Shown here in pieces: positions 1-64,000 of a stretch of DNA of 64,000 bases (its first letter is position 1; the number at the start of each line of letters is the position of its first letter). This DNA comes from Chloroflexota bacterium. GTDB lineage: Bacteria; Chloroflexota; UBA11872. A program made the translations under genes and the position numbers. The stretch is taken from positions 1 through 64,000 of the forward strand of contig JAPOWQ010000023.1 of NCBI GenBank assembly GCA_026707585.1, read 5' to 3'. The notes under the pieces are model-generated. The model saw only the letters and a program-made list of their open reading frames with translations. It searched no databases and was not told where the DNA came from.

Positions 1-163
1 GCAGCAGCAGACCCACCACCACCACCAACCCCACCCGCCGCGCCGGCCACCGGCGCGTGGACCGGACCGTCCCGCGCCAATGCCTGGTGAACCGACGCGG
101 CGCGATTCGTCCGCTGGCCGACATTCGCTCTACCCGGTCGGGGCGCGTGAGCAAAGAGTTCAT
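1..163 (-). CDS. Partial small protein with N-terminal membrane segment, runs off left edge
   Basis: An open frame reads leftward off the window edge from an ATG at 163, with an internal ATG at 124. The first 54 codons have no stop. They encode an Arg-rich start (RRFTRHWRG, then RRWPARR) followed by a hydrophobic run (VGLVVVVGLLL), which looks like a signal anchor or first membrane segment. It lies downstream of and in the same direction as the terminase genes, separated from the terL stop by about 170 bases in which I see no gene. No family can be assigned from this fragment. It could be a phage-derived membrane protein, an unrelated cell gene, or a chance frame in GC-rich DNA. The start is not supported by a clear ribosome-binding site. 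Confidence 0.3.
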   Translation of the reverse strand, partial: MNSLLTRPDRVERMSASGRIAPRRFTRHWRGTVRSTRRWPARRVGLVVVVGLLL

Positions 164-335
164 CACAATGACCGGACGCTATGCAAGAATATCCATACTC
201 ACAGCCCAATCCCATCCACCGGCCCCGTCCCCCGACCGCTGCCCTATGGCATACGCGGCCTGCGCCAGGTGCGAATCGACTGGTCCCGTGCCCGCTCTCA
301 ACGGCCGCGCCGTCCCTCGCCGAGCTCTTCCCGAA

Positions 336-1646
336 CTACCACGTAATCCTGAACGGAATCGACTGCCGCGGCTCCCGCCGGTACACCGCCCCAAACCGGT
401 CGTACAACCAGTAGCACAGCGCCTTGATCGCGTGATTGTCTGAATCGATCGGCAGTTCCGAAATCGGCCGGTGCTCCCGCGGTTCGTGGTAGCGGTAGTT
501 CCCGAACTCCCGGATCAGCGCCTGGCAACGCGGGCTGATCGTGATCCGCGGCACCCCGCTCCCCGGATCCCGCAGAAACGTCCGCAGCCGGTCGATTCCG
601 TCGTTGATCCACACCCGGTGCGAGCGCAGCCGCAGCTGCGCCTGCGCCGCCCAGATCTGGATCTGGCTCGGCGCCGCGTGATGCTGCCGTCCGGCAATAT
701 CGATCACCCCGCTGCGCACGTGGGGCCACCAGGACCGCTGCTGGCACTCGTGGATCACCTGCGCCGCGATCGCGTACTGCATGTACACCTCGTCCAGCAC
801 GAAGATCTCCTCGCCCCGCTTCGCCACCGCCAGCACCGCGTACGCCCCCGCGTACCCCGGATCCACCGCAATCTCGATGTTGTCGAAACTCTCGTACGCG
901 TCCTTGATCGTCCGCACGTGCGCCGCCGGCTCGAACTCTCGGAACACCAGCGACACCGGCGGACACGGCACCCCGCCCAGCCGTTCCTGGAACAGGTCCG
1001 GCGGATACGCCACCGCCAGCCGCTCGATCTCCGGGTCCGTCCGTCCGCCCGGAAACAGCGTGCGGTTGGACCACGACGGAATCGAGAACGACGCCGCCTC
1101 GTCCGGGTTGTCGCTCTGCCAGGCCCGGAACTTCTCCGCGTACCAGCCCCGCGACCCTTCGAACGTCCCGCTCAGCCACAGCCAGCCCCGCCGTTCGGCC
1201 AATCGCCCGCTCAGCCGCAGGAACGACTCATACGACAGTTGCGCCGCCTCGCACCCCAGGATCCCGTCCGGCGCCTGCCCCGCCAGCCGCATCGCCCGCT
1301 GCGCCGTTCGCGTTGTAATCACCGTCCCGTTGCGCAGCAGCAGCCGGTTCGACTGCCCGCTCGGCGTGGCCAGCGTCTCGATCGCGTCCAGCGCCTCCAG
1401 CGCCTCGATCAGGTACGCGAACTCCGGCCGGCACAGGTCGTAATCCGGCCCCACCAGCCAGAACAGCTGCCCTTCCAGGAACCGCCCCACCAGTTCCATC
1501 GCCGCGCTGCGGCTCTTCCCGGCCCGCTCCCCGCCCGCGATCAGCCGGATGCGCGCCGTGGAGTCGTGCGCCGCGCGTTGCTCGGCGTACGGCGTATAGC
1601 CGACGCGCGCCCAGAGTTGCTCACGAACGATGTGCGACGGCTGCAT
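336..1646 (-). CDS. Phage terminase large subunit (TerL)
   Basis: TerL is the ATP-driven motor and nuclease that packages phage DNA into proheads. The 436-residue product has a Walker A motif GGERAGKS at residues 38-45 and a Walker B-like stretch DGILGCEAA near 130. A C-terminal nuclease-type region begins with an acidic strand (IEIAVDPGYAG), has a second acidic strand (GVIDIAG) and ends with SDNHAIKALCYWLYDRFG, the usual TerL tail pattern. The ATG at 1646 is chosen over one 22 codons upstream because GGAGGAC stands six bases before it, and it overlaps the end of the preceding small gene by 26 bases, a normal terS-terL arrangement. Neighbours to the right are ordinary cell genes, so this is the edge of a prophage, a gene transfer agent or a remnant that continues to the left. 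The reading frame is intact. Confidence 0.88.
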   Translation of the reverse strand: MQPSHIVREQLWARVGYTPYAEQRAAHDSTARIRLIAGGERAGKSRSAAMELVGRFLEGQLFWLVGPDYDLCRPEFAYLIEALEALDAIETLATPSGQSNRLLLRNGTVITTRTAQRAMRLAGQAPDGILGCEAAQLSYESFLRLSGRLAERRGWLWLSGTFEGSRGWYAEKFRAWQSDNPDEAASFSIPSWSNRTLFPGGRTDPEIERLAVAYPPDLFQERLGGVPCPPVSLVFREFEPAAHVRTIKDAYESFDNIEIAVDPGYAGAYAVLAVAKRGEEIFVLDEVYMQYAIAAQVIHECQQRSWWPHVRSGVIDIAGRQHHAAPSQIQIWAAQAQLRLRSHRVWINDGIDRLRTFLRDPGSGVPRITISPRCQALIREFGNYRYHEPREHRPISELPIDSDNHAIKALCYWLYDRFGAVYRREPRQSIPFRITW

Positions 1647-1860
1647 GCAAGTCCTCCAGCAACGCCGCGAACGCCTGGCCGCTGCCTGCGCGCGGCGGCT
1701 CCCCGAACGCATAGCTGAACGCCAGCTCCACCGCCCAGCGCTCCCCCGCTAACGCCTTCGCCACCACCAGGTCCGACAACTCGTCGGCCTTCACCAGCAC
1801 CGCCGACCGAAAGCGCTGCTCCGCGCTCGTCGGCCGCTTCCGCCCCCGTCGCTTGCTCAC
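1621..1860 (-). CDS. Small basic protein, candidate terminase small subunit
   Basis: A 79-residue product begins with a strongly basic tail (SKRRGRKRP), followed by a predicted helical body (EQRFRSAVLVKADELSDLVV, then WAVELAFSYAFGEPP). A GTG start at 1860 follows GGAAGGG at a good distance. It is immediately upstream of and overlaps terL, the usual position of a DNA-recognising small terminase subunit. I do not recognise a named terS family in the sequence, so the assignment rests on position, size and charge. The FGEPP stretch followed by a tail resembles short DNA-binding proteins found before terL genes in GC-rich hosts. It is transcribed from the palindrome-containing promoter near 1929-1957. 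Confidence 0.55.
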   Translation of the reverse strand: MSKRRGRKRPTSAEQRFRSAVLVKADELSDLVVAKALAGERWAVELAFSYAFGEPPRAGSGQAFAALLEDLHAAVAHRS

Positions 1861-1927
1861 CCCAAAAACCCTTCCTCATGCGTTCGCGTGGCTCACGCCG
1901 CCGCCCATGTTGCGAACTGTACGCGCC

Positions 1928-1957
1928 TAGTGTACACTATGGGTATCCGTTTGACAA
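1928..1957 (-). promoter_or_regulatory. Leftward promoter with palindromic operator upstream of terminase genes
   Basis: On the minus strand TTGTCA (1957-1952) and TACACT (1934-1929) are separated by exactly 17 bases, a good sigma-70-type promoter. The -10 lies inside TAGTGTACACTA (1928-1939), a perfect 12-bp palindrome, so a dimeric repressor bound there would block the polymerase. Transcription would start about 60 bases before the GTG of the small terminase gene. The promoter and palindrome are read directly; repression is inference. Confidence 0.5.
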
Positions 1958-2588
1958 GGTGGAGTTCATCAATGTCCCCATTCCCGTCTCGCCTCCTGGC
2001 CAGAGTCCGCTCTTTGTCCCTCGCCCCGTGGAAGAGGGTCCCGGCCTGCCCCGCACTCGATCCGAGGGTGCGAGTCGTCCTGTCAATGCGCCCCTGCCAG
2101 CTCACCCGCCGCCTGCCATCCCGAACCGCACGTCCGGTTCGCGCCGCGGCCCGTCGGCTCTCGCTCGCCGCCGGTCGTCTCATCCCTCGAACCAGGCAGC
2201 GGCGGTCGCGAATTCGCCCCATCTGGACTTCCCCGGACAACCTCGCGGTGGTGCTCTTGGTTACACGCTCGCCCCGATTCGCCCTCCGCATTCGGTCGCT
2301 CACCCTCAATCCGCAATTCTTCAAGTCCGGACCCCGCTAACCCGCATGCCCTCCGTCGTCAGCCGCCTGCAAGTCCTGCCGCGCGCCCTGCCGTGCGTCG
2401 CGAGACTGGCCTCGTGCATGCTTCGTCGGCTCCCATTTGCGCCCCGCTCGACAGACCCCGACCAGCCAGCCCAAAGCACCCCGCCGCGCCTCAAGAGTTT
2501 TTTGGAAAAAACTCTTACTGCGCGCGAGACCCCCATTTCGCCCCACTCGGCATGTGCCAGACTCCCCCGTCGCTCCGCAGTGCGAGGT
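1958..2588. other. Gene-poor region
   Basis: About 630 bases contain only Arg/Pro/Ser-rich open frames with no recognisable protein. I see no gene here. The only clear structure is the AT-rich palindrome at 2493-2516. A long open frame that joins this DNA to the M20 peptidase gene is best read as read-through, because recognisable peptidase sequence begins only after 2589. The region may be phage-derived spacer or a decayed gene. Confidence 0.5.
2493..2516. repeat. AT-rich 24-bp palindrome
   Basis: Two 11-base arms, AAGAGTTTTTT and AAAAAACTCTT, face each other across GG. The arms are perfect complements. This is a striking AT island in GC-rich surroundings. The T and A runs form the stem itself rather than following a GC stem, so it is not a classical intrinsic terminator. 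It could be a protein-binding site or a cruciform. It is about 75 bases before the M20 peptidase start. Confidence 0.5.
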
Positions 2589-3746
2589 GTGGCCATCACT
2601 GAATCCGTCGTTGACACGCTCGCCGGTCTGGTCGCCATCAACAGCGTCAACGCCAGCCTCCCGGGCGGCCCCGGCGAGGCTGAGCTGGCCCATCACGTCG
2701 CCGACCTCGCCCGCGCCGCCGGCGCCGACGTCGAGCTCTACGACGTTGAACCCAACCGCCCCAACCTCCTCGCCTGGATCCGTCGCGGCAACCGCCCCAC
2801 CCTCATGTTCGAGTGCCATCTCGACACCGTCGGCCTGGACCCCATGCCCGACGCCCTCAACCCGCGCATCGCCAACGGCCGCCTCTACGGCCGCGGCTCC
2901 GCCGACCCCAAGGGCTGCCTGGCCGCCATGCTCCACGTCCTCCACGCGGCGGCCAGCGACCCGGACTTCCCGGTCGACCTCTGCCTGGCCGGCGCCGTCG
3001 GCGAGGAAATCGTCATGATCGGCTCGCGCGTCATGGCCGAACGCCGCCCGCCGGTCGACGCGGCCGTGGTCGGCGAGCCAACCGAGCTGCGCATCATCAC
3101 CGCCCAGAAAGGCGCCGTCCGCTGGCGCGTCCGCACCCACGGCGTCGCCGCTCACAGCGCCATGCCCGAGCAGGGCCACAACGCCATCCAGGACATGGCC
3201 ACGGCCATACCCGCACTCGCCCGCGGCATCGAACCCCACCTCGACGCCCGTCCCCATCCCGTGCTCGGCCACGCCACCTGGAACGTCGGCACCATCCGCG
3301 GCGGCGCCGGCGTCAACGTCGTCCCCGACCTCTGCGAAATCGAAATCGACCGCCGCCTCGTTCCGGGCGATGCCTCCGCCGAGGTGCTGCACCACGTTGA
3401 CGCGGCCCTGGACGACCTTAGGGCCAGCGACCCTCAAGTACGCATCGACCGCGATCCGCCCTTCGTCGACATCCCCCCGCTCGAGACCCCACACGACGCC
3501 CGGGTCGTGCGCGCCGCCCAGCAGGCCGTTGCCGCCGCGGGCATATCGCCCGACCCGCTCGGCGTCGCCTACGCCACCGACGCCGCCATGCTCTCCGGCG
3601 TTGGCGGCATCCCGTCCGTCGTCCTTGGCCCCGGCGACATCGCCCAGGCCCACACGAATGACGAGTGGATCGAGATCGCTCAGCTCGAACAGGCCGTCGG
3701 CGTCTACCTGGGCGTCTGCCAGGCCTTTGCAAAGGTCGGCGACTGA
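2589..3746 (+). CDS. M20 family metallopeptidase (ArgE/DapE type)
   Basis: A zinc-dependent amidohydrolase of the ArgE/DapE/carboxypeptidase G2 type that cleaves an N-acyl or peptide bond; the exact substrate is unknown. The product is about 385 residues. It shows FECHLDTVG (first metal His and Asp), GRGSADPKGCLAAML (bridging Asp) and GAVGEEI (catalytic Glu pair), then VGEPTE, the dimerisation domain with HGVAAHSAMPEQG, and a C-terminal AHTNDEW with the last metal His. The GTG at 2589 gives a normal family N-terminus; another GTG lies three codons upstream. The ribosome-binding site is weak. Its TGA overlaps the ATG of the next gene (TGATG), so the peptidase and the MBL hydrolase are probably translationally coupled. 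Confidence 0.88.
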   Translation: MAITESVVDTLAGLVAINSVNASLPGGPGEAELAHHVADLARAAGADVELYDVEPNRPNLLAWIRRGNRPTLMFECHLDTVGLDPMPDALNPRIANGRLYGRGSADPKGCLAAMLHVLHAAASDPDFPVDLCLAGAVGEEIVMIGSRVMAERRPPVDAAVVGEPTELRIITAQKGAVRWRVRTHGVAAHSAMPEQGHNAIQDMATAIPALARGIEPHLDARPHPVLGHATWNVGTIRGGAGVNVVPDLCEIEIDRRLVPGDASAEVLHHVDAALDDLRASDPQVRIDRDPPFVDIPPLETPHDARVVRAAQQAVAAAGISPDPLGVAYATDAAMLSGVGGIPSVVLGPGDIAQAHTNDEWIEIAQLEQAVGVYLGVCQAFAKVGD

Positions 3747-4489
3747 TGCGTCTGACCCAGCGTGTGCACCTGGTCGGCAGCGGCGCCACCGGCGCCGACC
3801 TCTCCAACCCCTACGACTGTCACGTCTACCTAGTCGACGGCGACGGCCCTTTGGCGCTGATCGACGCGGGCGTCGGACTCGAGCCCGAACTGATCCTGGC
3901 CAACGTTCGCGCCGCCGGCTTCGACCCCGCGAATATCGAAACCATCGCCCTCACCCACGCCCACGCCGACCACGGCGGCGGCTCGGGCCCGCTGCACGAG
4001 TTGACCGGAGCCGACGTCCTGGCCCCCGGCCCCGCCGCGGACTGGCTCCGGCTGGCCGACGAAGCGGCCATCTCGCTTCCACGCGCCCGGGCTGGCGGCA
4101 CCTATCCCGCCGACTACCGGCTGGAGCCCTGCCCATCGGTGACATCGATCGCCGGCGGCGACTCAATCCAGGTCGGCGAGGCCCGGCTCACCGCCGTCGC
4201 CACCCCCGGTCATGCACGCGAGCATCTCTCCTACCTGCTCGACGGCGACGACCGCCCGGGCATCTTCGGCGGCGACGTCGTGTTTCAGGGCGGCAAGATC
4301 CTGCTTCTATCCACCCCCGACTGCTCGATCCAGGACCTCGTCGTGACGATGCGCCGCCTCGGCGACATGGACTTCGAAGCGCTCTATCCGGGACATGCCG
4401 GCATCTCGCTGCGACGCGGCCGCCAGCACGTCGACGCGGCCTTGCGCGTCTTTGATGCCGAAGAGATTCCGCCGAACTTCAATGCATAG
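3746..4489 (+). CDS. Metallo-beta-lactamase fold hydrolase
   Basis: A 247-residue MBL-fold enzyme with the metal motif THAHADHGGG (HxHxDH, residues 71-76). Downstream metal ligands are in TPGHAREHLSY and GGDVVF, and the C-terminus has LYPGHAG. This is the pattern of glyoxalase II-like or quorum-lactonase-like hydrolases, which bind two metals and hydrolyse thioesters, lactones or phosphodiesters. The substrate cannot be read from the sequence. It starts one base inside the stop of the M20 peptidase gene, so the two are made together and may act on linked substrates. About 25 bases after its stop lies the -10-like TACAAT of the next gene. Confidence 0.85.
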   Translation: MRLTQRVHLVGSGATGADLSNPYDCHVYLVDGDGPLALIDAGVGLEPELILANVRAAGFDPANIETIALTHAHADHGGGSGPLHELTGADVLAPGPAADWLRLADEAAISLPRARAGGTYPADYRLEPCPSVTSIAGGDSIQVGEARLTAVATPGHAREHLSYLLDGDDRPGIFGGDVVFQGGKILLLSTPDCSIQDLVVTMRRLGDMDFEALYPGHAGISLRRGRQHVDAALRVFDAEEIPPNFNA

Positions 4490-4516
4490 CGAAACCGTGC
4501 TCAATCGACGCGCCCC

Positions 4517-4522
4517 TACAAT
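4517..4522 (+). promoter_or_regulatory. -10-like hexamer before lpdA
   Basis: TACAAT lies 33 bases before the chosen ATG of the dihydrolipoyl dehydrogenase gene. No good -35 is visible at 16-18 bases upstream. The same hexamer type at 30-34 bases from the start recurs before several other genes in this window (10361, 23389, 42017, 44360). Confidence 0.35.
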
Positions 4523-4555
4523 GCCGCTAACCACCCAACCAGATTGGCGGACCTG

Positions 4556-5965
4556 ATGCCTCTACAGGCGGACGTTTGTGTGATCGGCGGCGGACCCGGC
4601 GGTTACGTTGCCGCGCTCCGCGCCGCTGCGCTGAATGCCCAGGTCGTCGTGGTCGAAAACAGCGGACTCGGTGGCGTCTGCCTCAACCGCGGCTGCATCC
4701 CGTCAAAGGCCTTGCTGCGCAGCGCGGAGGTCTTTCAGCTGGCCACGAAGGCGTCCAGCTACGGCGTCCGGGTCAAGGGCGTTGAGGCGGACTACAAGGC
4801 CATGATTCGCCGCAAGGACCGGGTTGTTCGCCAGCTTGGCCGTGGCATTGAGGGTCTATTGAAGGCTGGCGGGGTGACGGTCCTGCAGGGCACGGGCCGG
4901 CTCGCAGGCCCCGGCGCCGTGGAGGCATCGCTGGCCGATCGCACCGAGCTCATCACGGCAAAGTCCGTGATCGTGGCCACCGGTTCGTCGTCCGCCGCTC
5001 CGCCGATTCCCGGCGTCGACCTGCCCGGCGTCATCGACAGCGACGGAGCGTTCGAGCTTGGGGAGGTTCCGGAGCACATCCTGGTGGCCGGCGCGGGCGC
5101 CGTTGGCGTCGAGTGGGCCACCCTGTTTGCACTGCTCGGTGGTCAGGTCACCCTGGTCGAGATGCTGCCGCACGTCGTGCCCAACGAGGACGCGGCCGTT
5201 AGCGCCACCATGCGCAAGATCCTGATCCAGCAGGGCGTCAAGGTCCACACCGGCACGCGAATCGAGTCGATCGAGCAGGCCGGCCCGCACCTCCAGGTGA
5301 CGCTCGCAACGGACGACGATTCGGAGACTGCGCAAGCCTCGCACGTGCTGCTGGCGACCGGCCGTCGAGCCAACGTGGCAGATGTCGGGCTGGAATCGGC
5401 CGGCGTGCGGTTCACGCCGCGCGGGATCGGCGTCAACGAGCATCAGCAGACGAGCCGGCCCGACATTTACGCCATCGGCGACGTGATCGGCGACAAGCTC
5501 CTGGCGCACGTCGCGTCGCACCAGGGCGTCGTGGCCGCCGAGCACGCGCTGGGGCGGCCCTCGGTTTACGAGCCCAACGCGGTCCCCGCCTGCACCTTCA
5601 CCCACCCCGAGATCGCCAGCGTGGGGCTGACCGAGGACGCGGCCAAGGAAGAGCGCGGCGACATCCAGGTCGGCATGTTTCCGTTCCAGGCGCTGGGACG
5701 CGCCCGCGCCTACGGCGACACGGACGGCTTCGTGAAGATCGTCGCTGGCCAGCCGCACGGCGAGATCCTGGGTATGCACGTCATCGGCCCCGGCGCCAGT
5801 GACATCATCAGCGAGGGCGTGCTGGCCATCCGGTTGGAAGCCACCCTGGACGACCTGCGCGAAACGGTCCACGCCCACCCGACCTTCGCCGAAGCCACCG
5901 CCGAATCGGCCTGGCAGGCGATCAACGCGCCGATTCACTTGCCCTTGCCACGGAACGGACGCTGA
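4556..5965 (+). CDS. lpdA: Dihydrolipoyl dehydrogenase
   Basis: This flavoprotein reoxidises dihydrolipoamide in 2-oxoacid dehydrogenase complexes or the glycine cleavage system, passing electrons to NAD. The 469-residue product has the FAD motif GGGPGG (11-16), the redox disulfide in GGVCLNRGCIP (C42, C47), an NAD-binding GAGAVGVEWA, the FAD-contacting YAIGDV and the C-terminal catalytic HAHPTFAEA. All key residues of the class are present and the length is typical. ATG 4556 is preferred over TTG 4544 because GGCGGA precedes it at a workable distance. No partner E1/E2 genes are adjacent. Its TGA overlaps a CTG that probably starts the aspartate dehydrogenase gene. Confidence 0.93.
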   Translation: MPLQADVCVIGGGPGGYVAALRAAALNAQVVVVENSGLGGVCLNRGCIPSKALLRSAEVFQLATKASSYGVRVKGVEADYKAMIRRKDRVVRQLGRGIEGLLKAGGVTVLQGTGRLAGPGAVEASLADRTELITAKSVIVATGSSSAAPPIPGVDLPGVIDSDGAFELGEVPEHILVAGAGAVGVEWATLFALLGGQVTLVEMLPHVVPNEDAAVSATMRKILIQQGVKVHTGTRIESIEQAGPHLQVTLATDDDSETAQASHVLLATGRRANVADVGLESAGVRFTPRGIGVNEHQQTSRPDIYAIGDVIGDKLLAHVASHQGVVAAEHALGRPSVYEPNAVPACTFTHPEIASVGLTEDAAKEERGDIQVGMFPFQALGRARAYGDTDGFVKIVAGQPHGEILGMHVIGPGASDIISEGVLAIRLEATLDDLRETVHAHPTFAEATAESAWQAINAPIHLPLPRNGR

Positions 5966-6795
5966 GCCGCTCGGCCGCGCCATCACTGCAACTCGCGATT
6001 GCTGGCCTGGGGGCAATCGGAGCCGAAGTCGCACGCGCCGTCCGCGCCGGCGAAGCCCCCGGGGTCGAAGTCGCCGCTGTTGTTGAACCCGTCGCGGGCC
6101 CCGCCCGCGACAAGCTCGCGGGCGCCGGGATCCCCGTCCACACTGACCTCACGTCGCTTGATTGGAACAGTCTCGACGCGGTTCTTGAAGCCGCCTCCCA
6201 AGTTGCGCTGCGCACGATCGCGCCGCAGGTTCTCAGCCGAGGCGTCGACCTTGTCGCCCTCAGCGCGGGCGCCACTCTTGACCCTGACTTACTGGTGGCG
6301 CTGCTGACAGAGGCAGAGAAATCAGGCGCGCGCATCTGGGTTCCGTCCGGTGCAATTGGCGCGCTGGACGTGATACGCGCCGCCAGAGTCGGTGACGTTG
6401 AGTCCATCACCCTGACGACCACGAAGCCGCCGCCGGCCCTGTCCGGCGCGCCCTGGGTCATCGAACAAGGCATCGATCTCACGACAGTCACCGACCCCCG
6501 GGTGATCTTCTCGGGCGACCCCGTGGAGGCTGTGCGTGGCTTTCCCCAGAACGTAAACGTGGCGGCACTGCTGGCCCTGGCTGCAGACGGCCCGGACCGG
6601 TTGCGCGTGACCGTGGTGGCCGATCCGGACGCGCCTGGAAATGTGCATGAGGTGGAGGCCATCGGCTCGTTCGGCGCGATGCGCCTGCGGCTGGAGAACC
6701 GACCCAGCGAGACGAATCCCAAGACCAGCGCCCTGGCCGCTCAGAGCGTGATCGCCCTTCTCCGCCAGCTCGGCTCGCCGCTGCGTTTCGCCTGA
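5962..6795 (+). CDS. nadX: L-aspartate dehydrogenase, non-ATG start
   Basis: NAD(P)-dependent oxidation of L-aspartate to iminoaspartate, the first step of one route to quinolinate and NAD. The frame shows a Rossmann start (LAIAGLGAIGAEVARAV), GVDLVALSAGA, VPSGAIGALD and the family signature FPQNVNVAALLALA, then NPKTSALAAQSVIALL at the C-terminus. Recognisable protein extends well left of the first ATG/GTG/TTG in frame (GTG 6295), which would remove the whole nucleotide-binding domain. No ATG, GTG or TTG exists upstream in this frame back into lpdA. CTG 5962, which overlaps the lpdA stop as CTGA, or CTG 5986 must serve, unless there is a sequence error. The length of about 270 residues fits the family. 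Translational coupling to lpdA is likely. Confidence 0.8.
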   Translation: MSRSAAPSLQLAIAGLGAIGAEVARAVRAGEAPGVEVAAVVEPVAGPARDKLAGAGIPVHTDLTSLDWNSLDAVLEAASQVALRTIAPQVLSRGVDLVALSAGATLDPDLLVALLTEAEKSGARIWVPSGAIGALDVIRAARVGDVESITLTTTKPPPALSGAPWVIEQGIDLTTVTDPRVIFSGDPVEAVRGFPQNVNVAALLALAADGPDRLRVTVVADPDAPGNVHEVEAIGSFGAMRLRLENRPSETNPKTSALAAQSVIALLRQLGSPLRFA

Positions 6796-6821
6796 AACGA
6801 TGCAGAGCCCCTTGACGCGGC

Positions 6822-7601
6822 TCAGAGAATCAGGTCGGGAAGTTCACTCAGACTAGGAATGATGATGTCGGGATGCGCGTTCCCGGGGGTTCGCGAGCCG
6901 TCCCGATTCAGCCAGATGGCGTGGACGCCCGTGTTTTGGGCGCCGGCGATGTCGGAGGTGAGGTTGTTGCCGACCATGGCGGCGTGGGCGGGCTGGCAAT
7001 TGAGCTGCTGGAGGGCGCGTTGCATGGGGGCCGGGTGGGGTTTGCCGATGCCGAGTTCGCCGGAGACGACGATGGATTGGAAGTAGGGGCGGACGCCTGA
7101 GGCGTCGATCTTGAAGTGCTGGAGGTCGGGGGCGCCGTTGGTGACGAGGGCGAGGGGGAGGCGCTGGGAGAGTTCGGGCAGGAGCTGGGCGGCGTCGGGG
7201 AACAAGGCGTTGCGCTGGCGGCGTTCGTGGCGAAAGCGGTCGGCGAGAACTACGGCGTATTCGGGGTCGTGGACGCCGTGTCGGGCGAGGGCGTGGGTCC
7301 AGGCTTCGCGGCGGTAGGCGGGGGCCCAGGCGGGGAGGCGCTGGAGCTCGGGGGCGTCGCCGGTGAAGTCGGCCCAGAGGCCCTCCCAGGAACTGATGCC
7401 GATGGACTGGCAGTAGTCGATGTGGTCGGAGGCGTGCCAGAGCCGGCGGGCGCAGGCACCGGCGGAATGGGCGACCGCGGCGGGGTCGAGGCCGTAACGG
7501 TCGGCGACGGGGGCGCAGGCGGCGCGGAAGGCGGCTTCGGAGGCGCTTTCGTCGGGGATGAGGGTGTCGTCGAGGTCGAGGAGGAGAGCGTGGAGGTGCA
7601 T
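6822..7601 (-). CDS. HAD-family hydrolase (phosphatase)
   Basis: A 259-residue haloacid dehalogenase-like phosphatase, probably acting on a small phosphorylated metabolite such as a nucleotide or phosphoglycolate. Motif I is DLDDTL (9-14), with the Asp nucleophile and acid/base. An alpha-helical cap domain follows. Motif II is LVTNG, motif III the Lys of GIGKPHP, and motif IV VGNNLTSDIAGA. This is subfamily IA with a YjjG/Gph-like layout. It is convergent with nadX across a 26-base gap and divergent from the amidohydrolase gene. No strong Shine-Dalgarno precedes the ATG, while a TATGTG lies only about 11 bases before it, so a very short leader is possible. Confidence 0.85.
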   Translation of the reverse strand: MHLHALLLDLDDTLIPDESASEAAFRAACAPVADRYGLDPAAVAHSAGACARRLWHASDHIDYCQSIGISSWEGLWADFTGDAPELQRLPAWAPAYRREAWTHALARHGVHDPEYAVVLADRFRHERRQRNALFPDAAQLLPELSQRLPLALVTNGAPDLQHFKIDASGVRPYFQSIVVSGELGIGKPHPAPMQRALQQLNCQPAHAAMVGNNLTSDIAGAQNTGVHAIWLNRDGSRTPGNAHPDIIIPSLSELPDLIL

Positions 7602-7701
7602 GGAGGCATGGTCACATAGTCAGAGGTTGACGACGGTTGGGCTCCAGGTCTTGACGGGTGGGCAACTGGTGGCGAGTATCGGGCGATAAGGAGGGGTTGC
7701 C

Positions 7702-8814
7702 ATGGCACAGGCTGTCCTTGACGCGCCGGCGGCTGCGGAGGCCGCGAACGGCCGTACCTCGCTGACTGTTATCGACTGCGACGTTCACCCGTATCCGAAC
7801 ACGATTCACGACCTGACGCCGTTCATGTCGGACCGGTGGGTGCAGTACATCAAGCAGTCCGGCTTTGCGGCGCCGCCGGGCACGCAGTACCCGAAGGGCT
7901 ACGAGAATGCCGCGCGACGTGACGCGTGGCCGCCGAACGGGTTAAAGCCCGGTGCGGATCCCGACTTCGTGCGCGAGCAGCTGCTGGACGAGTGGGACAT
8001 GCAGTTCGGGATCCTGACGCCGCTGTACGCGGCGGGTCACGTGCACAACGACGACTTCAGCATCGCGCTGGCGCGGGCGGTGAACGAGTGGCAGCGGCAC
8101 GAGTGGCTGGACAGCGACGAGCGCTGGCGGAGTTCGATCACGGTGACGCCGCAGATCCCGGAGGCGGCGGCGGAGGAGATCCGGCGCTGCGGCAAGGACG
8201 GGCGATTCGTGCAGGTGATCCTGACGGTGCGCGGCAACGCGCCGTACGGGAAGCGGCATTACTACCCGATGTTCGAGGCGGCCGCGGACATGGACCTGCC
8301 GGTGGGGATTCACTTCGGCGGGTGGGGGAACCACCCGATTACGGCGACCGGCTGGCCGTCGTACTACCTGGAAGACCACACGGGGATGACGCAGGCGTTC
8401 GAGGCGCAGGTGTTGAGCCTGGTGTCGGAAGGCATCTTCGAGCGGCTGCCGAACCTGCGGATCGCGCTGATCGAGGGCGGGTTCTCGTGGATGCCGCCGC
8501 TGATGTGGCGGTTCGACAAGAACTACAAGGGGCTGAAAGAGGAAGTGCCGTGGCTGCGCAAGCTGCCGAGCGAGTACATCCTGGAGCACTTCCGCATGAC
8601 GACGCAGCCGATGGACGAGCCGCCGAACCCGCAGCACCTGCTGCAGATCTTCGACATGATCGGGCGGGACGACTTCCTGATGTTCGCGACCGACTACCCG
8701 CACTGGGACTTCGACGCGCCGGACCGCGCGCTGCCGTCGGTGGTGCGGGGCGAGCTGCGGCAGAAGATCATGTCTGGGAACGCCACGGCGTTTTACGACT
8801 TCGAGCGTGCATGA
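7702..8814 (+). CDS. Amidohydrolase family protein (amidohydrolase 2, ACMSD-like)
   Basis: A 370-residue TIM-barrel metal hydrolase or decarboxylase of the amidohydrolase-2 group. IDCDVHPYP near residue 25 supplies the first metal ligands (DxH). GIHFGGWG near 200 supplies a barrel His, and FATDYPHWDFD near 335 supplies the conserved Asp. A WMPPLMWRFD stretch is typical of ACMSD-like proteins. Such enzymes cleave or decarboxylate ring-derived acids; the actual substrate is unknown. The start has a near-perfect AAGGAGG. The stop overlaps a Rieske ferredoxin-like gene by 8 bases, so the two are coupled and probably act in one catabolic step. Confidence 0.85.
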   Translation: MAQAVLDAPAAAEAANGRTSLTVIDCDVHPYPNTIHDLTPFMSDRWVQYIKQSGFAAPPGTQYPKGYENAARRDAWPPNGLKPGADPDFVREQLLDEWDMQFGILTPLYAAGHVHNDDFSIALARAVNEWQRHEWLDSDERWRSSITVTPQIPEAAAEEIRRCGKDGRFVQVILTVRGNAPYGKRHYYPMFEAAADMDLPVGIHFGGWGNHPITATGWPSYYLEDHTGMTQAFEAQVLSLVSEGIFERLPNLRIALIEGGFSWMPPLMWRFDKNYKGLKEEVPWLRKLPSEYILEHFRMTTQPMDEPPNPQHLLQIFDMIGRDDFLMFATDYPHWDFDAPDRALPSVVRGELRQKIMSGNATAFYDFERA

Positions 8815-9163
8815 CGTAGGGGCGGAGGCCGACTTCGAGGTCGGCCAGCCCACGCGCGTCGAGATCGAGGGCCGCGGCTTTGTAGTCGTGAACTCGGGCG
8901 CCAAGATCTATGCCGCCCGTGACGTCTGCGCCCACCAGGGGGCGCGGCTGTCGTCCGGCCGGTGCAAGGGCAACGTTCACGCGGAGTCGGTAGGCGGCCA
9001 CATCGAGTATCAGACGGGCGGACGGACGTTGCTGCAATGCCCGTGGCACGGATGGATCTTCGACCTGGCCACGGGCCGGGCGTTAGCCGATCCGGAGCGT
9101 GCGCGGGTGCGCGTGTATCCGGTCCAGGTGGCCGACGGCCGCGTGCTGCTGGACCTGGCGTAG
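8807..9163 (+). CDS. Rieske [2Fe-2S] protein
   Basis: A 118-residue stand-alone Rieske domain with both cluster-binding pairs: CAH at 41-43 and CPWH at 78-81, in the usual CxH...CxxH pattern, followed by GWIFDLATG. It would carry electrons, or act as the N-terminal part of a ring-modifying oxygenase system, in the cytoplasm. It starts with GTG 8807 inside the last codons of the amidohydrolase gene (8-base overlap). No oxygenase alpha subunit lies nearby, so its redox partner is not in this window. The insertion between the two ligand pairs (GNVHAESVGGHIEYQT) is a little longer than in typical ferredoxins. Confidence 0.88.
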   Translation: MHDVGAEADFEVGQPTRVEIEGRGFVVVNSGAKIYAARDVCAHQGARLSSGRCKGNVHAESVGGHIEYQTGGRTLLQCPWHGWIFDLATGRALADPERARVRVYPVQVADGRVLLDLA

Positions 9164-9170
9164 TTCAATC

Positions 9171-10328
9171 GTGTCCGCCGTAGACGGCGGTTTGGACTGG
9201 CTGGTGCATTGTATTCATGCGTCGCGGACGGCGGCGGCGCTGGTGCTGACGGGGGGCGGGACGGGGGCGATTCCGATGTTGCTGCGGCGGCCGGGTGGGT
9301 CGCGCACGGTGCTGGATGTTGCGGTGCCGTATGGGCCCTCGGCGGTGGCCGACTATCTGGGCGAGGCGCCGGCGCAGGCGTGTTCGGCCGAGACGGCGCA
9401 GCTCCTGGCGCGGCGAGCGTTCGGGCGGGCCGTGGAATTACGACCCGAGGCCTCCATTCCGGTAGTTGGGTTGGGGACCACGGCGGCGCTGGCTACTGAT
9501 CGGGTGCGGCGGGGAGAGGACCGTCTGCACGCAGCCGCGTTCGACGGGTGGCGAACTCTTGCGCTCGAATTGCCGTTTTCGTCTCGGCAGGCCAATCGGC
9601 AGGCGCAGGAGACGGCTGCCGAGCGAGCGATCGTGGCGTTGTTGGCGGACGCGGTGGGTGTGGCCCCCTGGCGCCAGCTTGCCGGGTCCCCGATTGCCTC
9701 GGCGAGGCGCAGGGTCGAGGTCGGAGATGACGAATTGGCGGTCGTCCATGACGGCACGCAGCCATGGGTGACGGCATATCCCGACGGCCGGCGGCGGCCG
9801 GGCGGGCAGATTCCGACAGCGATGGTGCCAGGGTCTTTCAATCCGTGGCACGAGGCACACCAAGCGCTGTGGGAGGCGGCGCGGCGGCGGTTCGGCGATC
9901 CGGTGGCCTACGAACTATCGATCACCAACGTGGATAAGCCGCCGTTACCCACGGGCGAGGCGGTGCGACGGGCCGCACAGTTTCGGGGTCGCGCTCGCCT
10001 GGTGCTCACAGCCGCCCCGACTTTCTTGGAGAAGGCCCGCCTGTTGCCGGGCGCGGCATTTGTGGTTGGGGCCGATACGGCGCGTCGAGTTGTGGAGCCG
10101 GTCTACTACGGCGGCGAGCCGGCCATGCGCGCGGCGTTGCGAGAACTGCGGTCGCTGGGCGCTCGCTTCGTCGTGGCGGGTCGCCTGGAGCACGGCCGCT
10201 TTCTGCAGTTGCGCGACATGCAGCTACCTCCCGAAGCCGCCGGGCTTTTCGAAGCGATCCCGGCCACGGAGCTTCGAGTGGATGTTTCGTCAACCGAGCT
10301 GCGCCGGGGGCGGACGGTCCGGGGTTGA
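9171..10328 (+). CDS. Fusion of CinA-like domain and nucleotidyltransferase (NMN adenylyltransferase-like)
   Basis: A 385-residue protein made of two parts. Residues 1-190 resemble the C-terminal domain of CinA, the NMN deamidase fold: ALVLTGGGTGAIPMLL, an AETAQLLARRAFGRA helix and the signature GLGTTAALATDRVRRGEDR. Residues 215-385 are a HIGH-type nucleotidyltransferase with GSFNPWHEAHQ at 221-231, a VVGADTARR strand and a C-terminal VSSTELR that matches the ISSTxIR motif of NadD/CoaD-type enzymes. NMN deamidase followed by (NaMN/NMN) adenylyltransferase would be consecutive steps of pyridine nucleotide recycling, so a bifunctional NAD-salvage enzyme is a reasonable inference. GTG 9171, seven bases after the Rieske stop, is used; the ribosome-binding site is weak. 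Confidence 0.75.
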   Translation: MSAVDGGLDWLVHCIHASRTAAALVLTGGGTGAIPMLLRRPGGSRTVLDVAVPYGPSAVADYLGEAPAQACSAETAQLLARRAFGRAVELRPEASIPVVGLGTTAALATDRVRRGEDRLHAAAFDGWRTLALELPFSSRQANRQAQETAAERAIVALLADAVGVAPWRQLAGSPIASARRRVEVGDDELAVVHDGTQPWVTAYPDGRRRPGGQIPTAMVPGSFNPWHEAHQALWEAARRRFGDPVAYELSITNVDKPPLPTGEAVRRAAQFRGRARLVLTAAPTFLEKARLLPGAAFVVGADTARRVVEPVYYGGEPAMRAALRELRSLGARFVVAGRLEHGRFLQLRDMQLPPEAAGLFEAIPATELRVDVSSTELRRGRTVRG

Positions 10329-10400
10329 GCCGCTCCGCCCCGTTTGCATCGGCGGTCGTCTACCATCGACGTACGTCCCCCAAACTCCGAACCGAGCACG

Positions 10401-11564
10401 GTGTCGGTACCCGACCCGACCGAGGCCTCGGCCTCGTCGTCCGACCAGCGGACTCCAGACCCACGATCGCCCGATTCAACGGTTAGCGGTGCGTCCGTAG
10501 CCGGCGAGCAGCCGGTCTATCGCTGGTCGCCGCGGACGCGGCGCACGGTGGCGATGTTCATCGCGATCCTGGCGGGCCTGGTGTTGTGGGGCGCGCGGGA
10601 GATTGTGGGCCCGTTTGTGTGGGCGGGGATCTTCGCGTACGTCTTCAACCCGGCCGTCAACGGGCTGGTTCGGCTGGCCCGCGTCCCCCGTCCGGCGGCC
10701 GTGGCGATCTTCTATGCCCTGGGGATTGGACTCCTGACGCTGCTGGGCTTCCTGATCATTCCGCGCGTGGTCGACGAACTGAACCGGCTGACGACGGAGC
10801 TTCCGAGCATCGTGGCGGAAGTCGAAGCGGCGCTCCCGTCCGAATTACTCGGGCAGCCGCTGGTCGTGCAGGACGTGATCGATGGGCTGACGGCGGGCGC
10901 GACGAGCATGCTGACCGACGCCTCACAGGCAGTCAGCGCGTTCCGCAGCGCCTTCAACCTGTTGATCCACGGTGTGCTGGCCGTGGTTGCGGCCGGCTAC
11001 CTGCTGCTGGCCGGTCCCGAACTATTCCGCGGGCTGCTGGAACGGATTCCGCCCGGTCCGCGGGCCGAGACCGAAGAGCTAATCGGCCGCATCAACAGCG
11101 TGCTTGGCGGCTTCATCCGTGGCGAGATCATCCTGGTGGTGATCATGAGCGTGACCACGTTCATCGGGCTGTCGATCATCGGCATCCCGTTTGCCGTGAT
11201 CCTGGCCATTGCCACGGGATTCCTGGAGTTGATCCCGGTGTTCGGCCCGATTATGGCGGCAATTCCACCAATCGGGCTGGCCCTGGTCACGGCCAACAAC
11301 TTCGGCTGGCCGGGTTGGGTGGCTGGTGTGGTGGTGGCGGTGATGTACACGGTGCTGCGGCAGCTCGAGGATTACTTCGTGATTCCGAACGTGGTGGGCC
11401 GGGTGGTGCGCGTGCATCCGCTGATTGCGCTCTTCGCCATCTTTGCGGGGCTGCAAATCTGGGGGATTACGGGCATGGTGATTGCCCTGCCCGTGGCCGG
11501 GGTTGCGCGGGTGCTGTTGGGCTACGCCTACCGCCGTACCGTCACCTCGCCGCGGAGGCCGTAG
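10401..11564 (+). CDS. AI-2E family transporter (PerM/YdiK type)
   Basis: A polytopic inner-membrane permease of the AI-2E/PerM family. After a Ser/Pro/Asp-rich cytoplasmic tail of about 50 residues come paired hydrophobic segments (TVAMFIAILAGLVLWGA; PFVWAGIFAYVFNP), a soluble middle region (ELPSIVAEVEAALP) and four to five further helices. The family signature PVFGPIMAAIPP and a LEDYFVIPNVVG motif are present. Members export small molecules or ions by poorly known mechanisms. GTG 10401 is chosen because TACCAT lies 34 bases upstream; a TTG at 10344 would add 19 low-complexity residues. It sits between the CinA fusion and hom, with no functional link visible. Confidence 0.85.
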   Translation: MSVPDPTEASASSSDQRTPDPRSPDSTVSGASVAGEQPVYRWSPRTRRTVAMFIAILAGLVLWGAREIVGPFVWAGIFAYVFNPAVNGLVRLARVPRPAAVAIFYALGIGLLTLLGFLIIPRVVDELNRLTTELPSIVAEVEAALPSELLGQPLVVQDVIDGLTAGATSMLTDASQAVSAFRSAFNLLIHGVLAVVAAGYLLLAGPELFRGLLERIPPGPRAETEELIGRINSVLGGFIRGEIILVVIMSVTTFIGLSIIGIPFAVILAIATGFLELIPVFGPIMAAIPPIGLALVTANNFGWPGWVAGVVVAVMYTVLRQLEDYFVIPNVVGRVVRVHPLIALFAIFAGLQIWGITGMVIALPVAGVARVLLGYAYRRTVTSPRRP

Positions 11565-11691
11565 TGGACGGGCGCAGGGCGAGGGTTCGTTGCTCGTGGA
11601 CGGCCTGGACAGGAACCTCCGATAGCCGGCCTGATTCTGGTCAAACGGGGTTATTCTTCACGCGGCAATTTCCGTGAGCAGCGAGGGGCGG

Positions 11692-12993
11692 ATGTCCGCA
11701 GAGATCGGACTTGGGTTCCTGGGACTGGGGACGGTTGGTTCGGCCGTGGTTCGCACGGTCACCGAGCGAACCAGCTTTCTGGAGCGACAGATCGGCCGTT
11801 CGTTTCAGGTTCGGCGCGCGCTAATCCGCGATCCCAACCGTAAGCGGGACGTTCCGCTTGACGAGTCTCAACTCACCGTCAACGTGGACGACGTGCTCGA
11901 CGACGCGTCCATTGACGTGGTCGTGGAACTGATGGGAGGCGTCGAGCCCGCGAATACGTACATCAGGCGGGCGCTCGAATCCGGCAAGCACGTGGTGACG
12001 GCCAACAAGGAAGTGATGGCCACGCACGGGATCGAGCTACTGGAACTGGCCACGGCGCACGGCCGCGACCTCTACTTCGAGGCCAGCGTGGGCGGCGGCA
12101 TTCCGGTGATCGGACCATTCCGGCAGGACCTGGCGGCCAACCAGATCCGCGAAGTGCACGCCATCATCAACGGCACCACCAACTACATCCTGACCGAGAT
12201 GGCCTCCGGCGGCGTGGACTTCGACGCCGCTCTTGCGGATGCCCAGCGGCTGGGATACGCCGAGCCGGACCCGACCAACGACATCGAAGGCATCGACGCG
12301 GCCTACAAGCTGGTGATCCTGGCGTCGCTGGCCTTCAACTGCGCCGTCCGGCCGGAGGATGTCTATCGCGAGGGCATCACGCGCATCAGCGCGGCGGATT
12401 TCCGCTACGCGGCGGAGTTGGGCTACGGCATCAAGCTGCTGGCCATCGCCAAGCGGACGCCCAACGGCTTCGAGGCCCGGGTGCATCCGGCGCTGATTCA
12501 GCAGGACGTGCTGCTGGCCCAGGTGGACGGGGTTTTCAACGCCGTGCTGCTGGACGGCGATTTGCTGGGCCGCGCCCTTTTCATCGGCCGTGGGGCCGGC
12601 CCCGAACCGACCTCCAGCGCCATCGTGGCCGACCTGATCGACCTGGGACACAACATTCGACGCGCGGTGCACGACCGGATTCCCATGTCGCTGGACGGCG
12701 ACCTCTGCGTCTTGCCGATGCCGGAGGTGCGCTCGCGCTACTACTTTCGCCTCTGGGCGAAGGATCAGCCGGGAGTCCTGGCCAGCATCGGCACCGTCTG
12801 CGGCCAGCACGCCATCAGCATCGCTTCGGTCATCCAGAAGGAAGTGGACGAAAACGCAGGTCGCGCGGAACTGGTATTCCTGACGCACGAGGCCCAGGAA
12901 GCGGCGGTGCAGGGCGCGCTGTCGGCCATTGCGGATCTGGACGTGGTGGCCTCGGTCGCCAGCGTGATTCGGGTCGAGGACCTGGCGGAATGA
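11692..12993 (+). CDS. hom: Homoserine dehydrogenase with ACT domain
   Basis: Reduces aspartate semialdehyde to homoserine, the branch point to threonine and methionine. The 433-residue product has the NAD(P) motif GFLGLGTVGSAV, ELMGGVEPA, TANKEVMATHG, a catalytic-domain stretch FEASVGGGIPVI and NGTTNYILTEM. It ends with a C-terminal ACT domain (YYFRLWAKDQPGVLASI onward) that usually gives threonine feedback control. ATG 11692 is preferred to GTG 11674 because GAGGGGCGG lies directly before it. The gene overlaps thrC by ATGA, so the two form a coupled threonine operon. Confidence 0.93.
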   Translation: MSAEIGLGFLGLGTVGSAVVRTVTERTSFLERQIGRSFQVRRALIRDPNRKRDVPLDESQLTVNVDDVLDDASIDVVVELMGGVEPANTYIRRALESGKHVVTANKEVMATHGIELLELATAHGRDLYFEASVGGGIPVIGPFRQDLAANQIREVHAIINGTTNYILTEMASGGVDFDAALADAQRLGYAEPDPTNDIEGIDAAYKLVILASLAFNCAVRPEDVYREGITRISAADFRYAAELGYGIKLLAIAKRTPNGFEARVHPALIQQDVLLAQVDGVFNAVLLDGDLLGRALFIGRGAGPEPTSSAIVADLIDLGHNIRRAVHDRIPMSLDGDLCVLPMPEVRSRYYFRLWAKDQPGVLASIGTVCGQHAISIASVIQKEVDENAGRAELVFLTHEAQEAAVQGALSAIADLDVVASVASVIRVEDLAE

Positions 12994-14057
12994 GCGGCTC
13001 CCCGCGTCCGGGGGTAATCGAGCGCTACCGAGAATATTTGCCCGTTGGCGAGGCCACGCCGAACCTGACCATTGGCGAAGGAGACACGCCACTGGTTCGG
13101 GCCGGGTCGCTTGAGCGCCGGCTCGGGGCGGCGGAAGTCTGGCTGAAGCTCGAAGGCTGCAACCCCACCGGGTCATTCAAGGATCGGGGGCTGGCGGTGG
13201 CCGCCGCCAAAGCCATCGAAGAGGGCGCGCACTCGTTCATCTGTGCCTCCACCGGGAACACGGCAGCCTCGGCGGCCGCCTTTGGCGCACGGTCGGGGAC
13301 GCCGACCGGCGTGATAATTCCGGCGCGCGGTGTGGCCTTGGGCAAGGTGGCGCAGGCGCTGATCTACGGTGCGCGCGTGATTCCGATCCAGGGATCGTTC
13401 GACGATGGCTTGGCCGTGGTTCGCGAACTGGCGTCGCGACCGGGCGTGGCGCTGGTGAATTCGGTCAATCCCTATCGTCTGGAAGGCCAGCAGACGGCTG
13501 CATTCGAAGTCGTCGACACATTGGGCGAGGCGCCGGACGAGCTGTACATCCCGGTTGGAAACGCCGGCAACATTACGGCTTTCTGGAAGGGATTCCGCGC
13601 CTACGAGAGCGCCGGCCGGGCCAATCAGCTCCCGGTCATGCGCGGATTCCAGGCCGCGGGCGCCGCGCCGATCGTGGAGGGCAAGCCCGTCGCGAATCCC
13701 GGCACCGTGGCTTCGGCCATCCGGATCGGCAATCCGGCCAATTGGGAGCGCGCGGCGCAGGCGCGCGACGAGTCGGATGGCACCATCGAGGCGGTCAGCG
13801 ACGAGCTCATCGTTGAGGCCTATCAGCTGCTGGCGGCCGAAGAAGGCATCTTTGTGGAACTGGCTTCGGCCGCGTCAGTGGCCGGACTGCTGCACAGAAC
13901 CCGTGGCGGCGAGGTGATTGGGGAGCGCGTGGTCTGCGTGCTTACCGGCACCGGGCTCAAAGACCCGGGCGCGGCGGTGCGGTACGCCCCTGAACCTGCC
14001 GAAGTCGAAGCCAGCTCGGAGGCCGTTGCCCGCGCGCTGGGCTGGGGCATCAGCTAA
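12990..14057 (+). CDS. thrC: Threonine synthase
   Basis: A PLP enzyme that converts O-phosphohomoserine to threonine. The 355-residue product has the PLP lysine in NPTGSFKDRG (K64), the phosphate-binding PVGNAGN loop, the ASTGNTAASAAAFGAR helix that surrounds the cofactor and the C-terminal LTGTGLKDP. This is the short bacterial form. It begins inside the hom stop (ATGA). No thrB homoserine kinase follows in the window. A GC-rich hairpin at 14095-14113, inside the tail of the convergent panC gene, may end this transcript. Confidence 0.93.
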   Translation: MSGSPRPGVIERYREYLPVGEATPNLTIGEGDTPLVRAGSLERRLGAAEVWLKLEGCNPTGSFKDRGLAVAAAKAIEEGAHSFICASTGNTAASAAAFGARSGTPTGVIIPARGVALGKVAQALIYGARVIPIQGSFDDGLAVVRELASRPGVALVNSVNPYRLEGQQTAAFEVVDTLGEAPDELYIPVGNAGNITAFWKGFRAYESAGRANQLPVMRGFQAAGAAPIVEGKPVANPGTVASAIRIGNPANWERAAQARDESDGTIEAVSDELIVEAYQLLAAEEGIFVELASAASVAGLLHRTRGGEVIGERVVCVLTGTGLKDPGAAVRYAPEPAEVEASSEAVARALGWGIS

Positions 14058-14088
14058 GCGGAAACTCGACGAGAGTGGCGAAGCCTCT

Positions 14089-14961
14089 CTACGAGCCGGC
14101 GGCGTCCGCCGGCCCTTTCGCTAGCACCACGTTGTCGATCAGCCCAACGCCGCCGACTTCCGCAGCCACAGCGATGACCAGAGGTGGGCAAGCCGTATCC
14201 AAGGGTTCCAACGTCAAGGCGTGACGAACCTCGGCGTAGCCCAGTTCGGCTAGCGGCTCCGCGTGCACTGCACGTCGCACGATGTCAGCCAGCGCCGCGG
14301 GTGAGCGCTCGTCATCCTCCCAGGCGGAGACGGCCAGTTCCAAGCCGCGCCAAAGGGCCGTGGCGGCCTGGCGCTGATCGGGCGTGAGGCGCACGTTGCG
14401 GCTGCTGAGGGCCAGGCCGTCGGGGTCCCTGACGGTTGGCACGATCACCAGGTCAACCGGCAGGTTCAAGTCCTGCACCATGCGGTCGATCACGCGGGTT
14501 TGTTGCCAGTCTTTCTGACCGAGGTAGGCGCGGGTGGGCCGGGTGAGGTTGAAGAGCTTGGCTACAACCGTGGCGACGCCGGCGAAGTGGCCTGGTCGGC
14601 GGGCGCCTTCCAGATCGGCGCCGATTGGCCCGGGGTCGATGTGGGTACCAAAGCCTTGCGGGTACATCTCCTCAACCGAGGGCGCAAAGACCAGGTCAAC
14701 GCCGCAAGCTTGGAAGGCCGCCAGATCCGCCGCTTCGTCCCTGGGGTAGGCGGCATAGTCCGCAGGATCGTTGAACTGCGTGCGGTTGACGAAGAGCGTG
14801 GCCACGACCGACCGCTCGCGCCGTCGCGCAGCCCGCAGCAGCGCCAGGTGTCCTGCGTGCAGCGCGCCCATGGTTGGCACGACGCCTGTGGGTCCGGGCA
14901 GGCGCGCCCGCGCATCTTCAAGACCAACCCTGGTTCGAGCGACGATCATCTGTTCCGGCAC
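14089..14961 (-). CDS. panC: Pantoate--beta-alanine ligase
   Basis: Makes pantothenate from pantoate and beta-alanine with ATP. The 290-residue product has VPTMGALHAGHLALL (HIGH-type ATP motif), FVNRTQFNDPADYAAYPR (pantoate site), GVATVVAKLFNL, YLGQKDWQQ in place of the more common GEKDxQQ, TVRDPDGLALSSRN (KMSKS-equivalent SSRN) and a normal C-terminal dimerisation domain. GTG 14961 starts the frame, with a second possible ATG at 14949. It is convergent with thrC and divergent from the marR operon. No panB or panD is adjacent. Confidence 0.93.
   Translation of the reverse strand: MPEQMIVARTRVGLEDARARLPGPTGVVPTMGALHAGHLALLRAARRRERSVVATLFVNRTQFNDPADYAAYPRDEAADLAAFQACGVDLVFAPSVEEMYPQGFGTHIDPGPIGADLEGARRPGHFAGVATVVAKLFNLTRPTRAYLGQKDWQQTRVIDRMVQDLNLPVDLVIVPTVRDPDGLALSSRNVRLTPDQRQAATALWRGLELAVSAWEDDERSPAALADIVRRAVHAEPLAELGYAEVRHALTLEPLDTACPPLVIAVAAEVGGVGLIDNVVLAKGPADAAGS
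14095..14113 (+). terminator. Possible terminator of hom-thrC
   Basis: GCCGGCGG and CCGCCGGC are perfect complements around a CGT loop, followed on the plus strand by CCTTTCG. It lies 38 bases after the thrC stop and inside the 3' end of the convergent panC gene. The T-tract is poor, so activity is uncertain. Confidence 0.35.
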
Positions 14962-15082
14962 CGCTTCGGCCTGTCCAACCGCGCCTCCGTCGCCGAGCCA
15001 TCATGGCACTTGATCCAACGCAGCGAGCGTGACGCCGGTGGCACGGGAACGCCCCAGCCAAAGCAACGCGCTTCTCGGCCAC

Positions 15083-15111
15083 TTGCACTATTCATACGTC
15101 TGCCGTATGTT
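15083..15111 (+). promoter_or_regulatory. marR operon promoter with palindromic operator in the spacer
   Basis: TTGCAC (15083-15088) and TATGTT (15106-15111) are exactly 17 bases apart. Between and into them lies CATACG (15093-15098) - TCTGC - CGTATG (15104-15109), a perfect inverted repeat. This is where an autoregulating MarR dimer would compete with RNA polymerase. The start of transcription would fall about 20 bases before the marR ATG. All of this is visible in the sequence; binding is inferred. Confidence 0.6.
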
Positions 15112-15138
15112 CTGTCGAAAGGATGATTCGTCAGGCTG

Positions 15139-15630
15139 ATGATTGTGAGTGAGTCTGGCACTGAAATAGCGGCTGAATTGGCCGTGCTGGGTTCGCGGCT
15201 CGCACGCATTGCGCAGCGCTTTGCCAAGACCCGCGCCCACAGCCTGGGGCTTACCCAACCCGAATACCGGACGCTGCGCGCCCTCCGCCGACGAGGCCCG
15301 CGACGAATGAAAGACCTGGCCAATTGGCAGTTGCTCAGCAGTCAGACCATGTCGCAAACCGTTGATGGTCTGGTGGTGGCTGGCCTCGCCACGCGAACGG
15401 AGGATCCCGACGATCGCCGTCATCTCCTGATCGAAGCCACGACCGCCGGGCTGGAGCGCCTGGCGTCTTATGAGGCCGCCTTTGTGGAGTACCTGGAAGG
15501 CGCGCTTGACGAACTTGACGAATCCGAATTGTCGGAGATTGCCAAAGCTCTCGGCCGGCTCAACGCCACCATCAGCGCCAAACGCGAAGCCGGGTACTTC
15601 AGATTTCGAAGAGAGGCTGTCAATGCGTAG
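15139..15630 (+). CDS. MarR-family transcriptional regulator
   Basis: A 163-residue winged-helix repressor. The family layout is clear: N-terminal dimerisation helix, LGLTQPEYRTLRAL, a recognition helix in LLSSQTMSQTVDGLVVAGL, and a wing with the conserved DPDDRRHLLIEAT. The C-terminal helices (EAAFVEYLEGALDELDESELSEIAKAL) complete the dimer. It heads an operon with two ABC half-exporters, overlapping the first by 8 bases. It very likely represses its own promoter through the CATACG-N5-CGTATG site and releases when a toxic ligand binds, turning on efflux. The ligand is unknown. Confidence 0.9.
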   Translation: MIVSESGTEIAAELAVLGSRLARIAQRFAKTRAHSLGLTQPEYRTLRALRRRGPRRMKDLANWQLLSSQTMSQTVDGLVVAGLATRTEDPDDRRHLLIEATTAGLERLASYEAAFVEYLEGALDELDESELSEIAKALGRLNATISAKREAGYFRFRREAVNA

Positions 15631-17419
15631 TACCGCGATCCTGGCTCGCTTGATCCGCTATGCCCTACCCCACTGGCGGCTAAGCCTCAGCACGTTGGCT
15701 GTGACCTTGGTCGGCACGGTTGCGGACCTGTCGATTCCGATGTTTCTTCGTGAGGCCATTGACCGGGGGCTTGAGGATGGCGCGCAGACGGTTCTCTACG
15801 TCGCCGCAGGTCTGGTCGTCGCCTTTACAGTGTTCAAGGGGATCTCGCAGTTCGGCCGCCAGTTCATGGCCGAGGTCTTGAGCCAGCGGGTGGTCTTCGC
15901 CATCCGCAATCAGCTTTACATGCACATCCAGGGCCTTTCGTTCCGCTTCCACGACCAGACGCGCACGGGCGAGCTGATGTCGCGGACGACGAGCGACGTT
16001 GAACGCGTGCGGCGCTTTGCCTCCATGGGCATCTTCCAGATCGTGCAGATCGTTTTGGTCACTGGCGGCGTGGCCGTGGTGCTGTTCGTTACCGACTGGC
16101 AGCTCGCCCTGCTGGCGTTGCTTATCGTCCCAGTGCTCGTCGCAATCGCGCTTGGTTTTGCCAAGCGCATCCGGCCGCTTTTTCAGATGGTCCAGGAAGC
16201 CTGGGCGGACGTGAACGTGGTGGTGCAGGAGAACCTGGCCGGTGCGCGTGTGGTGCGAGCGTTTGCCCAGGAAGATGCTGAGGCTCGCCGCTTCGCACCG
16301 GTCAACGCCTTACTCAACGACCGCACGGTAACGGTGATGCGCATGTTCGCCATGCGCGCGCCGCTCTTCAACGCCATCCTCGGCGCCGGGCAGGTGGCCG
16401 TGCTCTGGTTCGGTGGCTGGAAGGTGATCGACGGCCAGATCAGCCTCGGCACGCTGGTGGCATTCAATACCTACCTGCTGCTCCTGATGATGCCGGTGCG
16501 GATGCTGGGCATGACGATCAACAGCTTCGCTCGGGCCGTCGCGTCCGGAGAGCGCATCTTCGACATCCTGGACGAACGGTCCGAGGTGATCGAGTCGCCG
16601 CATGCCGAAGCCCTGACGAAAGCCGAGGGCCGCGTCACATTCGAGCGCGTTGGCTTTCAGCACGAAGACCACTCGGTTCTCAACGGGATCGACTTTGAAA
16701 TCGCACCGGGTCAAGCCCTTGGCATCGTGGGCGGCACGGGCTCTGGCAAGAGCTCCATCATCAACCTCTTGCCCCGGTTTTACGACGCGAACGACGGCCG
16801 CGTGTTGGTGGACGGCATTGACGTTCGCGACCTGACGATTGATTCGCTGCGTGCGCAGATTGGCATCGTCCATCAGGAACCGTTCGTGTTTGCCGACACG
16901 ATCCGCGCCAACATTGCCTACGGTCGGCCCAATGCCACTCGCGAGCAGGTCGTGGCCGCCGCGCGGCTTGCCCAGATCCACGGCTTCATTGAGACCTTGC
17001 CAGACGGGTATGAGACCGTGGTTGGCGAACGCGGAGTCACCCTGTCCGGCGGCCAAAAGCAACGGGTCGCGATTGCCCGAGCCCTGGTGCTGGATCCACG
17101 CATCCTCATTCTCGATGAATCGACCTCGAGTGTGGACACGTGGACCGAGCGTGCGATCCAGGACGCGTTGCGGGAGGCGCAGCAGGGCCGAACCACGTTG
17201 ATAGTCAGCCAACGCATTCGCAGCGTGCGTCACGTAGCCGAGATCATCGTGCTCGACCATGGCGAGATCGTGCAGCGCGGTCGTCACGAGGACCTGATCG
17301 AGACTGACGGCCTTTACCGCGAAATGTGGGAGGCGCAGGAAGCCGAAGCCGAGCGCCTGCGCCGCGAGGCGGCCAGCGTCGGTGCCGAACTCACCCCCGT
17401 CGGGAGCCCGTCATCATGA
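15623..17419 (+). CDS. ABC exporter half-transporter, degenerate-site partner
   Basis: A 598-residue half-transporter: about six membrane helices (residues 1-320), then an ATPase domain. Walker A is GGTGSGKSS (370-378), the signature is LSGGQKQR and Walker B is ILILDES. The H-loop is IVSQR, with Gln530 in place of the switch His. It starts at ATG 15623 after GAGAGG, inside the last codons of marR, and overlaps the next gene by ATGA. With that gene it should form a heterodimeric multidrug exporter of the LmrCD/TM287-288 type, in which one of the two ATP sites is catalytically weak. The Gln for His change marks this subunit's Walker site as the weak one. Confidence 0.9.
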   Translation: MRSTAILARLIRYALPHWRLSLSTLAVTLVGTVADLSIPMFLREAIDRGLEDGAQTVLYVAAGLVVAFTVFKGISQFGRQFMAEVLSQRVVFAIRNQLYMHIQGLSFRFHDQTRTGELMSRTTSDVERVRRFASMGIFQIVQIVLVTGGVAVVLFVTDWQLALLALLIVPVLVAIALGFAKRIRPLFQMVQEAWADVNVVVQENLAGARVVRAFAQEDAEARRFAPVNALLNDRTVTVMRMFAMRAPLFNAILGAGQVAVLWFGGWKVIDGQISLGTLVAFNTYLLLLMMPVRMLGMTINSFARAVASGERIFDILDERSEVIESPHAEALTKAEGRVTFERVGFQHEDHSVLNGIDFEIAPGQALGIVGGTGSGKSSIINLLPRFYDANDGRVLVDGIDVRDLTIDSLRAQIGIVHQEPFVFADTIRANIAYGRPNATREQVVAAARLAQIHGFIETLPDGYETVVGERGVTLSGGQKQRVAIARALVLDPRILILDESTSSVDTWTERAIQDALREAQQGRTTLIVSQRIRSVRHVAEIIVLDHGEIVQRGRHEDLIETDGLYREMWEAQEAEAERLRREAASVGAELTPVGSPSS

Positions 17420-19254
17420 TGTCCGGCCGTATGTCCCTGGGCCGCTTCGAAGGCGACGCCGCAGCCTACAACCCTCAGGTTACCCGGCGCCTGCTCGCCT
17501 ACCTGGTGCCGCACAAGCGCATGATCGCCGCGGCCATCGTGCTGGTGTCCATCGGGTCCGGCGCCAATGTGGCCGGGCCGCTGCTGCTGAAGATGGGGAT
17601 CGACGAGGGAATCGACAAGCGCGATTTTGACACGCTGAGCACCATCGGCGCGGTCTACCTGCTCACGTTGTTCGTGATGTGGGCCGGCACCTATTTCCAG
17701 GTTCGAATCTCGGCCACGATCGGGCAGGCCAGCCTGTTGCGACTGCGCAATGACCTGTTTGCCAAGCTCAACCGGCTGTCCCTGTCCTACTTCACCCGGC
17801 ACCCCCTGGGCGCCATCATGTCACGAATCACGAACGACGTTGATGTGATCAGCGAGTTCGTGACCATGGGCGTGGTCTCGCTGGTCACCGATGTCTTCAT
17901 CCTGCTCATCATCGTGATCATGATGTTCGTCCTGGACGTCAAGCTGGCGCTGGTCACCCTCACCATGCTTCCCGTCATGTGGGTCGCGAGCCGAATCTTC
18001 AGCGCCATGGCGCGCGACGCGTTCCGGGACGTTCGAAGCACCGTGGGCGATGTCTACGCCAACCTGCAGGAAAGCATTGACGGCGTTCGGGTTACCCAGT
18101 CGTTTGGCCGCGAACGAACGAACGCCTCGCGGTTTCGGGACACCAACCGGGCCACCATGCAAGCCAGTGTCCGTGCTGGCGCCATCGTGTCCGGGTTCAT
18201 CCCGGTGATTGACACGATCTCGGCGGTATCGACGGCCCTGGTCATCGTGGTTGGCGGATCGCTGGTCGTTGGAGGCGAGACGAGTACCGGAACGCTCGTG
18301 GCGTTCATTGCGCTGGTGGCGCGCTTCTTTCAGCCCATTCAGCAACTCACGCGTTTCTACAACCAGTTGCAATCCACCATGGCGGCGGGCGAGAAGATCT
18401 TTGAACTGATGGACGAGCCGGAGGAAATCAGCGACGCACCTTCGGCCATCGAACTTCCGCCGATAACCGGGCGCGTGGAGTTTGACGATGTGACGTTCGC
18501 GTACGACGGGACCGACGTGCTGCGCGACGTGTCCCTTACTGCCGAGCCGGGTCAACGCGTGGCGCTGGTTGGACCGACGGGCGCGGGCAAGACAACTACG
18601 ATCAACCTGCTGGCCCGCTTCTACGACGCCGACACTGGCGAGGTTCGCATCGACGGCCATCCCATTCGGTCGGTGACGCAGGCGTCGCTGCGTCGCCAAC
18701 TCGGCATCGTGCCGCAAGACAGCTACCTCTTCTCCGGCAGCATTTACCAGAACATCGTGTTTGGACGGCCGGATGCATCCGAGCAGGAAGTGATTGATGC
18801 CGCGAAGGCTGTGGGCGCGCACGATTTCATTGAGGAACTGTCGCACGGGTATCAGACCGACGTTCGCGAACGCGGCGCTCGGCTGTCGGTTGGGCAGCGG
18901 CAACTCATCTGCTTTGCGCGTGCCTTGCTTGCCGACCCGCGCATCCTAATTCTGGACGAGGCGACGTCCAGCGTGGACGCGCGGACCGAACGCGCCATCC
19001 AGGAAGCGCTGGAACGGGTAATGCACGGCCGCACGTCGTTCGTGATCGCGCATCGCCTGGCGACGGTTCGCGGCGCGGACCTGATTCTTGTCTTCCAGGA
19101 CGGCGAGATCGTGGAGCGCGGGGCGCACGCGGAGTTGCTGGCTCGGCGCGAGCTCTACTACAAGCTCTACACCACCGGATTTCCGGGTAAAGACCAGGTG
19201 GAAACCGCCCCGGTCGAACCAACCATGCTCATGCGGCCCAGATGGGGCCGCTAG
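17416..19254 (+). CDS. ABC exporter half-transporter, catalytic partner
   Basis: A 612-residue second half of the exporter, with an N-terminal cytoplasmic tail, six membrane helices and an ATPase domain. Walker A is GPTGAGKTT, Walker B ILILDEATS and the H-loop VIAHR, all canonical. The signature motif, however, is LSVGQ (490-494) instead of LSGGQ. In the head-to-tail dimer this altered signature faces the Walker A of the partner, the same composite site that carries the altered H-loop. Both deviations therefore fall in one site and the other site is intact. Expression is coupled to the first subunit by ATGA. The substrate is not predictable. Confidence 0.9.
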   Translation: MMSGRMSLGRFEGDAAAYNPQVTRRLLAYLVPHKRMIAAAIVLVSIGSGANVAGPLLLKMGIDEGIDKRDFDTLSTIGAVYLLTLFVMWAGTYFQVRISATIGQASLLRLRNDLFAKLNRLSLSYFTRHPLGAIMSRITNDVDVISEFVTMGVVSLVTDVFILLIIVIMMFVLDVKLALVTLTMLPVMWVASRIFSAMARDAFRDVRSTVGDVYANLQESIDGVRVTQSFGRERTNASRFRDTNRATMQASVRAGAIVSGFIPVIDTISAVSTALVIVVGGSLVVGGETSTGTLVAFIALVARFFQPIQQLTRFYNQLQSTMAAGEKIFELMDEPEEISDAPSAIELPPITGRVEFDDVTFAYDGTDVLRDVSLTAEPGQRVALVGPTGAGKTTTINLLARFYDADTGEVRIDGHPIRSVTQASLRRQLGIVPQDSYLFSGSIYQNIVFGRPDASEQEVIDAAKAVGAHDFIEELSHGYQTDVRERGARLSVGQRQLICFARALLADPRILILDEATSSVDARTERAIQEALERVMHGRTSFVIAHRLATVRGADLILVFQDGEIVERGAHAELLARRELYYKLYTTGFPGKDQVETAPVEPTMLMRPRWGR

Positions 19255-19297
19255 GCGCGCCGCTCGTGAGTGCCGAAGCCAGGCTCGATCGGGCCGC

Positions 19298-19984
19298 CTA
19301 GAAGAACATATACCGGAGCCAGCTGTACACGTAGCGGGCTCCGTGCCGACGCAATGAGATGTGCGACCGCTCGCGACGGCTGGCGTATTCGTGCGTGGGT
19401 ACCTCGGCGACACGGTAGCCCTTGCGTAGGAACTTGATGATCATTTCCTGCTCGGTAGTCGTGATGTCTTCCGTGAGCGTGATTGACCTGGCGGCCGCCA
19501 GGTCGAAGGCGCGAAAGCCGCTCTGCGAGTCGGTCAACCGAACCCCGAAGCGGTAGTTGATGCCCAAGGTGATGATGTCCTGCCCCACCATCCGCAGAAA
19601 TTTGTCGAAATCGCCGTGCAACTCGTCGCTGCCGCCCCGCATCCGCGAACCGGTGGCGTAGTCGGCCTCGCCGTTCGCCACGGGCGCCACCAGAGCCGGA
19701 ATGTCCTCGGGGTCGAACGACATGTCGGCGTCGATGGTCACCAGGATGTCGCCCTCCGCCCGAGCAATCGCTTCCCGCACCGCGCAGCCCTTGCCGCGGC
19801 CGGCGTCCAGGTAGACCGGCACATCGAGCGCTGAGGCAATGTCACGCGTGGCGTCGCTGGAGTGACCATCCACCACGAACAGGTGGTCGGCGTGCGGCCG
19901 GCAGCCCGTGATGATCTCCTCGATCGTCTCGGCTTCGTCCTTGGCCGGGATGCAGACCGACACGTGTCGACTATTCGTCGGCAT
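19298..19984 (-). CDS. Family 2 glycosyltransferase (DPM1-like)
   Basis: A 228-residue GT2 enzyme resembling dolichyl/undecaprenyl-phosphate sugar synthases. It has VCIPAKDEAETIEEII, the DGHSSDATRDIA donor loop, GRGKGCAVREAI, the metal motif DADMSFDPED, and acceptor-side sequence GSRMRGGSDE and TDSQSGFRAFD. No C-terminal membrane helix is obvious beyond a short aromatic tail (YVYSWLRYMFF). ATG 19984 is chosen over one 18 codons upstream because GGAGGA stands eight bases before it. It probably charges a lipid carrier with a sugar for a surface glycan. It is convergent with the ABC exporter. Confidence 0.85.
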   Translation of the reverse strand: MPTNSRHVSVCIPAKDEAETIEEIITGCRPHADHLFVVDGHSSDATRDIASALDVPVYLDAGRGKGCAVREAIARAEGDILVTIDADMSFDPEDIPALVAPVANGEADYATGSRMRGGSDELHGDFDKFLRMVGQDIITLGINYRFGVRLTDSQSGFRAFDLAAARSITLTEDITTTEQEMIIKFLRKGYRVAEVPTHEYASRRERSHISLRRHGARYVYSWLRYMFF

Positions 19985-20172
19985 TTGGTGCTTCCTCCCG
20001 GCGGTGCCTCGTGAAGCGCTGATCATAGTCGGCCCCACCCCCGAGGCCTTAACGCCGGCCGCTTCGGGATGTCCGGCTGATTAACTTCGCGTGCCGGCGG
20101 TAGCCGTTGCTCCGGCGTAGAACCGATAATGCCCTCATATAGCCTGAGCCGCCGTGCGATGAGGAGTCGGAG

Positions 20173-21063
20173 ATGACCGCGAATGCAAGCGATGGCAACC
20201 CGTTTCTGACTCAGGGCCGCTGGTACCGCGGCAATTTGCACGCCCACTCGACCAACTCCGACGGGGCAAAGTCGCCAGCGGACGCCGTGGCCTGGTACCG
20301 CGACGCCGGCTACGACTTCATGGCGCTGTCGGATCACCACGTCGTCTCCGACACGACGGCCTACGCCCAGCCGGGGTTCGTGACGATTCCCGGTATCGAG
20401 ATGCACGGCCCGGATCCATACACTGGCGAGCGTTATCACATCCTGGCCACGGGCGTGAGCGGCTTCGAGCGCTCCAGCGAGTCGTGGGGTCCGCAAGAGG
20501 CCATCGACCTGGTGAACGCGGGCGGCGGCTTTGCCGTGATGGCGCATCCGTACTGGCTGGGACAGTCCGCCCACGACATGCTGGAGATTGACGGATTCGT
20601 TGGGATGGAGGTCTTCAATTCCGTCACCGACGTCACCCGCGCCAAGGGTTTTTCCGGCGTCACCTGGGACGAATACCTGCTCCAGGCCGGCTTGACCTGG
20701 GGCTTCGCGACGGACGACGTGCATTGGAAGCACGGCGCCGAGGGCCGCGGCTGGGTGATGGTCCGGACCGAGGACTTCACGCCTACCGGACTTGTCGACG
20801 CCATGCGGCGCGGACTCTTCTACTCAACGATGGGACCGGAGATTATTGACCTGCAAGTCGACGACGAACAGGTCCGGGTTCGCACCTCGCCTGCGTCGCG
20901 GATCAGCTTCATTGCTGCACGTTCCCGCGGTTCAAGTCATCTCGCCGGAGCCGAGCCGCTGACGGCCGCCGTCCACGAGCGTCGCGGCACCGAGGTGTAC
21001 GTCCGCGTTGAAGTGGAGGATGCGGCTGGCCGAGTCGCATGGTCCAACCCAATCCTGATCTGA
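20173..21063 (+). CDS. PHP-domain phosphoesterase
   Basis: A 296-residue metal-dependent hydrolase of the PHP family. The first metal motif is NLHAHSTNSDG (HxHxxxSD), followed by MALSDHH, GIEMHG, VMAHPYW and FATDDVHW, which together give the expected trinuclear metal ligands. The last 70 residues form a beta-rich extension (RVEVEDAAGRVAWSNPI) often seen in stand-alone PHP proteins. The substrate may be a phosphoester of a nucleotide or sugar; it cannot be fixed here. AGGAG precedes the ATG. Its neighbours are on the opposite strand, so it is a single-gene unit. Confidence 0.85.
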   Translation: MTANASDGNPFLTQGRWYRGNLHAHSTNSDGAKSPADAVAWYRDAGYDFMALSDHHVVSDTTAYAQPGFVTIPGIEMHGPDPYTGERYHILATGVSGFERSSESWGPQEAIDLVNAGGGFAVMAHPYWLGQSAHDMLEIDGFVGMEVFNSVTDVTRAKGFSGVTWDEYLLQAGLTWGFATDDVHWKHGAEGRGWVMVRTEDFTPTGLVDAMRRGLFYSTMGPEIIDLQVDDEQVRVRTSPASRISFIAARSRGSSHLAGAEPLTAAVHERRGTEVYVRVEVEDAAGRVAWSNPILI

Positions 21064-21109
21064 CCCCAGGCGTCCGCAGGCGGTTCCGCGGGTCAGGGAT
21101 GTCTAAGGG

Positions 21110-21880
21110 CTATGGCGCCGCCGCTCGAACGATGGCCGCAAATTTGGCGGCGTCCAGGCTGGCGCCGCCAACGAGAGCACCGTCGATACCTTCGCGGCTC
21201 AGCAACTCCTCGCAGTTTTCCGGCGAAACGCTGCCGCCGTATTGAACACGGATTTGATTCGCGGCCGGCTGACCGTGGGTCGCCGCCACGATGTCGCGAA
21301 TCCAGCCAATGGCTTCCTGCGCCTGTTCGGGCGTGGCGTTGCGGCCGGTGCCGATGGCCCATACCGGTTCGTAGGCAATCACGCAGGCTGCCGTCTCGGC
21401 CGGCGTCAGCGCCTCAAACACCCGCCTGACCTGCGAACGCAGTACCCCAAGGGTCTCCCCGGCGTCACGCTGATCCAGCGACTCGCCCACAGCCACGATC
21501 GGCGTCAGGCCGCCAGACAGAATGGCCAGCGTCTTGCGCTGCACGTCCAAGTCGGTTTCCCCGAACAGCTGCCTGCGCTCGGAGTGGCCGGCAATAGCGT
21601 AGGTCGCCAGGCCTGCCAGCATGGGGACCGAGATTTCGCCGGTGTATGCCCCACTCGCTTCCCAAAAGACGTGCTGAGCGCCGACGGCCACGGGAGTACT
21701 CCGCACGGCAGCCGCGACGGCTGCGACCCCGGTGGCGGGTGGACACAGCACCACATCAACCTGCGCGAACGGCAAGTCTTGGGCCGCAACAGAGCGAGCT
21801 AGCTCGGCACCGTCGTCGGGCCCCGTGTTCATTTTCCAGTTCGCGGCCACAATCGGCCGGCGGGCGTGCGGCGAGGTCAT
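21110..21880 (-). CDS. tpiA: Triosephosphate isomerase
   Basis: Interconverts dihydroxyacetone phosphate and glyceraldehyde 3-phosphate. The 256-residue product has NWKMN (active-site Lys), AGHSERR (catalytic His), AYEPVWAIGTG (catalytic Glu) and the phosphate-binding YGGSVSPEN and GALVGGASL. The usual Cys of the CVGE strand is replaced (IVAVGESL). It lies 43 bases downstream of an MFS gene on the same strand and is probably the last gene of that small operon, away from other glycolysis genes. The ATG has no evident Shine-Dalgarno. Confidence 0.94.
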   Translation of the reverse strand: MTSPHARRPIVAANWKMNTGPDDGAELARSVAAQDLPFAQVDVVLCPPATGVAAVAAAVRSTPVAVGAQHVFWEASGAYTGEISVPMLAGLATYAIAGHSERRQLFGETDLDVQRKTLAILSGGLTPIVAVGESLDQRDAGETLGVLRSQVRRVFEALTPAETAACVIAYEPVWAIGTGRNATPEQAQEAIGWIRDIVAATHGQPAANQIRVQYGGSVSPENCEELLSREGIDGALVGGASLDAAKFAAIVRAAAP

Positions 21881-21923
21881 GCCAGGAAACTCTTAGTGCG
21901 GAGGCACGTCAGTCTAGTTGCGT

Positions 21924-23123
21924 TCAGCTCGCGTCCGGCGCCGGCAGGCGTCCTCCGTGAAATAAGACTGCTGCGATAGCCAGTGCGGCGAGGTTTGCCA
22001 GGGCCCCAATCGCCAGCGGCAGCCCTGGGTCGACATCGATCAGCGTCCCTGCGATAACCGTGCCTGCCAGGATTCCGAAGCTCCAAAGCGCATGGACGAA
22101 GCCGACAACACGCCCTCGTTCGAGCGGGGCCGTGCGGTCACGCACGACGCCGAGGACTAGTACGGACATCGTCCAGCCGGTCACCACGCCGGCGATCCCG
22201 GTAACCATCAGTACCGGGATCGACTTCCAGGCCAGAGCGGCCACGAGGGCCAGCACGAATTGCAGGCCTAGGACCACGTAGACCGGAACGGTCCGTCCGC
22301 CCCGATCGGACCAATGGCCGATCAGAAACTGGCTGACGGCTGCCAGACTCATCCCCACGGTTCCGTAGAGCAGGGCCGGCGGCAGGACGCTCGCCGTCGC
22401 GCGGAACATTAGCAGCGGCATTGCCAGGCTCCATACTCCCCAGAAGGCGGTGGATACGAATCGCAGCCCGCCCATCAGCCACACCTCGCGCCGCATCAGA
22501 ACACTCCACGTCCCCTCGTCGGTGCTGCCAACAGGGCGCTTGGGGCGCACGTCGCGCAGGTAGCGCAGCGTGATGGCGGCCGGTACGAGATTCAGTCCCA
22601 GCCCCACGAGGGCGTAAGCGGCGAAGCCAAAGCGTTCAACCACCGGCCCTGCCACGGCGGAACTGGCGGCCATCCCGATCGTGCCCCCCAGAAAGTAGGC
22701 CGCCGTGGCTACCCCGACCGACTGGCGGCTGGAGGCTGTCAGCAGATAACTCTGACCCGACGTCGACCGCATTCCATGCGCCAGCCCCAGCACCACGGCC
22801 AGCGCCACCAGCAGCCAGGGCAGGCCGGTCAGAAACTGCAGCAGCCCAGCCGAAAACCCCAGGATTCCGATAACCAACACCAGCCGGTGCCCCAGCCGGT
22901 CGGCCAACGCTCCCGCCGCGACCGATATCAGGCCGCCCATCACCGTCTCCAGCGACACCAGCAGGCTGGTAAACGCAGGCGACATGCTCAGGTCGCGCTC
23001 GATATAGATCGGCAGCAGCGCCCGGGCCGCGGCCACGGCGACGTTATTCAGGAAGAGGATCGAGACAATCGTGACCAGGGCGGAAGGGACCGAGCCCAGC
23101 CGCGATCGCGGCCAGGTGATCAC
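21924..23123 (-). CDS. MFS transporter
   Basis: A 399-residue major facilitator with about twelve hydrophobic segments. The loop 2-3 signature is present as GALADRLGHRLV, with a related IGHWSDRGGRTV in the second half, as expected from the 6+6 repeat. The family includes drug and sugar exporters; the substrate is unknown. It starts with GTG after GGAAGG. A zinc-ribbon protein lies 40 bases upstream and tpiA 43 bases downstream on the same strand, suggesting one transcript. Confidence 0.85.
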   Translation of the reverse strand: MITWPRSRLGSVPSALVTIVSILFLNNVAVAAARALLPIYIERDLSMSPAFTSLLVSLETVMGGLISVAAGALADRLGHRLVLVIGILGFSAGLLQFLTGLPWLLVALAVVLGLAHGMRSTSGQSYLLTASSRQSVGVATAAYFLGGTIGMAASSAVAGPVVERFGFAAYALVGLGLNLVPAAITLRYLRDVRPKRPVGSTDEGTWSVLMRREVWLMGGLRFVSTAFWGVWSLAMPLLMFRATASVLPPALLYGTVGMSLAAVSQFLIGHWSDRGGRTVPVYVVLGLQFVLALVAALAWKSIPVLMVTGIAGVVTGWTMSVLVLGVVRDRTAPLERGRVVGFVHALWSFGILAGTVIAGTLIDVDPGLPLAIGALANLAALAIAAVLFHGGRLPAPDAS

Positions 23124-23163
23124 CTGCCTTCCTTGAAGACCTGATTACTCCGGGCGGTGGCCG

Positions 23164-23358
23164 TCAGTCTTCGGTAGTGGGCGCTGCCAGACTTTCGTTC
23201 TTGCCGCAGCGCCCACATGCCCAGTACCGGTTCTTCAGCAGACCAAACCACCGACGATATTCGTAGTAGTTCCAAGTGGTTTCCTGGCGGCAAAGGGCAC
23301 ATTCACGCCGCTCGCTGGATCTGACACGGACACTGATTTCGTCGTCGTCGTCGGGCAT
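23164..23358 (-). CDS. Small zinc-ribbon protein
   Basis: A 64-residue acidic-to-basic protein with two CxxC pairs (CALC and CGRC) about 26 residues apart, which should bind one zinc ion as a ribbon. The sequence between (TTWNYYEYRRWFGLLKNRYW) is aromatic and basic, as in proteins that touch nucleic acid or ribosomes, but I do not recognise a named family. GAGGAC lies eight bases before the ATG and TACAAT 30 bases before it, so it looks like a real gene. It is the first gene of a likely unit with the MFS transporter and tpiA. Confidence 0.65.
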   Translation of the reverse strand: MPDDDDEISVRVRSSERRECALCRQETTWNYYEYRRWFGLLKNRYWACGRCGKNESLAAPTTED

Positions 23359-23388
23359 CGCTCAGTCCTCAGCTAGGGCCGCCTGAGC

Positions 23389-23394
23389 ATTGTA
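23389..23394 (-). promoter_or_regulatory. -10-like hexamer before zinc-ribbon gene
   Basis: TACAAT on the minus strand lies 30 bases before the zinc-ribbon ATG. It is the same hexamer and nearly the same distance as before lpdA. No convincing -35 is seen. Confidence 0.35.
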
Positions 23395-23410
23395 TCGGGA
23401 TGGAAATGAA

Positions 23411-24160
23411 TCAGCTCGCCCGACCCGCACGCTCGGCTTCGCGCCAGATACGGATGCAGCCCTGATTGCCGACTTCGGGAACTGCTTGTGACACGTCGAC
23501 CTGGGCGCAGGCGGTCACGTCGTCCCAGAGGCCGACGGGCTTGAGCGCCTGGGCGCTGCGGGTGGCGGGCAGAGCGGCTTGGGCGGAGGGGTAGGCGGCG
23601 GCTACGTGGAGGGCAGCGACGGCTGACTCGTCCAGTTTGAGCTCGCGCGAGTTCTGCAACAGGCGTTGGACGATGACGCCGGCGGTGTAGAGGTCGTCCA
23701 GGGCCAGGGCGCCCGAGCGGCCGGCGCAGGCGATGCTGATGGATGTGGCGGCCGGATCCTCGAGCAGGCGTTCGGCGACCGCCCCGGCATTACGGAGGGC
23801 GGCAATGCAGGTGCGGCGGGAGTGGCCCCAGCGTTCGATGGCGTAGGCGCCGTTGGTGGTCGAGAGCACGGCGCGGCGGCCGGTGAGGTCGGTGTCCTGG
23901 AACTCGCGGGGGGAGTTGCCGTGGTCGAAGCCTTCAGGCGGCAGGCCGCCGCGTTCGCCGCAGAGGAGGGTGTCGGGGCCCAGCTGGCTGGCGGCCTGGC
24001 GGGCGGCGTCGATGTCGCCGGCGATCCAGACCTCGGGGTCGCCGGCCTCGGCCATGGCGACAAGGGTGGTGGTGGCGCGGATGACGTCGACGACGGCGCA
24101 GACGCCCTGGGGGTCGGGGGGCAGGGTGCCGGGGAGGAGTTCGACGCGAACGACGGTCAT
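23411..24160 (-). CDS. comB: 2-phosphosulfolactate phosphatase family protein
   Basis: A 249-residue protein of the ComB family, which in coenzyme M makers removes phosphate from 2-phosphosulfolactate and in many bacteria has an unknown substrate. Family motifs are VVDVIRATTTLVAM, CGERGGLPPEGFDHGNSPREF, STTNGAYAI and a late VPEVGNQGCIRI. The ATG overlaps the stop of the upstream MATE gene (ATGA), so it is coupled to an efflux pump. No other coenzyme M or sulfolactate gene is present, so a methanogen-type role is unlikely; sulfonate metabolism is possible. Confidence 0.85.
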   Translation of the reverse strand: MTVVRVELLPGTLPPDPQGVCAVVDVIRATTTLVAMAEAGDPEVWIAGDIDAARQAASQLGPDTLLCGERGGLPPEGFDHGNSPREFQDTDLTGRRAVLSTTNGAYAIERWGHSRRTCIAALRNAGAVAERLLEDPAATSISIACAGRSGALALDDLYTAGVIVQRLLQNSRELKLDESAVAALHVAAAYPSAQAALPATRSAQALKPVGLWDDVTACAQVDVSQAVPEVGNQGCIRIWREAERAGRAS

Positions 24161-25497
24161 AGGCGGATGGTTTGCCAGCGGCCGGAGGCGAAGCGGGCCA
24201 GGGAGGCGAGGGCGATGGTGACGTAGTTGACACCGGCGCCAATCCACAGGCCGGTGAGGCCGAAGCCGAGGACGATGCCCAGGACGAGGGCCAGGGGAAC
24301 CCGGATGGTCCATAGCGCGAGCAGGGAGATCAGCAGCATGGCACGGGTGTCACCGGCGCCGCGCAGGGCGCCGGGCAAGATGGTTGCCAGCCCCACGATG
24401 GGCATGAACATTCCGATTGTTCGCACCGGCAGTTCGCCCGCGTCCAGAACTGCCGGATCCGTGGTGAAGACCGACATCAGCACCCGCGGAAACAAGAACA
24501 CGACCACGCCCACCAGCGTGGAGACCAGGGTCCCCGCGATGGCCGCCTCGCGTCCGTAGCGGTGCGCCAGCTGCGGGTCGCGCGCTCCCAGGCTCTGGCC
24601 GACGGCGGTGGAGGCGGCGACACCCAGACCGAGCGACGGCATGTAGGCCAACGACATGATGGGGCCGACGACGTTCTGGGCGGCGAAGGACACCGTGCCC
24701 AACTGCAGGCCGATGATGCTGAAGGCCATGATCCCGCCAATGGTGATGAACATTTCGCCGACGGCGGGCCCTGAGATCCGCAGCAGGCGGCGCTGCATGT
24801 TCCAGTCGGGACGGTAGGAACCGAAGCAGCCGGCGCGGTGCGGGGTGCGGTAGATGGCGGCGAGCATGAAGAGGGCGGTGGCCAGTCGGGCGACGCCCAT
24901 GGCCAGGGCGATGCCCAGCAGGCCGAAGCCGACGGTGACCAGTAGCAGGCCGATTACCAGGTCGACGGCGGCCATCAGCACGGAGCCGAGCATGGGGGTT
25001 CGGGTGTCGCCGACACCGCGCTGGACGGCGCCAACCATGACCACGACGGTCTGCAACGGGGCGCTGAGGGCGCTGAGGGCCAGGTACGGGGCGGCCATGG
25101 CGACGATGTCCTCGGAGCCGCCGACGAGGCGGAGGATGGGGTCCGCCAGAAAGACGAGGACGAAGACGGAGATGAACGAAGCGGCGACAGCGGTGAGCAT
25201 GCCCTGGCGGCCGGCGGTGTGGGCGGTGGTGAGGTCGCGGGCGCCGTAGGAGCGGGCGACGAGGGCCAGGGCGCCGATGCTCATGCCGAAGAAGAGGGAA
25301 AAGGTGAAGAACATGAGAAAGTTGGAGATGCCGGCGGCGGCCAGGGCTTCGGCGCCCAGGCGGCCGGCGAGCGCCGTGTTGATCATGAACAGGGCGCTCT
25401 GCATCAGGTTTTCGAGCATGGCGGGCCAGCCGAGGGCGAAGAGGCGGCGACGGATTTGGCGAAGCGTCAGTTCGGGCTGGCCCGCAGCGGAGGACAT
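24157..25497 (-). CDS. MATE family efflux transporter
   Basis: A 446-residue multidrug and toxin extrusion protein with twelve hydrophobic segments in two similar halves. It begins with the usual cytosolic helix LRQIRRRLFALGWPAMLENL and a membrane helix SALFMINTALAGRLGAEALAAAGI. A second-half counterpart, FAAQNVVGPIMSLAYMPSLGLGVAASTAVGQSLGA, carries the MATE pattern. It exports cationic drugs or metabolites using Na+ or H+. ATG 25497 is used; an upstream in-frame GTG would add a non-membrane tail. It is translationally coupled to comB by ATGA. Confidence 0.88.
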   Translation of the reverse strand: MSSAAGQPELTLRQIRRRLFALGWPAMLENLMQSALFMINTALAGRLGAEALAAAGISNFLMFFTFSLFFGMSIGALALVARSYGARDLTTAHTAGRQGMLTAVAASFISVFVLVFLADPILRLVGGSEDIVAMAAPYLALSALSAPLQTVVVMVGAVQRGVGDTRTPMLGSVLMAAVDLVIGLLLVTVGFGLLGIALAMGVARLATALFMLAAIYRTPHRAGCFGSYRPDWNMQRRLLRISGPAVGEMFITIGGIMAFSIIGLQLGTVSFAAQNVVGPIMSLAYMPSLGLGVAASTAVGQSLGARDPQLAHRYGREAAIAGTLVSTLVGVVVFLFPRVLMSVFTTDPAVLDAGELPVRTIGMFMPIVGLATILPGALRGAGDTRAMLLISLLALWTIRVPLALVLGIVLGFGLTGLWIGAGVNYVTIALASLARFASGRWQTIRL

Positions 25498-26038
25498 GGT
25501 GACCGGACGCGCAGACGGCAACCGGATGCCCCCGAGCTTTGAAATGGCCAATGCGGCTTGTGCGGATTCTAAGGCCGGGCATGAGCGGAGACTCGGCCGT
25601 GGTTGGATCACAACACTCACCCCCGCCGGGTCTCGGGTCGCGCCGCGGGTGTAGTGGGGTACGCGCGACCGCCTGGGCTCGCGCGCGAGGGCAAGCGGTA
25701 GGTCGGCGTGGGGTGGCGCGCGGGGGGTGCAGGGCGGCAGGCATTGGTAGACGGGTCGCTAGACGCACTCGGCGAGTGTATATGATCTGAGTACACACAG
25801 GAAGTCCTAGGTGCCGACGGCATCAACAGTCGCCTGGGGACATGCTGGACACGGTCCGGAGCAGCGAGGTGTGGCGCCGGGCTCTTCGAGGATCGAACCC
25901 TGACGAGGCCGCGGCAAAGCTTGTGGCCCGGGCCAGGGCCACCGCCGGCGATTCAGACCGCGGCCATCGCCGACGACCAGGCCGCCCGCCCCGCAGACGC
26001 GTCGACCCGCGTATCATGACCGTCCCCTCAGACAGGTC
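25498..26038. other. Divergent intergenic region
   Basis: About 540 bases between the divergent MATE and DUF4392 genes. Open frames here are Arg/Pro-rich and not convincing as proteins. Around 25770-25800 the DNA becomes AT-richer (GTGTATATGATC, then GTACACAC), with a minus-strand TACACT about 17 bases after TTCCTG, a possible promoter for MATE-comB. A TATCAT near 26013, 20-odd bases before the DUF4392 start, may serve the right-hand operon. Confidence 0.35.
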
Positions 26039-26950
26039 GTGGATCGGCCCTCCATGTGGCCTTCGCCGGATCCTGTGCGAACCGCCGCGGTTAACGTGGC
26101 CGACGCCGTATTTCCGTACGACTACCGCGGCGTCCGGCCCGCGCTGGCCCGCCTGCCCGCCGACGCCTACGCTCGCGCCGCCCTGGAGCTGCTGGACCGC
26201 CGGCCTGGTGTCGTCGTGTTGATTACCGGCTTTCCGGTTAACGGCATCGCCGAGACGGACGGCCCGCCCGGCGCCGCCGCCGTGGGCCGAGCCTTGCGGG
26301 CGCTGAGTTGGCATGTGGTGACCGTCGTGGATCCCATGACCCGCCCCGTCATCGAAGCCCTTGGACAAGACCTCGGCGAGATCGAGGAAGTCGATGCCGA
26401 CGGCGTGGCCCAGGCCGAGGTTGCCACCGGTCGTCTGCTGGATCGAATTCGTCCCCACGCCGCCATTGCCATCGAGCGTCCTGGACTGACCGCGGACGGC
26501 CGCCTGGCCAACATGCGCGGAGAAACGCTGGACCCCTCGCCAGTCCCGCTGGACGGCCTGATGCGCGTGCCCATCAGCATTGGCGTGGGCGATGGGGGTA
26601 ACGAACTGGGCATGGGCAGCCTGGCCAGTTTCATGCGGCGGCGAGGAATCTCGCCCGCGCCTTGCGTGACCCGCGCGCGGCACGTGCTGCTGGCGTCCGT
26701 GAGCAATTGGGGGGCCTACGGGCTTACGACGCTGCTGGAAATGCTTGCCGACCGCCCGCTCATGCCGTCCGAGGCCGACGATCGCCGCTGGATGCGCGCT
26801 ATCGTGAGCGCCGGCGCGGTAGACGGCATCACCGCCCGGTCCGAACCGACCGTGGACACGTTCGCCTACGACCGAACCGCGCAGGTCTTGCACCGGCTGG
26901 CCGACGCCTGCAAGACCTTCGCCCTGGCCAAAGGCCAAGTCCCCACATGA
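26039..26950 (+). CDS. DUF4392 protein, D-glutamate cyclase catalytic half
   Basis: A 303-residue protein of the DUF4392/glutamate cyclase family, which converts D-glutamate to 5-oxo-D-proline. Marked motifs are ITGFPVNGIAETDGPPGA (near 60-78), IAIERPG, VGDGGNELGMG and a C-terminal SVSNWGAYGL. In vertebrates this domain is the C-terminal half of DGLUCY, whose N-terminal half is a DUF1445 (YcsI) domain; here the DUF1445 protein is encoded by the next gene, overlapping by ATGA. GTG 26039 is the first plausible start and ATG 26054 an alternative. Role: probably clearance of D-glutamate. Confidence 0.82.
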   Translation: MDRPSMWPSPDPVRTAAVNVADAVFPYDYRGVRPALARLPADAYARAALELLDRRPGVVVLITGFPVNGIAETDGPPGAAAVGRALRALSWHVVTVVDPMTRPVIEALGQDLGEIEEVDADGVAQAEVATGRLLDRIRPHAAIAIERPGLTADGRLANMRGETLDPSPVPLDGLMRVPISIGVGDGGNELGMGSLASFMRRRGISPAPCVTRARHVLLASVSNWGAYGLTTLLEMLADRPLMPSEADDRRWMRAIVSAGAVDGITARSEPTVDTFAYDRTAQVLHRLADACKTFALAKGQVPT

Positions 26951-27765
26951 CCGCCGGCCGGCCGATCGCGACCGGCGCCCAGGTCCGCGCCGCCTGTCGC
27001 TCAGGCCAGTGGGACCGCCCCACCCACGGCATGGCCGATGGCTACGTGCAGGCCAACCTCGTGATGCTGCCGGCCAACGACGCCGACGACTTCCAGGCCT
27101 TCTGCGAAGCCAATCCCATTCCCTGCCCCCTACTCGAGCGCACGCCGCCCGGCAGTTTCGAGCCAACCCACTTCGCCCCCGGCGCGGACCTACGAACCGA
27201 CGCCCCCCGCTACCGGGTCTATCGCGAGGGCGTCCAGGACCCCGGCGAACCCACCCACGTGATGGAGCAGGCCCAGGACGACATGGTCGGCTTCCTGCTC
27301 GGCTGCAGCTTCACCTTTGAGGCCGCCATGGCCCGTGCCGGGTTTGAGCTGCGCCACCAGACGCAGGACGTCAACGTGCCCATGTACCGGACCAGCCTGG
27401 CCTGCCGCCCCGCCGGCGAGTTCGCCGGCCCCATGGTCGTCAGCATGCGCCCCGTCATGGCCGACCGCGTGCCCGAAGTCTGCGAGATCACCGCCCGCTA
27501 CCCCAGCGTCCACGGCGCCCCGGTGCACGCCGGCGACCCCCTCACCATCGGCATCCAGGACATCAACCAGCCCGACTGGGGCGAGCCGGTGGAAATCCGC
27601 CCCGGCGAAGTCCCCGTCTTCTGGGGGTGCGGCGTCACCCCCCAGGCCGTCGCCCAGGCCAGCCGCCCCACCCTCATGATCACCCACGCCCCCGGCCACA
27701 TGTTCGTCACCGACCGCCTGGATTCCGAACTGGAACAGCCCGTCACGGCCTCCGACGCCTCGTAG
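26947..27765 (+). CDS. DUF1445/YcsI family putative hydro-lyase
   Basis: A 272-residue member of the UPF0317/YcsI family. It has an N-terminal THGMADGYVQANLVMLP, CPLLERTPPG, the highly conserved FLLGCSFTFEAAM and a C-terminal PVFWGCGVTPQ followed by ITHAPGHMFVTD. The family is annotated as putative hydro-lyase and in vertebrates forms one polypeptide with the DUF4392 D-glutamate cyclase domain. It starts inside the stop of the DUF4392 gene. The order is reversed relative to the animal fusion, which argues for a functional complex rather than a recent split of a fused gene. Directly after its stop begins a palindromic repeat (27765-27787). Confidence 0.85.
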   Translation: MTAGRPIATGAQVRAACRSGQWDRPTHGMADGYVQANLVMLPANDADDFQAFCEANPIPCPLLERTPPGSFEPTHFAPGADLRTDAPRYRVYREGVQDPGEPTHVMEQAQDDMVGFLLGCSFTFEAAMARAGFELRHQTQDVNVPMYRTSLACRPAGEFAGPMVVSMRPVMADRVPEVCEITARYPSVHGAPVHAGDPLTIGIQDINQPDWGEPVEIRPGEVPVFWGCGVTPQAVAQASRPTLMITHAPGHMFVTDRLDSELEQPVTASDAS

Positions 27766-27787
27766 GGGCGGCGTTGGAGACCCGCCC
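27765..27787. repeat. Imperfect palindromic repeat (REP-like), copy 1
   Basis: GGGCGG and CCGCCC surround a short loop just after the DUF1445 stop. The minus-strand reading begins ACGGGCGGGTCT and resembles ACGGGCGGTCT at the hairpin 43111-43136. Two similar hairpins, both right behind genes, suggest a dispersed palindromic element or shared terminator type. The following DNA (27827-27860) has no further clear structure. Confidence 0.35.
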
Positions 27788-27925
27788 GTCTTCCGCGCGC
27801 CACCCGTCGTCGGCCACGTACCGTTCGTGCTGAGCCGCTCCGCAGTCTTCGAAGGGGCGTGTCCATCCACACCCCCGCACCACGACGGTCCCGGCACGTG
27901 CCCGCCCTCCTATCCTGAACCTCCC

Positions 27926-28414
27926 ATGCACGACCGTCTCCGCCTCGCCAAACCCACCGACCACCGCGCCGCCTGCCGCCTGTACGCCGAGGCCGACGCT
28001 CTGCACGCCCACGAGCGCCCCGACCGCTTTCGATCCACCGGCCAGCCGGCCCGCTCGCAGGTCTTGTTCGAGCGACACTTGGCCGACCCTGATCAGGCGC
28101 TCTTCCTCGCCGAAGTCGATGGCGCCGTCGTCGGCCTCGTGCGCGTCCAGGCCTTGGAGCGCCTTGAAGTGCCCGATGTGCCCGCGCTGACGCCCCGCCG
28201 CTACGCCATGGTCCAGGAACTCGTCGTCGCCCAAACCCATCAACGCCGCGGCATCGCCACGCGCCTCATGACTGAAGCTCACCGCTGGGCTCGCGACCGC
28301 GGCCTCACCCAGGTAGAGCTCAGCGTCTACGACTTCAACCAGCCCGCCCTTCGCCTCTACGCCAAGCTGGGATACTCGACAGACAGTTGTCGCCTTTCTC
28401 GTCCCCTTGGTTGA
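27926..28414 (+). CDS. GNAT family N-acetyltransferase
   Basis: A 162-residue acetyl-CoA-dependent acyltransferase. The acetyl-CoA pocket motif is present in VQELVVAQTHQRRGIATRLM (Q/RxxGxG/A type), with a preceding AEVDGAVVGLVRV strand and a C-terminal VELSVYDFNQPALRLYAKLGY, the classic GNAT motif B. The acceptor is unknown. TATCCT lies only nine bases before the ATG, so the mRNA may have almost no leader. It stands alone between the D-glutamate pair and the ankyrin genes. Confidence 0.85.
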   Translation: MHDRLRLAKPTDHRAACRLYAEADALHAHERPDRFRSTGQPARSQVLFERHLADPDQALFLAEVDGAVVGLVRVQALERLEVPDVPALTPRRYAMVQELVVAQTHQRRGIATRLMTEAHRWARDRGLTQVELSVYDFNQPALRLYAKLGYSTDSCRLSRPLG

Positions 28415-28495
28415 CGCCCTTGGATCGACGTGAAGAAACTCGAATCCTCACAAGATCGAATGCACCTTTGGGAACGTTAGGGAGGGCGGCTTCAC

Positions 28496-29542
28496 ATGCG
28501 TCGGCTACGAAACGTACTTAGCGCGCTGGCGGCAGCCGTGGCCGCGGCCATGGTGTTCGCAACCCCCGTCTTCGCCCAGTGGCCCACCACCTGCGTTGAC
28601 CTCAATGACATCGTGGAACAGCACCTGGGCCGCACCAACAACGTCGGCATCTACCAGCGCGTGTTTGGCGACCAGGCCGAGGCCGCCTGCCAGGGCGACC
28701 ACCGCGAGGACGTGCGCGGGGTGTTCGCCTGGGCGTTCGGACTCGCCACGCCCACAGCACCACCGGCCGTCGCGGGGTCGTCCCTGGCCCTGGCCAACGA
28801 CGCCCTGCACGGAGCCGTCTGGCGGGGCCAGACCGAGCGGGTGCGTACCCTCGTGGCCGGCGGACTCAACGCCAACACGCGAAGCTCGGATAACGATCCG
28901 CTCATCTACTCGGCGATCTGGCGCAACTACGTGGACATCGTGCGCATCCTGGCGGACGCCGGCGCCAACGTGAACGCCCTGGACTCCGATGGCGACCCGG
29001 TGCTGCGTTCGGCGATCTGGCGAGACTACGCCGGCGTCGTGCAGGTGCTGGTGGACGCCGGCGCCAACGTGGACGCCAGGGACTCCGATGGCGAGCCGCT
29101 GCTCCGCGAGGCGGTCTGGCGGGATCACACCAACGTCGCGCGCATCCTGGTTGACGCCGGCGCCGACGTGAATGCCAGGGACTCCGACGGCGATCCACTC
29201 CTCTTCGAGGCGGTCTGGCGCGGGCACACCGAGATCGTGCGCATCCTCGTCAACGCCGGCGCCGACGTGAATGCCCGCGACTCGGATGGCGACACCGCCC
29301 TGGGCGAAGCGCAGTGGCGCGGGCACGCCGAGATCGTGCAGATCCTGCTCGCGGCGCCCGCCGTTACGCCCGAGCTCGGCTGGCCCACCACCTGTGTCGA
29401 CCTCAACGACATCGTCGAAGACCACCTCGGCAACCTCAACAACGTCGGCATCTACCAGAAAGTCTTCGGCGACCAGGCCGAGGCCGGCTGCCAGAACGAC
29501 CACCGCGAGGACGTACGCGGCGTCTTCGCCTGGGCCTTCTGA
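28496..29542 (+). CDS. Secreted ankyrin-repeat protein with duplicated 53-residue terminal module
   Basis: A 348-residue protein with a signal peptide (residues 1-27, likely cut after VFA). Residues 29-81 and 296-348 are the same 53-residue module, identical at about 47 positions, each with two Cys (starting WPTTCVDLNDIVE, ending DVRGVFAWAF). Between them lie about six 33-residue ankyrin repeats with an unusual Trp (AVWRGH) and repeated DAGADVNARDSDGD. The last module ends exactly at the stop codon. Ankyrin domains bind proteins; the terminal module is not one I can name. GGAGGG precedes the ATG. Export plus paired cysteines suggests a folded extracellular or surface protein, perhaps for contact with other cells. 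Confidence 0.8.
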   Translation: MRRLRNVLSALAAAVAAAMVFATPVFAQWPTTCVDLNDIVEQHLGRTNNVGIYQRVFGDQAEAACQGDHREDVRGVFAWAFGLATPTAPPAVAGSSLALANDALHGAVWRGQTERVRTLVAGGLNANTRSSDNDPLIYSAIWRNYVDIVRILADAGANVNALDSDGDPVLRSAIWRDYAGVVQVLVDAGANVDARDSDGEPLLREAVWRDHTNVARILVDAGADVNARDSDGDPLLFEAVWRGHTEIVRILVNAGADVNARDSDGDTALGEAQWRGHAEIVQILLAAPAVTPELGWPTTCVDLNDIVEDHLGNLNNVGIYQKVFGDQAEAGCQNDHREDVRGVFAWAF

Positions 29543-29828
29543 GACCTCAAATAAGGCGCCGCCACGCCACGTCAACCCCCACTCGGCCCGCCCCCAAACC
29601 GGGCCGGCCTGGGGGGTGGGGCCTCGTCCAGGCGGCGCCACCACATCCACGGCCTGAACCCGCGGCGAGCGCAGGCGCAATAGCCCGCAAAGCCCCGCCC
29701 GATTCACCCGCGGCATCCCATCCGCCCCGCGTCGGTTCGGCCCCTGCGTCGCAGTCCACCGCCCTGCGCCCGCGCCGTCCGCTTCGGCGCCCAGCCACTG
29801 CTAGCCTCGACCAACGCGCACCGGGGAG

Positions 29829-30599
29829 ATGGATGCCCTGACCGCCCGCACACGCTTCGTCCTGGTCGCCGGCGTGGCCCTCGTGCTCGCCGTGCCCATC
29901 CTGCTGTTTTTCCTTGGACGGTTGGTCCTCAGCCACGACCCGCTCCTGCTCCACCACGTCGCCGAACACCGCACGCCCCTCGTCGAGCTCTCGCTCTGGG
30001 CCGGCGCCGACCCCAACTACCGCGACGCCGACGGCCGCTCGGCACTGCCGCTGGCCGTCGAGTCAGGCGACTACGATGTCGTGCCCTTGCTCCTGGATGC
30101 CGGTGCTGACCCCGACACCCGCACGGCCGACGGCGAGCCGGTCGCGGCCATAGCCGTCCGTGACGGCGAAACCGCCATCCTGGCGATGCTGCTGCGCGCC
30201 GGCGCCGACTCCAACGCCAGGGCCGAATCCGGCATCCCGATCCTCGTGCCCGCCGCGATTCAGGGCAATGCCGCGATCGTGCAAATGCTGCTGGACGCCG
30301 GTGCCGATCCCAACACTCTGGCGGAGGAAAACCTCTCGGTCCTGGCCATAGCCGTCGATCGCGGTCACACCGAAGTCGCGCGGCTGCTGCTGGACGCCGG
30401 CGCCGATCCCAACGGCCCCGGCATCGCGGAACTCGTCAGGCAGTCCGGCAACATTGACCTGCTCGAGCTGCTCGAAGCCGGCGCGCTAACCGCCGAGGCG
30501 CTGTTCACCCTCGCCGAACTCGGCCTGAACGCCCTCGCCAACCTCGACAAGATCATCGAAGGCATGCTCTGCATCTTCACCCTCGGCCTGGGCTGCTAG
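29829..30599 (+). CDS. Membrane-anchored ankyrin-repeat protein
   Basis: A 256-residue protein with one N-terminal membrane helix (FVLVAGVALVLAVPILLFFLG, about residues 9-29). About five ankyrin repeats with the canonical LLLDAGADPN pattern follow, then a hydrophobic C-terminal tail (LFTLAELGLNALANL...CIFTLGLGC). The repeats differ from those of the upstream ankyrin gene, so this is not a recent copy. The orientation of the repeats (inside or outside) is not clear. GGGGAG abuts the ATG with no spacer, an odd initiation site; no better in-frame start is visible. Confidence 0.75.
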   Translation: MDALTARTRFVLVAGVALVLAVPILLFFLGRLVLSHDPLLLHHVAEHRTPLVELSLWAGADPNYRDADGRSALPLAVESGDYDVVPLLLDAGADPDTRTADGEPVAAIAVRDGETAILAMLLRAGADSNARAESGIPILVPAAIQGNAAIVQMLLDAGADPNTLAEENLSVLAIAVDRGHTEVARLLLDAGADPNGPGIAELVRQSGNIDLLELLEAGALTAEALFTLAELGLNALANLDKIIEGMLCIFTLGLGC

Positions 30600-30672
30600 G
30601 GGAGAGGCCAAGGCAAGGCCAGGGCGAGCGTTCCGCGGAGGCCGCGACGATGATGGCCACGGGGCCGGGTTG

Positions 30673-30700
30673 TTTACGAGGCGGGGTGGGGGGCTTAGGT
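30673..30700 (+). promoter_or_regulatory. Promoter of decayed alcohol dehydrogenase copy
   Basis: TTTACG (30673-30678) and TTAGGT (30695-30700) are 16 bases apart. The same two hexamers at the same spacing precede the intact paralogue at 31121-31148, whereas the DNA between them has diverged. Conservation across the duplication supports both as the real promoter. Confidence 0.5.
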
Positions 30701-30734
30701 TCGCGGGTGTGTGGGGGTTGGAAGAGGTGGTCCG

Positions 30735-31084
30735 ATGGCTACAGACACGATGCAGTGCCTTAGCTGTCCGGGCGACCGGACCGTGGAGCTGACGAGGAAG
30801 CCGGTTCCCGATCCCGGGCCGGAGGACGTGCGGATTCGGATCATGGGGTCGGCGGAGAAACGGTCGACAAGCTGAGCGAGCCGTTGCTTTTCCGCGAGTT
30901 CACGATTACCGGGTCGTGGATTCTCAAGATGTACGAGTAGGAGGACCTGCTGGCCTTCGCGCGCCGGCACAAGTTACCGGTGAAGGACGTTATCGCCAGG
31001 CGCTGTCGAATCGACGAGGCGGTGGCGGCGTTCAAGCTGGCGGACTCAGCGACGACCGGCAAGATCATGTTCGACTGGACCTGA
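30735..31084 (+). pseudogene. Truncated zinc alcohol dehydrogenase pseudogene
   Basis: A broken copy of the alcohol dehydrogenase gene at 31183. The first 40 codons match (MQCLSCPGDRTVELT, then DVRIRIMGSA). The next matching stretch corresponds to the last quarter of the intact gene (ITGSWILKMYE, KLPVKDVIARR, LADSATTGKIMFDWT). About 690 bases of the middle are missing, including all zinc ligands and the NAD domain. The join lies at TCGGCG, a short sequence present at both ends of the deleted segment in the intact copy. It shifts the frame, which ends at TGA ten codons later, and there is also an in-frame TAG where the intact gene has TGG. Confidence 0.88.
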
Positions 31085-31120
31085 GGCCGGCGGGAGCGCG
31101 TCCGTGGTGCAGCGGGGCGG

Positions 31121-31148
31121 TTTACGGCGCGAGGCGGGGGCGTTAGGT
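31121..31148 (+). promoter_or_regulatory. Promoter of alcohol dehydrogenase-sulfatase operon
   Basis: TTTACG (31121-31126), 16 bases, then TTAGGT (31143-31148). It matches the pair upstream of the pseudogene copy and lies 34 bases before the chosen ATG. Confidence 0.5.
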
Positions 31149-31182
31149 TCGCGGGCATATGGCGGTCGAAACAGGCGAGCCG

Positions 31183-32226
31183 ATGAGTTCAGAGAGCATG
31201 CAGTGCCTCATCTGTCCCGGCAATCGGACGGTGGAGTTGACGACGAAGCCGATTCCGGAGCCGGGGCCGGATGACGTGCGGATTCGGATCATGGGGTCGG
31301 CGATTTGCGGGAGCGACCTGCACAAGTACCGGCAGCCCCAGGCCGAACGCGACGAGCACGGCTACAGCAAGCTGACGCTGGGGCACGAAGGGGCAGGCGT
31401 GGTGGATGCGGTGGGTCCAGGGGTGACCCATCCGGCGGTGGGCGACCGGGTGGTGATTTATCACCTGATCGGCTGCGGTCACTGCGAGCACTGCCGCCAC
31501 GGCGAGCCGGGATTCTGCCGCGAGCTTGAAGGGTTCAACTGGGTGCGCGACGGGGTGAACGCCGACTACGTGGTGGTGCCCGCGCGCAACACGCTGCCGC
31601 TGCCGGACGACTTCGACTTTGAGGACGGCGCGCTGCTGGCGTGCAACCTGGGGACCGCCTTTGGGGCGGTGCGAAAGGCGAAGGCGTCGGGCGACATGAC
31701 GCTGGCGGTGAGCGGGCTGGGGCCGGTGGGGCTCTATACCGTGATGTTCGCGCGGGCGATGGGGGCTTCGGTGCTGGGGATTGACGTGCAGCCGAGCCGG
31801 ATCGAGATGGCGGAGCAGCTGGGGATTGACGCGACGTGCAACGCGGCGGAGGCGGACCCGGTGGAGGCGATGCGCGAGTTCGGGGGCGGCGACGGCGTGC
31901 ACGCGGCGATCGACACCTCGGGCTTCACGCCGGCGCGGACGGCGGCGCTGGAAGGGCTGCGTCCGCACGGCATCTTCGTGGAGGTCGGGATCGGCGAGGA
32001 GACCGTCTACAAGCTGAGCGCCCCGTTGAATTCGCGCGAGATCACGCTGACGGGATCGTGGATCTTCAAGCTGTACGAGTGGGAGGATCTGCTGAACTTC
32101 CTGCGGCGGCATAAGCTGCCGGTGAAGGACGTGATTGCGAAGCGCATCCGGATAGACGGCGCGGTGGAGGCCTTCAAGCTGGCGGATTCGGCCACGACCG
32201 GCAAGATCATGATCGACTGGACCTGA
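31183..32226 (+). CDS. Zinc-dependent alcohol dehydrogenase family protein
   Basis: A 347-residue medium-chain dehydrogenase that oxidises an alcohol, probably a polyol or sugar derivative, with NAD(P). Catalytic zinc ligands are in AICGSDLH and LGHEGAG, and the structural zinc site is CGHCEHCRHGEPGFC. The Rossmann motif is SGLGPVGLYTV, with GIDVQPSR downstream (Asp favours NAD). ATG 31183 is chosen over ATG 31159 because it aligns with the ATG of the neighbouring pseudogene copy. It is followed seven bases later by a sulfatase gene, so the pair may process a sulfated sugar or polyol. Confidence 0.9.
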   Translation: MSSESMQCLICPGNRTVELTTKPIPEPGPDDVRIRIMGSAICGSDLHKYRQPQAERDEHGYSKLTLGHEGAGVVDAVGPGVTHPAVGDRVVIYHLIGCGHCEHCRHGEPGFCRELEGFNWVRDGVNADYVVVPARNTLPLPDDFDFEDGALLACNLGTAFGAVRKAKASGDMTLAVSGLGPVGLYTVMFARAMGASVLGIDVQPSRIEMAEQLGIDATCNAAEADPVEAMREFGGGDGVHAAIDTSGFTPARTAALEGLRPHGIFVEVGIGEETVYKLSAPLNSREITLTGSWIFKLYEWEDLLNFLRRHKLPVKDVIAKRIRIDGAVEAFKLADSATTGKIMIDWT

Positions 32227-32233
32227 GGCCGGC

Positions 32234-33700
32234 ATGAGCGCCAAGCGACCGCACGTGTTGTTGCTGGTGACGGACCAGCAGCGGGGCGACTGCCTGGGAA
32301 TCGACGACCATCCGGCGTTGCAGACGCCGGCGATGGACGAGATTGGAGCGACGGGCGCGCGGTTCCGTCGCGCCTACGCGGAGTGTCCGCAGTGCATTCC
32401 GGCGCGGCGGACGCTGATGTCGGGCCAGGATCCGTCCACGCACGGGATGTTGCAGAACCACCCGGACACCGAGTGGGACCCGCCGGCGACGCTGTCGGGC
32501 GAACTGCGGGCGGCTGGCTACGAGACGCTGTTGAGCGGCAAGCTGCACCTTTCGCCCAGGCGGAAGCGCTACGGGTTCGACCGGATGGTGCTTGCCGACA
32601 GCACGCGCGGCGGTCCCAACGATTATCTGGACTGGCTGCACGGGGAGATTCCGCTGAGCCGCTGGGCCATGGCGCACGGGGCGACGCCGAACGGGTGGAT
32701 CGGACGCCCGAGTCACCTGCCGGAAGAGCGGACACACGCGTTCTGGTGCGTCTCGGAGGCCATCAATTTCCTGCAGCGGCGGGATCCGAGCGCGCCGTTC
32801 TTCCTGAAGGTGTCGTTTATCGATCCGCATCCGCCGTTCACGCCGCCGCACTTCTACTACGACCGGTACCACTGGCAGGACCTGCCGAATCCGGTAATCG
32901 GGGATTGGGCGGACCCGGTGGAGGCGCCGACGCGGGGGATCGACATCGAGATGCAGGAGGCGCGCTCGCAGGGGCTGGAACTGGACGCCCGGGTGATGCA
33001 CGCCTGCCGGGCGGGGTACTACGGGCTGATCAACCACGTGGACATGCAGATCAGCCGGCTGTTGCAGTACATGAACGACATGCAACTGCTGGACGACACG
33101 CTGGTGGTGTTCGTGTCCGACCACGGCGAGATGCTGGGCGATCACCGCCTGTTTCATAAGTCGTGGCCGTACGAGGCGGCGGCGCGGGTGCCGCTGCTGG
33201 TGATGGGGCCGCCGGCGGCGGGCTATCCAACGCACGTGGTCCGCGACGAGCCGGTGGGCCTGCAGGACGTGATGCCGACGATCCTGGATGGGGTTGGGCT
33301 GGAGGTTCCGGAGTCGGTGACGGGGCGGAGCCTGATGCCGTTCGTGTGCGGGGAGACGCCGAGTTGGCGGGAGACGCTGCACGGGGAGCATTCGGGCGGG
33401 AAGAACCGTCCGGAAACGGCGTGGCACTTCATCACGGACGGCCGCACCAAGTACATCTGGTACAGCCAGTCGGGTCGGGAGCAGTTGTTCGACATAGCCG
33501 AGGACCCGAACGAGACACGGGACCTGGCGACGACGGCGGACCTGGGACCGTGGCGGGAGAGGTTGATCGAGCGGCTGCGGAATCGGCCGGAAGGGTTTAC
33601 GGAGGGGTCGAGGCTAGTGGCAGGGCGGCCGCATGGGCCGATGGTGCCGGGGACGCCGCGGGAGGGGAATGCGGCGGGGGTGTATGGAGGGGCGGCTTAG
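32234..33700 (+). CDS. Sulfatase (formylglycine type)
   Basis: A 488-residue sulfatase. The formylglycine motif is intact: CIPARRTLMSG with Cys54-x-Pro-x-Arg58, the residue that anaerobic or FGE-type maturases convert to the catalytic aldehyde. Metal residues are in LVTDQQRGDC at the start and VFVSDHGEMLGDH near 295. SGKLHLSP and DPHPPFTPP complete the active site. The C-terminal part has YEAAARVPLLVMGP, typical of choline-sulfatase/arylsulfatase-like enzymes. No signal peptide is seen, so it should act in the cytoplasm. It is co-transcribed with the alcohol dehydrogenase. The sulfated substrate is unknown. Confidence 0.92.
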   Translation: MSAKRPHVLLLVTDQQRGDCLGIDDHPALQTPAMDEIGATGARFRRAYAECPQCIPARRTLMSGQDPSTHGMLQNHPDTEWDPPATLSGELRAAGYETLLSGKLHLSPRRKRYGFDRMVLADSTRGGPNDYLDWLHGEIPLSRWAMAHGATPNGWIGRPSHLPEERTHAFWCVSEAINFLQRRDPSAPFFLKVSFIDPHPPFTPPHFYYDRYHWQDLPNPVIGDWADPVEAPTRGIDIEMQEARSQGLELDARVMHACRAGYYGLINHVDMQISRLLQYMNDMQLLDDTLVVFVSDHGEMLGDHRLFHKSWPYEAAARVPLLVMGPPAAGYPTHVVRDEPVGLQDVMPTILDGVGLEVPESVTGRSLMPFVCGETPSWRETLHGEHSGGKNRPETAWHFITDGRTKYIWYSQSGREQLFDIAEDPNETRDLATTADLGPWRERLIERLRNRPEGFTEGSRLVAGRPHGPMVPGTPREGNAAGVYGGAA

Positions 33701-33744
33701 CTAACGACTTTCGGACGGGCAGACCGTCGTACTCGGTCTCGTGC

Positions 33745-34500
33745 CTAGGCTCGACTCCACTCGGCGTGGACGGTGCAAGCGGAGAGTTGGACCCGCCTGA
33801 CTGTAATCTTTGAGTCTGATCTATCGACGGCAACAACCGCCACCGTATTGCCTTCGGCTTGGCACTCAATAAGCGGTGCGTCCCGCGAGAGAACGTCCAA
33901 ACGTGCGGTCTGGACTGAGTCGAAGATGCTGGCCGAAACTTCGACGAGTTGGTAGAGGCTAGGCACTTCGTGAGGCCCCTCTCGGAACGCTCGCAGCATG
34001 ACGATGTGCGTGACCGCCGCCTGGTATTGCCGAAATAACTCCTGTGTGAGGTTGCGACGGTCTCGGGCCGTACGCGCGTCCTGTATCCAGGCAGCTTCGG
34101 TGAGTTTCGATATGTGCAGTGATGTCCTCGAGAGATTCCGAGCGGCTGTCGACTTAAGGGAAAGCCGCCTTTCGGGTCCCGCGCCTGGCCGAACGGTCAA
34201 ATCGACGAATCGTTGAGTCTTGGACCCTGGAGGATCGATCGGCCACCCGAGGTGTTCACAGGCGTTCCTGAATACAGTCTCGAAGGCGGTCAGACCCAGA
34301 GTTTCGGTTGTAGCGCTGTGGTGGACCGACAGGGCGAGGCCGAAGTACTCGATCCATTCCTCGGATCCCGTAAGCCATGTGCCGCGCTGCTTGATCTCGG
34401 CGGTGGGCGGGTTGGCCAAAGACTCCATGACCCTGCCTACGAACTCAATCTTGACTGGTGAGAAAGCGTCGAGTTTCGCCTTGAGTTCTGCGAGGGTCAC
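33745..34500 (-). CDS. Type II restriction endonuclease, XcyI/Cfr9I type (predicted CCCGGG)
   Basis: A 251-residue protein whose central region (TAFETVFRNACEHLGW, TQRFVDLTV, RRLSLKSTAARN, HISKLTEAAWIQD) matches what I recall of XcyI/Cfr9I endonucleases, which cut CCCGGG. A PD-(D/E)xK-like core is visible as Glu74, Asp100 and Ser114-Leu-Lys116. The ending DRSDSKITVRRV...CTVHAEW is also family-like. GTG 34500 overlaps the last base of the methyltransferase stop, so the enzyme follows its protecting methylase on one transcript. The gene is AT-richer than its neighbours, suggesting transfer. Specificity is inferred from family resemblance. Confidence 0.78.
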   Translation of the reverse strand: MTLAELKAKLDAFSPVKIEFVGRVMESLANPPTAEIKQRGTWLTGSEEWIEYFGLALSVHHSATTETLGLTAFETVFRNACEHLGWPIDPPGSKTQRFVDLTVRPGAGPERRLSLKSTAARNLSRTSLHISKLTEAAWIQDARTARDRRNLTQELFRQYQAAVTHIVMLRAFREGPHEVPSLYQLVEVSASIFDSVQTARLDVLSRDAPLIECQAEGNTVAVVAVDRSDSKITVRRVQLSACTVHAEWSRA

Positions 34501-35444
34501 TACCCACGCATCCGTCGTTCGATCAGATCCACGAAGTCCGGCTTGATCTCGATGCCTACCCAGGCGCATTCGAGATCGCGGCCGGCGAGGAGCGTCGTGC
34601 CCGATCCGGCATAGGGATCCAGGACGACGCTGTTGCGCCTGCTGGTAATCGACAGGCAGCGCCGCGCCAGAGTCATCGGCATCATGGCCGGGTGATCGTC
34701 GGCACTGCCGTTCGTTCGCCGAAGCGGCTCCGTAGGGATGTCCCAAACGGTTCGAAGGCGACGGTCACGCGGGCCTTTGACGGCTTGCTGGTCGTAGTAG
34801 TAGTCCTGCTGTTTGGACAGCAGAAACAGCGTTTCGTGCGCCTTGGTTGGACGATCGCCTACGGATTCAGGATGCGCGTTTGGCTTGTGCCAGATCACTT
34901 CGCTTCGGATCCACCAGCCCACGTCCTGCAGCGCGAAGGCCAGGCGCCATGGAACGCCGATCAGGTCCTTTGGCTTCAAGCCCGACGGGGTGGGTGGGCG
35001 TACGCTCATTGCGCGAGCGCTGTTCTTACGGTCAGGGGCGCGGTATCTGCGATTGCCGGACGTATATGAATCGCCGACGTTCAGCCACACGGTCCCGTCG
35101 GACCGGAGTACCCGCCTGATCTGCTCAAAGACAGCCACGATGGCGTCCAGATATGCGCCGAGGCTGTCGTCGCGGCCGATCTGATCCTCAACTTCGTAGT
35201 CCCTCAGCGACCAGTAGGGCGGCGACGTAAGGACGGTCTGCACGGACTCGTCGGGTAGAAGCGACAACCCAGCGCGGGCGTCCCCGCAGAGCAGGAGGGG
35301 TCGGTTGATGACCTTGAAGGGCTCCCGGTCCAGATCGTCGACCCGAAGGTGCGGCTGCCACTCTCCAACTTCGGACTCTGGGCGCGCGACAGCCGGAAAC
35401 AGGTTGCTCTGGTGGGCCGGTACAGCTACGTCTCTGCCGCGCAC
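34500..35444 (-). CDS. DNA (cytosine-N4) methyltransferase of the R-M system
   Basis: A 314-residue beta-class amino-methyltransferase. The catalytic motif TSPPYW (73-78) comes before the SAM motif DPYAGSGTT (276-284), the order of beta-class enzymes, and SPPY is typical of N4-cytosine methylation. The middle holds GLKPKDLIGVPWRLAFALQ and WIRSEVIWHKPNAHPES, conserved in such enzymes. It should protect the host at the endonuclease site, predicted CCCGGG. GTG 35444 follows GGGAGGG. The ribosome-binding site itself overlaps a CCCGGG sequence. The methylase is first and the endonuclease second, which favours safe establishment in a new host. Confidence 0.87.
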   Translation of the reverse strand: MRGRDVAVPAHQSNLFPAVARPESEVGEWQPHLRVDDLDREPFKVINRPLLLCGDARAGLSLLPDESVQTVLTSPPYWSLRDYEVEDQIGRDDSLGAYLDAIVAVFEQIRRVLRSDGTVWLNVGDSYTSGNRRYRAPDRKNSARAMSVRPPTPSGLKPKDLIGVPWRLAFALQDVGWWIRSEVIWHKPNAHPESVGDRPTKAHETLFLLSKQQDYYYDQQAVKGPRDRRLRTVWDIPTEPLRRTNGSADDHPAMMPMTLARRCLSITSRRNSVVLDPYAGSGTTLLAGRDLECAWVGIEIKPDFVDLIERRMRG

Positions 35445-35450
35445 GCCAGA

Positions 35451-35460
35451 CCCTCCCGGG
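35451..35460 (-). promoter_or_regulatory. Methyltransferase ribosome-binding site overlapping a CCCGGG site
   Basis: On the minus strand CCCGGG (35455-35460) runs into GGGAGGG (35457-35451), which lies about seven bases before the GTG. The leader of the methyltransferase gene thus carries the sequence the system is predicted to methylate and cut. Confidence 0.55.
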
Positions 35461-35539
35461 GATCCCTGTACATCAACCGATCCCCGATGACGCCAATCTG
35501 CCGCATGGCTTCAGTGTCGCGCCTCGATCCCATTCCTGG

Positions 35540-35779
35540 CTAGCGGAAGAAGCGGAGGATGATGTTGATGAGGATGGTGAGGATGAGGCTGAGGATGAGC
35601 ATGGAGGCGAGGGGGAAGAAGAAGGAGAAGCGTTCGCGTTCGATGGCGATGTCGCCGGGGAGGCGGCCGAAGAACGGGATCTGACCGAGGAGGACCAGGA
35701 GGACGCCGGCGGCAAGGAGCAGGCCGCCCGCGATGATGAGGAGGCGGCCGAGGCCGCCGACGTTGAAGTCGCCGTCCAT
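35540..35779 (-). CDS. DUF2905 family membrane protein
   Basis: A 79-residue protein with two hydrophobic helices (LGRLLIIAGGLLLAAGVLLVLLG and FFPLASMLILSLILTILINIIL) around the family signature GRLPGDIAIER. DUF2905 proteins are small bacterial membrane proteins of unknown function, often near DNA-repair or tRNA-modification genes, which is not the case here. The length is normal for the family. It is divergent from the FAD oxidoreductase gene. Confidence 0.85.
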   Translation of the reverse strand: MDGDFNVGGLGRLLIIAGGLLLAAGVLLVLLGQIPFFGRLPGDIAIERERFSFFFPLASMLILSLILTILINIILRFFR

Positions 35780-35869
35780 GGGTCAATGGTAGGGCTCCGG
35801 CGGTTATGGCCTGGGCGTGGCATGTGAAACGATGCGCGCGGATGAGCCAGAAGGGAACGGACGCGGGCG

Positions 35870-37930
35870 ATGCAGGCTGAACCAGGGGAGACCACGCAGA
35901 CCGACGTGGCGGTGATTGGAGGAACACCGGCGGGGGTGGCGGCGGCGATTGCGGCGGCGCGCGCGGGGCTGGACGTGGTGCTGGTGGAGGCTTCGCGGCA
36001 CCTGGGCGGGCTGATGACGAGCGGGCTGGGGGCTACGGATATCCGGCCCAACGAGTCGGTGGGCGGGATCTTCCGGCGGTTCGTGGGGATGGTGCGGGAG
36101 CACTACGCGTCGACGTACGGCGAAGACTCCGAGCAGGTGCGCGATTGCAACGGGGGCTATCGGTTCGAGCCTTCGGTGGCGGAACGGCTGCTGGAGGCGC
36201 TGGTTGGGGATCAGAAGCGGCTGGAGGTGTGGCGCGGCTGGCGGCTGGCCTGGGAGGGCGGGGCGTCGATTCCGGAGGACGGGCGCTGGCTGGTGGAGAC
36301 GGAGCCGGGGGCGGACGTCACGCGGATTGACGAGACGCCGGAGCGGCGGGTGAGCGCGGTGACGCTGGCGGCGGTGGACGAGCGAGGAGCGGCGACCGGC
36401 GAGCGAGTTCGGCTGGAGGCGCGGGTGTTCGTGGACGCGACCTATGAGGGGGACGTGGCGCTGGGGGCGGGGGCGGCGTACCGGATCGGGCGCGAGGGTC
36501 GGGAGGAGTTGGGCGAGTCGCACGCCGGGGTGGTGTACCAGGAATTTCACGACCGTTTGACGTATCCGGGGTCCACGGGGGCGGCGGACCGGCGGATCCA
36601 GGCGTACAACTACCGGCTGTGCCTGACGGACGATCCGGCAAACAGGCGCGAGGTGGAGCGGCCGGCCGACTATGACCGCAGCGTGTTCGCCCGGCTGGTA
36701 GACGACGTGCGGAGCGGGCGGATGCCGGGGTTCTGGGGTCCGCGGGGCGGGACGGCGGTGTTGAACTTCGTGCCGATGCCGAACCGGAAGTCGGACGCGA
36801 ATAACCACCACTACTGCTTCACCTCCAGCGACTGGGCCGAGGCGAACTTCGACTATCCGGAAGCGGGGCCGGAGCGTCGACTGGAGATCGCGGGGGCGCA
36901 CCGGGCGTATACCGAGGGGCTGGTCTGGTTCTGTCAGAACGACGAGGAACTGCCGGCGAAATTCAGGGACGCGGCGCAGGCGTGGGGGCTGGCGGCGGAC
37001 GAGTTCCAGGACAACGGCGGATTCCCGAGGCAGATGTACGTGCGCGAGGGCTGCCGCATCCTGGGCGGCTACCTGTTCAGCGCCGGCGACGCGCTGCTGG
37101 ACAGCTCAGGCGGGCGCTCGCCGACGCACTGGGACAGCGTGGCGTCGGGCGGCTACCAGATCGACTCGCACGCGACCCGACAGCGCGAGGACCTGGGGCT
37201 TGCGGCGGCACCGGACAGAAACGTACCGGACGGGCGGCGGATGGCGCTGGAGGGCTTTATCGGGTTGCACGAGGAGACCGTGCCGTACCAGATTCCCTTC
37301 CGGGTGATGGTGCCGGAGGGAATTGACGGGTTGCTGGTGCCGGTGGCGGTGTCGGCCAGCCACCTGGGGTACGGGACGATCCGCATGGAGCCGGTGTGGA
37401 TGGCGCTGGGAGAAGCGGCAGGCACGGCGGCGACGCTGGCGCTGGAGCGGGGTACGCGGGTGCGGGACGTGCCGCGCGGGGCGTTGCAGCGGGAGCTATT
37501 GGCTGGCGGGCACGTGATTACGTACTTCGAGGACGTTGCGCCCTCCGGGTTTTCGGGATACGAACAGCAGGCGGCGGGCCTGTGGGAGGCGGCGCAGTTC
37601 TGGGGGGCGCGAGGGTTCTTTTCGCACTACGCAGCGCGGCTGAATGATCCACTGACCGCGGGCGACGCTGAGCGATGGGCGTGGCTGGCGCGGCGAGCGG
37701 TGGATCCGTGGCGACCGCTGGAGGTGGACGCGGGGCTGTTTGTCGACCAGACGGTGTGCAGTTGGTCATCGTTCGCGGACATCGTGCGGTCGTGGATGGC
37801 CGAGCCGTCGCCACTCCGAGCGTCGATGGGAGGGTTGCCGGACGTGCCGGAGCGCGCGCGGCCGGATGTGACGATCAGCCGCGGCGACGCCTGCCGGCTG
37901 ATCGACCGGCTGTATGGCGGGCTCGTTTAG
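35870..37930 (+). CDS. FAD-dependent oxidoreductase (FAD_oxidored family)
   Basis: A 686-residue flavoprotein. The N-terminal dinucleotide fold has VAVIGGTPAGVAAAIAAAR, then VLVEASRHLGGLMTSGLG, and a second FAD contact in ARVFVDATYEGDVALGAGAAY. A long middle region carries RQMYVREGCRILGGY and VPYQIPFRVMVPEGIDGLLVPVAVSASHLGYG, typical of the large FAD_oxidored proteins linked to breakdown of plant or algal carbohydrates. The reaction is not known. The last 100 residues have VDQTVCSWSSFADIVRSW and an S-layer-like DACRLIDRLYGG. No signal peptide is evident. Confidence 0.82.
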   Translation: MQAEPGETTQTDVAVIGGTPAGVAAAIAAARAGLDVVLVEASRHLGGLMTSGLGATDIRPNESVGGIFRRFVGMVREHYASTYGEDSEQVRDCNGGYRFEPSVAERLLEALVGDQKRLEVWRGWRLAWEGGASIPEDGRWLVETEPGADVTRIDETPERRVSAVTLAAVDERGAATGERVRLEARVFVDATYEGDVALGAGAAYRIGREGREELGESHAGVVYQEFHDRLTYPGSTGAADRRIQAYNYRLCLTDDPANRREVERPADYDRSVFARLVDDVRSGRMPGFWGPRGGTAVLNFVPMPNRKSDANNHHYCFTSSDWAEANFDYPEAGPERRLEIAGAHRAYTEGLVWFCQNDEELPAKFRDAAQAWGLAADEFQDNGGFPRQMYVREGCRILGGYLFSAGDALLDSSGGRSPTHWDSVASGGYQIDSHATRQREDLGLAAAPDRNVPDGRRMALEGFIGLHEETVPYQIPFRVMVPEGIDGLLVPVAVSASHLGYGTIRMEPVWMALGEAAGTAATLALERGTRVRDVPRGALQRELLAGGHVITYFEDVAPSGFSGYEQQAAGLWEAAQFWGARGFFSHYAARLNDPLTAGDAERWAWLARRAVDPWRPLEVDAGLFVDQTVCSWSSFADIVRSWMAEPSPLRASMGGLPDVPERARPDVTISRGDACRLIDRLYGGLV

Positions 37931-37951
37931 GCACCGCCGGGTCGACCGGAC

Positions 37952-38710
37952 CTAGAACCCGATGTTGCGGAGGATGCGGCGGAAGAAGCCGACGTGTTCG
38001 CCTTCGCGGAAGGTGAGGACGTGGACGTCGCTGCCGGACCAGACGGCCTGGGCGCTGTGGGCTTCCAGGTACTTCGGGTTCCGGGGGTCCTCGCGGATCT
38101 GCACCATCTGGGAGGCGCCGGGGCGCACGTTGAACTCAAGCTCGCTGCCGACCAGGTCGTCGACCGGGATGGTGAACAACTCGGCGGCGGCCGGGTTGGC
38201 GAAGAGCACCTTGCGGGTGGAATCGGCCACGATCACGCCGTCGGGCTGATTCATGACGATGTCGGAAAACCCGGGCTCCTCCGCAACCAGGGTGCGGAGG
38301 CGTTCTTCGGCCGTGGCCGTCCGGCGCTGGCGCTCGATGGCGTAGCGGATGGTGCGGCGCAGCCGTTGCTCCTCGAACTCGCCCTTGACCAGGTAGTCCT
38401 GGGCACCCTGGCCAACGGCCGCGGTTGCCACCATTTCATCGCCCAGTCCCGACAGGATGACGATTGGAACGTCCCCAGCACCCTCTTGCGCGGCTGTGAA
38501 AGTGTCCAGGCCCTGGGTTTCGCCGAGACCGAGGTCCAACAGGATGACGGCGGGATCGAAGTCGCTGACAGCCGCAAGTCCGTCAGCCAGATTGCCGAAG
38601 CTCTGAACTTCGTACTGCACGTCGCTGGTCGGGACGAGCATTTCTTCCAGCAACCGAACGTCGCCGGGGTTGTCCTCGATGACCAGGATGCGGAGCGTCT
38701 GTGCGGCCAT
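37952..38710 (-). CDS. Response regulator with receiver and PAS domains
   Basis: A 252-residue protein. Residues 5-125 form a receiver ([18 protein letters not shown], phosphoacceptor in VILLDLGLGETQGLD, VILSGLGDE and the Lys of YLVKGEF). Residues 150-250 form a PAS-like sensor domain (IVMNQPDGVIVADSTRKVLFANPAAAELF). There is no DNA-binding or kinase output domain, so it probably relays or modulates signals by protein contact. ATG 38710 is chosen because GGGAGGGGAAC precedes it. It is divergent from a GAF histidine kinase gene and near an Rcp1-like receiver, forming a three-gene signalling cluster. Confidence 0.85.
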   Translation of the reverse strand: MAAQTLRILVIEDNPGDVRLLEEMLVPTSDVQYEVQSFGNLADGLAAVSDFDPAVILLDLGLGETQGLDTFTAAQEGAGDVPIVILSGLGDEMVATAAVGQGAQDYLVKGEFEEQRLRRTIRYAIERQRRTATAEERLRTLVAEEPGFSDIVMNQPDGVIVADSTRKVLFANPAAAELFTIPVDDLVGSELEFNVRPGASQMVQIREDPRNPKYLEAHSAQAVWSGSDVHVLTFREGEHVGFFRRILRNIGF

Positions 38711-38865
38711 TGTTCCCCTCCCAGCGGGCGCCGCTTCGTTGCGGCGTCGATCGTTCACATTCGAAGTGTGCCCAAACTGTAACAATTACGGCGCTGCATT
38801 CGTGCCGGCAGAGACCGTGGGCATCAAAACAGGGCACAGGATCGAGAACGCTTGGACGGCAAACC

Positions 38866-40149
38866 GTGACTGAACCGGACAGGCCACGCAACGAGGCCGA
38901 ACGCGATTCGACGCCGATCGAGATCGAGTTCGCGCCGCTGCTGGCTCAACTCGGGCGAATCATGACGTCGTCGGAGAACATCGACGAGGTCTACGACCGC
39001 TTTACCGAGGCCGTGACGTCAGTCATTCCGGCGGACCGGCTGTCGATCGTGGTGGTCGATAGCGACGCCTGGCAGTCCAAGGCTCGCTACTACGCCGGGA
39101 TTGACGTGCCGCTGGCCACCCTGGACGCCTGGCGGCCACTGGACGGGCAGGTGATCGAGACGGTGGTGCGGAGCCAGCAGCCACAGATCGTGGATGAGAG
39201 CAACGTCGCCGCCGTCCTGGCGCAGTCGCCGCGCCTGCAGGACGGCATCGCGGCCGGCCTGCGGACCTGGATGGACGTTCCGGTGATCCTGGAACAGACG
39301 GTGGTTGCGGTGATGCGGTTCATGTCGCGGACGCCGAACGCCTACGACGCTCGCGATGAGGAACTGGCAGTGCTGATTGCCGCGCAGATTGCGGGGGCCG
39401 TTGCGAACGCCCAGTCGATCGAGTCGCTGCTGGCCACGCAGGCCGAACTGGCGCGGTCGAACGAGGAGCTGGAGCAATTCGCCTATGTGGCTTCCCACGA
39501 CTTGCAGGAGCCGCTGCGCATGGTGGCCAGCTACGTGGGGCTGCTGGAGCGGCGCTACCGGGGCCGGCTGGACTCGGACGCCGACGACTTCATCGAGTTT
39601 GCGGTGGACGGGGCGCGGCGCATGCAGGCGCTGCTGAGCGGGCTGCTGGACCTCTCGCGCGTTGGCACCCGCGGGCGCGAGCTTGAGCCCACCGAGAGCG
39701 AAGCTGCACTAAGGGACGCCCTCATCAACCTGGAGCAGGCCATCACCGACGCCGGCGCGGAGGTTTCGCACGAGCCCCTGCCGGCGGTTCTGGGCGACCG
39801 GATGCAACTGACCCAGCTGTTTCAGAACCTTGTCAGCAACGCGGTCAAGTTCAATACAAGCGGCCAGCCTCGGGTGGCGGTGACGGCGATCCGGGCGGGT
39901 GCGCTGTGGGAGTTCGCGGTTGCCGACAACGGCATCGGCATCGATCCGGCGCACTTCGACCGGATATTCCAGGTATTCCAGCGCCTGCACACGCGAGACG
40001 TGTACGAGGGCACGGGAATCGGGCTTTCCGTCTGCCGCAAGATCGTGGAACGCCACGGAGGCACAATCCGGCCCGAGTCGGCCAAGGGCCAGGGCACGAC
40101 GTTTCGGTTTACCCTGAAGGCCGCTGAGGCCGTAAGCGTCGGGAACTGA
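38866..40149 (+). CDS. GAF-domain sensor histidine kinase
   Basis: A 427-residue kinase. The N-terminal GAF domain (about 20-185) lacks an obvious chromophore Cys. A coiled linker ([19 protein letters not shown]) leads to the H-box [23 protein letters not shown], the type found in phytochrome-like kinases. The ATPase part has [13 protein letters not shown] (N box), VADNGIGID (G1), [10 protein letters not shown] (F box) and [18 protein letters not shown] (G2). GTG 38866 is the only reasonable start. There is no transmembrane segment, so it is a cytoplasmic sensor. Its partner is most likely the receiver encoded 64 bases downstream. Confidence 0.88.
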
Positions 40150-40213
40150 GTCGTGCGTTCCGCGGGTTGGCACCAGATACCCGGATAATCTCGCAAGCGA
40201 AAGGAGGCCAGCC

Positions 40214-40657
40214 ATGGCCCAGGCCAGCGGCGCCCCAATAGAGATCCTGCTGGTCGAAGACAACCCCGGCGACGTGCGCCTGACGCAGGAGGCGGTGCGC
40301 GAGGCCAAAATCCGCAACACGTTGAACGTGGTCAATGACGGGGAACAGGCCATTGCCTACGTGCGCCGGCAGGGCGAATACGCCGACCGGCCGCGACCCG
40401 ACCTGATCCTGCTGGACCTGAATCTGCCCCGGAAGGACGGGCGCGAGGTGTTGCAGGATCTGAAGTGCGACCCCGACCTGCATCGAATTCCGGTGGTGGT
40501 GCTCACCAGTTCGGAGGCCGAGCAGGACATCCTGCGGACGTACGACCTGTACGCCAACGCCTACGTGACAAAGCCGGTGGACCTGGAGCAGTTCATGCGC
40601 GTGGTGTCGTCGATCCAGGACTTCTGGCTCAACATCGTCAAGCTGCCGCCCGAGTAG
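40214..40657 (+). CDS. Single-domain response regulator (Rcp1-like)
   Basis: A 147-residue CheY-like receiver of the Rcp1 type that pairs with phytochrome-like kinases. It shows [18 protein letters not shown], the phosphoacceptor in [26 protein letters not shown] and the conserved Lys in [12 protein letters not shown] perfect AAAGGAGG precedes the ATG. There is no output domain, so the phosphorylated form must act on another protein, possibly the REC-PAS protein encoded nearby. Confidence 0.9.
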
Positions 40658-40690
40658 CGTGCCTCGGCGGGCAATCGAACGCCGTGCGCC

Positions 40691-41443
40691 GTGAGCGAGC
40701 GCGAAGAACAGGGCGGTGTCTACGACGACCTGAAACTGCCGAGCGGGACGTGGCGTCCCTACACCGCGATCCAGATGGTGATGACGGTCGACGGAGCCAT
40801 CAAAGGGCCGACCGACGACTACTGGCCCATCAGCCTGGAGGCCGATCAGCGGACGTTTCGACGGTTTCGGATGCACTTCGACGCGGTGCTGCACGGGGCG
40901 CGCACGCTGGGGATGCGGATCGATCGCTACATGTGGAGCGTGGAACTCCAGCGCGAGCGGCAAAAGCGCGGGCTGCACGAACCGCCGTTGTTCATTGTGG
41001 TGTCGAATTCCGGGCAGATCGATCCGAACGACCGGGTGTTTCAGCGCCGCAGCTATCCGAATGCGCCGCTGGTGGTGGTAGCGGAGACCACCGATGTCGC
41101 GGCAAGTCTTTCAGAGGTGGCGGAAGTCGTCAGGATCGGCGATAAGCGCGTCGACCTTGAAGGCCTGATGCGCTACCTGGCCGCGGAGCGCGGCGTGGGG
41201 CGGCTGGTCTGCGAGGGTGGCGCGATCCTGAACTTCCACATGCTGGCGGCCGGGCTGGTGGACGAGTTCTTTATCACAGTAACTCCGTCGATCATTGGCG
41301 AGCCGAGGCCACGAACGCCGGTCGAAGGCCCGGCGGCGCTGCCGCACGATCAACTGCAACAGTTGGAGTTGGTTAGCACCGTCACGTACGGGGACGAAGT
41401 ATTTCTGCGCTACCGCGTGCTGGACGCAGGCCCGCTCGCATAG
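40691..41443 (+). CDS. RibD C-terminal domain (dihydrofolate reductase-like) protein
   Basis: A 250-residue protein with the RibD C-terminal/DHFR fold: RPYTAIQMVMTVDGAIKG, HFDAVLHGARTLGM (NADPH-binding), PLFIVVSNSGQID, VGRLVCEGGAILNFHMLAAGLVDEFFITVTPSIIGE. RibD reductase uses NADPH to reduce a ribosylated pyrimidine in riboflavin synthesis, but stand-alone copies like this often have other or unknown substrates. No deaminase domain or other rib gene is adjacent. GTG 40691 is used, 33 bases after the receiver stop, so it may share that transcript. Confidence 0.82.
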   Translation: MSEREEQGGVYDDLKLPSGTWRPYTAIQMVMTVDGAIKGPTDDYWPISLEADQRTFRRFRMHFDAVLHGARTLGMRIDRYMWSVELQRERQKRGLHEPPLFIVVSNSGQIDPNDRVFQRRSYPNAPLVVVAETTDVAASLSEVAEVVRIGDKRVDLEGLMRYLAAERGVGRLVCEGGAILNFHMLAAGLVDEFFITVTPSIIGEPRPRTPVEGPAALPHDQLQQLELVSTVTYGDEVFLRYRVLDAGPLA

Positions 41444-41585
41444 CCGCCGAACTGAGGAGATCGAAATAGGCCTACGGGGACCGGTCGTTCGCTATCGTCA
41501 GGCCACCCGAGACGCGGCAAATGTACGGGCGGCGCCAGCGGGGTGGGGGCGCATCGAGCCGAGCGTCAATACGGGGGAGGACCTG

Positions 41586-41966
41586 GTGAATCCACGTGGT
41601 ATCGACTTCTTCGTCTACAGCGTCAGCGACATCGACAAGAGCGCGAACTTCTACCGGCACGCGTTGGGCTTGACGCTCACGTCGTGGGAAGGACCAGGCT
41701 GGGTCGAGTTCGCGGTCGGCGAAACCCCAACGGTCCTCGCGCTGCGCCTCGATCCGGAAGGCGGGAAGGCGAATGCTCCTGTCCAGAGCGGGGCCATCGC
41801 TATCGCCGTCGACGACGTCGGCCAAGCCGTTGACGAACTGCGTCAACAGGGTGTGGAGATTGCTCTTGAGCCTGGCGAACAGGCGTCGTGCCACGCCGCC
41901 GGCATATCCGACCCCGACGGCAACCTGATCCTCCTCCACCGCCGCAAGGACGGGACGTCAGGCTAG
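41586..41966 (+). CDS. VOC superfamily (glyoxalase/bleomycin-resistance-like) protein
   Basis: A 126-residue single-unit protein of the vicinal oxygen chelate fold with paired beta-alpha-beta-beta-beta modules: FFVYSVSDIDKSANFYRHALGL, WVEFAVGE, IAIAVDDVGQAVDELRQQGVEI and the C-terminal ISDPDGNLILLHRR, whose Asp-Pro-Asp-Gly is the common signature. Members include glyoxalase I, dioxygenases and drug-binding proteins; which applies is unknown. GTG 41586 follows GGGGGAGGACC, a strong ribosome-binding site. Confidence 0.85.
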   Translation: MNPRGIDFFVYSVSDIDKSANFYRHALGLTLTSWEGPGWVEFAVGETPTVLALRLDPEGGKANAPVQSGAIAIAVDDVGQAVDELRQQGVEIALEPGEQASCHAAGISDPDGNLILLHRRKDGTSG

Positions 41967-42016
41967 AACCGGGGCCCTGGACTGACCGCGGAGCACCCGC
42001 GCCAACCCGGCTCGAC

Positions 42017-42022
42017 TACCAT
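42017..42022 (+). promoter_or_regulatory. -10-like hexamer before Gfo/Idh gene
   Basis: TACCAT lies 33 bases before the ATG of the Gfo/Idh gene at 42056, with an AGGAG between them. The same TACCAT at 34 bases precedes the AI-2E transporter GTG (10361-10366). Confidence 0.35.
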
Positions 42023-42055
42023 ACGCGCACCGCCAGCCGCGCAGGAGACTTGGAC

Positions 42056-43084
42056 ATGGCCACGGTCGCACTGATTACCGAGGAGGGCGCTGCCCACCAG
42101 CAGCCGTACCGCGACGCGATTCGCGACCTCGACGTTATCGAGCAGGCGGAGCTGATGGACCCGGGCGGGGCGACCTTTGCCGATTCCGTTGCGACCGTCG
42201 GGGACAAGGCGGGCGGCACGCACACCACGGTGGAGTCGCTGCTGGCGGCCGGCAAGCCGGACATGGCCATCGTGACGATGATCGCGGCACACGCCCCCGA
42301 CGTGATCCGGCCGCTGCTGGAAGCGGGCGTGCACGTGATGGCCGAGAAGCCGGCCTGCGTGAACGTGGGGCAGTTCGAGGAGCTGGCGGCGCTGGCCGAC
42401 GCGAATGGCGCGCACCTGATGCTGGCGCTGGCCAACCGCAATAGCCCAAGCGTTGCAGACGCCCGGCGCATCATCCAGAGCGACGGTATCGGCGACTTAT
42501 ACGCGGTGCGCGCGGTGCAAGTGGACGACCAGACGCGGATTCAGCGGCGGCTGGACGATCCGGACTGGACGTTTCAGAAAAAGCTGGCCGGCGGCGGGCA
42601 CCTGAGCTGGCTGGGCATCCACCGGCTGGACATGTTGAGTTACCTGGTGGGTGAGGACATCGTTGAGGTGTCCGCCATGACGGCGGTGGCGGGCGGCGCG
42701 CCGATCGACGTGGAAGACCTGGGCATAGTCACCTTCAAGTTCGCCGGCGGCGCGCTGGGCGTGCTGTTCAGCGGCTACCTCATGGACCAAAAGGGACATA
42801 ACGGCTTCACCGTCTATGGCTCGGAGGGCTGGGTGCGCGCGCACGAGGGCGAGGCGGACGCGCTGGAGTGGCGTTCGATTTCGCCCGCCATGGCGGGGTC
42901 CAATGACCGACGCTTCGAGTACGACGGTCGGGGCGGCGGGTACACCCCGTGGGTGGACTGCACGGTCCGTGCGTGCCTGGGCGAGACCGACCCACCGATC
43001 ACGGCCGAGGACGGCGCGAAGGTGCTGCGGGTCGTGCACGCCGCCTATGCCTCGGCGGAGTCGGGGAGCCGGGTCACGCTGTAA
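42056..43084 (+). CDS. Gfo/Idh/MocA family oxidoreductase
   Basis: A 342-residue NAD(P)-dependent sugar or polyol dehydrogenase. The N-terminal Rossmann part is atypical (MATVALITEEGAAHQQPYRD, without the usual GxGxxG). The diagnostic middle is intact: GVHVMAEKPACVNVGQFEELAALAD (EKP with catalytic Lys) and the substrate domain with GGGHLSWLGIHRLDML (the conserved His of the GGG-x-x-x-D/H motif). AGGAG precedes ATG 42056. The lost glycine motif suggests altered cofactor binding. It ends 56 bases from a second, convergent Gfo/Idh gene, across a hairpin. Confidence 0.85.
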   Translation: MATVALITEEGAAHQQPYRDAIRDLDVIEQAELMDPGGATFADSVATVGDKAGGTHTTVESLLAAGKPDMAIVTMIAAHAPDVIRPLLEAGVHVMAEKPACVNVGQFEELAALADANGAHLMLALANRNSPSVADARRIIQSDGIGDLYAVRAVQVDDQTRIQRRLDDPDWTFQKKLAGGGHLSWLGIHRLDMLSYLVGEDIVEVSAMTAVAGGAPIDVEDLGIVTFKFAGGALGVLFSGYLMDQKGHNGFTVYGSEGWVRAHEGEADALEWRSISPAMAGSNDRRFEYDGRGGGYTPWVDCTVRACLGETDPPITAEDGAKVLRVVHAAYASAESGSRVTL

Positions 43085-43110
43085 CCGGGCCCCGACAAGC
43101 GGTTGGTTCC

Positions 43111-43136
43111 CACGGGCGATTCAAAGACCGCCCGTG
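43111..43136. terminator. Bidirectional terminator-like hairpin between convergent genes
   Basis: CACGGGCG (43111-43118) and CGCCCGTG (43129-43136) are perfect complements around a ten-base loop. It lies exactly between two convergent genes (stops at 43084 and 43140), a good place for a two-way terminator. No T-run follows. It resembles the palindromic repeat at 27765-27787. Confidence 0.45.
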
Positions 43137-43139
43137 CGA

Positions 43140-44267
43140 CTAGCTCTCGGTCTGCCAGACCCCTAGGGGGTTGGCGCGAGTCTGCATTGGGAACTGAACG
43201 CGAGCACCCGTGCGGTGGCCTTCGAGGATGGCCATGACCATTTCGAGAGCGGCGGTGGCCTGGCGGGCGCTGGAGACCGGTTCGCCGCCGTTCTCGATGC
43301 AGTCGATGATGTCGGCGGCGGCATGGCGGTTGAGGGCATCCAGCAGCTGGGCGTCACTGGCCGGCCTGCCGTCCGGGTAGGTCAGGTCCGGTACTTCGAC
43401 GGGTTCCCAGGAAAGGTTCGAGTCCCCCGGAAGGTTCGCGGGCGCGGGATAGCGAAGGATGGTGCGGCCCGCATCTCGCACGGAGATACCGCCCTCCGTG
43501 CCCCAGAGTTCGTAGCCGAACCACGGGGACGGACCGCCAGATGGGCGCGTGTAGGAGTCGAAGCGGGCGATGGCGCCGGATTCGAAAGTGAAATAGCCGG
43601 TGAGCGCGTCGCCGGCCATCTGGCCGAGGCCCTCGGGGCCGTCGAAGACGTCGTCGACCGTGACGTCGCGTCCTTTGACCTGCATGTGGCCGGTGGCCCA
43701 GGCCACGTCGCCAGCGATGAAGCGGAGGGCGTCCAGCACGTGGGTGCCGAGGACGCGGAGGTCGTGGGTTCCGCCGCGCTGGTCGCACTTGCCGACGGCG
43801 TGCATGTAGCGGAGGGTCCCGATGGCGCCCTCGCGGACAAGCTCGGCCACGCGGTGCGTTCCCGGGCGGTAGCGGTTCTGGTGGGCGACGGCGATCTTGG
43901 TTCCGGCGGCGTCGGCCGCCGCCAGGACGGCGTCGGCTTCGTCGAGGCTGGCGGTGATGGGCTTCTCGATGTAGATGCCCCTGGCGCCGGACTCGATGAC
44001 GTCGAGGAGCCAGCGCCCGTGGTGCTTGAAGTGGTGCGGGCATATCGAGACCAGGTCGGGAGACTCGGCAGCGAGCATGTCGCGGTAGTCGTTGTACTGC
44101 TTGGGGTTCCCAATCTCGGCCGCGCGCTCGGCGCGGGGTTCGGGCACGGGGTCGGCCAGGGCCGTCAGCTCGACGTTGGGCAGTTCGTAGAACGCCTGGT
44201 GAATGGCGTGACCGTAGGCGCGTTCGAGCGTGGAATCGGCAATGGCAGCGGCGCGGTAGGTCGGCAT
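43140..44267 (-). CDS. Gfo/Idh/MocA family oxidoreductase
   Basis: A 375-residue NAD(P)-dependent dehydrogenase, different in sequence from the convergent neighbour. It has RAAAIADSTLERAYGHAIHQAF at the nucleotide-binding start, the catalytic GIYIEKPITASLDEADAVL (EKP) and IAVAHQNRYRPG. The substrate domain carries GGTHDLRVLGTHVLDALRF, whose second His is the likely proton relay. The C-terminus lists ALNRHAAADIIDCIENGGEP, typical of family members that act on sugars or inositols. ATG 44267 follows GGAG. The DUF362 gene diverges 130 bases upstream. Confidence 0.88.
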   Translation of the reverse strand: MPTYRAAAIADSTLERAYGHAIHQAFYELPNVELTALADPVPEPRAERAAEIGNPKQYNDYRDMLAAESPDLVSICPHHFKHHGRWLLDVIESGARGIYIEKPITASLDEADAVLAAADAAGTKIAVAHQNRYRPGTHRVAELVREGAIGTLRYMHAVGKCDQRGGTHDLRVLGTHVLDALRFIAGDVAWATGHMQVKGRDVTVDDVFDGPEGLGQMAGDALTGYFTFESGAIARFDSYTRPSGGPSPWFGYELWGTEGGISVRDAGRTILRYPAPANLPGDSNLSWEPVEVPDLTYPDGRPASDAQLLDALNRHAAADIIDCIENGGEPVSSARQATAALEMVMAILEGHRTGARVQFPMQTRANPLGVWQTES

Positions 44268-44359
44268 GACGGACTCCGGCGGGAGAGACGGTTGATGCGC
44301 GCATGATGCCTGAGCGCGGGGTTGTGCGCGGCACGGCCGGCCGCCGCAGCCCAAGCGCG

Positions 44360-44365
44360 TAAGAT
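44360..44365 (+). promoter_or_regulatory. -10-like hexamer before DUF362 gene
   Basis: TAAGAT lies 32 bases before the ATG at 44398, with CAGGA between as ribosome-binding site. The distance matches the other TANNNT sites noted in this window. Confidence 0.35.
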
Positions 44366-44397
44366 CAGGGGCTCCCACTCACGCAGGATCTCCGCGC

Positions 44398-45537
44398 ATG
44401 GCTCGCGTCGCGCTTCTCCGGACGACCCCTGATACCGTGCTGGACGATGTGGCGCAGGCCCTGGACGAGGCTGGCTATCAGACTGCGCTGGACCCCAGCG
44501 CGGAGACCGCGCTGAAAATCAACATCTCGTGGCACCACTGGTACCCGGCCTGTTCCACGGCGCCGTGGCAGTTGGACGGCGTGATCCGGAAGCTGAAGGC
44601 CGACGGGTTCAAGCCCGAGTCGTTGTTCGGTGCCCACAACCGAACCGTGGTTGTGGACGCGCACGTGGGCGAGCGTCGCAACAAGCACCTGCCGGTCGTG
44701 ACGGCGCACGGTTTGCGCAACGTTCACCTGTACGAGGACAAGGCGTGGGTTCGGTATGAGCCGCGTGGGCGGTTGCGGACGCTGCATGACGTGTATCCGG
44801 ACGGCGTGCGGATTCCGCGGCGGCTAATCGGCGCGAACATCATCCATCTGCCGACGGTGAAGACGCACGTGTTCACGACCATTACCGGTGCGATGAAGAA
44901 CGCGTTTGGCGGGTTGCTGTTCGAGAAGCGGCACTACTGCCACGCGACCATTCACGAAACCCTGGTGGATCTGTTGATGATCCAGAAAGAGATTCACCCG
45001 GGCGTGTTCGCGGTCATGGACGGCACATTCGTGGGTGACGGGCCGGGGCCGCGCTGCATGCGAGTGCACGAGCGCAACCTGATGCTGGCCGGCGCCGACC
45101 AGGTGGCCGTTGACGCGACCAGCGCGCGCCTGATGGGGCTGGATCCGTTCGAGATTCCATTCCTGCGGATGGCGCACGAGGACGGCCTGGGCACGGCAGA
45201 CGCCCGTGAGATCGAGGTGGTGGGCGCCGATATCGACGAGGTGCGCTGGCAGGTGGCGGTCCGGCAGGACACCTTCGCCAGCCGCGGGCAGAAGCTGATC
45301 TATTGGGGACCGCTCAAGCGGCTGGAGAAGGTGCTGCTGCGAACGGTGATCGCCCCCTGGTCGTACGCGGCGTCGCGCCTATATCACGACGTGTACTGGT
45401 ACAACGCGATCGGGCGCGGGCGAGTTCGGCAGGCGCTCAGCGGGCCGTGGGGCCAGCTGTTTCAGCGGTATCCCTCGGCCGCCGGCCAGCCATTGCCGGT
45501 GCCGGTGGAGCCGCCAACGGCGGCCACTCGGTCGTAG
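44398..45537 (+). CDS. DUF362 domain-containing protein
   Basis: A 379-residue protein of the DUF362 family. Recognisable parts are ALKINISWHHWYP, NIIHLPTVKTHVFTTITGAMKNAFGGL (the most conserved DUF362 stretch), FAVMDGTFVGDGPGPR and DQVAVDATSARLMGLDPFEIPFLRMAHEDGLG. Many DUF362 proteins carry 4Fe-4S ferredoxin motifs; none is visible here. Function is unknown. It stands between a Gfo/Idh gene (divergent) and a nucleotide-sugar epimerase gene (convergent). Confidence 0.85.
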   Translation: MARVALLRTTPDTVLDDVAQALDEAGYQTALDPSAETALKINISWHHWYPACSTAPWQLDGVIRKLKADGFKPESLFGAHNRTVVVDAHVGERRNKHLPVVTAHGLRNVHLYEDKAWVRYEPRGRLRTLHDVYPDGVRIPRRLIGANIIHLPTVKTHVFTTITGAMKNAFGGLLFEKRHYCHATIHETLVDLLMIQKEIHPGVFAVMDGTFVGDGPGPRCMRVHERNLMLAGADQVAVDATSARLMGLDPFEIPFLRMAHEDGLGTADAREIEVVGADIDEVRWQVAVRQDTFASRGQKLIYWGPLKRLEKVLLRTVIAPWSYAASRLYHDVYWYNAIGRGRVRQALSGPWGQLFQRYPSAAGQPLPVPVEPPTAATRS

Positions 45538-45600
45538 CGGCACGGGTGGCTTCCGTCGGCTGACGAGTCGTCCGAGCGCTGTCTCTGACCGGAAAGTCGA

Positions 45601-46719
45601 TCAGTCGTCCTGCCCTACCTGGCGCACCACTCCGCCCGCTTCCATGCGGGAAAGGGCCCGGGCGGTCCAGTCGTCGCTCGCGGGTGCGTTGGCGATCCAG
45701 GCCAGGTAGTCGCGGATGATCTCCTGGAGCGTTCCGGTCGGTCGCCAGCCCAGCGCACGGATTCGAGCCGTGTTGGACCAGACGTGGCGGGTGTCGCCCA
45801 GGCGATAGCGTCCGCTCACGTCCGGATCGGCGTTCGAGCCCATGGCGGCGAGCACGGCATTCGCGTATTCGAGCACCGTCGTGACGGTGCCGCCGCCAAC
45901 GTTGAAGGCCTGTCCGACCGCATCGGGATGCGCAAGGACGAGCTCGACTGCGGAGACCGCATCGCGAATGTGGGTGTAGTCGCGTCGCTGGAGGCCGTCC
46001 TCATAGACGACCGGACGCCGACCATGCCGGATGTGACCCACGAAGGCCCGCAGCACACCGGAGTAGGCGTTGGCCGGGCTCTGGCGCGGCCCCTGGATGA
46101 TGCTGAATCTCAGGGCCGAGGTAGGGATGCCGTGTCGGGCGCCCAGGGTGAGCGCGTAGGACTCGCTGGCCAGCTTGGAGATGCCGTAGGCGTTGGTGGG
46201 CGCCGGATGTCGTTCAGACGATGCGGTCGGTTCCAGCGGTGCGCCGCAGGCAGGGCATGCCGGGTCCCAGGCGCCCCGCGCGAGCTGCGCCAACGACCGA
46301 GGCGGCGGATACTGTCGGCCGTGGTCGCCACAGCGGTAGGCGCCCTCGCCGTAGACGGCCTGCGAACTGGCCACCACGACCCGCTGAACCGGCTGCCGAC
46401 GCTCGACCAGCAACTCGAAGAGCAAGGCCGTGCCGGCGTCGTTGACGCGGGCGAAGCGGCTGAAATCGGTTTGGTAGTCCTGGTAGGCGGCCAGATGCAC
46501 AACGGCGTCAGCCCCGTCCAACGCCACCAGCCAGTCGTCGCGCTGGGTGACGTCGCCGCGAATGCGCCGGACGGCAGCCGAACCATCGGGCCAGGCCCGG
46601 TCCGGGTGGACGCGCGCTACCAGGCTGTCAAGGACGGCGACGGTGTCGCCGCGCCGCCGCAGCGCGTCGACGACGTGGGATCCGATGAATCCGGCCCCGC
46701 CCGTTACAAGGACGTGCAT
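45601..46719 (-). CDS. NAD-dependent nucleotide-sugar epimerase (dTDP-L-rhamnose 4-epimerase-like)
   Basis: A 372-residue extended short-chain dehydrogenase. It has the NAD motif VTGGAGFIGSHVV, the catalytic YGISK (in NAYGISKLASESY), SSQAVYGEG, and an insertion with CGDHG...CPACG that likely binds zinc. That insertion is the mark of the dTDP-L-rhamnose 4-epimerase-like subgroup. It would interconvert a nucleotide sugar for surface glycans. It is the last gene of a leftward set with a GHMP kinase and a SIS isomerase, 102 bases after the kinase. Confidence 0.85.
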   Translation of the reverse strand: MHVLVTGGAGFIGSHVVDALRRRGDTVAVLDSLVARVHPDRAWPDGSAAVRRIRGDVTQRDDWLVALDGADAVVHLAAYQDYQTDFSRFARVNDAGTALLFELLVERRQPVQRVVVASSQAVYGEGAYRCGDHGRQYPPPRSLAQLARGAWDPACPACGAPLEPTASSERHPAPTNAYGISKLASESYALTLGARHGIPTSALRFSIIQGPRQSPANAYSGVLRAFVGHIRHGRRPVVYEDGLQRRDYTHIRDAVSAVELVLAHPDAVGQAFNVGGGTVTTVLEYANAVLAAMGSNADPDVSGRYRLGDTRHVWSNTARIRALGWRPTGTLQEIIRDYLAWIANAPASDDWTARALSRMEAGGVVRQVGQDD

Positions 46720-46821
46720 CGTTGCAGTCGCTCATGACCGGGCGGCGTCGTCCTGCGCTGCACAGCGAAACCCAGGGATTGCGGACGATGTGTCACCTGA
46801 ACCACTCTCGGGATCCTGCGC

Positions 46822-47799
46822 CTAATGCTGGATGTTGAATACCACGCGGGCGCCGCCCGGATCGAAGGCGACCGGGAGTTCGCGCAACGGTGCCAGCGCC
46901 CGGCGCACGTCGTCCTGCCGGGATGGCGGGACGTAGAACACGAGAAACCCGCCGCCGCCCGCGCCAGCAATTTTCCCACCCAGGGCGCCGGCGGTGCGGG
47001 CCCGCGTGTACAACTCGTCGATGGCTGAGTCCGAGACGCCCTCGGCCAGCGCCTTCTTATGGCGCCAGGCGGTGTCGAGCAACTGGCCGAAGTCGTCCAA
47101 CCGGCCGCGGATAAGCAACTTGCGTGCCTCGTGGGCGCAGGCTTTCAGGCGGTCGAGGTCGGCTCGGGACTGCGCAATGCGCCGTTGTTGGTGGTCGAGG
47201 ATCGCCGCCGCCGATCGGGTTCGGCCCGTGAAAAACACCAGCAGGCGGTCCTGGAGCCGCCGCGTGGTCGCCGGGGCAGTCTGAACATGCTCCACGTCAA
47301 TCGCCTCGTGGGGATGAAAACTAATGGCACGCAGGCCGCCGAAGGCCGAAATGTACTGATCCTGCTTGCCAATCGGTCGGTCCAGGATTTCCAATTCAAT
47401 CCCGCAGGCCTGTTCCGCGAGGGTGCGGGCATCCACCAGTCGTCCGCGGTAGGCGTGCAGCGCATGCAGGAGACCCACGGTAACGGCGGCCGAGGAGCCG
47501 AGTCCGGTTCCGGTGCTGGGCACATCCGCCAGGGTTGTGATCTCGACGCCGCGGTCGACGCCGGTCATTCGCATGGCCTCGCGTACGAGATCATGTCGGA
47601 TGGCATCAACCGACTGGACGATTTCCTTGATCGAGTAGTTGATGTAGATGTCGTCGTCGAAGCGTTCCTTGACGATCACGTAGACGTACTTGTCGATCGC
47701 CGTGGTGAGTACCGCGCCGCCGGCGAGGCGGTAGTAATCGGGGAAGTCGGTGCCGCCGCCGAAGAAGCTCAGGCGCAGGGGCGTCTGGGTGACGATCAT
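46822..47799 (-). CDS. GHMP-family sugar kinase (heptose 7-phosphate kinase-like)
   Basis: A 325-residue GHMP kinase resembling HddA, which phosphorylates D-glycero-D-manno-heptose 7-phosphate on the way to GDP-heptose, and related fucose/galacto-type kinases. It has TPLRLSFFGGGTDFPDYY (HddA-like start), the ATP motif PSTGTGLGSSAAVTVGLLHAL, GKQDQYISAFGG with the catalytic Asp, and GGKIAGAGGGGFLVFY near the end. It sits between a SIS isomerase of the GmhA type and an epimerase, a pattern seen in heptose or related sugar-nucleotide pathways. The final nucleotide transferase is not in view. Confidence 0.88.
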   Translation of the reverse strand: MIVTQTPLRLSFFGGGTDFPDYYRLAGGAVLTTAIDKYVYVIVKERFDDDIYINYSIKEIVQSVDAIRHDLVREAMRMTGVDRGVEITTLADVPSTGTGLGSSAAVTVGLLHALHAYRGRLVDARTLAEQACGIELEILDRPIGKQDQYISAFGGLRAISFHPHEAIDVEHVQTAPATTRRLQDRLLVFFTGRTRSAAAILDHQQRRIAQSRADLDRLKACAHEARKLLIRGRLDDFGQLLDTAWRHKKALAEGVSDSAIDELYTRARTAGALGGKIAGAGGGGFLVFYVPPSRQDDVRRALAPLRELPVAFDPGGARVVFNIQH

Positions 47800-47855
47800 C
47801 GAGCACTATCGGAGGACGGGCGGAACGGCAGGCGCGAGCATTCCGGGGGCTGCCG

Positions 47856-48470
47856 TCATGGCCGGGCGGCCGCGAGGACGGTGGACATATGCACGGTGAC
47901 CGCGTGGCAGACGACGTGGTGCAAGTCCTCGGCAACCTGGACGGACTCGCTCTCGACCGGGACCACGATGTCGGCCTGCCGCGCCAGCGGGGATGCGGGC
48001 GGCGCCAGGGCCAGGCTTCGAACCCCGGCCTCCCCGGCGGTCGTGACGGCCGCGAGGAGATTGGACGACTCGCCGCTCGTGCTGATTGCGACAAGCAGGT
48101 CGTCGCGTCGGGCGAGGTTACGGAGTTGCTCGGCGAAGACGTGCTCATACGAGTAATCGTTAGCCCAGGCTGTCACCAACCCGGCGTTGTCGGTGAGCGC
48201 TACCGCGCGGATCCCCGGGGCTCCGGGAGCCCTCGGGATCGTGGTCTTGGATAAGTCGGTGGCGAAGTGCGACGCGGTGGCGGCGCTGCCGCCGTTGCCG
48301 GCAGTGAATACCGTGCGGTCGGCGCGCCAGGCTGCTTCTACCGCCCGGGCCAGGGGTTCAATCGCGGCGGCCGGGAGGTCGGAAACCTGCCGACCTAGCG
48401 CGCGCAGATGGGCGCTCATCACGTCGGACACGGCTGTCAGTTGGCCCGCATTCGTGGCTTCCGGCCCCAC
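47856..48470 (-). CDS. SIS-domain sugar-phosphate isomerase (GmhA-like)
   Basis: A sugar isomerase-fold protein resembling phosphoheptose isomerase GmhA, which makes D-glycero-D-manno-heptose 7-phosphate from sedoheptulose 7-phosphate. It shows TAGNGGSAATASHFATDLSK, the substrate loop ISTSGESSNLLAAV, ANDYSYEHVFAEQL and a C-terminal VAEDLHHVVCHAVTVHM, all GmhA-like. The start is uncertain. GTG 48470, one base after the hisI stop, gives 204 residues; GTG 48431 or ATG 48419 would be nearer the usual length. None has a clear ribosome-binding site, so coupling to hisI is likely. Confidence 0.85.
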   Translation of the reverse strand: MGPEATNAGQLTAVSDVMSAHLRALGRQVSDLPAAAIEPLARAVEAAWRADRTVFTAGNGGSAATASHFATDLSKTTIPRAPGAPGIRAVALTDNAGLVTAWANDYSYEHVFAEQLRNLARRDDLLVAISTSGESSNLLAAVTTAGEAGVRSLALAPPASPLARQADIVVPVESESVQVAEDLHHVVCHAVTVHMSTVLAAARP

Positions 48471-48471
48471 A

Positions 48472-48813
48472 TCAGCGGTTGAACGGGTTGTGGAAGCAGG
48501 AGCGAGCGCCGGTGTGACACGTGGGACCGGCGGGGTTGACCTTGACCAGCAGGGCGTCGCGATCGCAGTCGGCCACAAGATCAACCACGCGCAGATAGTT
48601 TCCGGAGGTGGAGCCTTTGTTCCAGAGTTCCTGACGGCTGCGGCTGTAGAACCAGACGGTGCCGGAGTCGAGGGTGCGGACCACGGCTTCTCGATTCATG
48701 TAGCCGAGCATCAGGATGTCGCCGGTGGCGTCGTCCTGACAGATGGCCGGAATGAGGCCGGCTGCGTCGTATTTCAGTTCGAGGGCGACGGGCGTATCGG
48801 TGGCGGCTTTCAT
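48472..48813 (-). CDS. hisI: Phosphoribosyl-AMP cyclohydrolase
   Basis: The third step of histidine synthesis, opening the purine ring of phosphoribosyl-AMP. The 113-residue stand-alone HisI has [40 protein letters not shown], the metal-binding [11 protein letters not shown] and [12 protein letters not shown] with the zinc Cys and His residues. It lacks the HisE pyrophosphohydrolase domain found in fused versions. It is separated from other his genes and leads into the SIS isomerase gene one base after its stop, an unusual pairing. Confidence 0.93.
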
Positions 48814-48958
48814 CCGTGGCGTTTCTCAGGGAGCGACCGTCAGGCGACCGCTGCGTGTGTCAGATCGGGCCGTGGAGTGAATCGCCATGATACGAACCGT
48901 CCGGGCGGTCCACCGCGAAGTTGATCAGCGAGTCGGTCCTGGGCGCGGGCGTCCGTCG

Positions 48959-50338
48959 TCAGACCAGCACGTTGCGAGGATTCTGTGCCACGCCGTTCAC
49001 CCGGTATTCGAAGTGCAGGTGCGGGCCCGTGGTCCAACCGGTGAGGCCGACATAGCCGATGGCCTGGCCCCGGCTAACGAATTGGCCAGGTGAGACCGGC
49101 GGCGGGGAGGTGTAGTCGTCCAGGTGGGCGTAAAGGGTCTCCTCGTTCTGGTTGTGGGCGATGACCACGATCATCCCGTACGAGGCCTGGCGGTTGCCGG
49201 GCACGACGTAGTCGGCGGCGAGCACGATGCCGTCGTTGGCGGCGACCACCGGCACCAGCATGTCGCCGGCAATGTCGATGCCGATGTGGGGGCACTGGCC
49301 GAAGGTGCAGCCGCCGAACTCGGTGGTGATGAGGCCCCACAGCGGCCAGGTATAGACACCGGCCACCGAGGTGCCCTGAGTCGCGGCGACCTGGCGGGCC
49401 AGTTCGCGCGCCTGTTCCTGCGCCTGTTGCAAGGCCCGGATGCGCTCCAGCTGGGCAAGTTCCCGCTGGCGAATGTCGCGCAACACCAGGATGCGGCTCC
49501 CGAGGACTGCAGCCTCCGCCTCGAAGGCAAGCCGGTTCTCGTCGATCGTGGCCTGTTCGCGCTGGATGCCAAAGATGAGGTTCTGCTGTTCCTGAGATCG
49601 GCGTTGGAGCTCCGACTCAATCGTGGCCGCTTCCTGGCGTAGCTCGTCCATCTGCTGGAGTCGGGCTGCCAGATCGGCCGTTCGCAGCTGAACGGTTTGG
49701 CGGCTGCGGCGCAGGGCATCGATCTCCTCAAGGTCCTGGGCCAGGGCGCGCTCAAGCGAGGTGGCTCGGTCAAGAGCTTCCGAGAATGACGAGGACGAGA
49801 GCACCGTCTCCAACGTGGATGTGCGCCCCGCCTTATAGAGCGACCGGACGCGGGCGCCCAGGTTGTCGGTCTCGCGAGCCAGGGCCCGGTTGAGATTGGC
49901 GATGGAGGCGTTGATGTCAAACACCTCGAGTTCAACCGTCTCGAGTTGCCGGTTGACATCGCGCAGGCGCTCGACCGCCGCAAAGCGCTGCCGGTCGATC
50001 ACGGCGAGTTGCTGCTGGAGCGCACCCTCACGCGCCTGGGCAGCCGCAAGCAGGACTTGCTCTTCCTGAGCCCGGCCTTCGAGCTCCGCCTGTTCGCGCT
50101 CCGCCGCCTCGATTTCTTCCTCGGTCACGGCGCGGGCGATCAACGGGGTGGCGCCGGCTACGGCGGCGCCGGCCAGGGCGGCGCGAAGAAAGCCACGACG
50201 CGATGCCAGGCGCAGGCCGGGGACATCGAAGAGCACGACGTCGCAGCGCCCGGCGCACTGGCAACCGGCGCCGTGTTGGTGCGCGGTAGCCGGGGGATTC
50301 CGGTTCGTTGCGCTCAGAGCGTCGGCTCCCTCGGACAT
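48959..50338 (-). CDS. Tat-exported M23 peptidase with coiled-coil (EnvC/LytM-like)
   Basis: A 459-residue cell-wall protein. An N-terminal tail carries His20, His22, Cys26, Cys28 and Cys32. It is followed by a twin-arginine signal, SRRGFLRA (46-53), and a hydrophobic stretch ending near residue 70 (TPLIARA). Residues 75-325 are a long coiled coil rich in Glu, Gln, Arg and Ala. The C-terminal 120 residues are an M23 (LytM) domain with HIGIDIAG (HxxxD) and HLHFEY (HxH), so the zinc endopeptidase site is intact. Proteins of this layout split septal peptidoglycan or activate amidases. ATG 50338 has no clear Shine-Dalgarno; a TACTGA abuts it. Confidence 0.85.
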   Translation of the reverse strand: MSEGADALSATNRNPPATAHQHGAGCQCAGRCDVVLFDVPGLRLASRRGFLRAALAGAAVAGATPLIARAVTEEEIEAAEREQAELEGRAQEEQVLLAAAQAREGALQQQLAVIDRQRFAAVERLRDVNRQLETVELEVFDINASIANLNRALARETDNLGARVRSLYKAGRTSTLETVLSSSSFSEALDRATSLERALAQDLEEIDALRRSRQTVQLRTADLAARLQQMDELRQEAATIESELQRRSQEQQNLIFGIQREQATIDENRLAFEAEAAVLGSRILVLRDIRQRELAQLERIRALQQAQEQARELARQVAATQGTSVAGVYTWPLWGLITTEFGGCTFGQCPHIGIDIAGDMLVPVVAANDGIVLAADYVVPGNRQASYGMIVVIAHNQNEETLYAHLDDYTSPPPVSPGQFVSRGQAIGYVGLTGWTTGPHLHFEYRVNGVAQNPRNVLV

Positions 50339-50427
50339 CGTCAGTACCGAACGAGTGTGCCACGGAAAACCCGGCCCCTTGCTCGTCTGGCGCAATTGCG
50401 TTCAGCCCGGATGGCCCCTCCCCGGGC

Positions 50428-51546
50428 TCACGGCAGGGTCAGCAACATCCGGTCGGGCAATTCGGGGAACGGCGCGGTGGGCAGGGCCTGGTACCAGTAG
50501 GCCACGGAGCAGATGTCGTCCTGGCGGGCCATGAACAGCTTGCCCTTGCCGTCGAAGTCGCGGTCCGGATGGAAGCCGAGGTCCTGGATGGTGACACGGA
50601 GGTCGCGCTGGAACCTGATCGGATCAAGCACGTGAAAGCGATACATGGCGTGCCGGTGCTTGTTCAGCATGTGCCCGTCGGGCTTGATGACCTGGTGCAT
50701 GCCTAGGAACGGGGTGGTGTAAGTGCGGTATTCGCCGGCCACGCTCCAGTCGTAGGCGCCGCCGACGTAGTCCTCGGTTCCCGTTCCGCAGATGGTTGGA
50801 AACTCGTCGTCACCATCCATGAAGAACTTGATCTCACCCTCGCCCCACCAGCGATCGTCCAGCACGCCCCAGCCGAGGGAGGTGCCGACGTAGTGGCCGC
50901 GGCCGCGGATGCCGTCCACGATGGTGTACGCCTCGCCGTACGGCACTGGGTTGGCGCGCCGGAACTGGGCGTGGAAGTAGGCGGCATCATCTGGAACCTC
51001 GGTGAGGGTGTAGTTGACCTGGTAGAAGCAACGCTGCGCTTGAGCCGGGTGCTGGTTCTCAAGCGTGATCCGGCAGTGCCGCCGGAACGGCATCTGCCAG
51101 AAGCAGTTCAGGCCACAGCCGGGATTAACGACGATGGGCAGGGCGGATACCTGGGCAAAGTGGTCTTTCAGGTCGTCCTCCCTGGTCGCCCAGGGCACGG
51201 CAAAGAAATCTGGCAGGGGCGCCTCGACGGCAGGCTGTTCCTGATCGTCCCAGTACATGCGCAGGATGAGGTTGCGGGAGACGGAGCCGGTGATCCAGAT
51301 GCTCTGGATGGCGCCGGGACCCTGGATGTCGGCCATCTGCAGGGTCGCGCCCGGGTCTATCGAGACGGCGGGGCGGCATTTCCAGCCGCGACCCAGGTGA
51401 CGCGACGCGCCGTTGGGATCGGCCTCGGCCCTGGCGCCGCCGCCAGGTTCGCCCCGCGGGTTTTCCGCCGAGATGGAGCGGGATTGCGCCGACGAGAGGC
51501 GCGAGAGGTTGCCGAGGTGGAGGTTCAGGCCGTTGAAGGGAGTCAT
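50428..51546 (-). CDS. DUF2961 protein (glycoside hydrolase family 172-like)
   Basis: A 372-residue protein of DUF2961, the family now classed as GH172 (fructofuranose/arabinofuranose-active enzymes). It has an N-terminal GLNLHLGNLSRLSS (usual GLxxLxxLxxxxS), ISIDPGATLQMADIQGPGAIQSIWIT, LRMYWDDQEQPAVEAPLPDFF, the loop WWGEGEIKFFMDGDDEFPTICGTGTEDYVGGAYDW with the likely catalytic acidic residues, and a matching beta-jelly-roll C-terminus. AGGA precedes ATG 51546. No secretion signal is seen. It probably acts on a furanoside from plant or algal material taken into the cell. Confidence 0.88.
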   Translation of the reverse strand: MTPFNGLNLHLGNLSRLSSAQSRSISAENPRGEPGGGARAEADPNGASRHLGRGWKCRPAVSIDPGATLQMADIQGPGAIQSIWITGSVSRNLILRMYWDDQEQPAVEAPLPDFFAVPWATREDDLKDHFAQVSALPIVVNPGCGLNCFWQMPFRRHCRITLENQHPAQAQRCFYQVNYTLTEVPDDAAYFHAQFRRANPVPYGEAYTIVDGIRGRGHYVGTSLGWGVLDDRWWGEGEIKFFMDGDDEFPTICGTGTEDYVGGAYDWSVAGEYRTYTTPFLGMHQVIKPDGHMLNKHRHAMYRFHVLDPIRFQRDLRVTIQDLGFHPDRDFDGKGKLFMARQDDICSVAYWYQALPTAPFPELPDRMLLTLP

Positions 51547-51704
51547 GGTGGGACTTCCTGATCTGGAACGCGACGAGCGTATTCTGGGTGCGCCGAGCCC
51601 CATTGGCGACTTTTTAGGAAGGCTCAAATGGAGAAGTGGCCAAGTGGCCTTTCCGTCCGGATCGGACTTTGCCGCCCCGGAGAGTTTTGTGGTCCGGAAA
51701 CGCT

Positions 51705-51886
51705 GTTATTCACACTTCCTGACTGAAATCTGAATAGCTGATCCTGTTATTCAGTTTTACTTAGCAGTGGACCAGCATCCACGCGCAGAACGCCTAGACC
51801 TCCGCGGGATGGTTATTTAGACTTCATGGACTAAATCTTAATAACCACTTTCGTTATTCAGAGTTGCGTAACAGCGGATCACTCCT
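51705..51886. repeat. Imperfect 75-bp direct repeat with inverted half-sites before fic
   Basis: Two copies start at 51705 and 51812 (period 107). In each, GTTATT is followed at offset 26 by an inverted half-site (TGAATAGC, TTAATAAC) and at offset 41 by GTTATTCAG. Intervening bases also match (ACTTC, AAATCT, CAG.GGA.CA). The AT-rich block fills most of the 345-base gap between the DUF2961 and fic starts; nothing else coding is seen there. The second copy ends six bases before the fic ATG. Its geometry suggests multiple operators for a dimeric regulator. Confidence 0.65.
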
Positions 51887-51892
51887 CTCCAA

Positions 51893-53056
51893 ATGAAACG
51901 CGGCGTCACTGGCCGATATCAGAGTTCGGCAACGGTCGGCGAACGGTCTGACGCGTTTGTGCCCTTCCCCTTGCCGCCGGACCCACCGCTTGCGCTCGAC
52001 GGGAAGCTGCAACAGGAGCTGGAGCAGGCGCTACTCGCGCTGGGACGCCTCGACAGCATCACGACGCTGCTGCCGGATCCCGACTTCTTCATCTACAGCT
52101 ACGTTCGCAAAGAGGCGGTGCTGTCCTCGCAAATCGAGGGCACGCAGTCTTCGCTCTCCGACCTGCTGCTTCATGAACTTGACCAAGCGCCGGGCGTGCC
52201 AAGCGAGGATGTGGCCGAGGTGTCTAACTATGTCGCAGCGCTTAACCATGGCATCACGCGCCTGCGTGCGGACTTCCCGCTCTCGAGCCAGTTGATTCGG
52301 GAAATTCACGGCGTGCTGCTCTCACGCGGGCGCGGCAGTGAACAGGATCCGGGCGACTTCCGGCGCTCGCAGAACTGGATCGGAGGAACGCGGCCGGGCA
52401 ATGCACGCTTCATGCCGCCGCCTCACACTGCCGTCCCCGACTGCATGACGGCGCTCGAGCGCTTTCTTCACGCGGACGAAGATGGATTGCCGCTGCTGGT
52501 TCGAGCCGGACTGGCGCACGTTCAGTTCGAGACCATTCACCCATTCCTGGACGGCAATGGACGTGTCGGCCGTCTCCTGATCACGTTTCTGCTTCATCAC
52601 GGCGGGGTACTTCGCGAGCCCCTGCTCTATCTCAGCCTGTACTTCAAGCAGCACCGTGCGGCCTACTACGACCTGCTGAATCGCGTGCGGCACGAGGGGG
52701 ACTGGGAAGCTTGGCTCGAGTTCTTTTTCGACGGGGTGCGGCACGTTGCCACGGAGGCAGTCGCAGATGTTGAGCGTCTGGAAGCCATGTTCACGAAGGA
52801 CCGAATGACGATTGAGCGGACAGGTCGCCGCGCGGGTTCAGCTTCACGGGTCCACGAAGCGCTCAAGAGTCGTCCCATCCACTCAATCGCCAGCGCTGCA
52901 AACGCGACCGGCCTCTCGATACCGGCCGTCTCATCAGCGATGAGCCTGCTCGTTGAGCTTGAAGTCGCCCGTGAATTGACCGGTAGGCGCCGAAACCGGC
53001 TCTTTGCGTATGACCGCTACCTATCCGACCTTATGGAAGGGACGGAACCCGTCTAA
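51893..53056 (+). CDS. Fic family protein (protein adenylyltransferase, N-terminal inhibitory motif)
   Basis: A 387-residue Fic protein that would transfer AMP from ATP to Ser/Thr/Tyr of a target protein. The core motif HPFLDGNGRVGR starts at catalytic His216 and is complete. An autoinhibitory helix motif [S/T]xxxE[G/N] is present as SSQIEG (Ser78 to Gly83), so this is a class II Fic with intramolecular control. The C-terminal 90 residues resemble a winged helix (IHSIASAANATGLSIPAVSSAMSLLVELEVARELTG), suggesting DNA binding and autoregulation. The ATG has no Shine-Dalgarno; the leader contains the repeated GTTATTCA sites. No antitoxin gene is adjacent, as expected for the self-inhibited class. 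Confidence 0.9.
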   Translation: MKRGVTGRYQSSATVGERSDAFVPFPLPPDPPLALDGKLQQELEQALLALGRLDSITTLLPDPDFFIYSYVRKEAVLSSQIEGTQSSLSDLLLHELDQAPGVPSEDVAEVSNYVAALNHGITRLRADFPLSSQLIREIHGVLLSRGRGSEQDPGDFRRSQNWIGGTRPGNARFMPPPHTAVPDCMTALERFLHADEDGLPLLVRAGLAHVQFETIHPFLDGNGRVGRLLITFLLHHGGVLREPLLYLSLYFKQHRAAYYDLLNRVRHEGDWEAWLEFFFDGVRHVATEAVADVERLEAMFTKDRMTIERTGRRAGSASRVHEALKSRPIHSIASAANATGLSIPAVSSAMSLLVELEVARELTGRRRNRLFAYDRYLSDLMEGTEPV

Positions 53057-53195
53057 GTCGAGAACCTGCGCACAAGGCGGGCAGACCCAGGCAGCTCAGC
53101 GCTACCCGAAAACGAACACGCACCTATTGGGTGCTTCGGAGCGTTCGTGCGCGAGAATGCGGTTGATTTGCTCAAGTGCCCGGAGAGCCGCTCCC

Positions 53196-54641
53196 ATGTC
53201 CAGTCGTGAGCGCCCAAACGTCATTGTGATTGTCAGCGACACGTATCGGCCCGACCACATAGCGGCGAACGGGCATCCGGACGTGGTCACGCCGGAGTTG
53301 GACGCCTGGTTGGGGCGGAGCGTGACCTTCGAGCAGGCGACGGTGTCGAGTTTTCCGACGATTCCAATGCGGACCGACTGGTTTACGGGGCGGTTCGGGC
53401 ATCCGCGGCACGGCTGGCGGAACTTGGACCCGAAGGCCGTGACGCTGCCGGAGGTGCTGGCGGCGAACGGGTATCGCACGCAACTCATCGCGGACACCAC
53501 GCACCTGATGAACTCGCACTTCTTTCACCGGTTCGATCGCCATCACTTCAATCGCGGGCACGAAGGCGATGGCAAGTTTCTGCGGTTGAACGATCCGATC
53601 GAGCACGTGGTCGATGACCCGCGCAAGACGCGGGTTGAGTTTGGGAACCACGACTACACGCCGGTGCTGCCCGACATCCACGCGCATACCAACTTCTGGC
53701 GCCGGTACGAGGACCAGTCGCAACCGATGCGCATGGCGGACGACGTGTGCCGGTTCCTGGAGGACTGCTACGCCAGCCCGCAGCCGTTCATGCTGTGGGT
53801 TGACTGCTTTGACGTGCACGAGCCGTGGTTCCCGCCGCGGTACCTGCTGAATCTCTACGATCCGACCTACGACGGCCCGCCGATCGCGCAGCCGAACTAC
53901 CGCGAGGCGAGCGTCTATACGCCGGCCGAACTGCGAAACATGCAGTCCCGTTACAAGGCCATGTGCACGTTGCTGAGCAAGGCGGTGGGGCGGATGCTGC
54001 GCACGATCGAGGACGCGGGACTGCTGGACAACTCGATCGTGGTGTTCATGTCGGACCACGGGATGTACCTGGGCGAGCGAGGCCGCACGGGCAAATCGGG
54101 CATCCAGGCCGATGCGCGCAGCGTGTTCCCGTTCCACTGCGAGATCAACCGGATCTGCTGGACACTGCACCTGCCGGCGTCCTTAAGCCGCACCACGGTC
54201 GCCCCCGGCTCGCGGCTGGCGGGCCTGGTGCAGGCGCCGGACCTGGTGCCGACGGTGCTTGAGCTGTGCAACATCCCGGTGCCGGCAGGCATGGACCTGG
54301 AGGGCAGCAGTCTGGTGCCGTTGCTGGAAGGCCACGTGGAGGGGCCTCGCCGCCTCGCGATTACCGCGACGACCACGGATGTCCGCGGCGGCTGGGTGCA
54401 TACGCGCGCGCCGGCCGTAACCGACGGTGAATGGAAGCTGCTGCTTGACGAAGGCGACGCTGACGGCGGACCCGAGCTGTATCGCATCGCCGACGATCCA
54501 GGCGAGTCGGTGAATCTGATCGATGACGCTCGGGATGAGGCGCGTCGGCTTCACGCCGAGATGCTGCAGTGGCTGGCCGCCCACGACGCGACACCGGAAA
54601 CTCAGGATCGGCTATGCGCCAAACGGGTTGGTCTGGTCTGA
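53196..54641 (+). CDS. Sulfatase-like alkaline phosphatase superfamily protein with Thr at the catalytic position
   Basis: A 481-residue protein of the sulfatase/alkaline phosphatase superfamily. Metal residues are at the start (VIVIVSDTYRPDH) and in the later VVFMSDHGMYLGE. The segment corresponding to the formylglycine motif is TIPMRTDWFTGR: Thr55-x-Pro-x-Arg59, with no Cys or Ser. Without a residue that can become formylglycine it should not act as a normal sulfatase; the Thr could serve as nucleophile in a phosphodiesterase or phosphatase reaction, as in related superfamily enzymes. The rest of the fold and its length are normal. No signal peptide is seen. ATG 53196 has GGAG upstream. Confidence 0.82.
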   Translation: MSSRERPNVIVIVSDTYRPDHIAANGHPDVVTPELDAWLGRSVTFEQATVSSFPTIPMRTDWFTGRFGHPRHGWRNLDPKAVTLPEVLAANGYRTQLIADTTHLMNSHFFHRFDRHHFNRGHEGDGKFLRLNDPIEHVVDDPRKTRVEFGNHDYTPVLPDIHAHTNFWRRYEDQSQPMRMADDVCRFLEDCYASPQPFMLWVDCFDVHEPWFPPRYLLNLYDPTYDGPPIAQPNYREASVYTPAELRNMQSRYKAMCTLLSKAVGRMLRTIEDAGLLDNSIVVFMSDHGMYLGERGRTGKSGIQADARSVFPFHCEINRICWTLHLPASLSRTTVAPGSRLAGLVQAPDLVPTVLELCNIPVPAGMDLEGSSLVPLLEGHVEGPRRLAITATTTDVRGGWVHTRAPAVTDGEWKLLLDEGDADGGPELYRIADDPGESVNLIDDARDEARRLHAEMLQWLAAHDATPETQDRLCAKRVGLV

Positions 54642-54690
54642 CGATTCCAATGCGTGAACCTGTACCCCAACGATAGGATGAGGTTCTATA

Positions 54691-54714
54691 CGAGCGGTAT
54701 CTTCTTACCGCTCG
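54691..54714. repeat. Perfect 9-bp inverted repeat (hairpin)
   Basis: CGAGCGGTA (54691-54699) and TACCGCTCG (54706-54714) surround TCTTCT. It lies 50 bases after the sulfatase-like gene and 170 before the TMTC-like gene. No T-run follows in either direction, so it is either a weak terminator, a leader hairpin or an operator. Confidence 0.5.
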
Positions 54715-54718
54715 CGCG

Positions 54719-54883
54719 ATGTCACAGCAGCTCTTGCAGGCATTCAGCCAAATCGCGACTCGGTTCGTTGGTACGAAGGATTCTCCGCGTTGGCGCCTGA
54801 CCAACACTCCATCTCGCTTCGGAAAAACTGCCGCGAGTTGCCAGGGTGACCAGAACAGCCTGATTGATCAGATCGTCAGGTAG
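54719..54883 (+). CDS. Possible small protein of 54 residues
   Basis: An open frame from ATG 54719 to TAG 54883 ends three bases before the next gene. The product begins MSQQLLQAFSQIATRFVG and is weakly basic, with no known motif. It begins just after the hairpin at 54691-54714. No Shine-Dalgarno is seen. It may be a leader region rather than a gene. Confidence 0.2.
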   Translation: MSQQLLQAFSQIATRFVGTKDSPRWRLTNTPSRFGKTAASCQGDQNSLIDQIVR

Positions 54884-54885
54884 CG

Positions 54886-57543
54886 ATGGCCGCGAGACGA
54901 AGACGAAGCAGGCAAAGACGCCGCCGGCGGCGGACGAGAGACTCAGATGTCAACCAGCCGGCCGTGGGCGACAGCCCCGCCCTGTCGCAGCCCGTCGCGA
55001 CGTCGGGCGAGTCAGCGTTCTCACGGAGCAGGTGTCGGCACTGGCGTGTCTTGGGCATAGCCGCCATTGTCTTGCTGACTTCTCTCAGTTATTCCCCCGC
55101 CTTCCAGGCGGGATTCGTCTGGGACGACGCAGTCTTCACGGAGAACCGAGCTGTCCGTGAGTGGGGGGACATCTGGTCCATCTGGCTTTCGCCGGGACAT
55201 ATCGAAAACGAGGGGCACTATTGGCCAATCGTCTATACGACTTTCTGGCTGGAGCACAAAATCTGGGGTTTAAATGCATCCGGCTACCACATCGTCAACG
55301 TGTTCGTGCACATTGTAAATTCGCTCCTGTTGTGGCGGCTCTTATTGCGGATATCCGTACCCGGAGCTTGGCTGATTGCGGCCCTGTTTGCCGTGCATCC
55401 TCTGCACGTCGAGTCGGTGGCCTGGATAATCGAGCGTAAGGATCTGCTTTCAGCGCTGTTCTACCTGTCAGCCGTCCTGGCTTGGCTGAAGTATCAAGAT
55501 TCGAAGAAGAGGAAGCGCTATTTCTTGACACTCGCTTTATTTGCGGCCGGGCTGCTGTCAAAGTCGATCGTCGTTACGCTTCCGGCTGCACTTCTCATCC
55601 TGGCCTGGTGGAAGAAGGGCCGGCTGGAACGAACCGATCTGGCAGGCGTGACCCCCCTTATGGTCATCGGTTTCTTCGCTACCCTGGCCGACTTCTTGTT
55701 CTACAGTTCACGCGAGTCGGTGACGCTTGATCTATCCCTTGTCGAGCGTCTGCTGCTTGCGGCCAGGGCAGTGGTCTTCTATGCAACGCGCTTGCTGTGG
55801 CCCGACAGCCTGGCCGGGATCTATCCGCTCTGGGACATTCGCGCTACGGATCCGATGGCCTGGGGCTATCTGGTTGTGGCTCTTGCCCTGCCCGCGCTGC
55901 TGTGGCGATTGCGAAACCGGGTCGGGCGCGGGCCGCTGGCGGGCGTGCTGTTCTTCGCGGTCACGCTGTCGCCCACACTGGGGTTCATCGACTACGGCTA
56001 CATGCAGTTCTCCTTCGTGGCGGACCGGTTTCAGTACCTGGCCGGCATTGGCGTGATTGCTGTCGTGGTCGGCGGAGCCGCGGCCGCCTGGCACGGGCTT
56101 CCACCCGGCGGCAGGGTTGCGGCGCTAGCCGTCCCAACGGCGGTACTGGCCGTGCTTGCCCTACTCACCTGGCAGTTCGTTGCGCTGTATCGAGATAACG
56201 AGACATTTTTCAGACACGTTGTGGAGCGTAACCCGACCGCGCGCGGGGCCTACGACAACCTAAGCAAGGAATTGAACGACCAGGGACGAACCGAGGAGTT
56301 TCTAGATACGGCGCGGACGGCACTCGGCTATCTCCCCAACGATCCCACCACCAACGTCAACTACGCCCTGGCGCTCGTGAAAAGTGGCCACGCCCAGAAG
56401 TCGATCGATGCCTATCGACGTGCGCTTGAACTCGAACCCGATAACACGCGAGCGCTCATTGACCTGGGCACCCTACTGCGGACGCAGGAACGCTACGACG
56501 AGGCCATGGATCTCTTTCGGCTTGCCGTAGCTGCCGACGACCGCCTGTCGAAGCCACACGTCGGCATGGGTATCGTCGAGCAGTCTCGCGGCAATCACGC
56601 CGAAGCTGAGCGGCACTATGTCCGTGCCCTGGAAGTCGCCCCCGGGGACCGCGATGCTCTACATAACCTGGGAGTTCTTAACTTCGAACAGAAGCGGTAC
56701 GAGGACGCACTTGCCAGCTTTCGCGCGGCCCTTGAGCTGCAAGCCGACGACAAGTCGCGCGCCCAAAGTCACTCCGGCGTCGGCAGTTCGCTTTACCAGC
56801 TGGGACGCGTTGACGAAGCCGTTCGAAGCTTCAACCAGGCCCTGGCTCTCGATTCAGACCTGCGCTCGGCGCAGGACTACTTGAGGCGAATTGAGGGCGA
56901 CAACCTGGCGGCAATGTTCGTCGCCGGGCGCTTCGTCGAGGTTCTGGATGCTGCTCGCCGTTCGGCTCAGGCCAATCCGGGGGACGCCCAGGCCCACTTC
57001 TTCGTAGGCGCAGCCCTTTCCGAAATGGGGGACCTTGATGAGGCCGAGCGCTATTACCGGCGCGCCCTCGACATTGATCCGCGTCATCGAGATGCGCTCG
57101 TCAACCTCTCCGCGTTGCTGATGCATGACGAGTCATACGACGAAGCCATGGACGCCTTGCAGACCGTGGTCGACGCCTACCCAACCGATGCCGAGGCCCA
57201 TCGACGCATGGGGCAAATCGAAATCGCGCGCAGAAGTCTTGACTCGGCCGAGCGACACTATCGTCGCGCGATGGCCCTTGGACTCCAGGATCACGAGGTG
57301 CTGCACGGCCTCGGAAAGCTGACGCTCGCCAGAGGCGAACATGCAGAAGCCCTCGAGTTTCTCGAAGCCGCCATCGAGCTTTCGGACACGCACGCCGTCC
57401 TTCAATCCAACCTCGGCGTTGCCCTCTACCACTTGGGCAGGAAAGACGAAGCGATCGCGCGTTTCGAGCGGGCGCTTGCGCTGGACCCATCCTTCCAGTC
57501 CGCTCGCAGCAACCTGGAACGGGCGCGACGGGAAGCTGGCTGA
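54886..57543 (+). CDS. TMTC-like membrane protein with TPR repeats (putative GT-C glycosyltransferase)
   Basis: An 885-residue protein. After a very Arg-rich tail (residues 4-16) comes a GT-C-like membrane part. The first helix leads into FVWDDAVFTEN with Asp80-Asp81, then HYWPIVYTTFW, HPLHVESVAWIIERKD and about ten membrane segments up to residue 430. The last 430 residues are about twelve TPR repeats (NLGVALYHLGRKDEAIARFERAL pattern). This is the layout of TMTC O-mannosyltransferases, which move a sugar from a lipid carrier to exported proteins, with TPRs binding the acceptor. The bacterial role is inferred. A basic N-terminus suggests the tail is cytoplasmic. Confidence 0.82.
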   Translation: MAARRRRSRQRRRRRRTRDSDVNQPAVGDSPALSQPVATSGESAFSRSRCRHWRVLGIAAIVLLTSLSYSPAFQAGFVWDDAVFTENRAVREWGDIWSIWLSPGHIENEGHYWPIVYTTFWLEHKIWGLNASGYHIVNVFVHIVNSLLLWRLLLRISVPGAWLIAALFAVHPLHVESVAWIIERKDLLSALFYLSAVLAWLKYQDSKKRKRYFLTLALFAAGLLSKSIVVTLPAALLILAWWKKGRLERTDLAGVTPLMVIGFFATLADFLFYSSRESVTLDLSLVERLLLAARAVVFYATRLLWPDSLAGIYPLWDIRATDPMAWGYLVVALALPALLWRLRNRVGRGPLAGVLFFAVTLSPTLGFIDYGYMQFSFVADRFQYLAGIGVIAVVVGGAAAAWHGLPPGGRVAALAVPTAVLAVLALLTWQFVALYRDNETFFRHVVERNPTARGAYDNLSKELNDQGRTEEFLDTARTALGYLPNDPTTNVNYALALVKSGHAQKSIDAYRRALELEPDNTRALIDLGTLLRTQERYDEAMDLFRLAVAADDRLSKPHVGMGIVEQSRGNHAEAERHYVRALEVAPGDRDALHNLGVLNFEQKRYEDALASFRAALELQADDKSRAQSHSGVGSSLYQLGRVDEAVRSFNQALALDSDLRSAQDYLRRIEGDNLAAMFVAGRFVEVLDAARRSAQANPGDAQAHFFVGAALSEMGDLDEAERYYRRALDIDPRHRDALVNLSALLMHDESYDEAMDALQTVVDAYPTDAEAHRRMGQIEIARRSLDSAERHYRRAMALGLQDHEVLHGLGKLTLARGEHAEALEFLEAAIELSDTHAVLQSNLGVALYHLGRKDEAIARFERALALDPSFQSARSNLERARREAG

Positions 57544-57724
57544 AGCCCGACCGATCGAGGTTCGTCGACTGGCGGCCATCCAGTCCCGTCTGCCCCACGC
57601 TCGGCGTTGACGTACCGGAGTCGCCTGGCGTATTTCCGTGATGCCGCGGCGGCGAGTGCTCGGTGTCCGGGGCAGAATGGCGGGCGTCTTCCGCGGGATT
57701 GCAGCGAATCATGAGCCAGAGACC

Positions 57725-58675
57725 GTGCACGCCCTGATTACCGGGGGCGCCGGGAGTATCGGATCGCGGCTTGCCGCGTCGCTCATCGAGCGCGGCGACC
57801 GGGTCACGGTGGTGGACGTGCGGGCGGATCCCGTGGCGCCGTCGGCGGCATTTGAGCGCGCGGACGTGCGGCTTGGCGAGACGCAGGCCCCGGGCTTTAT
57901 TGACGGCATCGTCGCCGAAACCAGACCCGACACCGTATTCCACATGGCCTCGCTGCTCTCGGGAAGTTCGGAGACGGATTCAGACTTGGCCTGGCGGGTA
58001 AACCTGGACGGCATCCGCAACGTGCTGGAGGCGGCCAGGGTTCATGGCGTGGGGCGGGTGCTGTTCCCAAGTTCGGTGGCCACGTTTGGGTTAGGCGTCG
58101 GCGACACGGTGACCGACGACAGCCCGCAATGGCCGGCCGGCCTGTACGGCGTGACGAAGGTGCTGGGCGAGCGGCTTGGGGTGTACTACTACCAGCGGTT
58201 TGGCGTGGATTTTCGGTGTGTGCGGCTGTCGGCGATGGTGGCGCCCACGGCGCCGGCGGCGGGGGCAGCCAGCGCGTTCGTCTGCGAGCTCTACATCGGG
58301 GCCGTTCGCGAGGGCGGCTATACCTTCAAGGTCTATCCCCACAGCCGCATCCCGCTGGTCTGGGTAGACGACGTAGTGGGCGCGATGCTGCAACTGCACG
58401 ATGCGCCCGCCCGCCAGCTACGTCGCCGTGTCTACCAGGTGATGGGATCCAATCCGACGGTCCAGGAAATGGCCGACGCGGTTAGAACGCGGATGCCGGA
58501 CGTTCGACTCGCGTTCGAGCCGGATCCCGTGCCCGCCGGCGTCGTGGACAGCTGGGCCTCCAGCATGGACGACACCAGCGCCCGCACCGACTGGGGCTGG
58601 GCGCCCAGGTTCGACCTGGAGGGGATGACCGACGCAGTGCTGGCGGAGTTGCAGGCCGAACCGTCAGCCAGCTAG
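57725..58675 (+). CDS. NAD-dependent epimerase/dehydratase family protein
   Basis: A 316-residue extended SDR with ITGGAGSIGSRLAASLI (GxxGxxG), a conserved Asp at VVDVRADP, VFHMASLLSG, FPSSVATFG and the catalytic pair in LYGVTKVLGE (YxxxK). The late FRCVRLSAMV and RIPLVWVDDVVGAM resemble the D-erythronate/L-threonine dehydrogenase-like branch of the family more than classical GalE. The substrate is therefore a small hydroxyacid or sugar nucleotide. GTG 57725 is chosen because the conserved fold begins there; an ATG at 57638 would add 29 unconvincing residues. Confidence 0.82.
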   Translation: MHALITGGAGSIGSRLAASLIERGDRVTVVDVRADPVAPSAAFERADVRLGETQAPGFIDGIVAETRPDTVFHMASLLSGSSETDSDLAWRVNLDGIRNVLEAARVHGVGRVLFPSSVATFGLGVGDTVTDDSPQWPAGLYGVTKVLGERLGVYYYQRFGVDFRCVRLSAMVAPTAPAAGAASAFVCELYIGAVREGGYTFKVYPHSRIPLVWVDDVVGAMLQLHDAPARQLRRRVYQVMGSNPTVQEMADAVRTRMPDVRLAFEPDPVPAGVVDSWASSMDDTSARTDWGWAPRFDLEGMTDAVLAELQAEPSAS

Positions 58676-58718
58676 CGCCGCCACCACCCCAGACTCCTCA
58701 GGCGAAGACTGGTCGCAG

Positions 58719-59573
58719 TCAGCCGATGGGTTGGAACTTGTAAAGAGCGTCGTCGCGTTGGACCTCGCCCATGTAGATGGCGCCCTCGGCGTCGACCCAA
58801 ATGCCATGGGGAGCGCTGAAGGTTGCGCCGCCGTCGCCGGGGTCTTCCCAGGAGGTGATGGTCTGGCCGGCGAGGTCGAGAATCGAGACGCGGCCGCCGA
58901 CTTCGGCCAGGTAGATAACGCCGGCGTCCTCGTCGACATAGAAGTCGGAGGGCTGGCGGAAGCCGGTCCACTCGTCCATGTACACGCCCTCGGGATCGAA
59001 GATCTGGATGCGGTGGTTCTCCCGATCGGCCACCAGGATGCGGTCGTCGCTGAGGGCCCAGATGCCATGCGGCAGGTCGAACTGCCCCGGCCCGGTGCCC
59101 GGCTCGCCCCAGCTGTTGAGCAATTGGCCGCTGGGCGCGAAGCGGTGGCAGCGGGTGTCGCCGTAGCCATCCGAGACGTAGATGGAGCCGTCGGCGCCGA
59201 GGTGGGTGTTGGTGGGGTGATTGAAGTGCCCGCCGTCCGCGCTGGTGAAGTTGGGATACCCGATTCGCCGTACGACGCGACCCTCGGTGGTGGTGACCCA
59301 GACGACGTGCGCGTAGCGGTCGGTGAGCCATAGATGCTCGTCGGCGTCCACGTAGACGCCGTGGGCGTGGTTGAGCAGGTCGTCGCCCCAGGTATCGACG
59401 ACGCGGCCGTCGGCATCGAAGACGACCATCGGGTGAGTGCCCCGACAGAAGCAATAGACGCGGCCCCGGCTGTCCACGCCCACGCTGCCAATCCAGCCCA
59501 GGTAAATGTCCGCCGGCAGTTGCGGCCATCCCTGGACGCGTTCGTATCGATGCGATCCACTTCCTACCGGCAT
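58719..59573 (-). CDS. NHL-repeat beta-propeller protein
   Basis: A 284-residue protein of about six NHL blades: GSVGVDSRGRVYCFCRG, LNHAHGVYVDADEHLWLTD, FNHPTNTHLGADGSIYVSDGYG, FDLPHGIWALSDDRILVADRENHRIQIFD, PSDFYVDEDAGVIYLAE and FSAPHGIWVDAEGAIYMGE. This is a complete propeller similar to the lyase domain of peptidyl-amidating enzymes and to soluble NHL proteins. Metal- or ligand-binding His residues recur at blade starts (HAH, HPT, PHG). No signal peptide is present, so it is likely cytoplasmic. The function is unknown. Confidence 0.85.
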   Translation of the reverse strand: MPVGSGSHRYERVQGWPQLPADIYLGWIGSVGVDSRGRVYCFCRGTHPMVVFDADGRVVDTWGDDLLNHAHGVYVDADEHLWLTDRYAHVVWVTTTEGRVVRRIGYPNFTSADGGHFNHPTNTHLGADGSIYVSDGYGDTRCHRFAPSGQLLNSWGEPGTGPGQFDLPHGIWALSDDRILVADRENHRIQIFDPEGVYMDEWTGFRQPSDFYVDEDAGVIYLAEVGGRVSILDLAGQTITSWEDPGDGGATFSAPHGIWVDAEGAIYMGEVQRDDALYKFQPIG

Positions 59574-59675
59574 GCGTGCGCCCTCCCCGCGAAACCGTTG
59601 CCTGCGTATCGTAGTTGGCGGCGGCGCGCTGCGCTTGTGGCGTGTTTACCACGGTCCATCGTGACTGCTTGCGCC

Positions 59676-59681
59676 TAGACT
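59676..59681 (+). promoter_or_regulatory. -10-like hexamer directly before ABC ATPase start
   Basis: TAGACT ends seven bases before the ATG at 59689, so a transcript starting at the usual distance would begin at or next to the start codon. No Shine-Dalgarno is present. This fits a leaderless mRNA. Confidence 0.35.
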
Positions 59682-59688
59682 TCCCATC

Positions 59689-60651
59689 ATGGCGACCTTG
59701 ACGACTAGCGGCCCACCGGTCCGGGCCACCGGCCTGTGGAAGCGGTTTGGGGCGCTGGACGTGGTGCGGGACGTCTCGCTGGAGATTGCGCAGGGCGAGG
59801 TGGTGGGCTTTGTGGGGCCCAACGGCGCGGGCAAGAGCACCACGATCCGGATGATGCTGGACATCTTTTCGCCGGACCGCGGCACGGTGGAGGTGTTTGG
59901 CGCGCCGATCGACGACGCGGCGCGGCGCCGCATCGGCTATCTGCCGGAAGAGCGCGGGCTGTATCCGGGTCTGCGTATCCCGCCGATCCTGAAGTACATG
60001 GCGGAGCTGAAGGGCGTGCCCTCGCATGACGCGCCCGAACTCGCAGACGCAGCGCTGGAGCGGTTGGGTCTGACGGAACACCGACCCAAAAAAGTTGGCG
60101 AGCTGAGCCGCGGGCTACGGCAGTTGCTGCAGTTTGCGGCCACGATTCAGCACAAGCCGGACTTCCTGGTCCTGGACGAGCCGTTCTCGGGCCTGGACCC
60201 GGTCAACGTGCGGCTGATGAAGAACACGGTGGCCGATTTGCGGAACGACGGGGTGGCGGTGCTGTTCTCGACCCACCAGATGACGGACGTGGAGGAACTC
60301 TGCGACCGGGTGGTGATGATCAACCACGGCGAGATCGTGCTGAACGGTGGCGTTCGGGAGATTCGACGGCAGCACGCGAGCGACCGGCTGCTCCTGGAGT
60401 GCGCATCGGACATGCCGTACGCCTTGTGCCTCCCGGGCGTGGCGGCGGCGGAAATGCACGGCGATGGCTGGCGCCTCAGCCTGACTGACGAGGGATCAGC
60501 CGAGGGCGTATTGCGAGCGCTGCTGGACGCGGGCATTCCGATCGAGCGCTTCGAACGCGAGGCGCCTTCGCTGGAAGAGATTTTTCTGCGGATCGTGGGT
60601 AGCTCGGACGGGAACGGGACGCCGGATGCGGGGACGCGAGCCGGTGGGTAG
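59689..60651 (+). CDS. ABC transporter ATP-binding protein (NatA-like)
   Basis: A 320-residue ATPase of an ABC-2 type exporter. It has ATGLWKRFGALDVVRDVSL, Walker A GPNGAGKSTT, Q-loop region YLPEERGLYPGLRI, the signature LSRGLRQLLQ (an altered LSGGQ), Walker B LVLDEPFSGLDP and the H-loop STHQM. A C-terminal extension of about 90 residues (LLLECASDMPYALCLPG onward, with SLEEIFLRIVG) is typical of NatA/CcmA-like subunits. It overlaps the permease gene by 8 bases and is its energy-coupling partner. Confidence 0.9.
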   Translation: MATLTTSGPPVRATGLWKRFGALDVVRDVSLEIAQGEVVGFVGPNGAGKSTTIRMMLDIFSPDRGTVEVFGAPIDDAARRRIGYLPEERGLYPGLRIPPILKYMAELKGVPSHDAPELADAALERLGLTEHRPKKVGELSRGLRQLLQFAATIQHKPDFLVLDEPFSGLDPVNVRLMKNTVADLRNDGVAVLFSTHQMTDVEELCDRVVMINHGEIVLNGGVREIRRQHASDRLLLECASDMPYALCLPGVAAAEMHGDGWRLSLTDEGSAEGVLRALLDAGIPIERFEREAPSLEEIFLRIVGSSDGNGTPDAGTRAGG

Positions 60652-61921
60652 CGTTCGCATTGTGACCCGGCACGAGTTCCGGACGGCCGTCACCCGTCCC
60701 TCATACCTCATCCTGACGGCGGCCGTGCCTGTGCTGGTGGCGCTGGCGGTGGCGGGCTTTGCAATCTTCACGCTGGTGACGCGGGAGGACGCCGAAGCCG
60801 AGACCGCATCCAGCGCCGAGTCCAACGCTCAGACGCCAAGGCTGGGCTACGTAGACCTTACGAACGGTCCTGCGCTGTTTGGCGCACACCAGGAACAGCC
60901 GGGCGCGGTATTCGTGCCGATGTCGGATCGTGAGGCCGGCATAGCGGCGCTCATGGACGAGCAGATCGACGCTCTCTTCGTGTTCCCGCCCGACTTTGCC
61001 GAGACGGGAACGGTCGTGCGGGTTCGGATCGCCGACGACGGGGGCGTCTTTGGACCGGACGGTCCCTCGTATAGCGGGACGCTACGCGGGTTCGTGCTTT
61101 CGAACCTGTTCGCCGATGAGGTCCCGGCCGGATTGGCCGAGCGGCTCCAGGTCCCCTTCACACTCGTGGTGGAGGAAGCCCGGCCCGACGGAGCGGAGGA
61201 CGAGTCGGCGGGGTTCGACATTGGCCGGGCAGCGTTCTTCGCCGTTGCCGGCATTTCGCTCTTGTTTTCCGTCTTCTTCAGTTCAGGCTATGTCCTTAAC
61301 GCGCTGGTGGAGGAGAAGGAAAACCGGGTGATGGAGGTGCTGCTGTCGTCGGTCAAGCCGGACGCGCTGCTGCTGGGCAAGTTCCTTGGCCTGGGCGCGG
61401 CGGGGCTGTTGCAGATGGCGGCGTGGCTGGCCTCCGTCGGGGTGGGCGTGCTGGTGGTCGGCCGGATCGTGGACATTCCGGCCGACTTTCTGACCATGCC
61501 GGGCGTCGGCGACATTGCGATCGCGGCCGGGTACTTCCTGTTCGGCTACGCGCTTTTCGCATCGCTGATGGCGGCCGTGGGGGCGATAACGACCTCGCTG
61601 CGCGAGGCCAACCAGATTTCGGCCATCGTTATCGTGCCGGCCTTCATTCCGGTCTGGCTGAACTTCATCCTGTTCACCGAGCCGGAGGGCACCGTGGCTC
61701 GAGTGCTGACGTTCATCCCGGTCACGGCGCCTGTCACTGGCTTGATTCGCCTCGCTATCGACGCCATGGGTCCGCTGGAGACCGTGGCGGCGTTGCTGGT
61801 GCTGGCGGCGAGTGCGTCGGGCGCGCTGTGGCTGGCGATGCGCCTGTTCCGGGCTTACCTGCTCATGTACGGCAAGCGGCCGACGCTGAAGGACATGGCT
61901 CGGAGCATCGCGTCGGGTTAG
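60644..61921 (+). CDS. ABC-2 type exporter permease (NatB-like)
   Basis: A 425-residue membrane subunit. One N-terminal helix (PSYLILTAAVPVLVALAVAGFAIFTLV) is followed by a large extracytoplasmic domain of about 180 residues and then five or six helices (AAFFAVAGISLLFSVFFSSGYVLNAL, ... IAAGYFLFGYALFASLMAAVGAI, ... FIPVTAPVTGLIRLAI). The cytoplasmic loop VEEKENRVMEVLLSSVKPDALLLGKFLG is the conserved ATPase contact of NatB-type exporters. GTG 60644 gives an 8-base overlap with the ATPase gene, as in other pairs here; ATG 60626 is possible. Its stop overlaps the tail of the convergent methyltransferase gene. Confidence 0.9.
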   Translation: MGSVRIVTRHEFRTAVTRPSYLILTAAVPVLVALAVAGFAIFTLVTREDAEAETASSAESNAQTPRLGYVDLTNGPALFGAHQEQPGAVFVPMSDREAGIAALMDEQIDALFVFPPDFAETGTVVRVRIADDGGVFGPDGPSYSGTLRGFVLSNLFADEVPAGLAERLQVPFTLVVEEARPDGAEDESAGFDIGRAAFFAVAGISLLFSVFFSSGYVLNALVEEKENRVMEVLLSSVKPDALLLGKFLGLGAAGLLQMAAWLASVGVGVLVVGRIVDIPADFLTMPGVGDIAIAAGYFLFGYALFASLMAAVGAITTSLREANQISAIVIVPAFIPVWLNFILFTEPEGTVARVLTFIPVTAPVTGLIRLAIDAMGPLETVAALLVLAASASGALWLAMRLFRAYLLMYGKRPTLKDMARSIASG

Positions 61922-62700
61922 CCGATCTTGCGCAGGTAGGCGATCGGGCCGCCGAAGTCGAAGGCTTGCGGCTCGGATGATGGGACGTAGGGGCTGACTT
62001 CGTCCGTGAGGTAGGTCCGGGCGTCGTTGAGGGTCCAATCGCCACCCTGGATGGCCGCGAGGACGTTGGTCTGGGTGAGCAAGTAGTCGACCAACTGCTC
62101 TCGATCGAAGAAAACGACGCTGGCGTACTTCTCCTGCGCGAGCAAGTGAAAGCCGGCGTGTCTGGCCGACTGATCGCCAAGAGGTTGGTTGTCGCGAAGG
62201 GGCGTGGGGAAGCGCTGAAGGTAGGTCGAATTGAACCAGGGTTTGAAGGCCGGATTGCCGCGAAGATTGGCGGAAAAGAAGCTGTCGTAGATGACGAGCC
62301 AGCCGCGGGGCCTGAGCACGCGGCGGGCTTCCGCCAGGAAGGCGTGTCGCTCGAACCAGTGCAAGCCGGACGAGACGGTTAGGAGGTCGAAGGACCGGCT
62401 GGCCAGGGGTAGGGCCTCGGCCGGACAGCGCAGGTAGTCAATGCGCTCGTCGCGCTCAGCCTGGGCGAGCATGGCGGCTGAGATGTCGGAACCGACGATT
62501 CGCTTTGCGATCTGCTTCAAGGCGATGCAGGACAGCCCGGTTCCGCAGGCGACATCGAGCACGCGGTCGAGATTTCGGTCAATGTCGAATTGAGCCGCGA
62601 TTCGCTGAATGACGAGGTCGTGGTGGTAGGGGCGAGCGCGGGCGTAGCGTTCGGCGGCGCGCTTCGAGTCAAACAGGTCGCCGGCGAAGTCCTGAGCTAT
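61918..62700 (-). CDS. SAM-dependent methyltransferase without canonical start
   Basis: A class I methyltransferase with VLDVACGTGLSCIAL (SAM loop), DISAAMLAQAE, LPLASRSFDLLTVSSGLHWF and ARRVLRPRGWLVIYD, ending in YLRKIG. Recognisable sequence extends upstream of GTG 62562 (QDFAGDLFDSKRAAERYARARPYHHDLV), the normal N-terminus of this family, but no ATG, GTG or TTG exists in that frame before a stop. Either ATA 62700 is used or a frameshift joins it to the short frame from ATG 62750 (MWILERLEAIDQ...), whose stop overlaps that ATA. The full length of about 260 residues is normal. The substrate is unknown. Confidence 0.75.
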   Translation of the reverse strand: MAQDFAGDLFDSKRAAERYARARPYHHDLVIQRIAAQFDIDRNLDRVLDVACGTGLSCIALKQIAKRIVGSDISAAMLAQAERDERIDYLRCPAEALPLASRSFDLLTVSSGLHWFERHAFLAEARRVLRPRGWLVIYDSFFSANLRGNPAFKPWFNSTYLQRFPTPLRDNQPLGDQSARHAGFHLLAQEKYASVVFFDREQLVDYLLTQTNVLAAIQGGDWTLNDARTYLTDEVSPYVPSSEPQAFDFGGPIAYLRKIG

Positions 62701-62917
62701 GGCGCGGCAGTCCCCTGGTCAATCGCCTCAAGGCGTTCCAGGATCCACATGCGCGCCACTGTAACCGCCGGCACCACAGATCAGTCTCTCAAGTCGTGTA
62801 CGGCCAGCGCAGCCGTGATCGGGATAAGGCTTCGTTGCGGGCAACCCAAGGCATGGGATTGGGGTTAGGGCTAAGCTGCGGCCAAGACCGCGCTGGCCGG
62901 TACCGGAGCAACGAGCT

Positions 62918-64000
62918 ATGACCATTACGACGTTTTTGGGTGATCGCAGCGTGGGGATGCGGACGGGGTTTACGACGCGGCCGGTGGTGATGGGACGGCG
63001 AGGGGTGGTGACCTCGGGTCACTACCTGGCGACGGCCGCCGGGTTCCGGATGATGGAGCAGGGCGGCAACGCGATCGACGCGGCGGCGGCGATGTGCTTT
63101 TGCCTGAACCTGCTGGAGCCGCAGAGCAACGGGCTGGCCGGCGAGGTGCCGACGCTGATTTACTCGGCGACGGAGCGCAAGGCGTACGAGCTGAGCGGCA
63201 TGGGCTGGTCGGCGCAGGCGTTCACGATCGACTGGTGCCGGGAGCACGGGATCGACCTGATTCCCGGCGACGGCTACCTGCCGGCCTGCGTGCCCGCGGC
63301 GGTGGGTACCTGGGCGGCCGCGCTGGCCCGCTTTGGAGCCCTGAGCTTTGGAGAAGTGCTGCAGCCGGCCATCGACCTGGCCGAGAACGGGTATGCGGTC
63401 TACGACAGCCTGTACAACAGCCTGGCCAGCAACGTGGACAAGTTCACGGAGCAGTATCCGAGCACCGGCGAGGTGTACCTGCCCGGCGGCAAGGCGCCCG
63501 AGGTGGGCGAGTTGCATCGGAATCCCGAGTGGGCGGCGACGTTGCGCGTCCTGTGTCGAGCGGAGAAAGCGGCCGCAGGACGCGGCCGTATAGCGGGCAT
63601 CGAGGCCGCGCGGGATGCGTTCTACAAGGGCGAAATCGCCGATCGGATCCTGGACTTCATCAGCACGCCGGTGGAGGACGCCAGCGGCTCGGCGCACGCC
63701 GGATTGCTGAGCTTCGAGGACTTTGCGGACTGGGAAGCAGAGTTCAACGAGCCGGTCAAGGTCAACTACCACGGCCTGGACGTGCACAAGTGCTCGAGCT
63801 GGACGCAAGGTCCGGTGTTCCTTCAGCAGTTGACGCTGCTGGAGGGTTTCGACCTGGCGGCGATGGGGCACAACTCGGCGGACTACCTGCACACGCTGAT
63901 CGAGTGCGCCAAGCTGGCCTTCGCCGACCGCGAGGCGCACTACGGCGATCCGAAGTTCGACGACGTGCCGTTCGAGCGGCTGCTATCGAAGGCCTACGCG
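62918..64000 (+). CDS. Gamma-glutamyltransferase family protein, N-terminal part (runs off right edge)
   Basis: The first 361 codons of a gamma-glutamyltranspeptidase-like Ntn hydrolase. RRGVVTSGHYLATAAGFRMMEQGGNAIDAAAAMCFCLNLLEPQSNGLAGEVPTLIY is the family's N-terminal pattern, followed by LPACVPAAVGTWAAALARFG, LQPAIDLAENGYAV and LLSFEDFADWEAEFNEPVKVNYHGLDVH. The autocleavage Thr lies beyond the window. No signal peptide is visible, unlike secreted GGTs, so it may be a cytoplasmic member acting on gamma-glutamyl or similar amides. The ATG lies in a 217-base divergent region opposite the methyltransferase gene. Confidence 0.88.
   Translation, partial: MTITTFLGDRSVGMRTGFTTRPVVMGRRGVVTSGHYLATAAGFRMMEQGGNAIDAAAAMCFCLNLLEPQSNGLAGEVPTLIYSATERKAYELSGMGWSAQAFTIDWCREHGIDLIPGDGYLPACVPAAVGTWAAALARFGALSFGEVLQPAIDLAENGYAVYDSLYNSLASNVDKFTEQYPSTGEVYLPGGKAPEVGELHRNPEWAATLRVLCRAEKAAAGRGRIAGIEAARDAFYKGEIADRILDFISTPVEDASGSAHAGLLSFEDFADWEAEFNEPVKVNYHGLDVHKCSSWTQGPVFLQQLTLLEGFDLAAMGHNSADYLHTLIECAKLAFADREAHYGDPKFDDVPFERLLSKAYA

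Follow-up and report, generated by a model that had tools for sequence, protein, structure and literature searches.

The window, a 64,000-nucleotide stretch of a Chloroflexota genome, encodes on its forward strand a putatively exported ankyrin-repeat protein which carries the same 53-residue module at both ends. The locus is organised as follows:

28496-29542, + strand: open reading frame of 348 aa with the module at both ends
28496-28579, + strand: signal peptide, residues 1-28 (MRRLRNVLSALAAAVAAAMVFATPVFA, followed by Q), called from sequence; lipobox Cys absent
28580-28738, + strand: module copy 1, residues 29-81 (W1 P2 C5 ... C37 ... W51), from alignment; AlphaFold hairpin, pLDDT 94
28739-29380, + strand: linker and six ankyrin repeats (Pfam Ank, 6 stretches, E 1.1e-29)
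29381-29539, + strand: module copy 2, residues 296-348, ending at the last residue of the protein, from alignment; retained across relatives

The Pfam profile PF00023 matched six stretches with 101 bits, above the curated cut-off, in agreement with the six repeats that a preliminary description of this DNA had placed between the end copies. The Dot/Icm ankyrin effector names of NCBIfam were rejected, as generic ankyrin scores stay far below the cut-offs, and PADLOC ankyrin matches were accounted for by the repeats. The two modules, judged by eye to share about 47 of 53 residues, share exactly 47 when computed, together with 138 of 162 nucleotides. Copy 1 begins one residue past a signal-peptidase-I-like site (PVFA↓Q), and the stop codon directly follows copy 2. 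As described before, both contain exactly two cysteines and end in DVRGVFAWAF. Seventeen of the 53 codons differ, 11 synonymously and 6 non-synonymously, and dN/dS between the copies is about 0.22, which bears out the earlier impression that the differences are largely synonymous and the protein sequence is selected. The next gene on the same strand (29829-30599) codes for an ankyrin protein that has a transmembrane-like segment at its N-terminus and lacks the module; it appears to be a membrane-anchored counterpart.

Conservation of the two-ended ankyrin gene

In seven species-level genomes the ankyrin gene has the module at both ends, and in these copy 2 lies at the C-terminus or at most four residues from it. 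The second copy, which might have been an assembly artefact, is therefore genuine. In a tree of the copies, a branch with a support of 0.957 separates the N-terminal from the C-terminal modules. Because the copies split in this way across species, the two-end arrangement is older than these species and the copies have not been homogenised; gene conversion between them was rejected on the same grounds. Between genomes G000 and G012, the signal peptide shows a dN/dS of 0.30 and the ankyrin block one of 0.20, against 0.00 in copy 1 and 0.05 in copy 2; the end copies are under strong purifying selection. The ankyrin array differs in repeat number and content between species. A remnant of the locus was observed in G004 (L052:877-1665): it lacks a signal peptide and retains half of one ankyrin repeat, followed by the C-terminal module. 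The acetyltransferase-like gene preceding this remnant has an in-frame TAG, and the same gene precedes the intact locus.

A module family in exported proteins

Searching the organism's own genome (3.92 Mb, 75 contigs) with one copy as query, we obtained 33 matches at E < 1e-16, so that the similarity of the two end copies is far beyond chance. The 33 copies are spread over 19 exported proteins, of which 14 have two each and five have a single one, and a local two-copy duplication was rejected as the whole story because of this number. Within the same genus, 12 of 13 genomes carry the module with 10-33 copies each (own genome counted); G003, a genome of 2.1 Mb and 76% completeness, has none, which possibly reflects a different lifestyle. 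In the sister genus two of six genomes were positive, with 1 and 4 copies; a third genus of the same order had 9 and 12 copies in its two genomes. No copy was found in the other genera of the class, of which 41 genomes were searched in total, nor in 20 further Chloroflexota genomes outside it. When 84,980 species genomes were scanned with a pattern, 114 places were confirmed; the 76 loci listed among these are all from Chloroflexota MAGs, bar one contig labelled Rhodothermales (L144). Its module protein (L144:1062-3062) is 95% identical to a Chloroflexota protein, which makes misbinning a more likely explanation than horizontal transfer. Mobile spread was rejected as well, since viral contigs, phage records and plasmid records gave no module match. 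Nearly all copies found belong to one small class of sponge-derived Chloroflexota. Many of the module-bearing MAGs are sponge-derived, and from the name prefixes RHO and COS we infer Rhopaloeides and Coscinoderma as hosts, two sponges that appear in PMC8163846.

Across 108 module-bearing ORFs, W1 is immediately preceded by a hydrophobic stretch plus an AXA-like site in 91, mostly as A↓Q-W, and in none does the signal peptide end in a lipobox ([LVI][ASTVI][GAS]C), both calls being pattern matches and not those of a trained predictor. Two copies are present in 75 of these ORFs, with linkers of mostly 15 residues, and one copy in the remaining 33. The ankyrin orthologues have 181-217 residues between the copies, and in the cytochrome c family the pair is C-terminal after a proline-threonine linker, behind the protein's own signal or membrane segment. 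The picture of an ankyrin protein bracketed by two modules thus holds, but it describes a variant of a wider multi-copy system whose normal form is two copies in tandem behind the signal peptide. Fusion to other exported domains, suggested before as a point to look for, is extensive: the cargo comprises the unrelated domains Ank, RCC1, LRR, PD40, SNase with Excalibur, fn3, cytochrome c, BNR-like, Trypsin_2, GmrSD_C, Glug, SBP_bac_5 and Cache, and several parts without a name. One run of five consecutive module-pair genes on one strand (L031:2472-15923, contig C63 of G000), four RCC1-like and one with PD40 and LRR, is a local expansion.

In the tandem pairs of other proteins, the nearest neighbour of a copy occupies the same position in 22 of 28 cases, and position 38 is Q in first and R in second copies; by sequence, first and second copies form distinct subtypes. 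Both copies of the ankyrin protein are of the first type, their nearest relatives being each other or first copies elsewhere. The protein therefore probably originated when a first-type module was copied to the opposite end.

An alignment of 53 copies revealed the invariant residues W1, P2, C5, D10, G17, Y25, Q26, A33, E34, C37, H41, W51 and A52, and exactly two cysteines are present in all 182 full-length copies. The module is compact and acidic, with a mean net charge of -4.5. AlphaFold2 predicts a two-helix hairpin (helices 5-15 and 24-48, mean pLDDT 94), and a disulfide between C5 and C37 is expected across it because both are roughly equally far from the turn. For the tandem pair, two hairpins are predicted to pack in a defined arrangement (pLDDT 90.6, pTM 0.81). 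Foldseek found no solved relative of the single hairpin in the PDB, and the predicted pair matched neither a PDB entry nor a viral fold. Isolated copies had no Pfam or NCBIfam match at E ≤ 10, with the exception of one of 53 members, which matched the Arc-like ribbon-helix-helix profile (PF03869) at E 0.13; dockerins likewise gave no match among these curated profiles. We therefore rejected the idea of a known domain, as had been anticipated from inspection: the module is a previously unnamed helical domain family missed by current libraries. A literature search retrieved no description of it, and the passages on sponge-symbiont ankyrin proteins in PMC8163846 and PMC6306507 contain none either.

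The resemblance to Arc repressor is a lead of its own. Module residues 1-30 (28580-28669 in the window) align with the two helices of Arc at 13 of 30 identical positions, with the motif WP...L...V...G...N..IYQRV, and a PDB profile search returned Arc repressor entries only (E 0.004-0.006 for single chains). Both are helical hairpins over this stretch. In contrast to Arc, the module is exported, has two invariant cysteines and stands outside any DNA-binding context; its models lack the N-terminal beta-strand, W1 usually lying directly after the signal peptide, and Foldseek misses Arc. Homology appears improbable; the resemblance is a local helix-turn-helix one and probably convergent or due to chance.

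Anchors in orthologous cargo proteins

The N-termini of related proteins with and without the module differ in a telling way. Two SBP_bac_5 proteins (L185, L186) carry the module, while five orthologues from two genera, 63-68% identical, are without it and all have a lipobox (LVAC or LAAC). Module-free SNase homologues have a lipobox in about 11 of 14 cases (the pattern scores 12 of 14, L174 among these looking like a plain membrane segment). The nearest module-free Trypsin_2 homologue (68% identical) has an N-terminal transmembrane-like segment; N-termini are mixed in BNR-like and in the many more distant Trypsin_2 homologues without module. The replacement pattern is clear in only two cargo families, SBP_bac_5 and SNase.

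A solute-binding protein has to remain near its membrane transporter. Since the module stands in place of the lipid anchor of this protein, it most likely does the anchoring. The preliminary description had proposed a secreted interaction or surface-attachment module; export is supported by the signal peptide, and with the anchor replacement, attachment appears as the best-supported of these roles. The SLH profile (PF00395) was found in none of 41 class genomes, with positive controls in four, and Mur ligases are present in the class. The class thus probably offers an envelope polymer, and it lacks a widespread non-covalent anchor of known type.

A further repeated domain (RWGFPTSE...QYYQRGVV) was observed in L236, L233 and L265 where relatives would have the module. 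In the sister genus it occurs together with trypsin-like cargo, in G002 with cytochrome c; it has no Pfam match and is perhaps another interchangeable envelope domain; a reading as LGFP repeats had no Pfam support and was rejected.

A proposed role in envelope retention

On this basis, the module may well be a non-covalent envelope-retention unit that substitutes for lipid or membrane anchors and shows its cargo at the surface. After Sec export, cleavage at AXA↓Q would leave the module at the head of the mature chain, as the sequence pattern indicates, and the tandem pair is predicted to pack into one unit. Such a pair would keep otherwise soluble cargo non-covalently on a component of the cell envelope and so do the job of the lipid anchor or transmembrane helix of relatives. 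Evidence to the contrary comes from the mixed N-termini of module-free BNR-like and many Trypsin_2 homologues and from the cytochrome c family, whose C-terminal modules follow a separate signal or membrane segment. It would resemble SLH, LysM and CWB2 modules, which are likewise short repeated units on unrelated exported proteins, often in tandem and near the signal peptide or C-terminal; unlike these, it is a predicted two-helix disulfide hairpin without a Pfam match and with a putative binding function. A lipobox anchor occupies the same position in orthologous SBP_bac_5 and SNase cargo of relatives, but here a folded 53-residue module follows a signal-peptidase-I-type cleavage without a lipidated cysteine.

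The predominance of tandem pairs with short linkers, their predicted packing and the position-dependent subtypes (Q38 or R38) would also suit hairpins that bind one another, first with second type or across proteins, and assemble a shared extracellular complex in which the ends of the ankyrin protein clasp each other or neighbours, a logic comparable to cohesin and dockerin. We consider this unlikely: 33 of the 108 proteins have a single copy, a partner receptor was not found, and the pTM of 0.81 is for a linked pair and says nothing of intermolecular binding. Less probable still is a lectin- or adhesin-like module that attaches secreted proteins to the matrix or the cells of the sponge. The near-restriction of the copies found to Chloroflexota MAGs, many sponge-derived, and the eukaryotic-like repeats among the cargo fit such host binding, but much of the cargo works for the bacterium's own benefit (solute-binding protein, cytochrome c, trypsin-like protease), a solute-binding protein needs proximity to its transporter, and orthologues have bacterial anchors in place of the module. 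A disulfide-bonded cap that aids secretion or protects the chain without any binding role would explain the compact, acidic fold with two conserved cysteines directly after the signal-peptide site, but is very unlikely, as internal and C-terminal copies occur in the ankyrin and cytochrome c families and the invariant W1, P2, D10, Y25, Q26, H41 and W51 exceed what a mere cap is expected to need.

Returning to envelope retention, the copy at each end of the ankyrin protein would pin the repeat array so that it is exposed at the surface, which suggests that the protein is kept on the cell and not released. According to PMC8163846 and PMC6306507, sponge symbionts are enriched in ankyrin-repeat proteins, and such proteins changed phagocytosis on expression in E. 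coli. The protein described here resembles these eukaryotic-like proteins as an exported ankyrin protein of a lineage with sponge-derived MAGs and differs in having the lineage's module at both ends. Its array would then sit where sponge-symbiont ankyrin proteins are thought to meet host cells. As a long shot, the module could be a new general-purpose tag for surface display that arose and multiplied in one sponge-associated bacterial lineage and whose mutually packing hairpins join dozens of different exported proteins, eukaryotic-like repeats included, in one host-facing surface network. The question addressed is how symbionts without an obvious host-cell route hold and present ankyrin, LRR and similar proteins, and a recognisable common tag would make it possible to list the proteins that uncultured sponge symbionts display at their surface.
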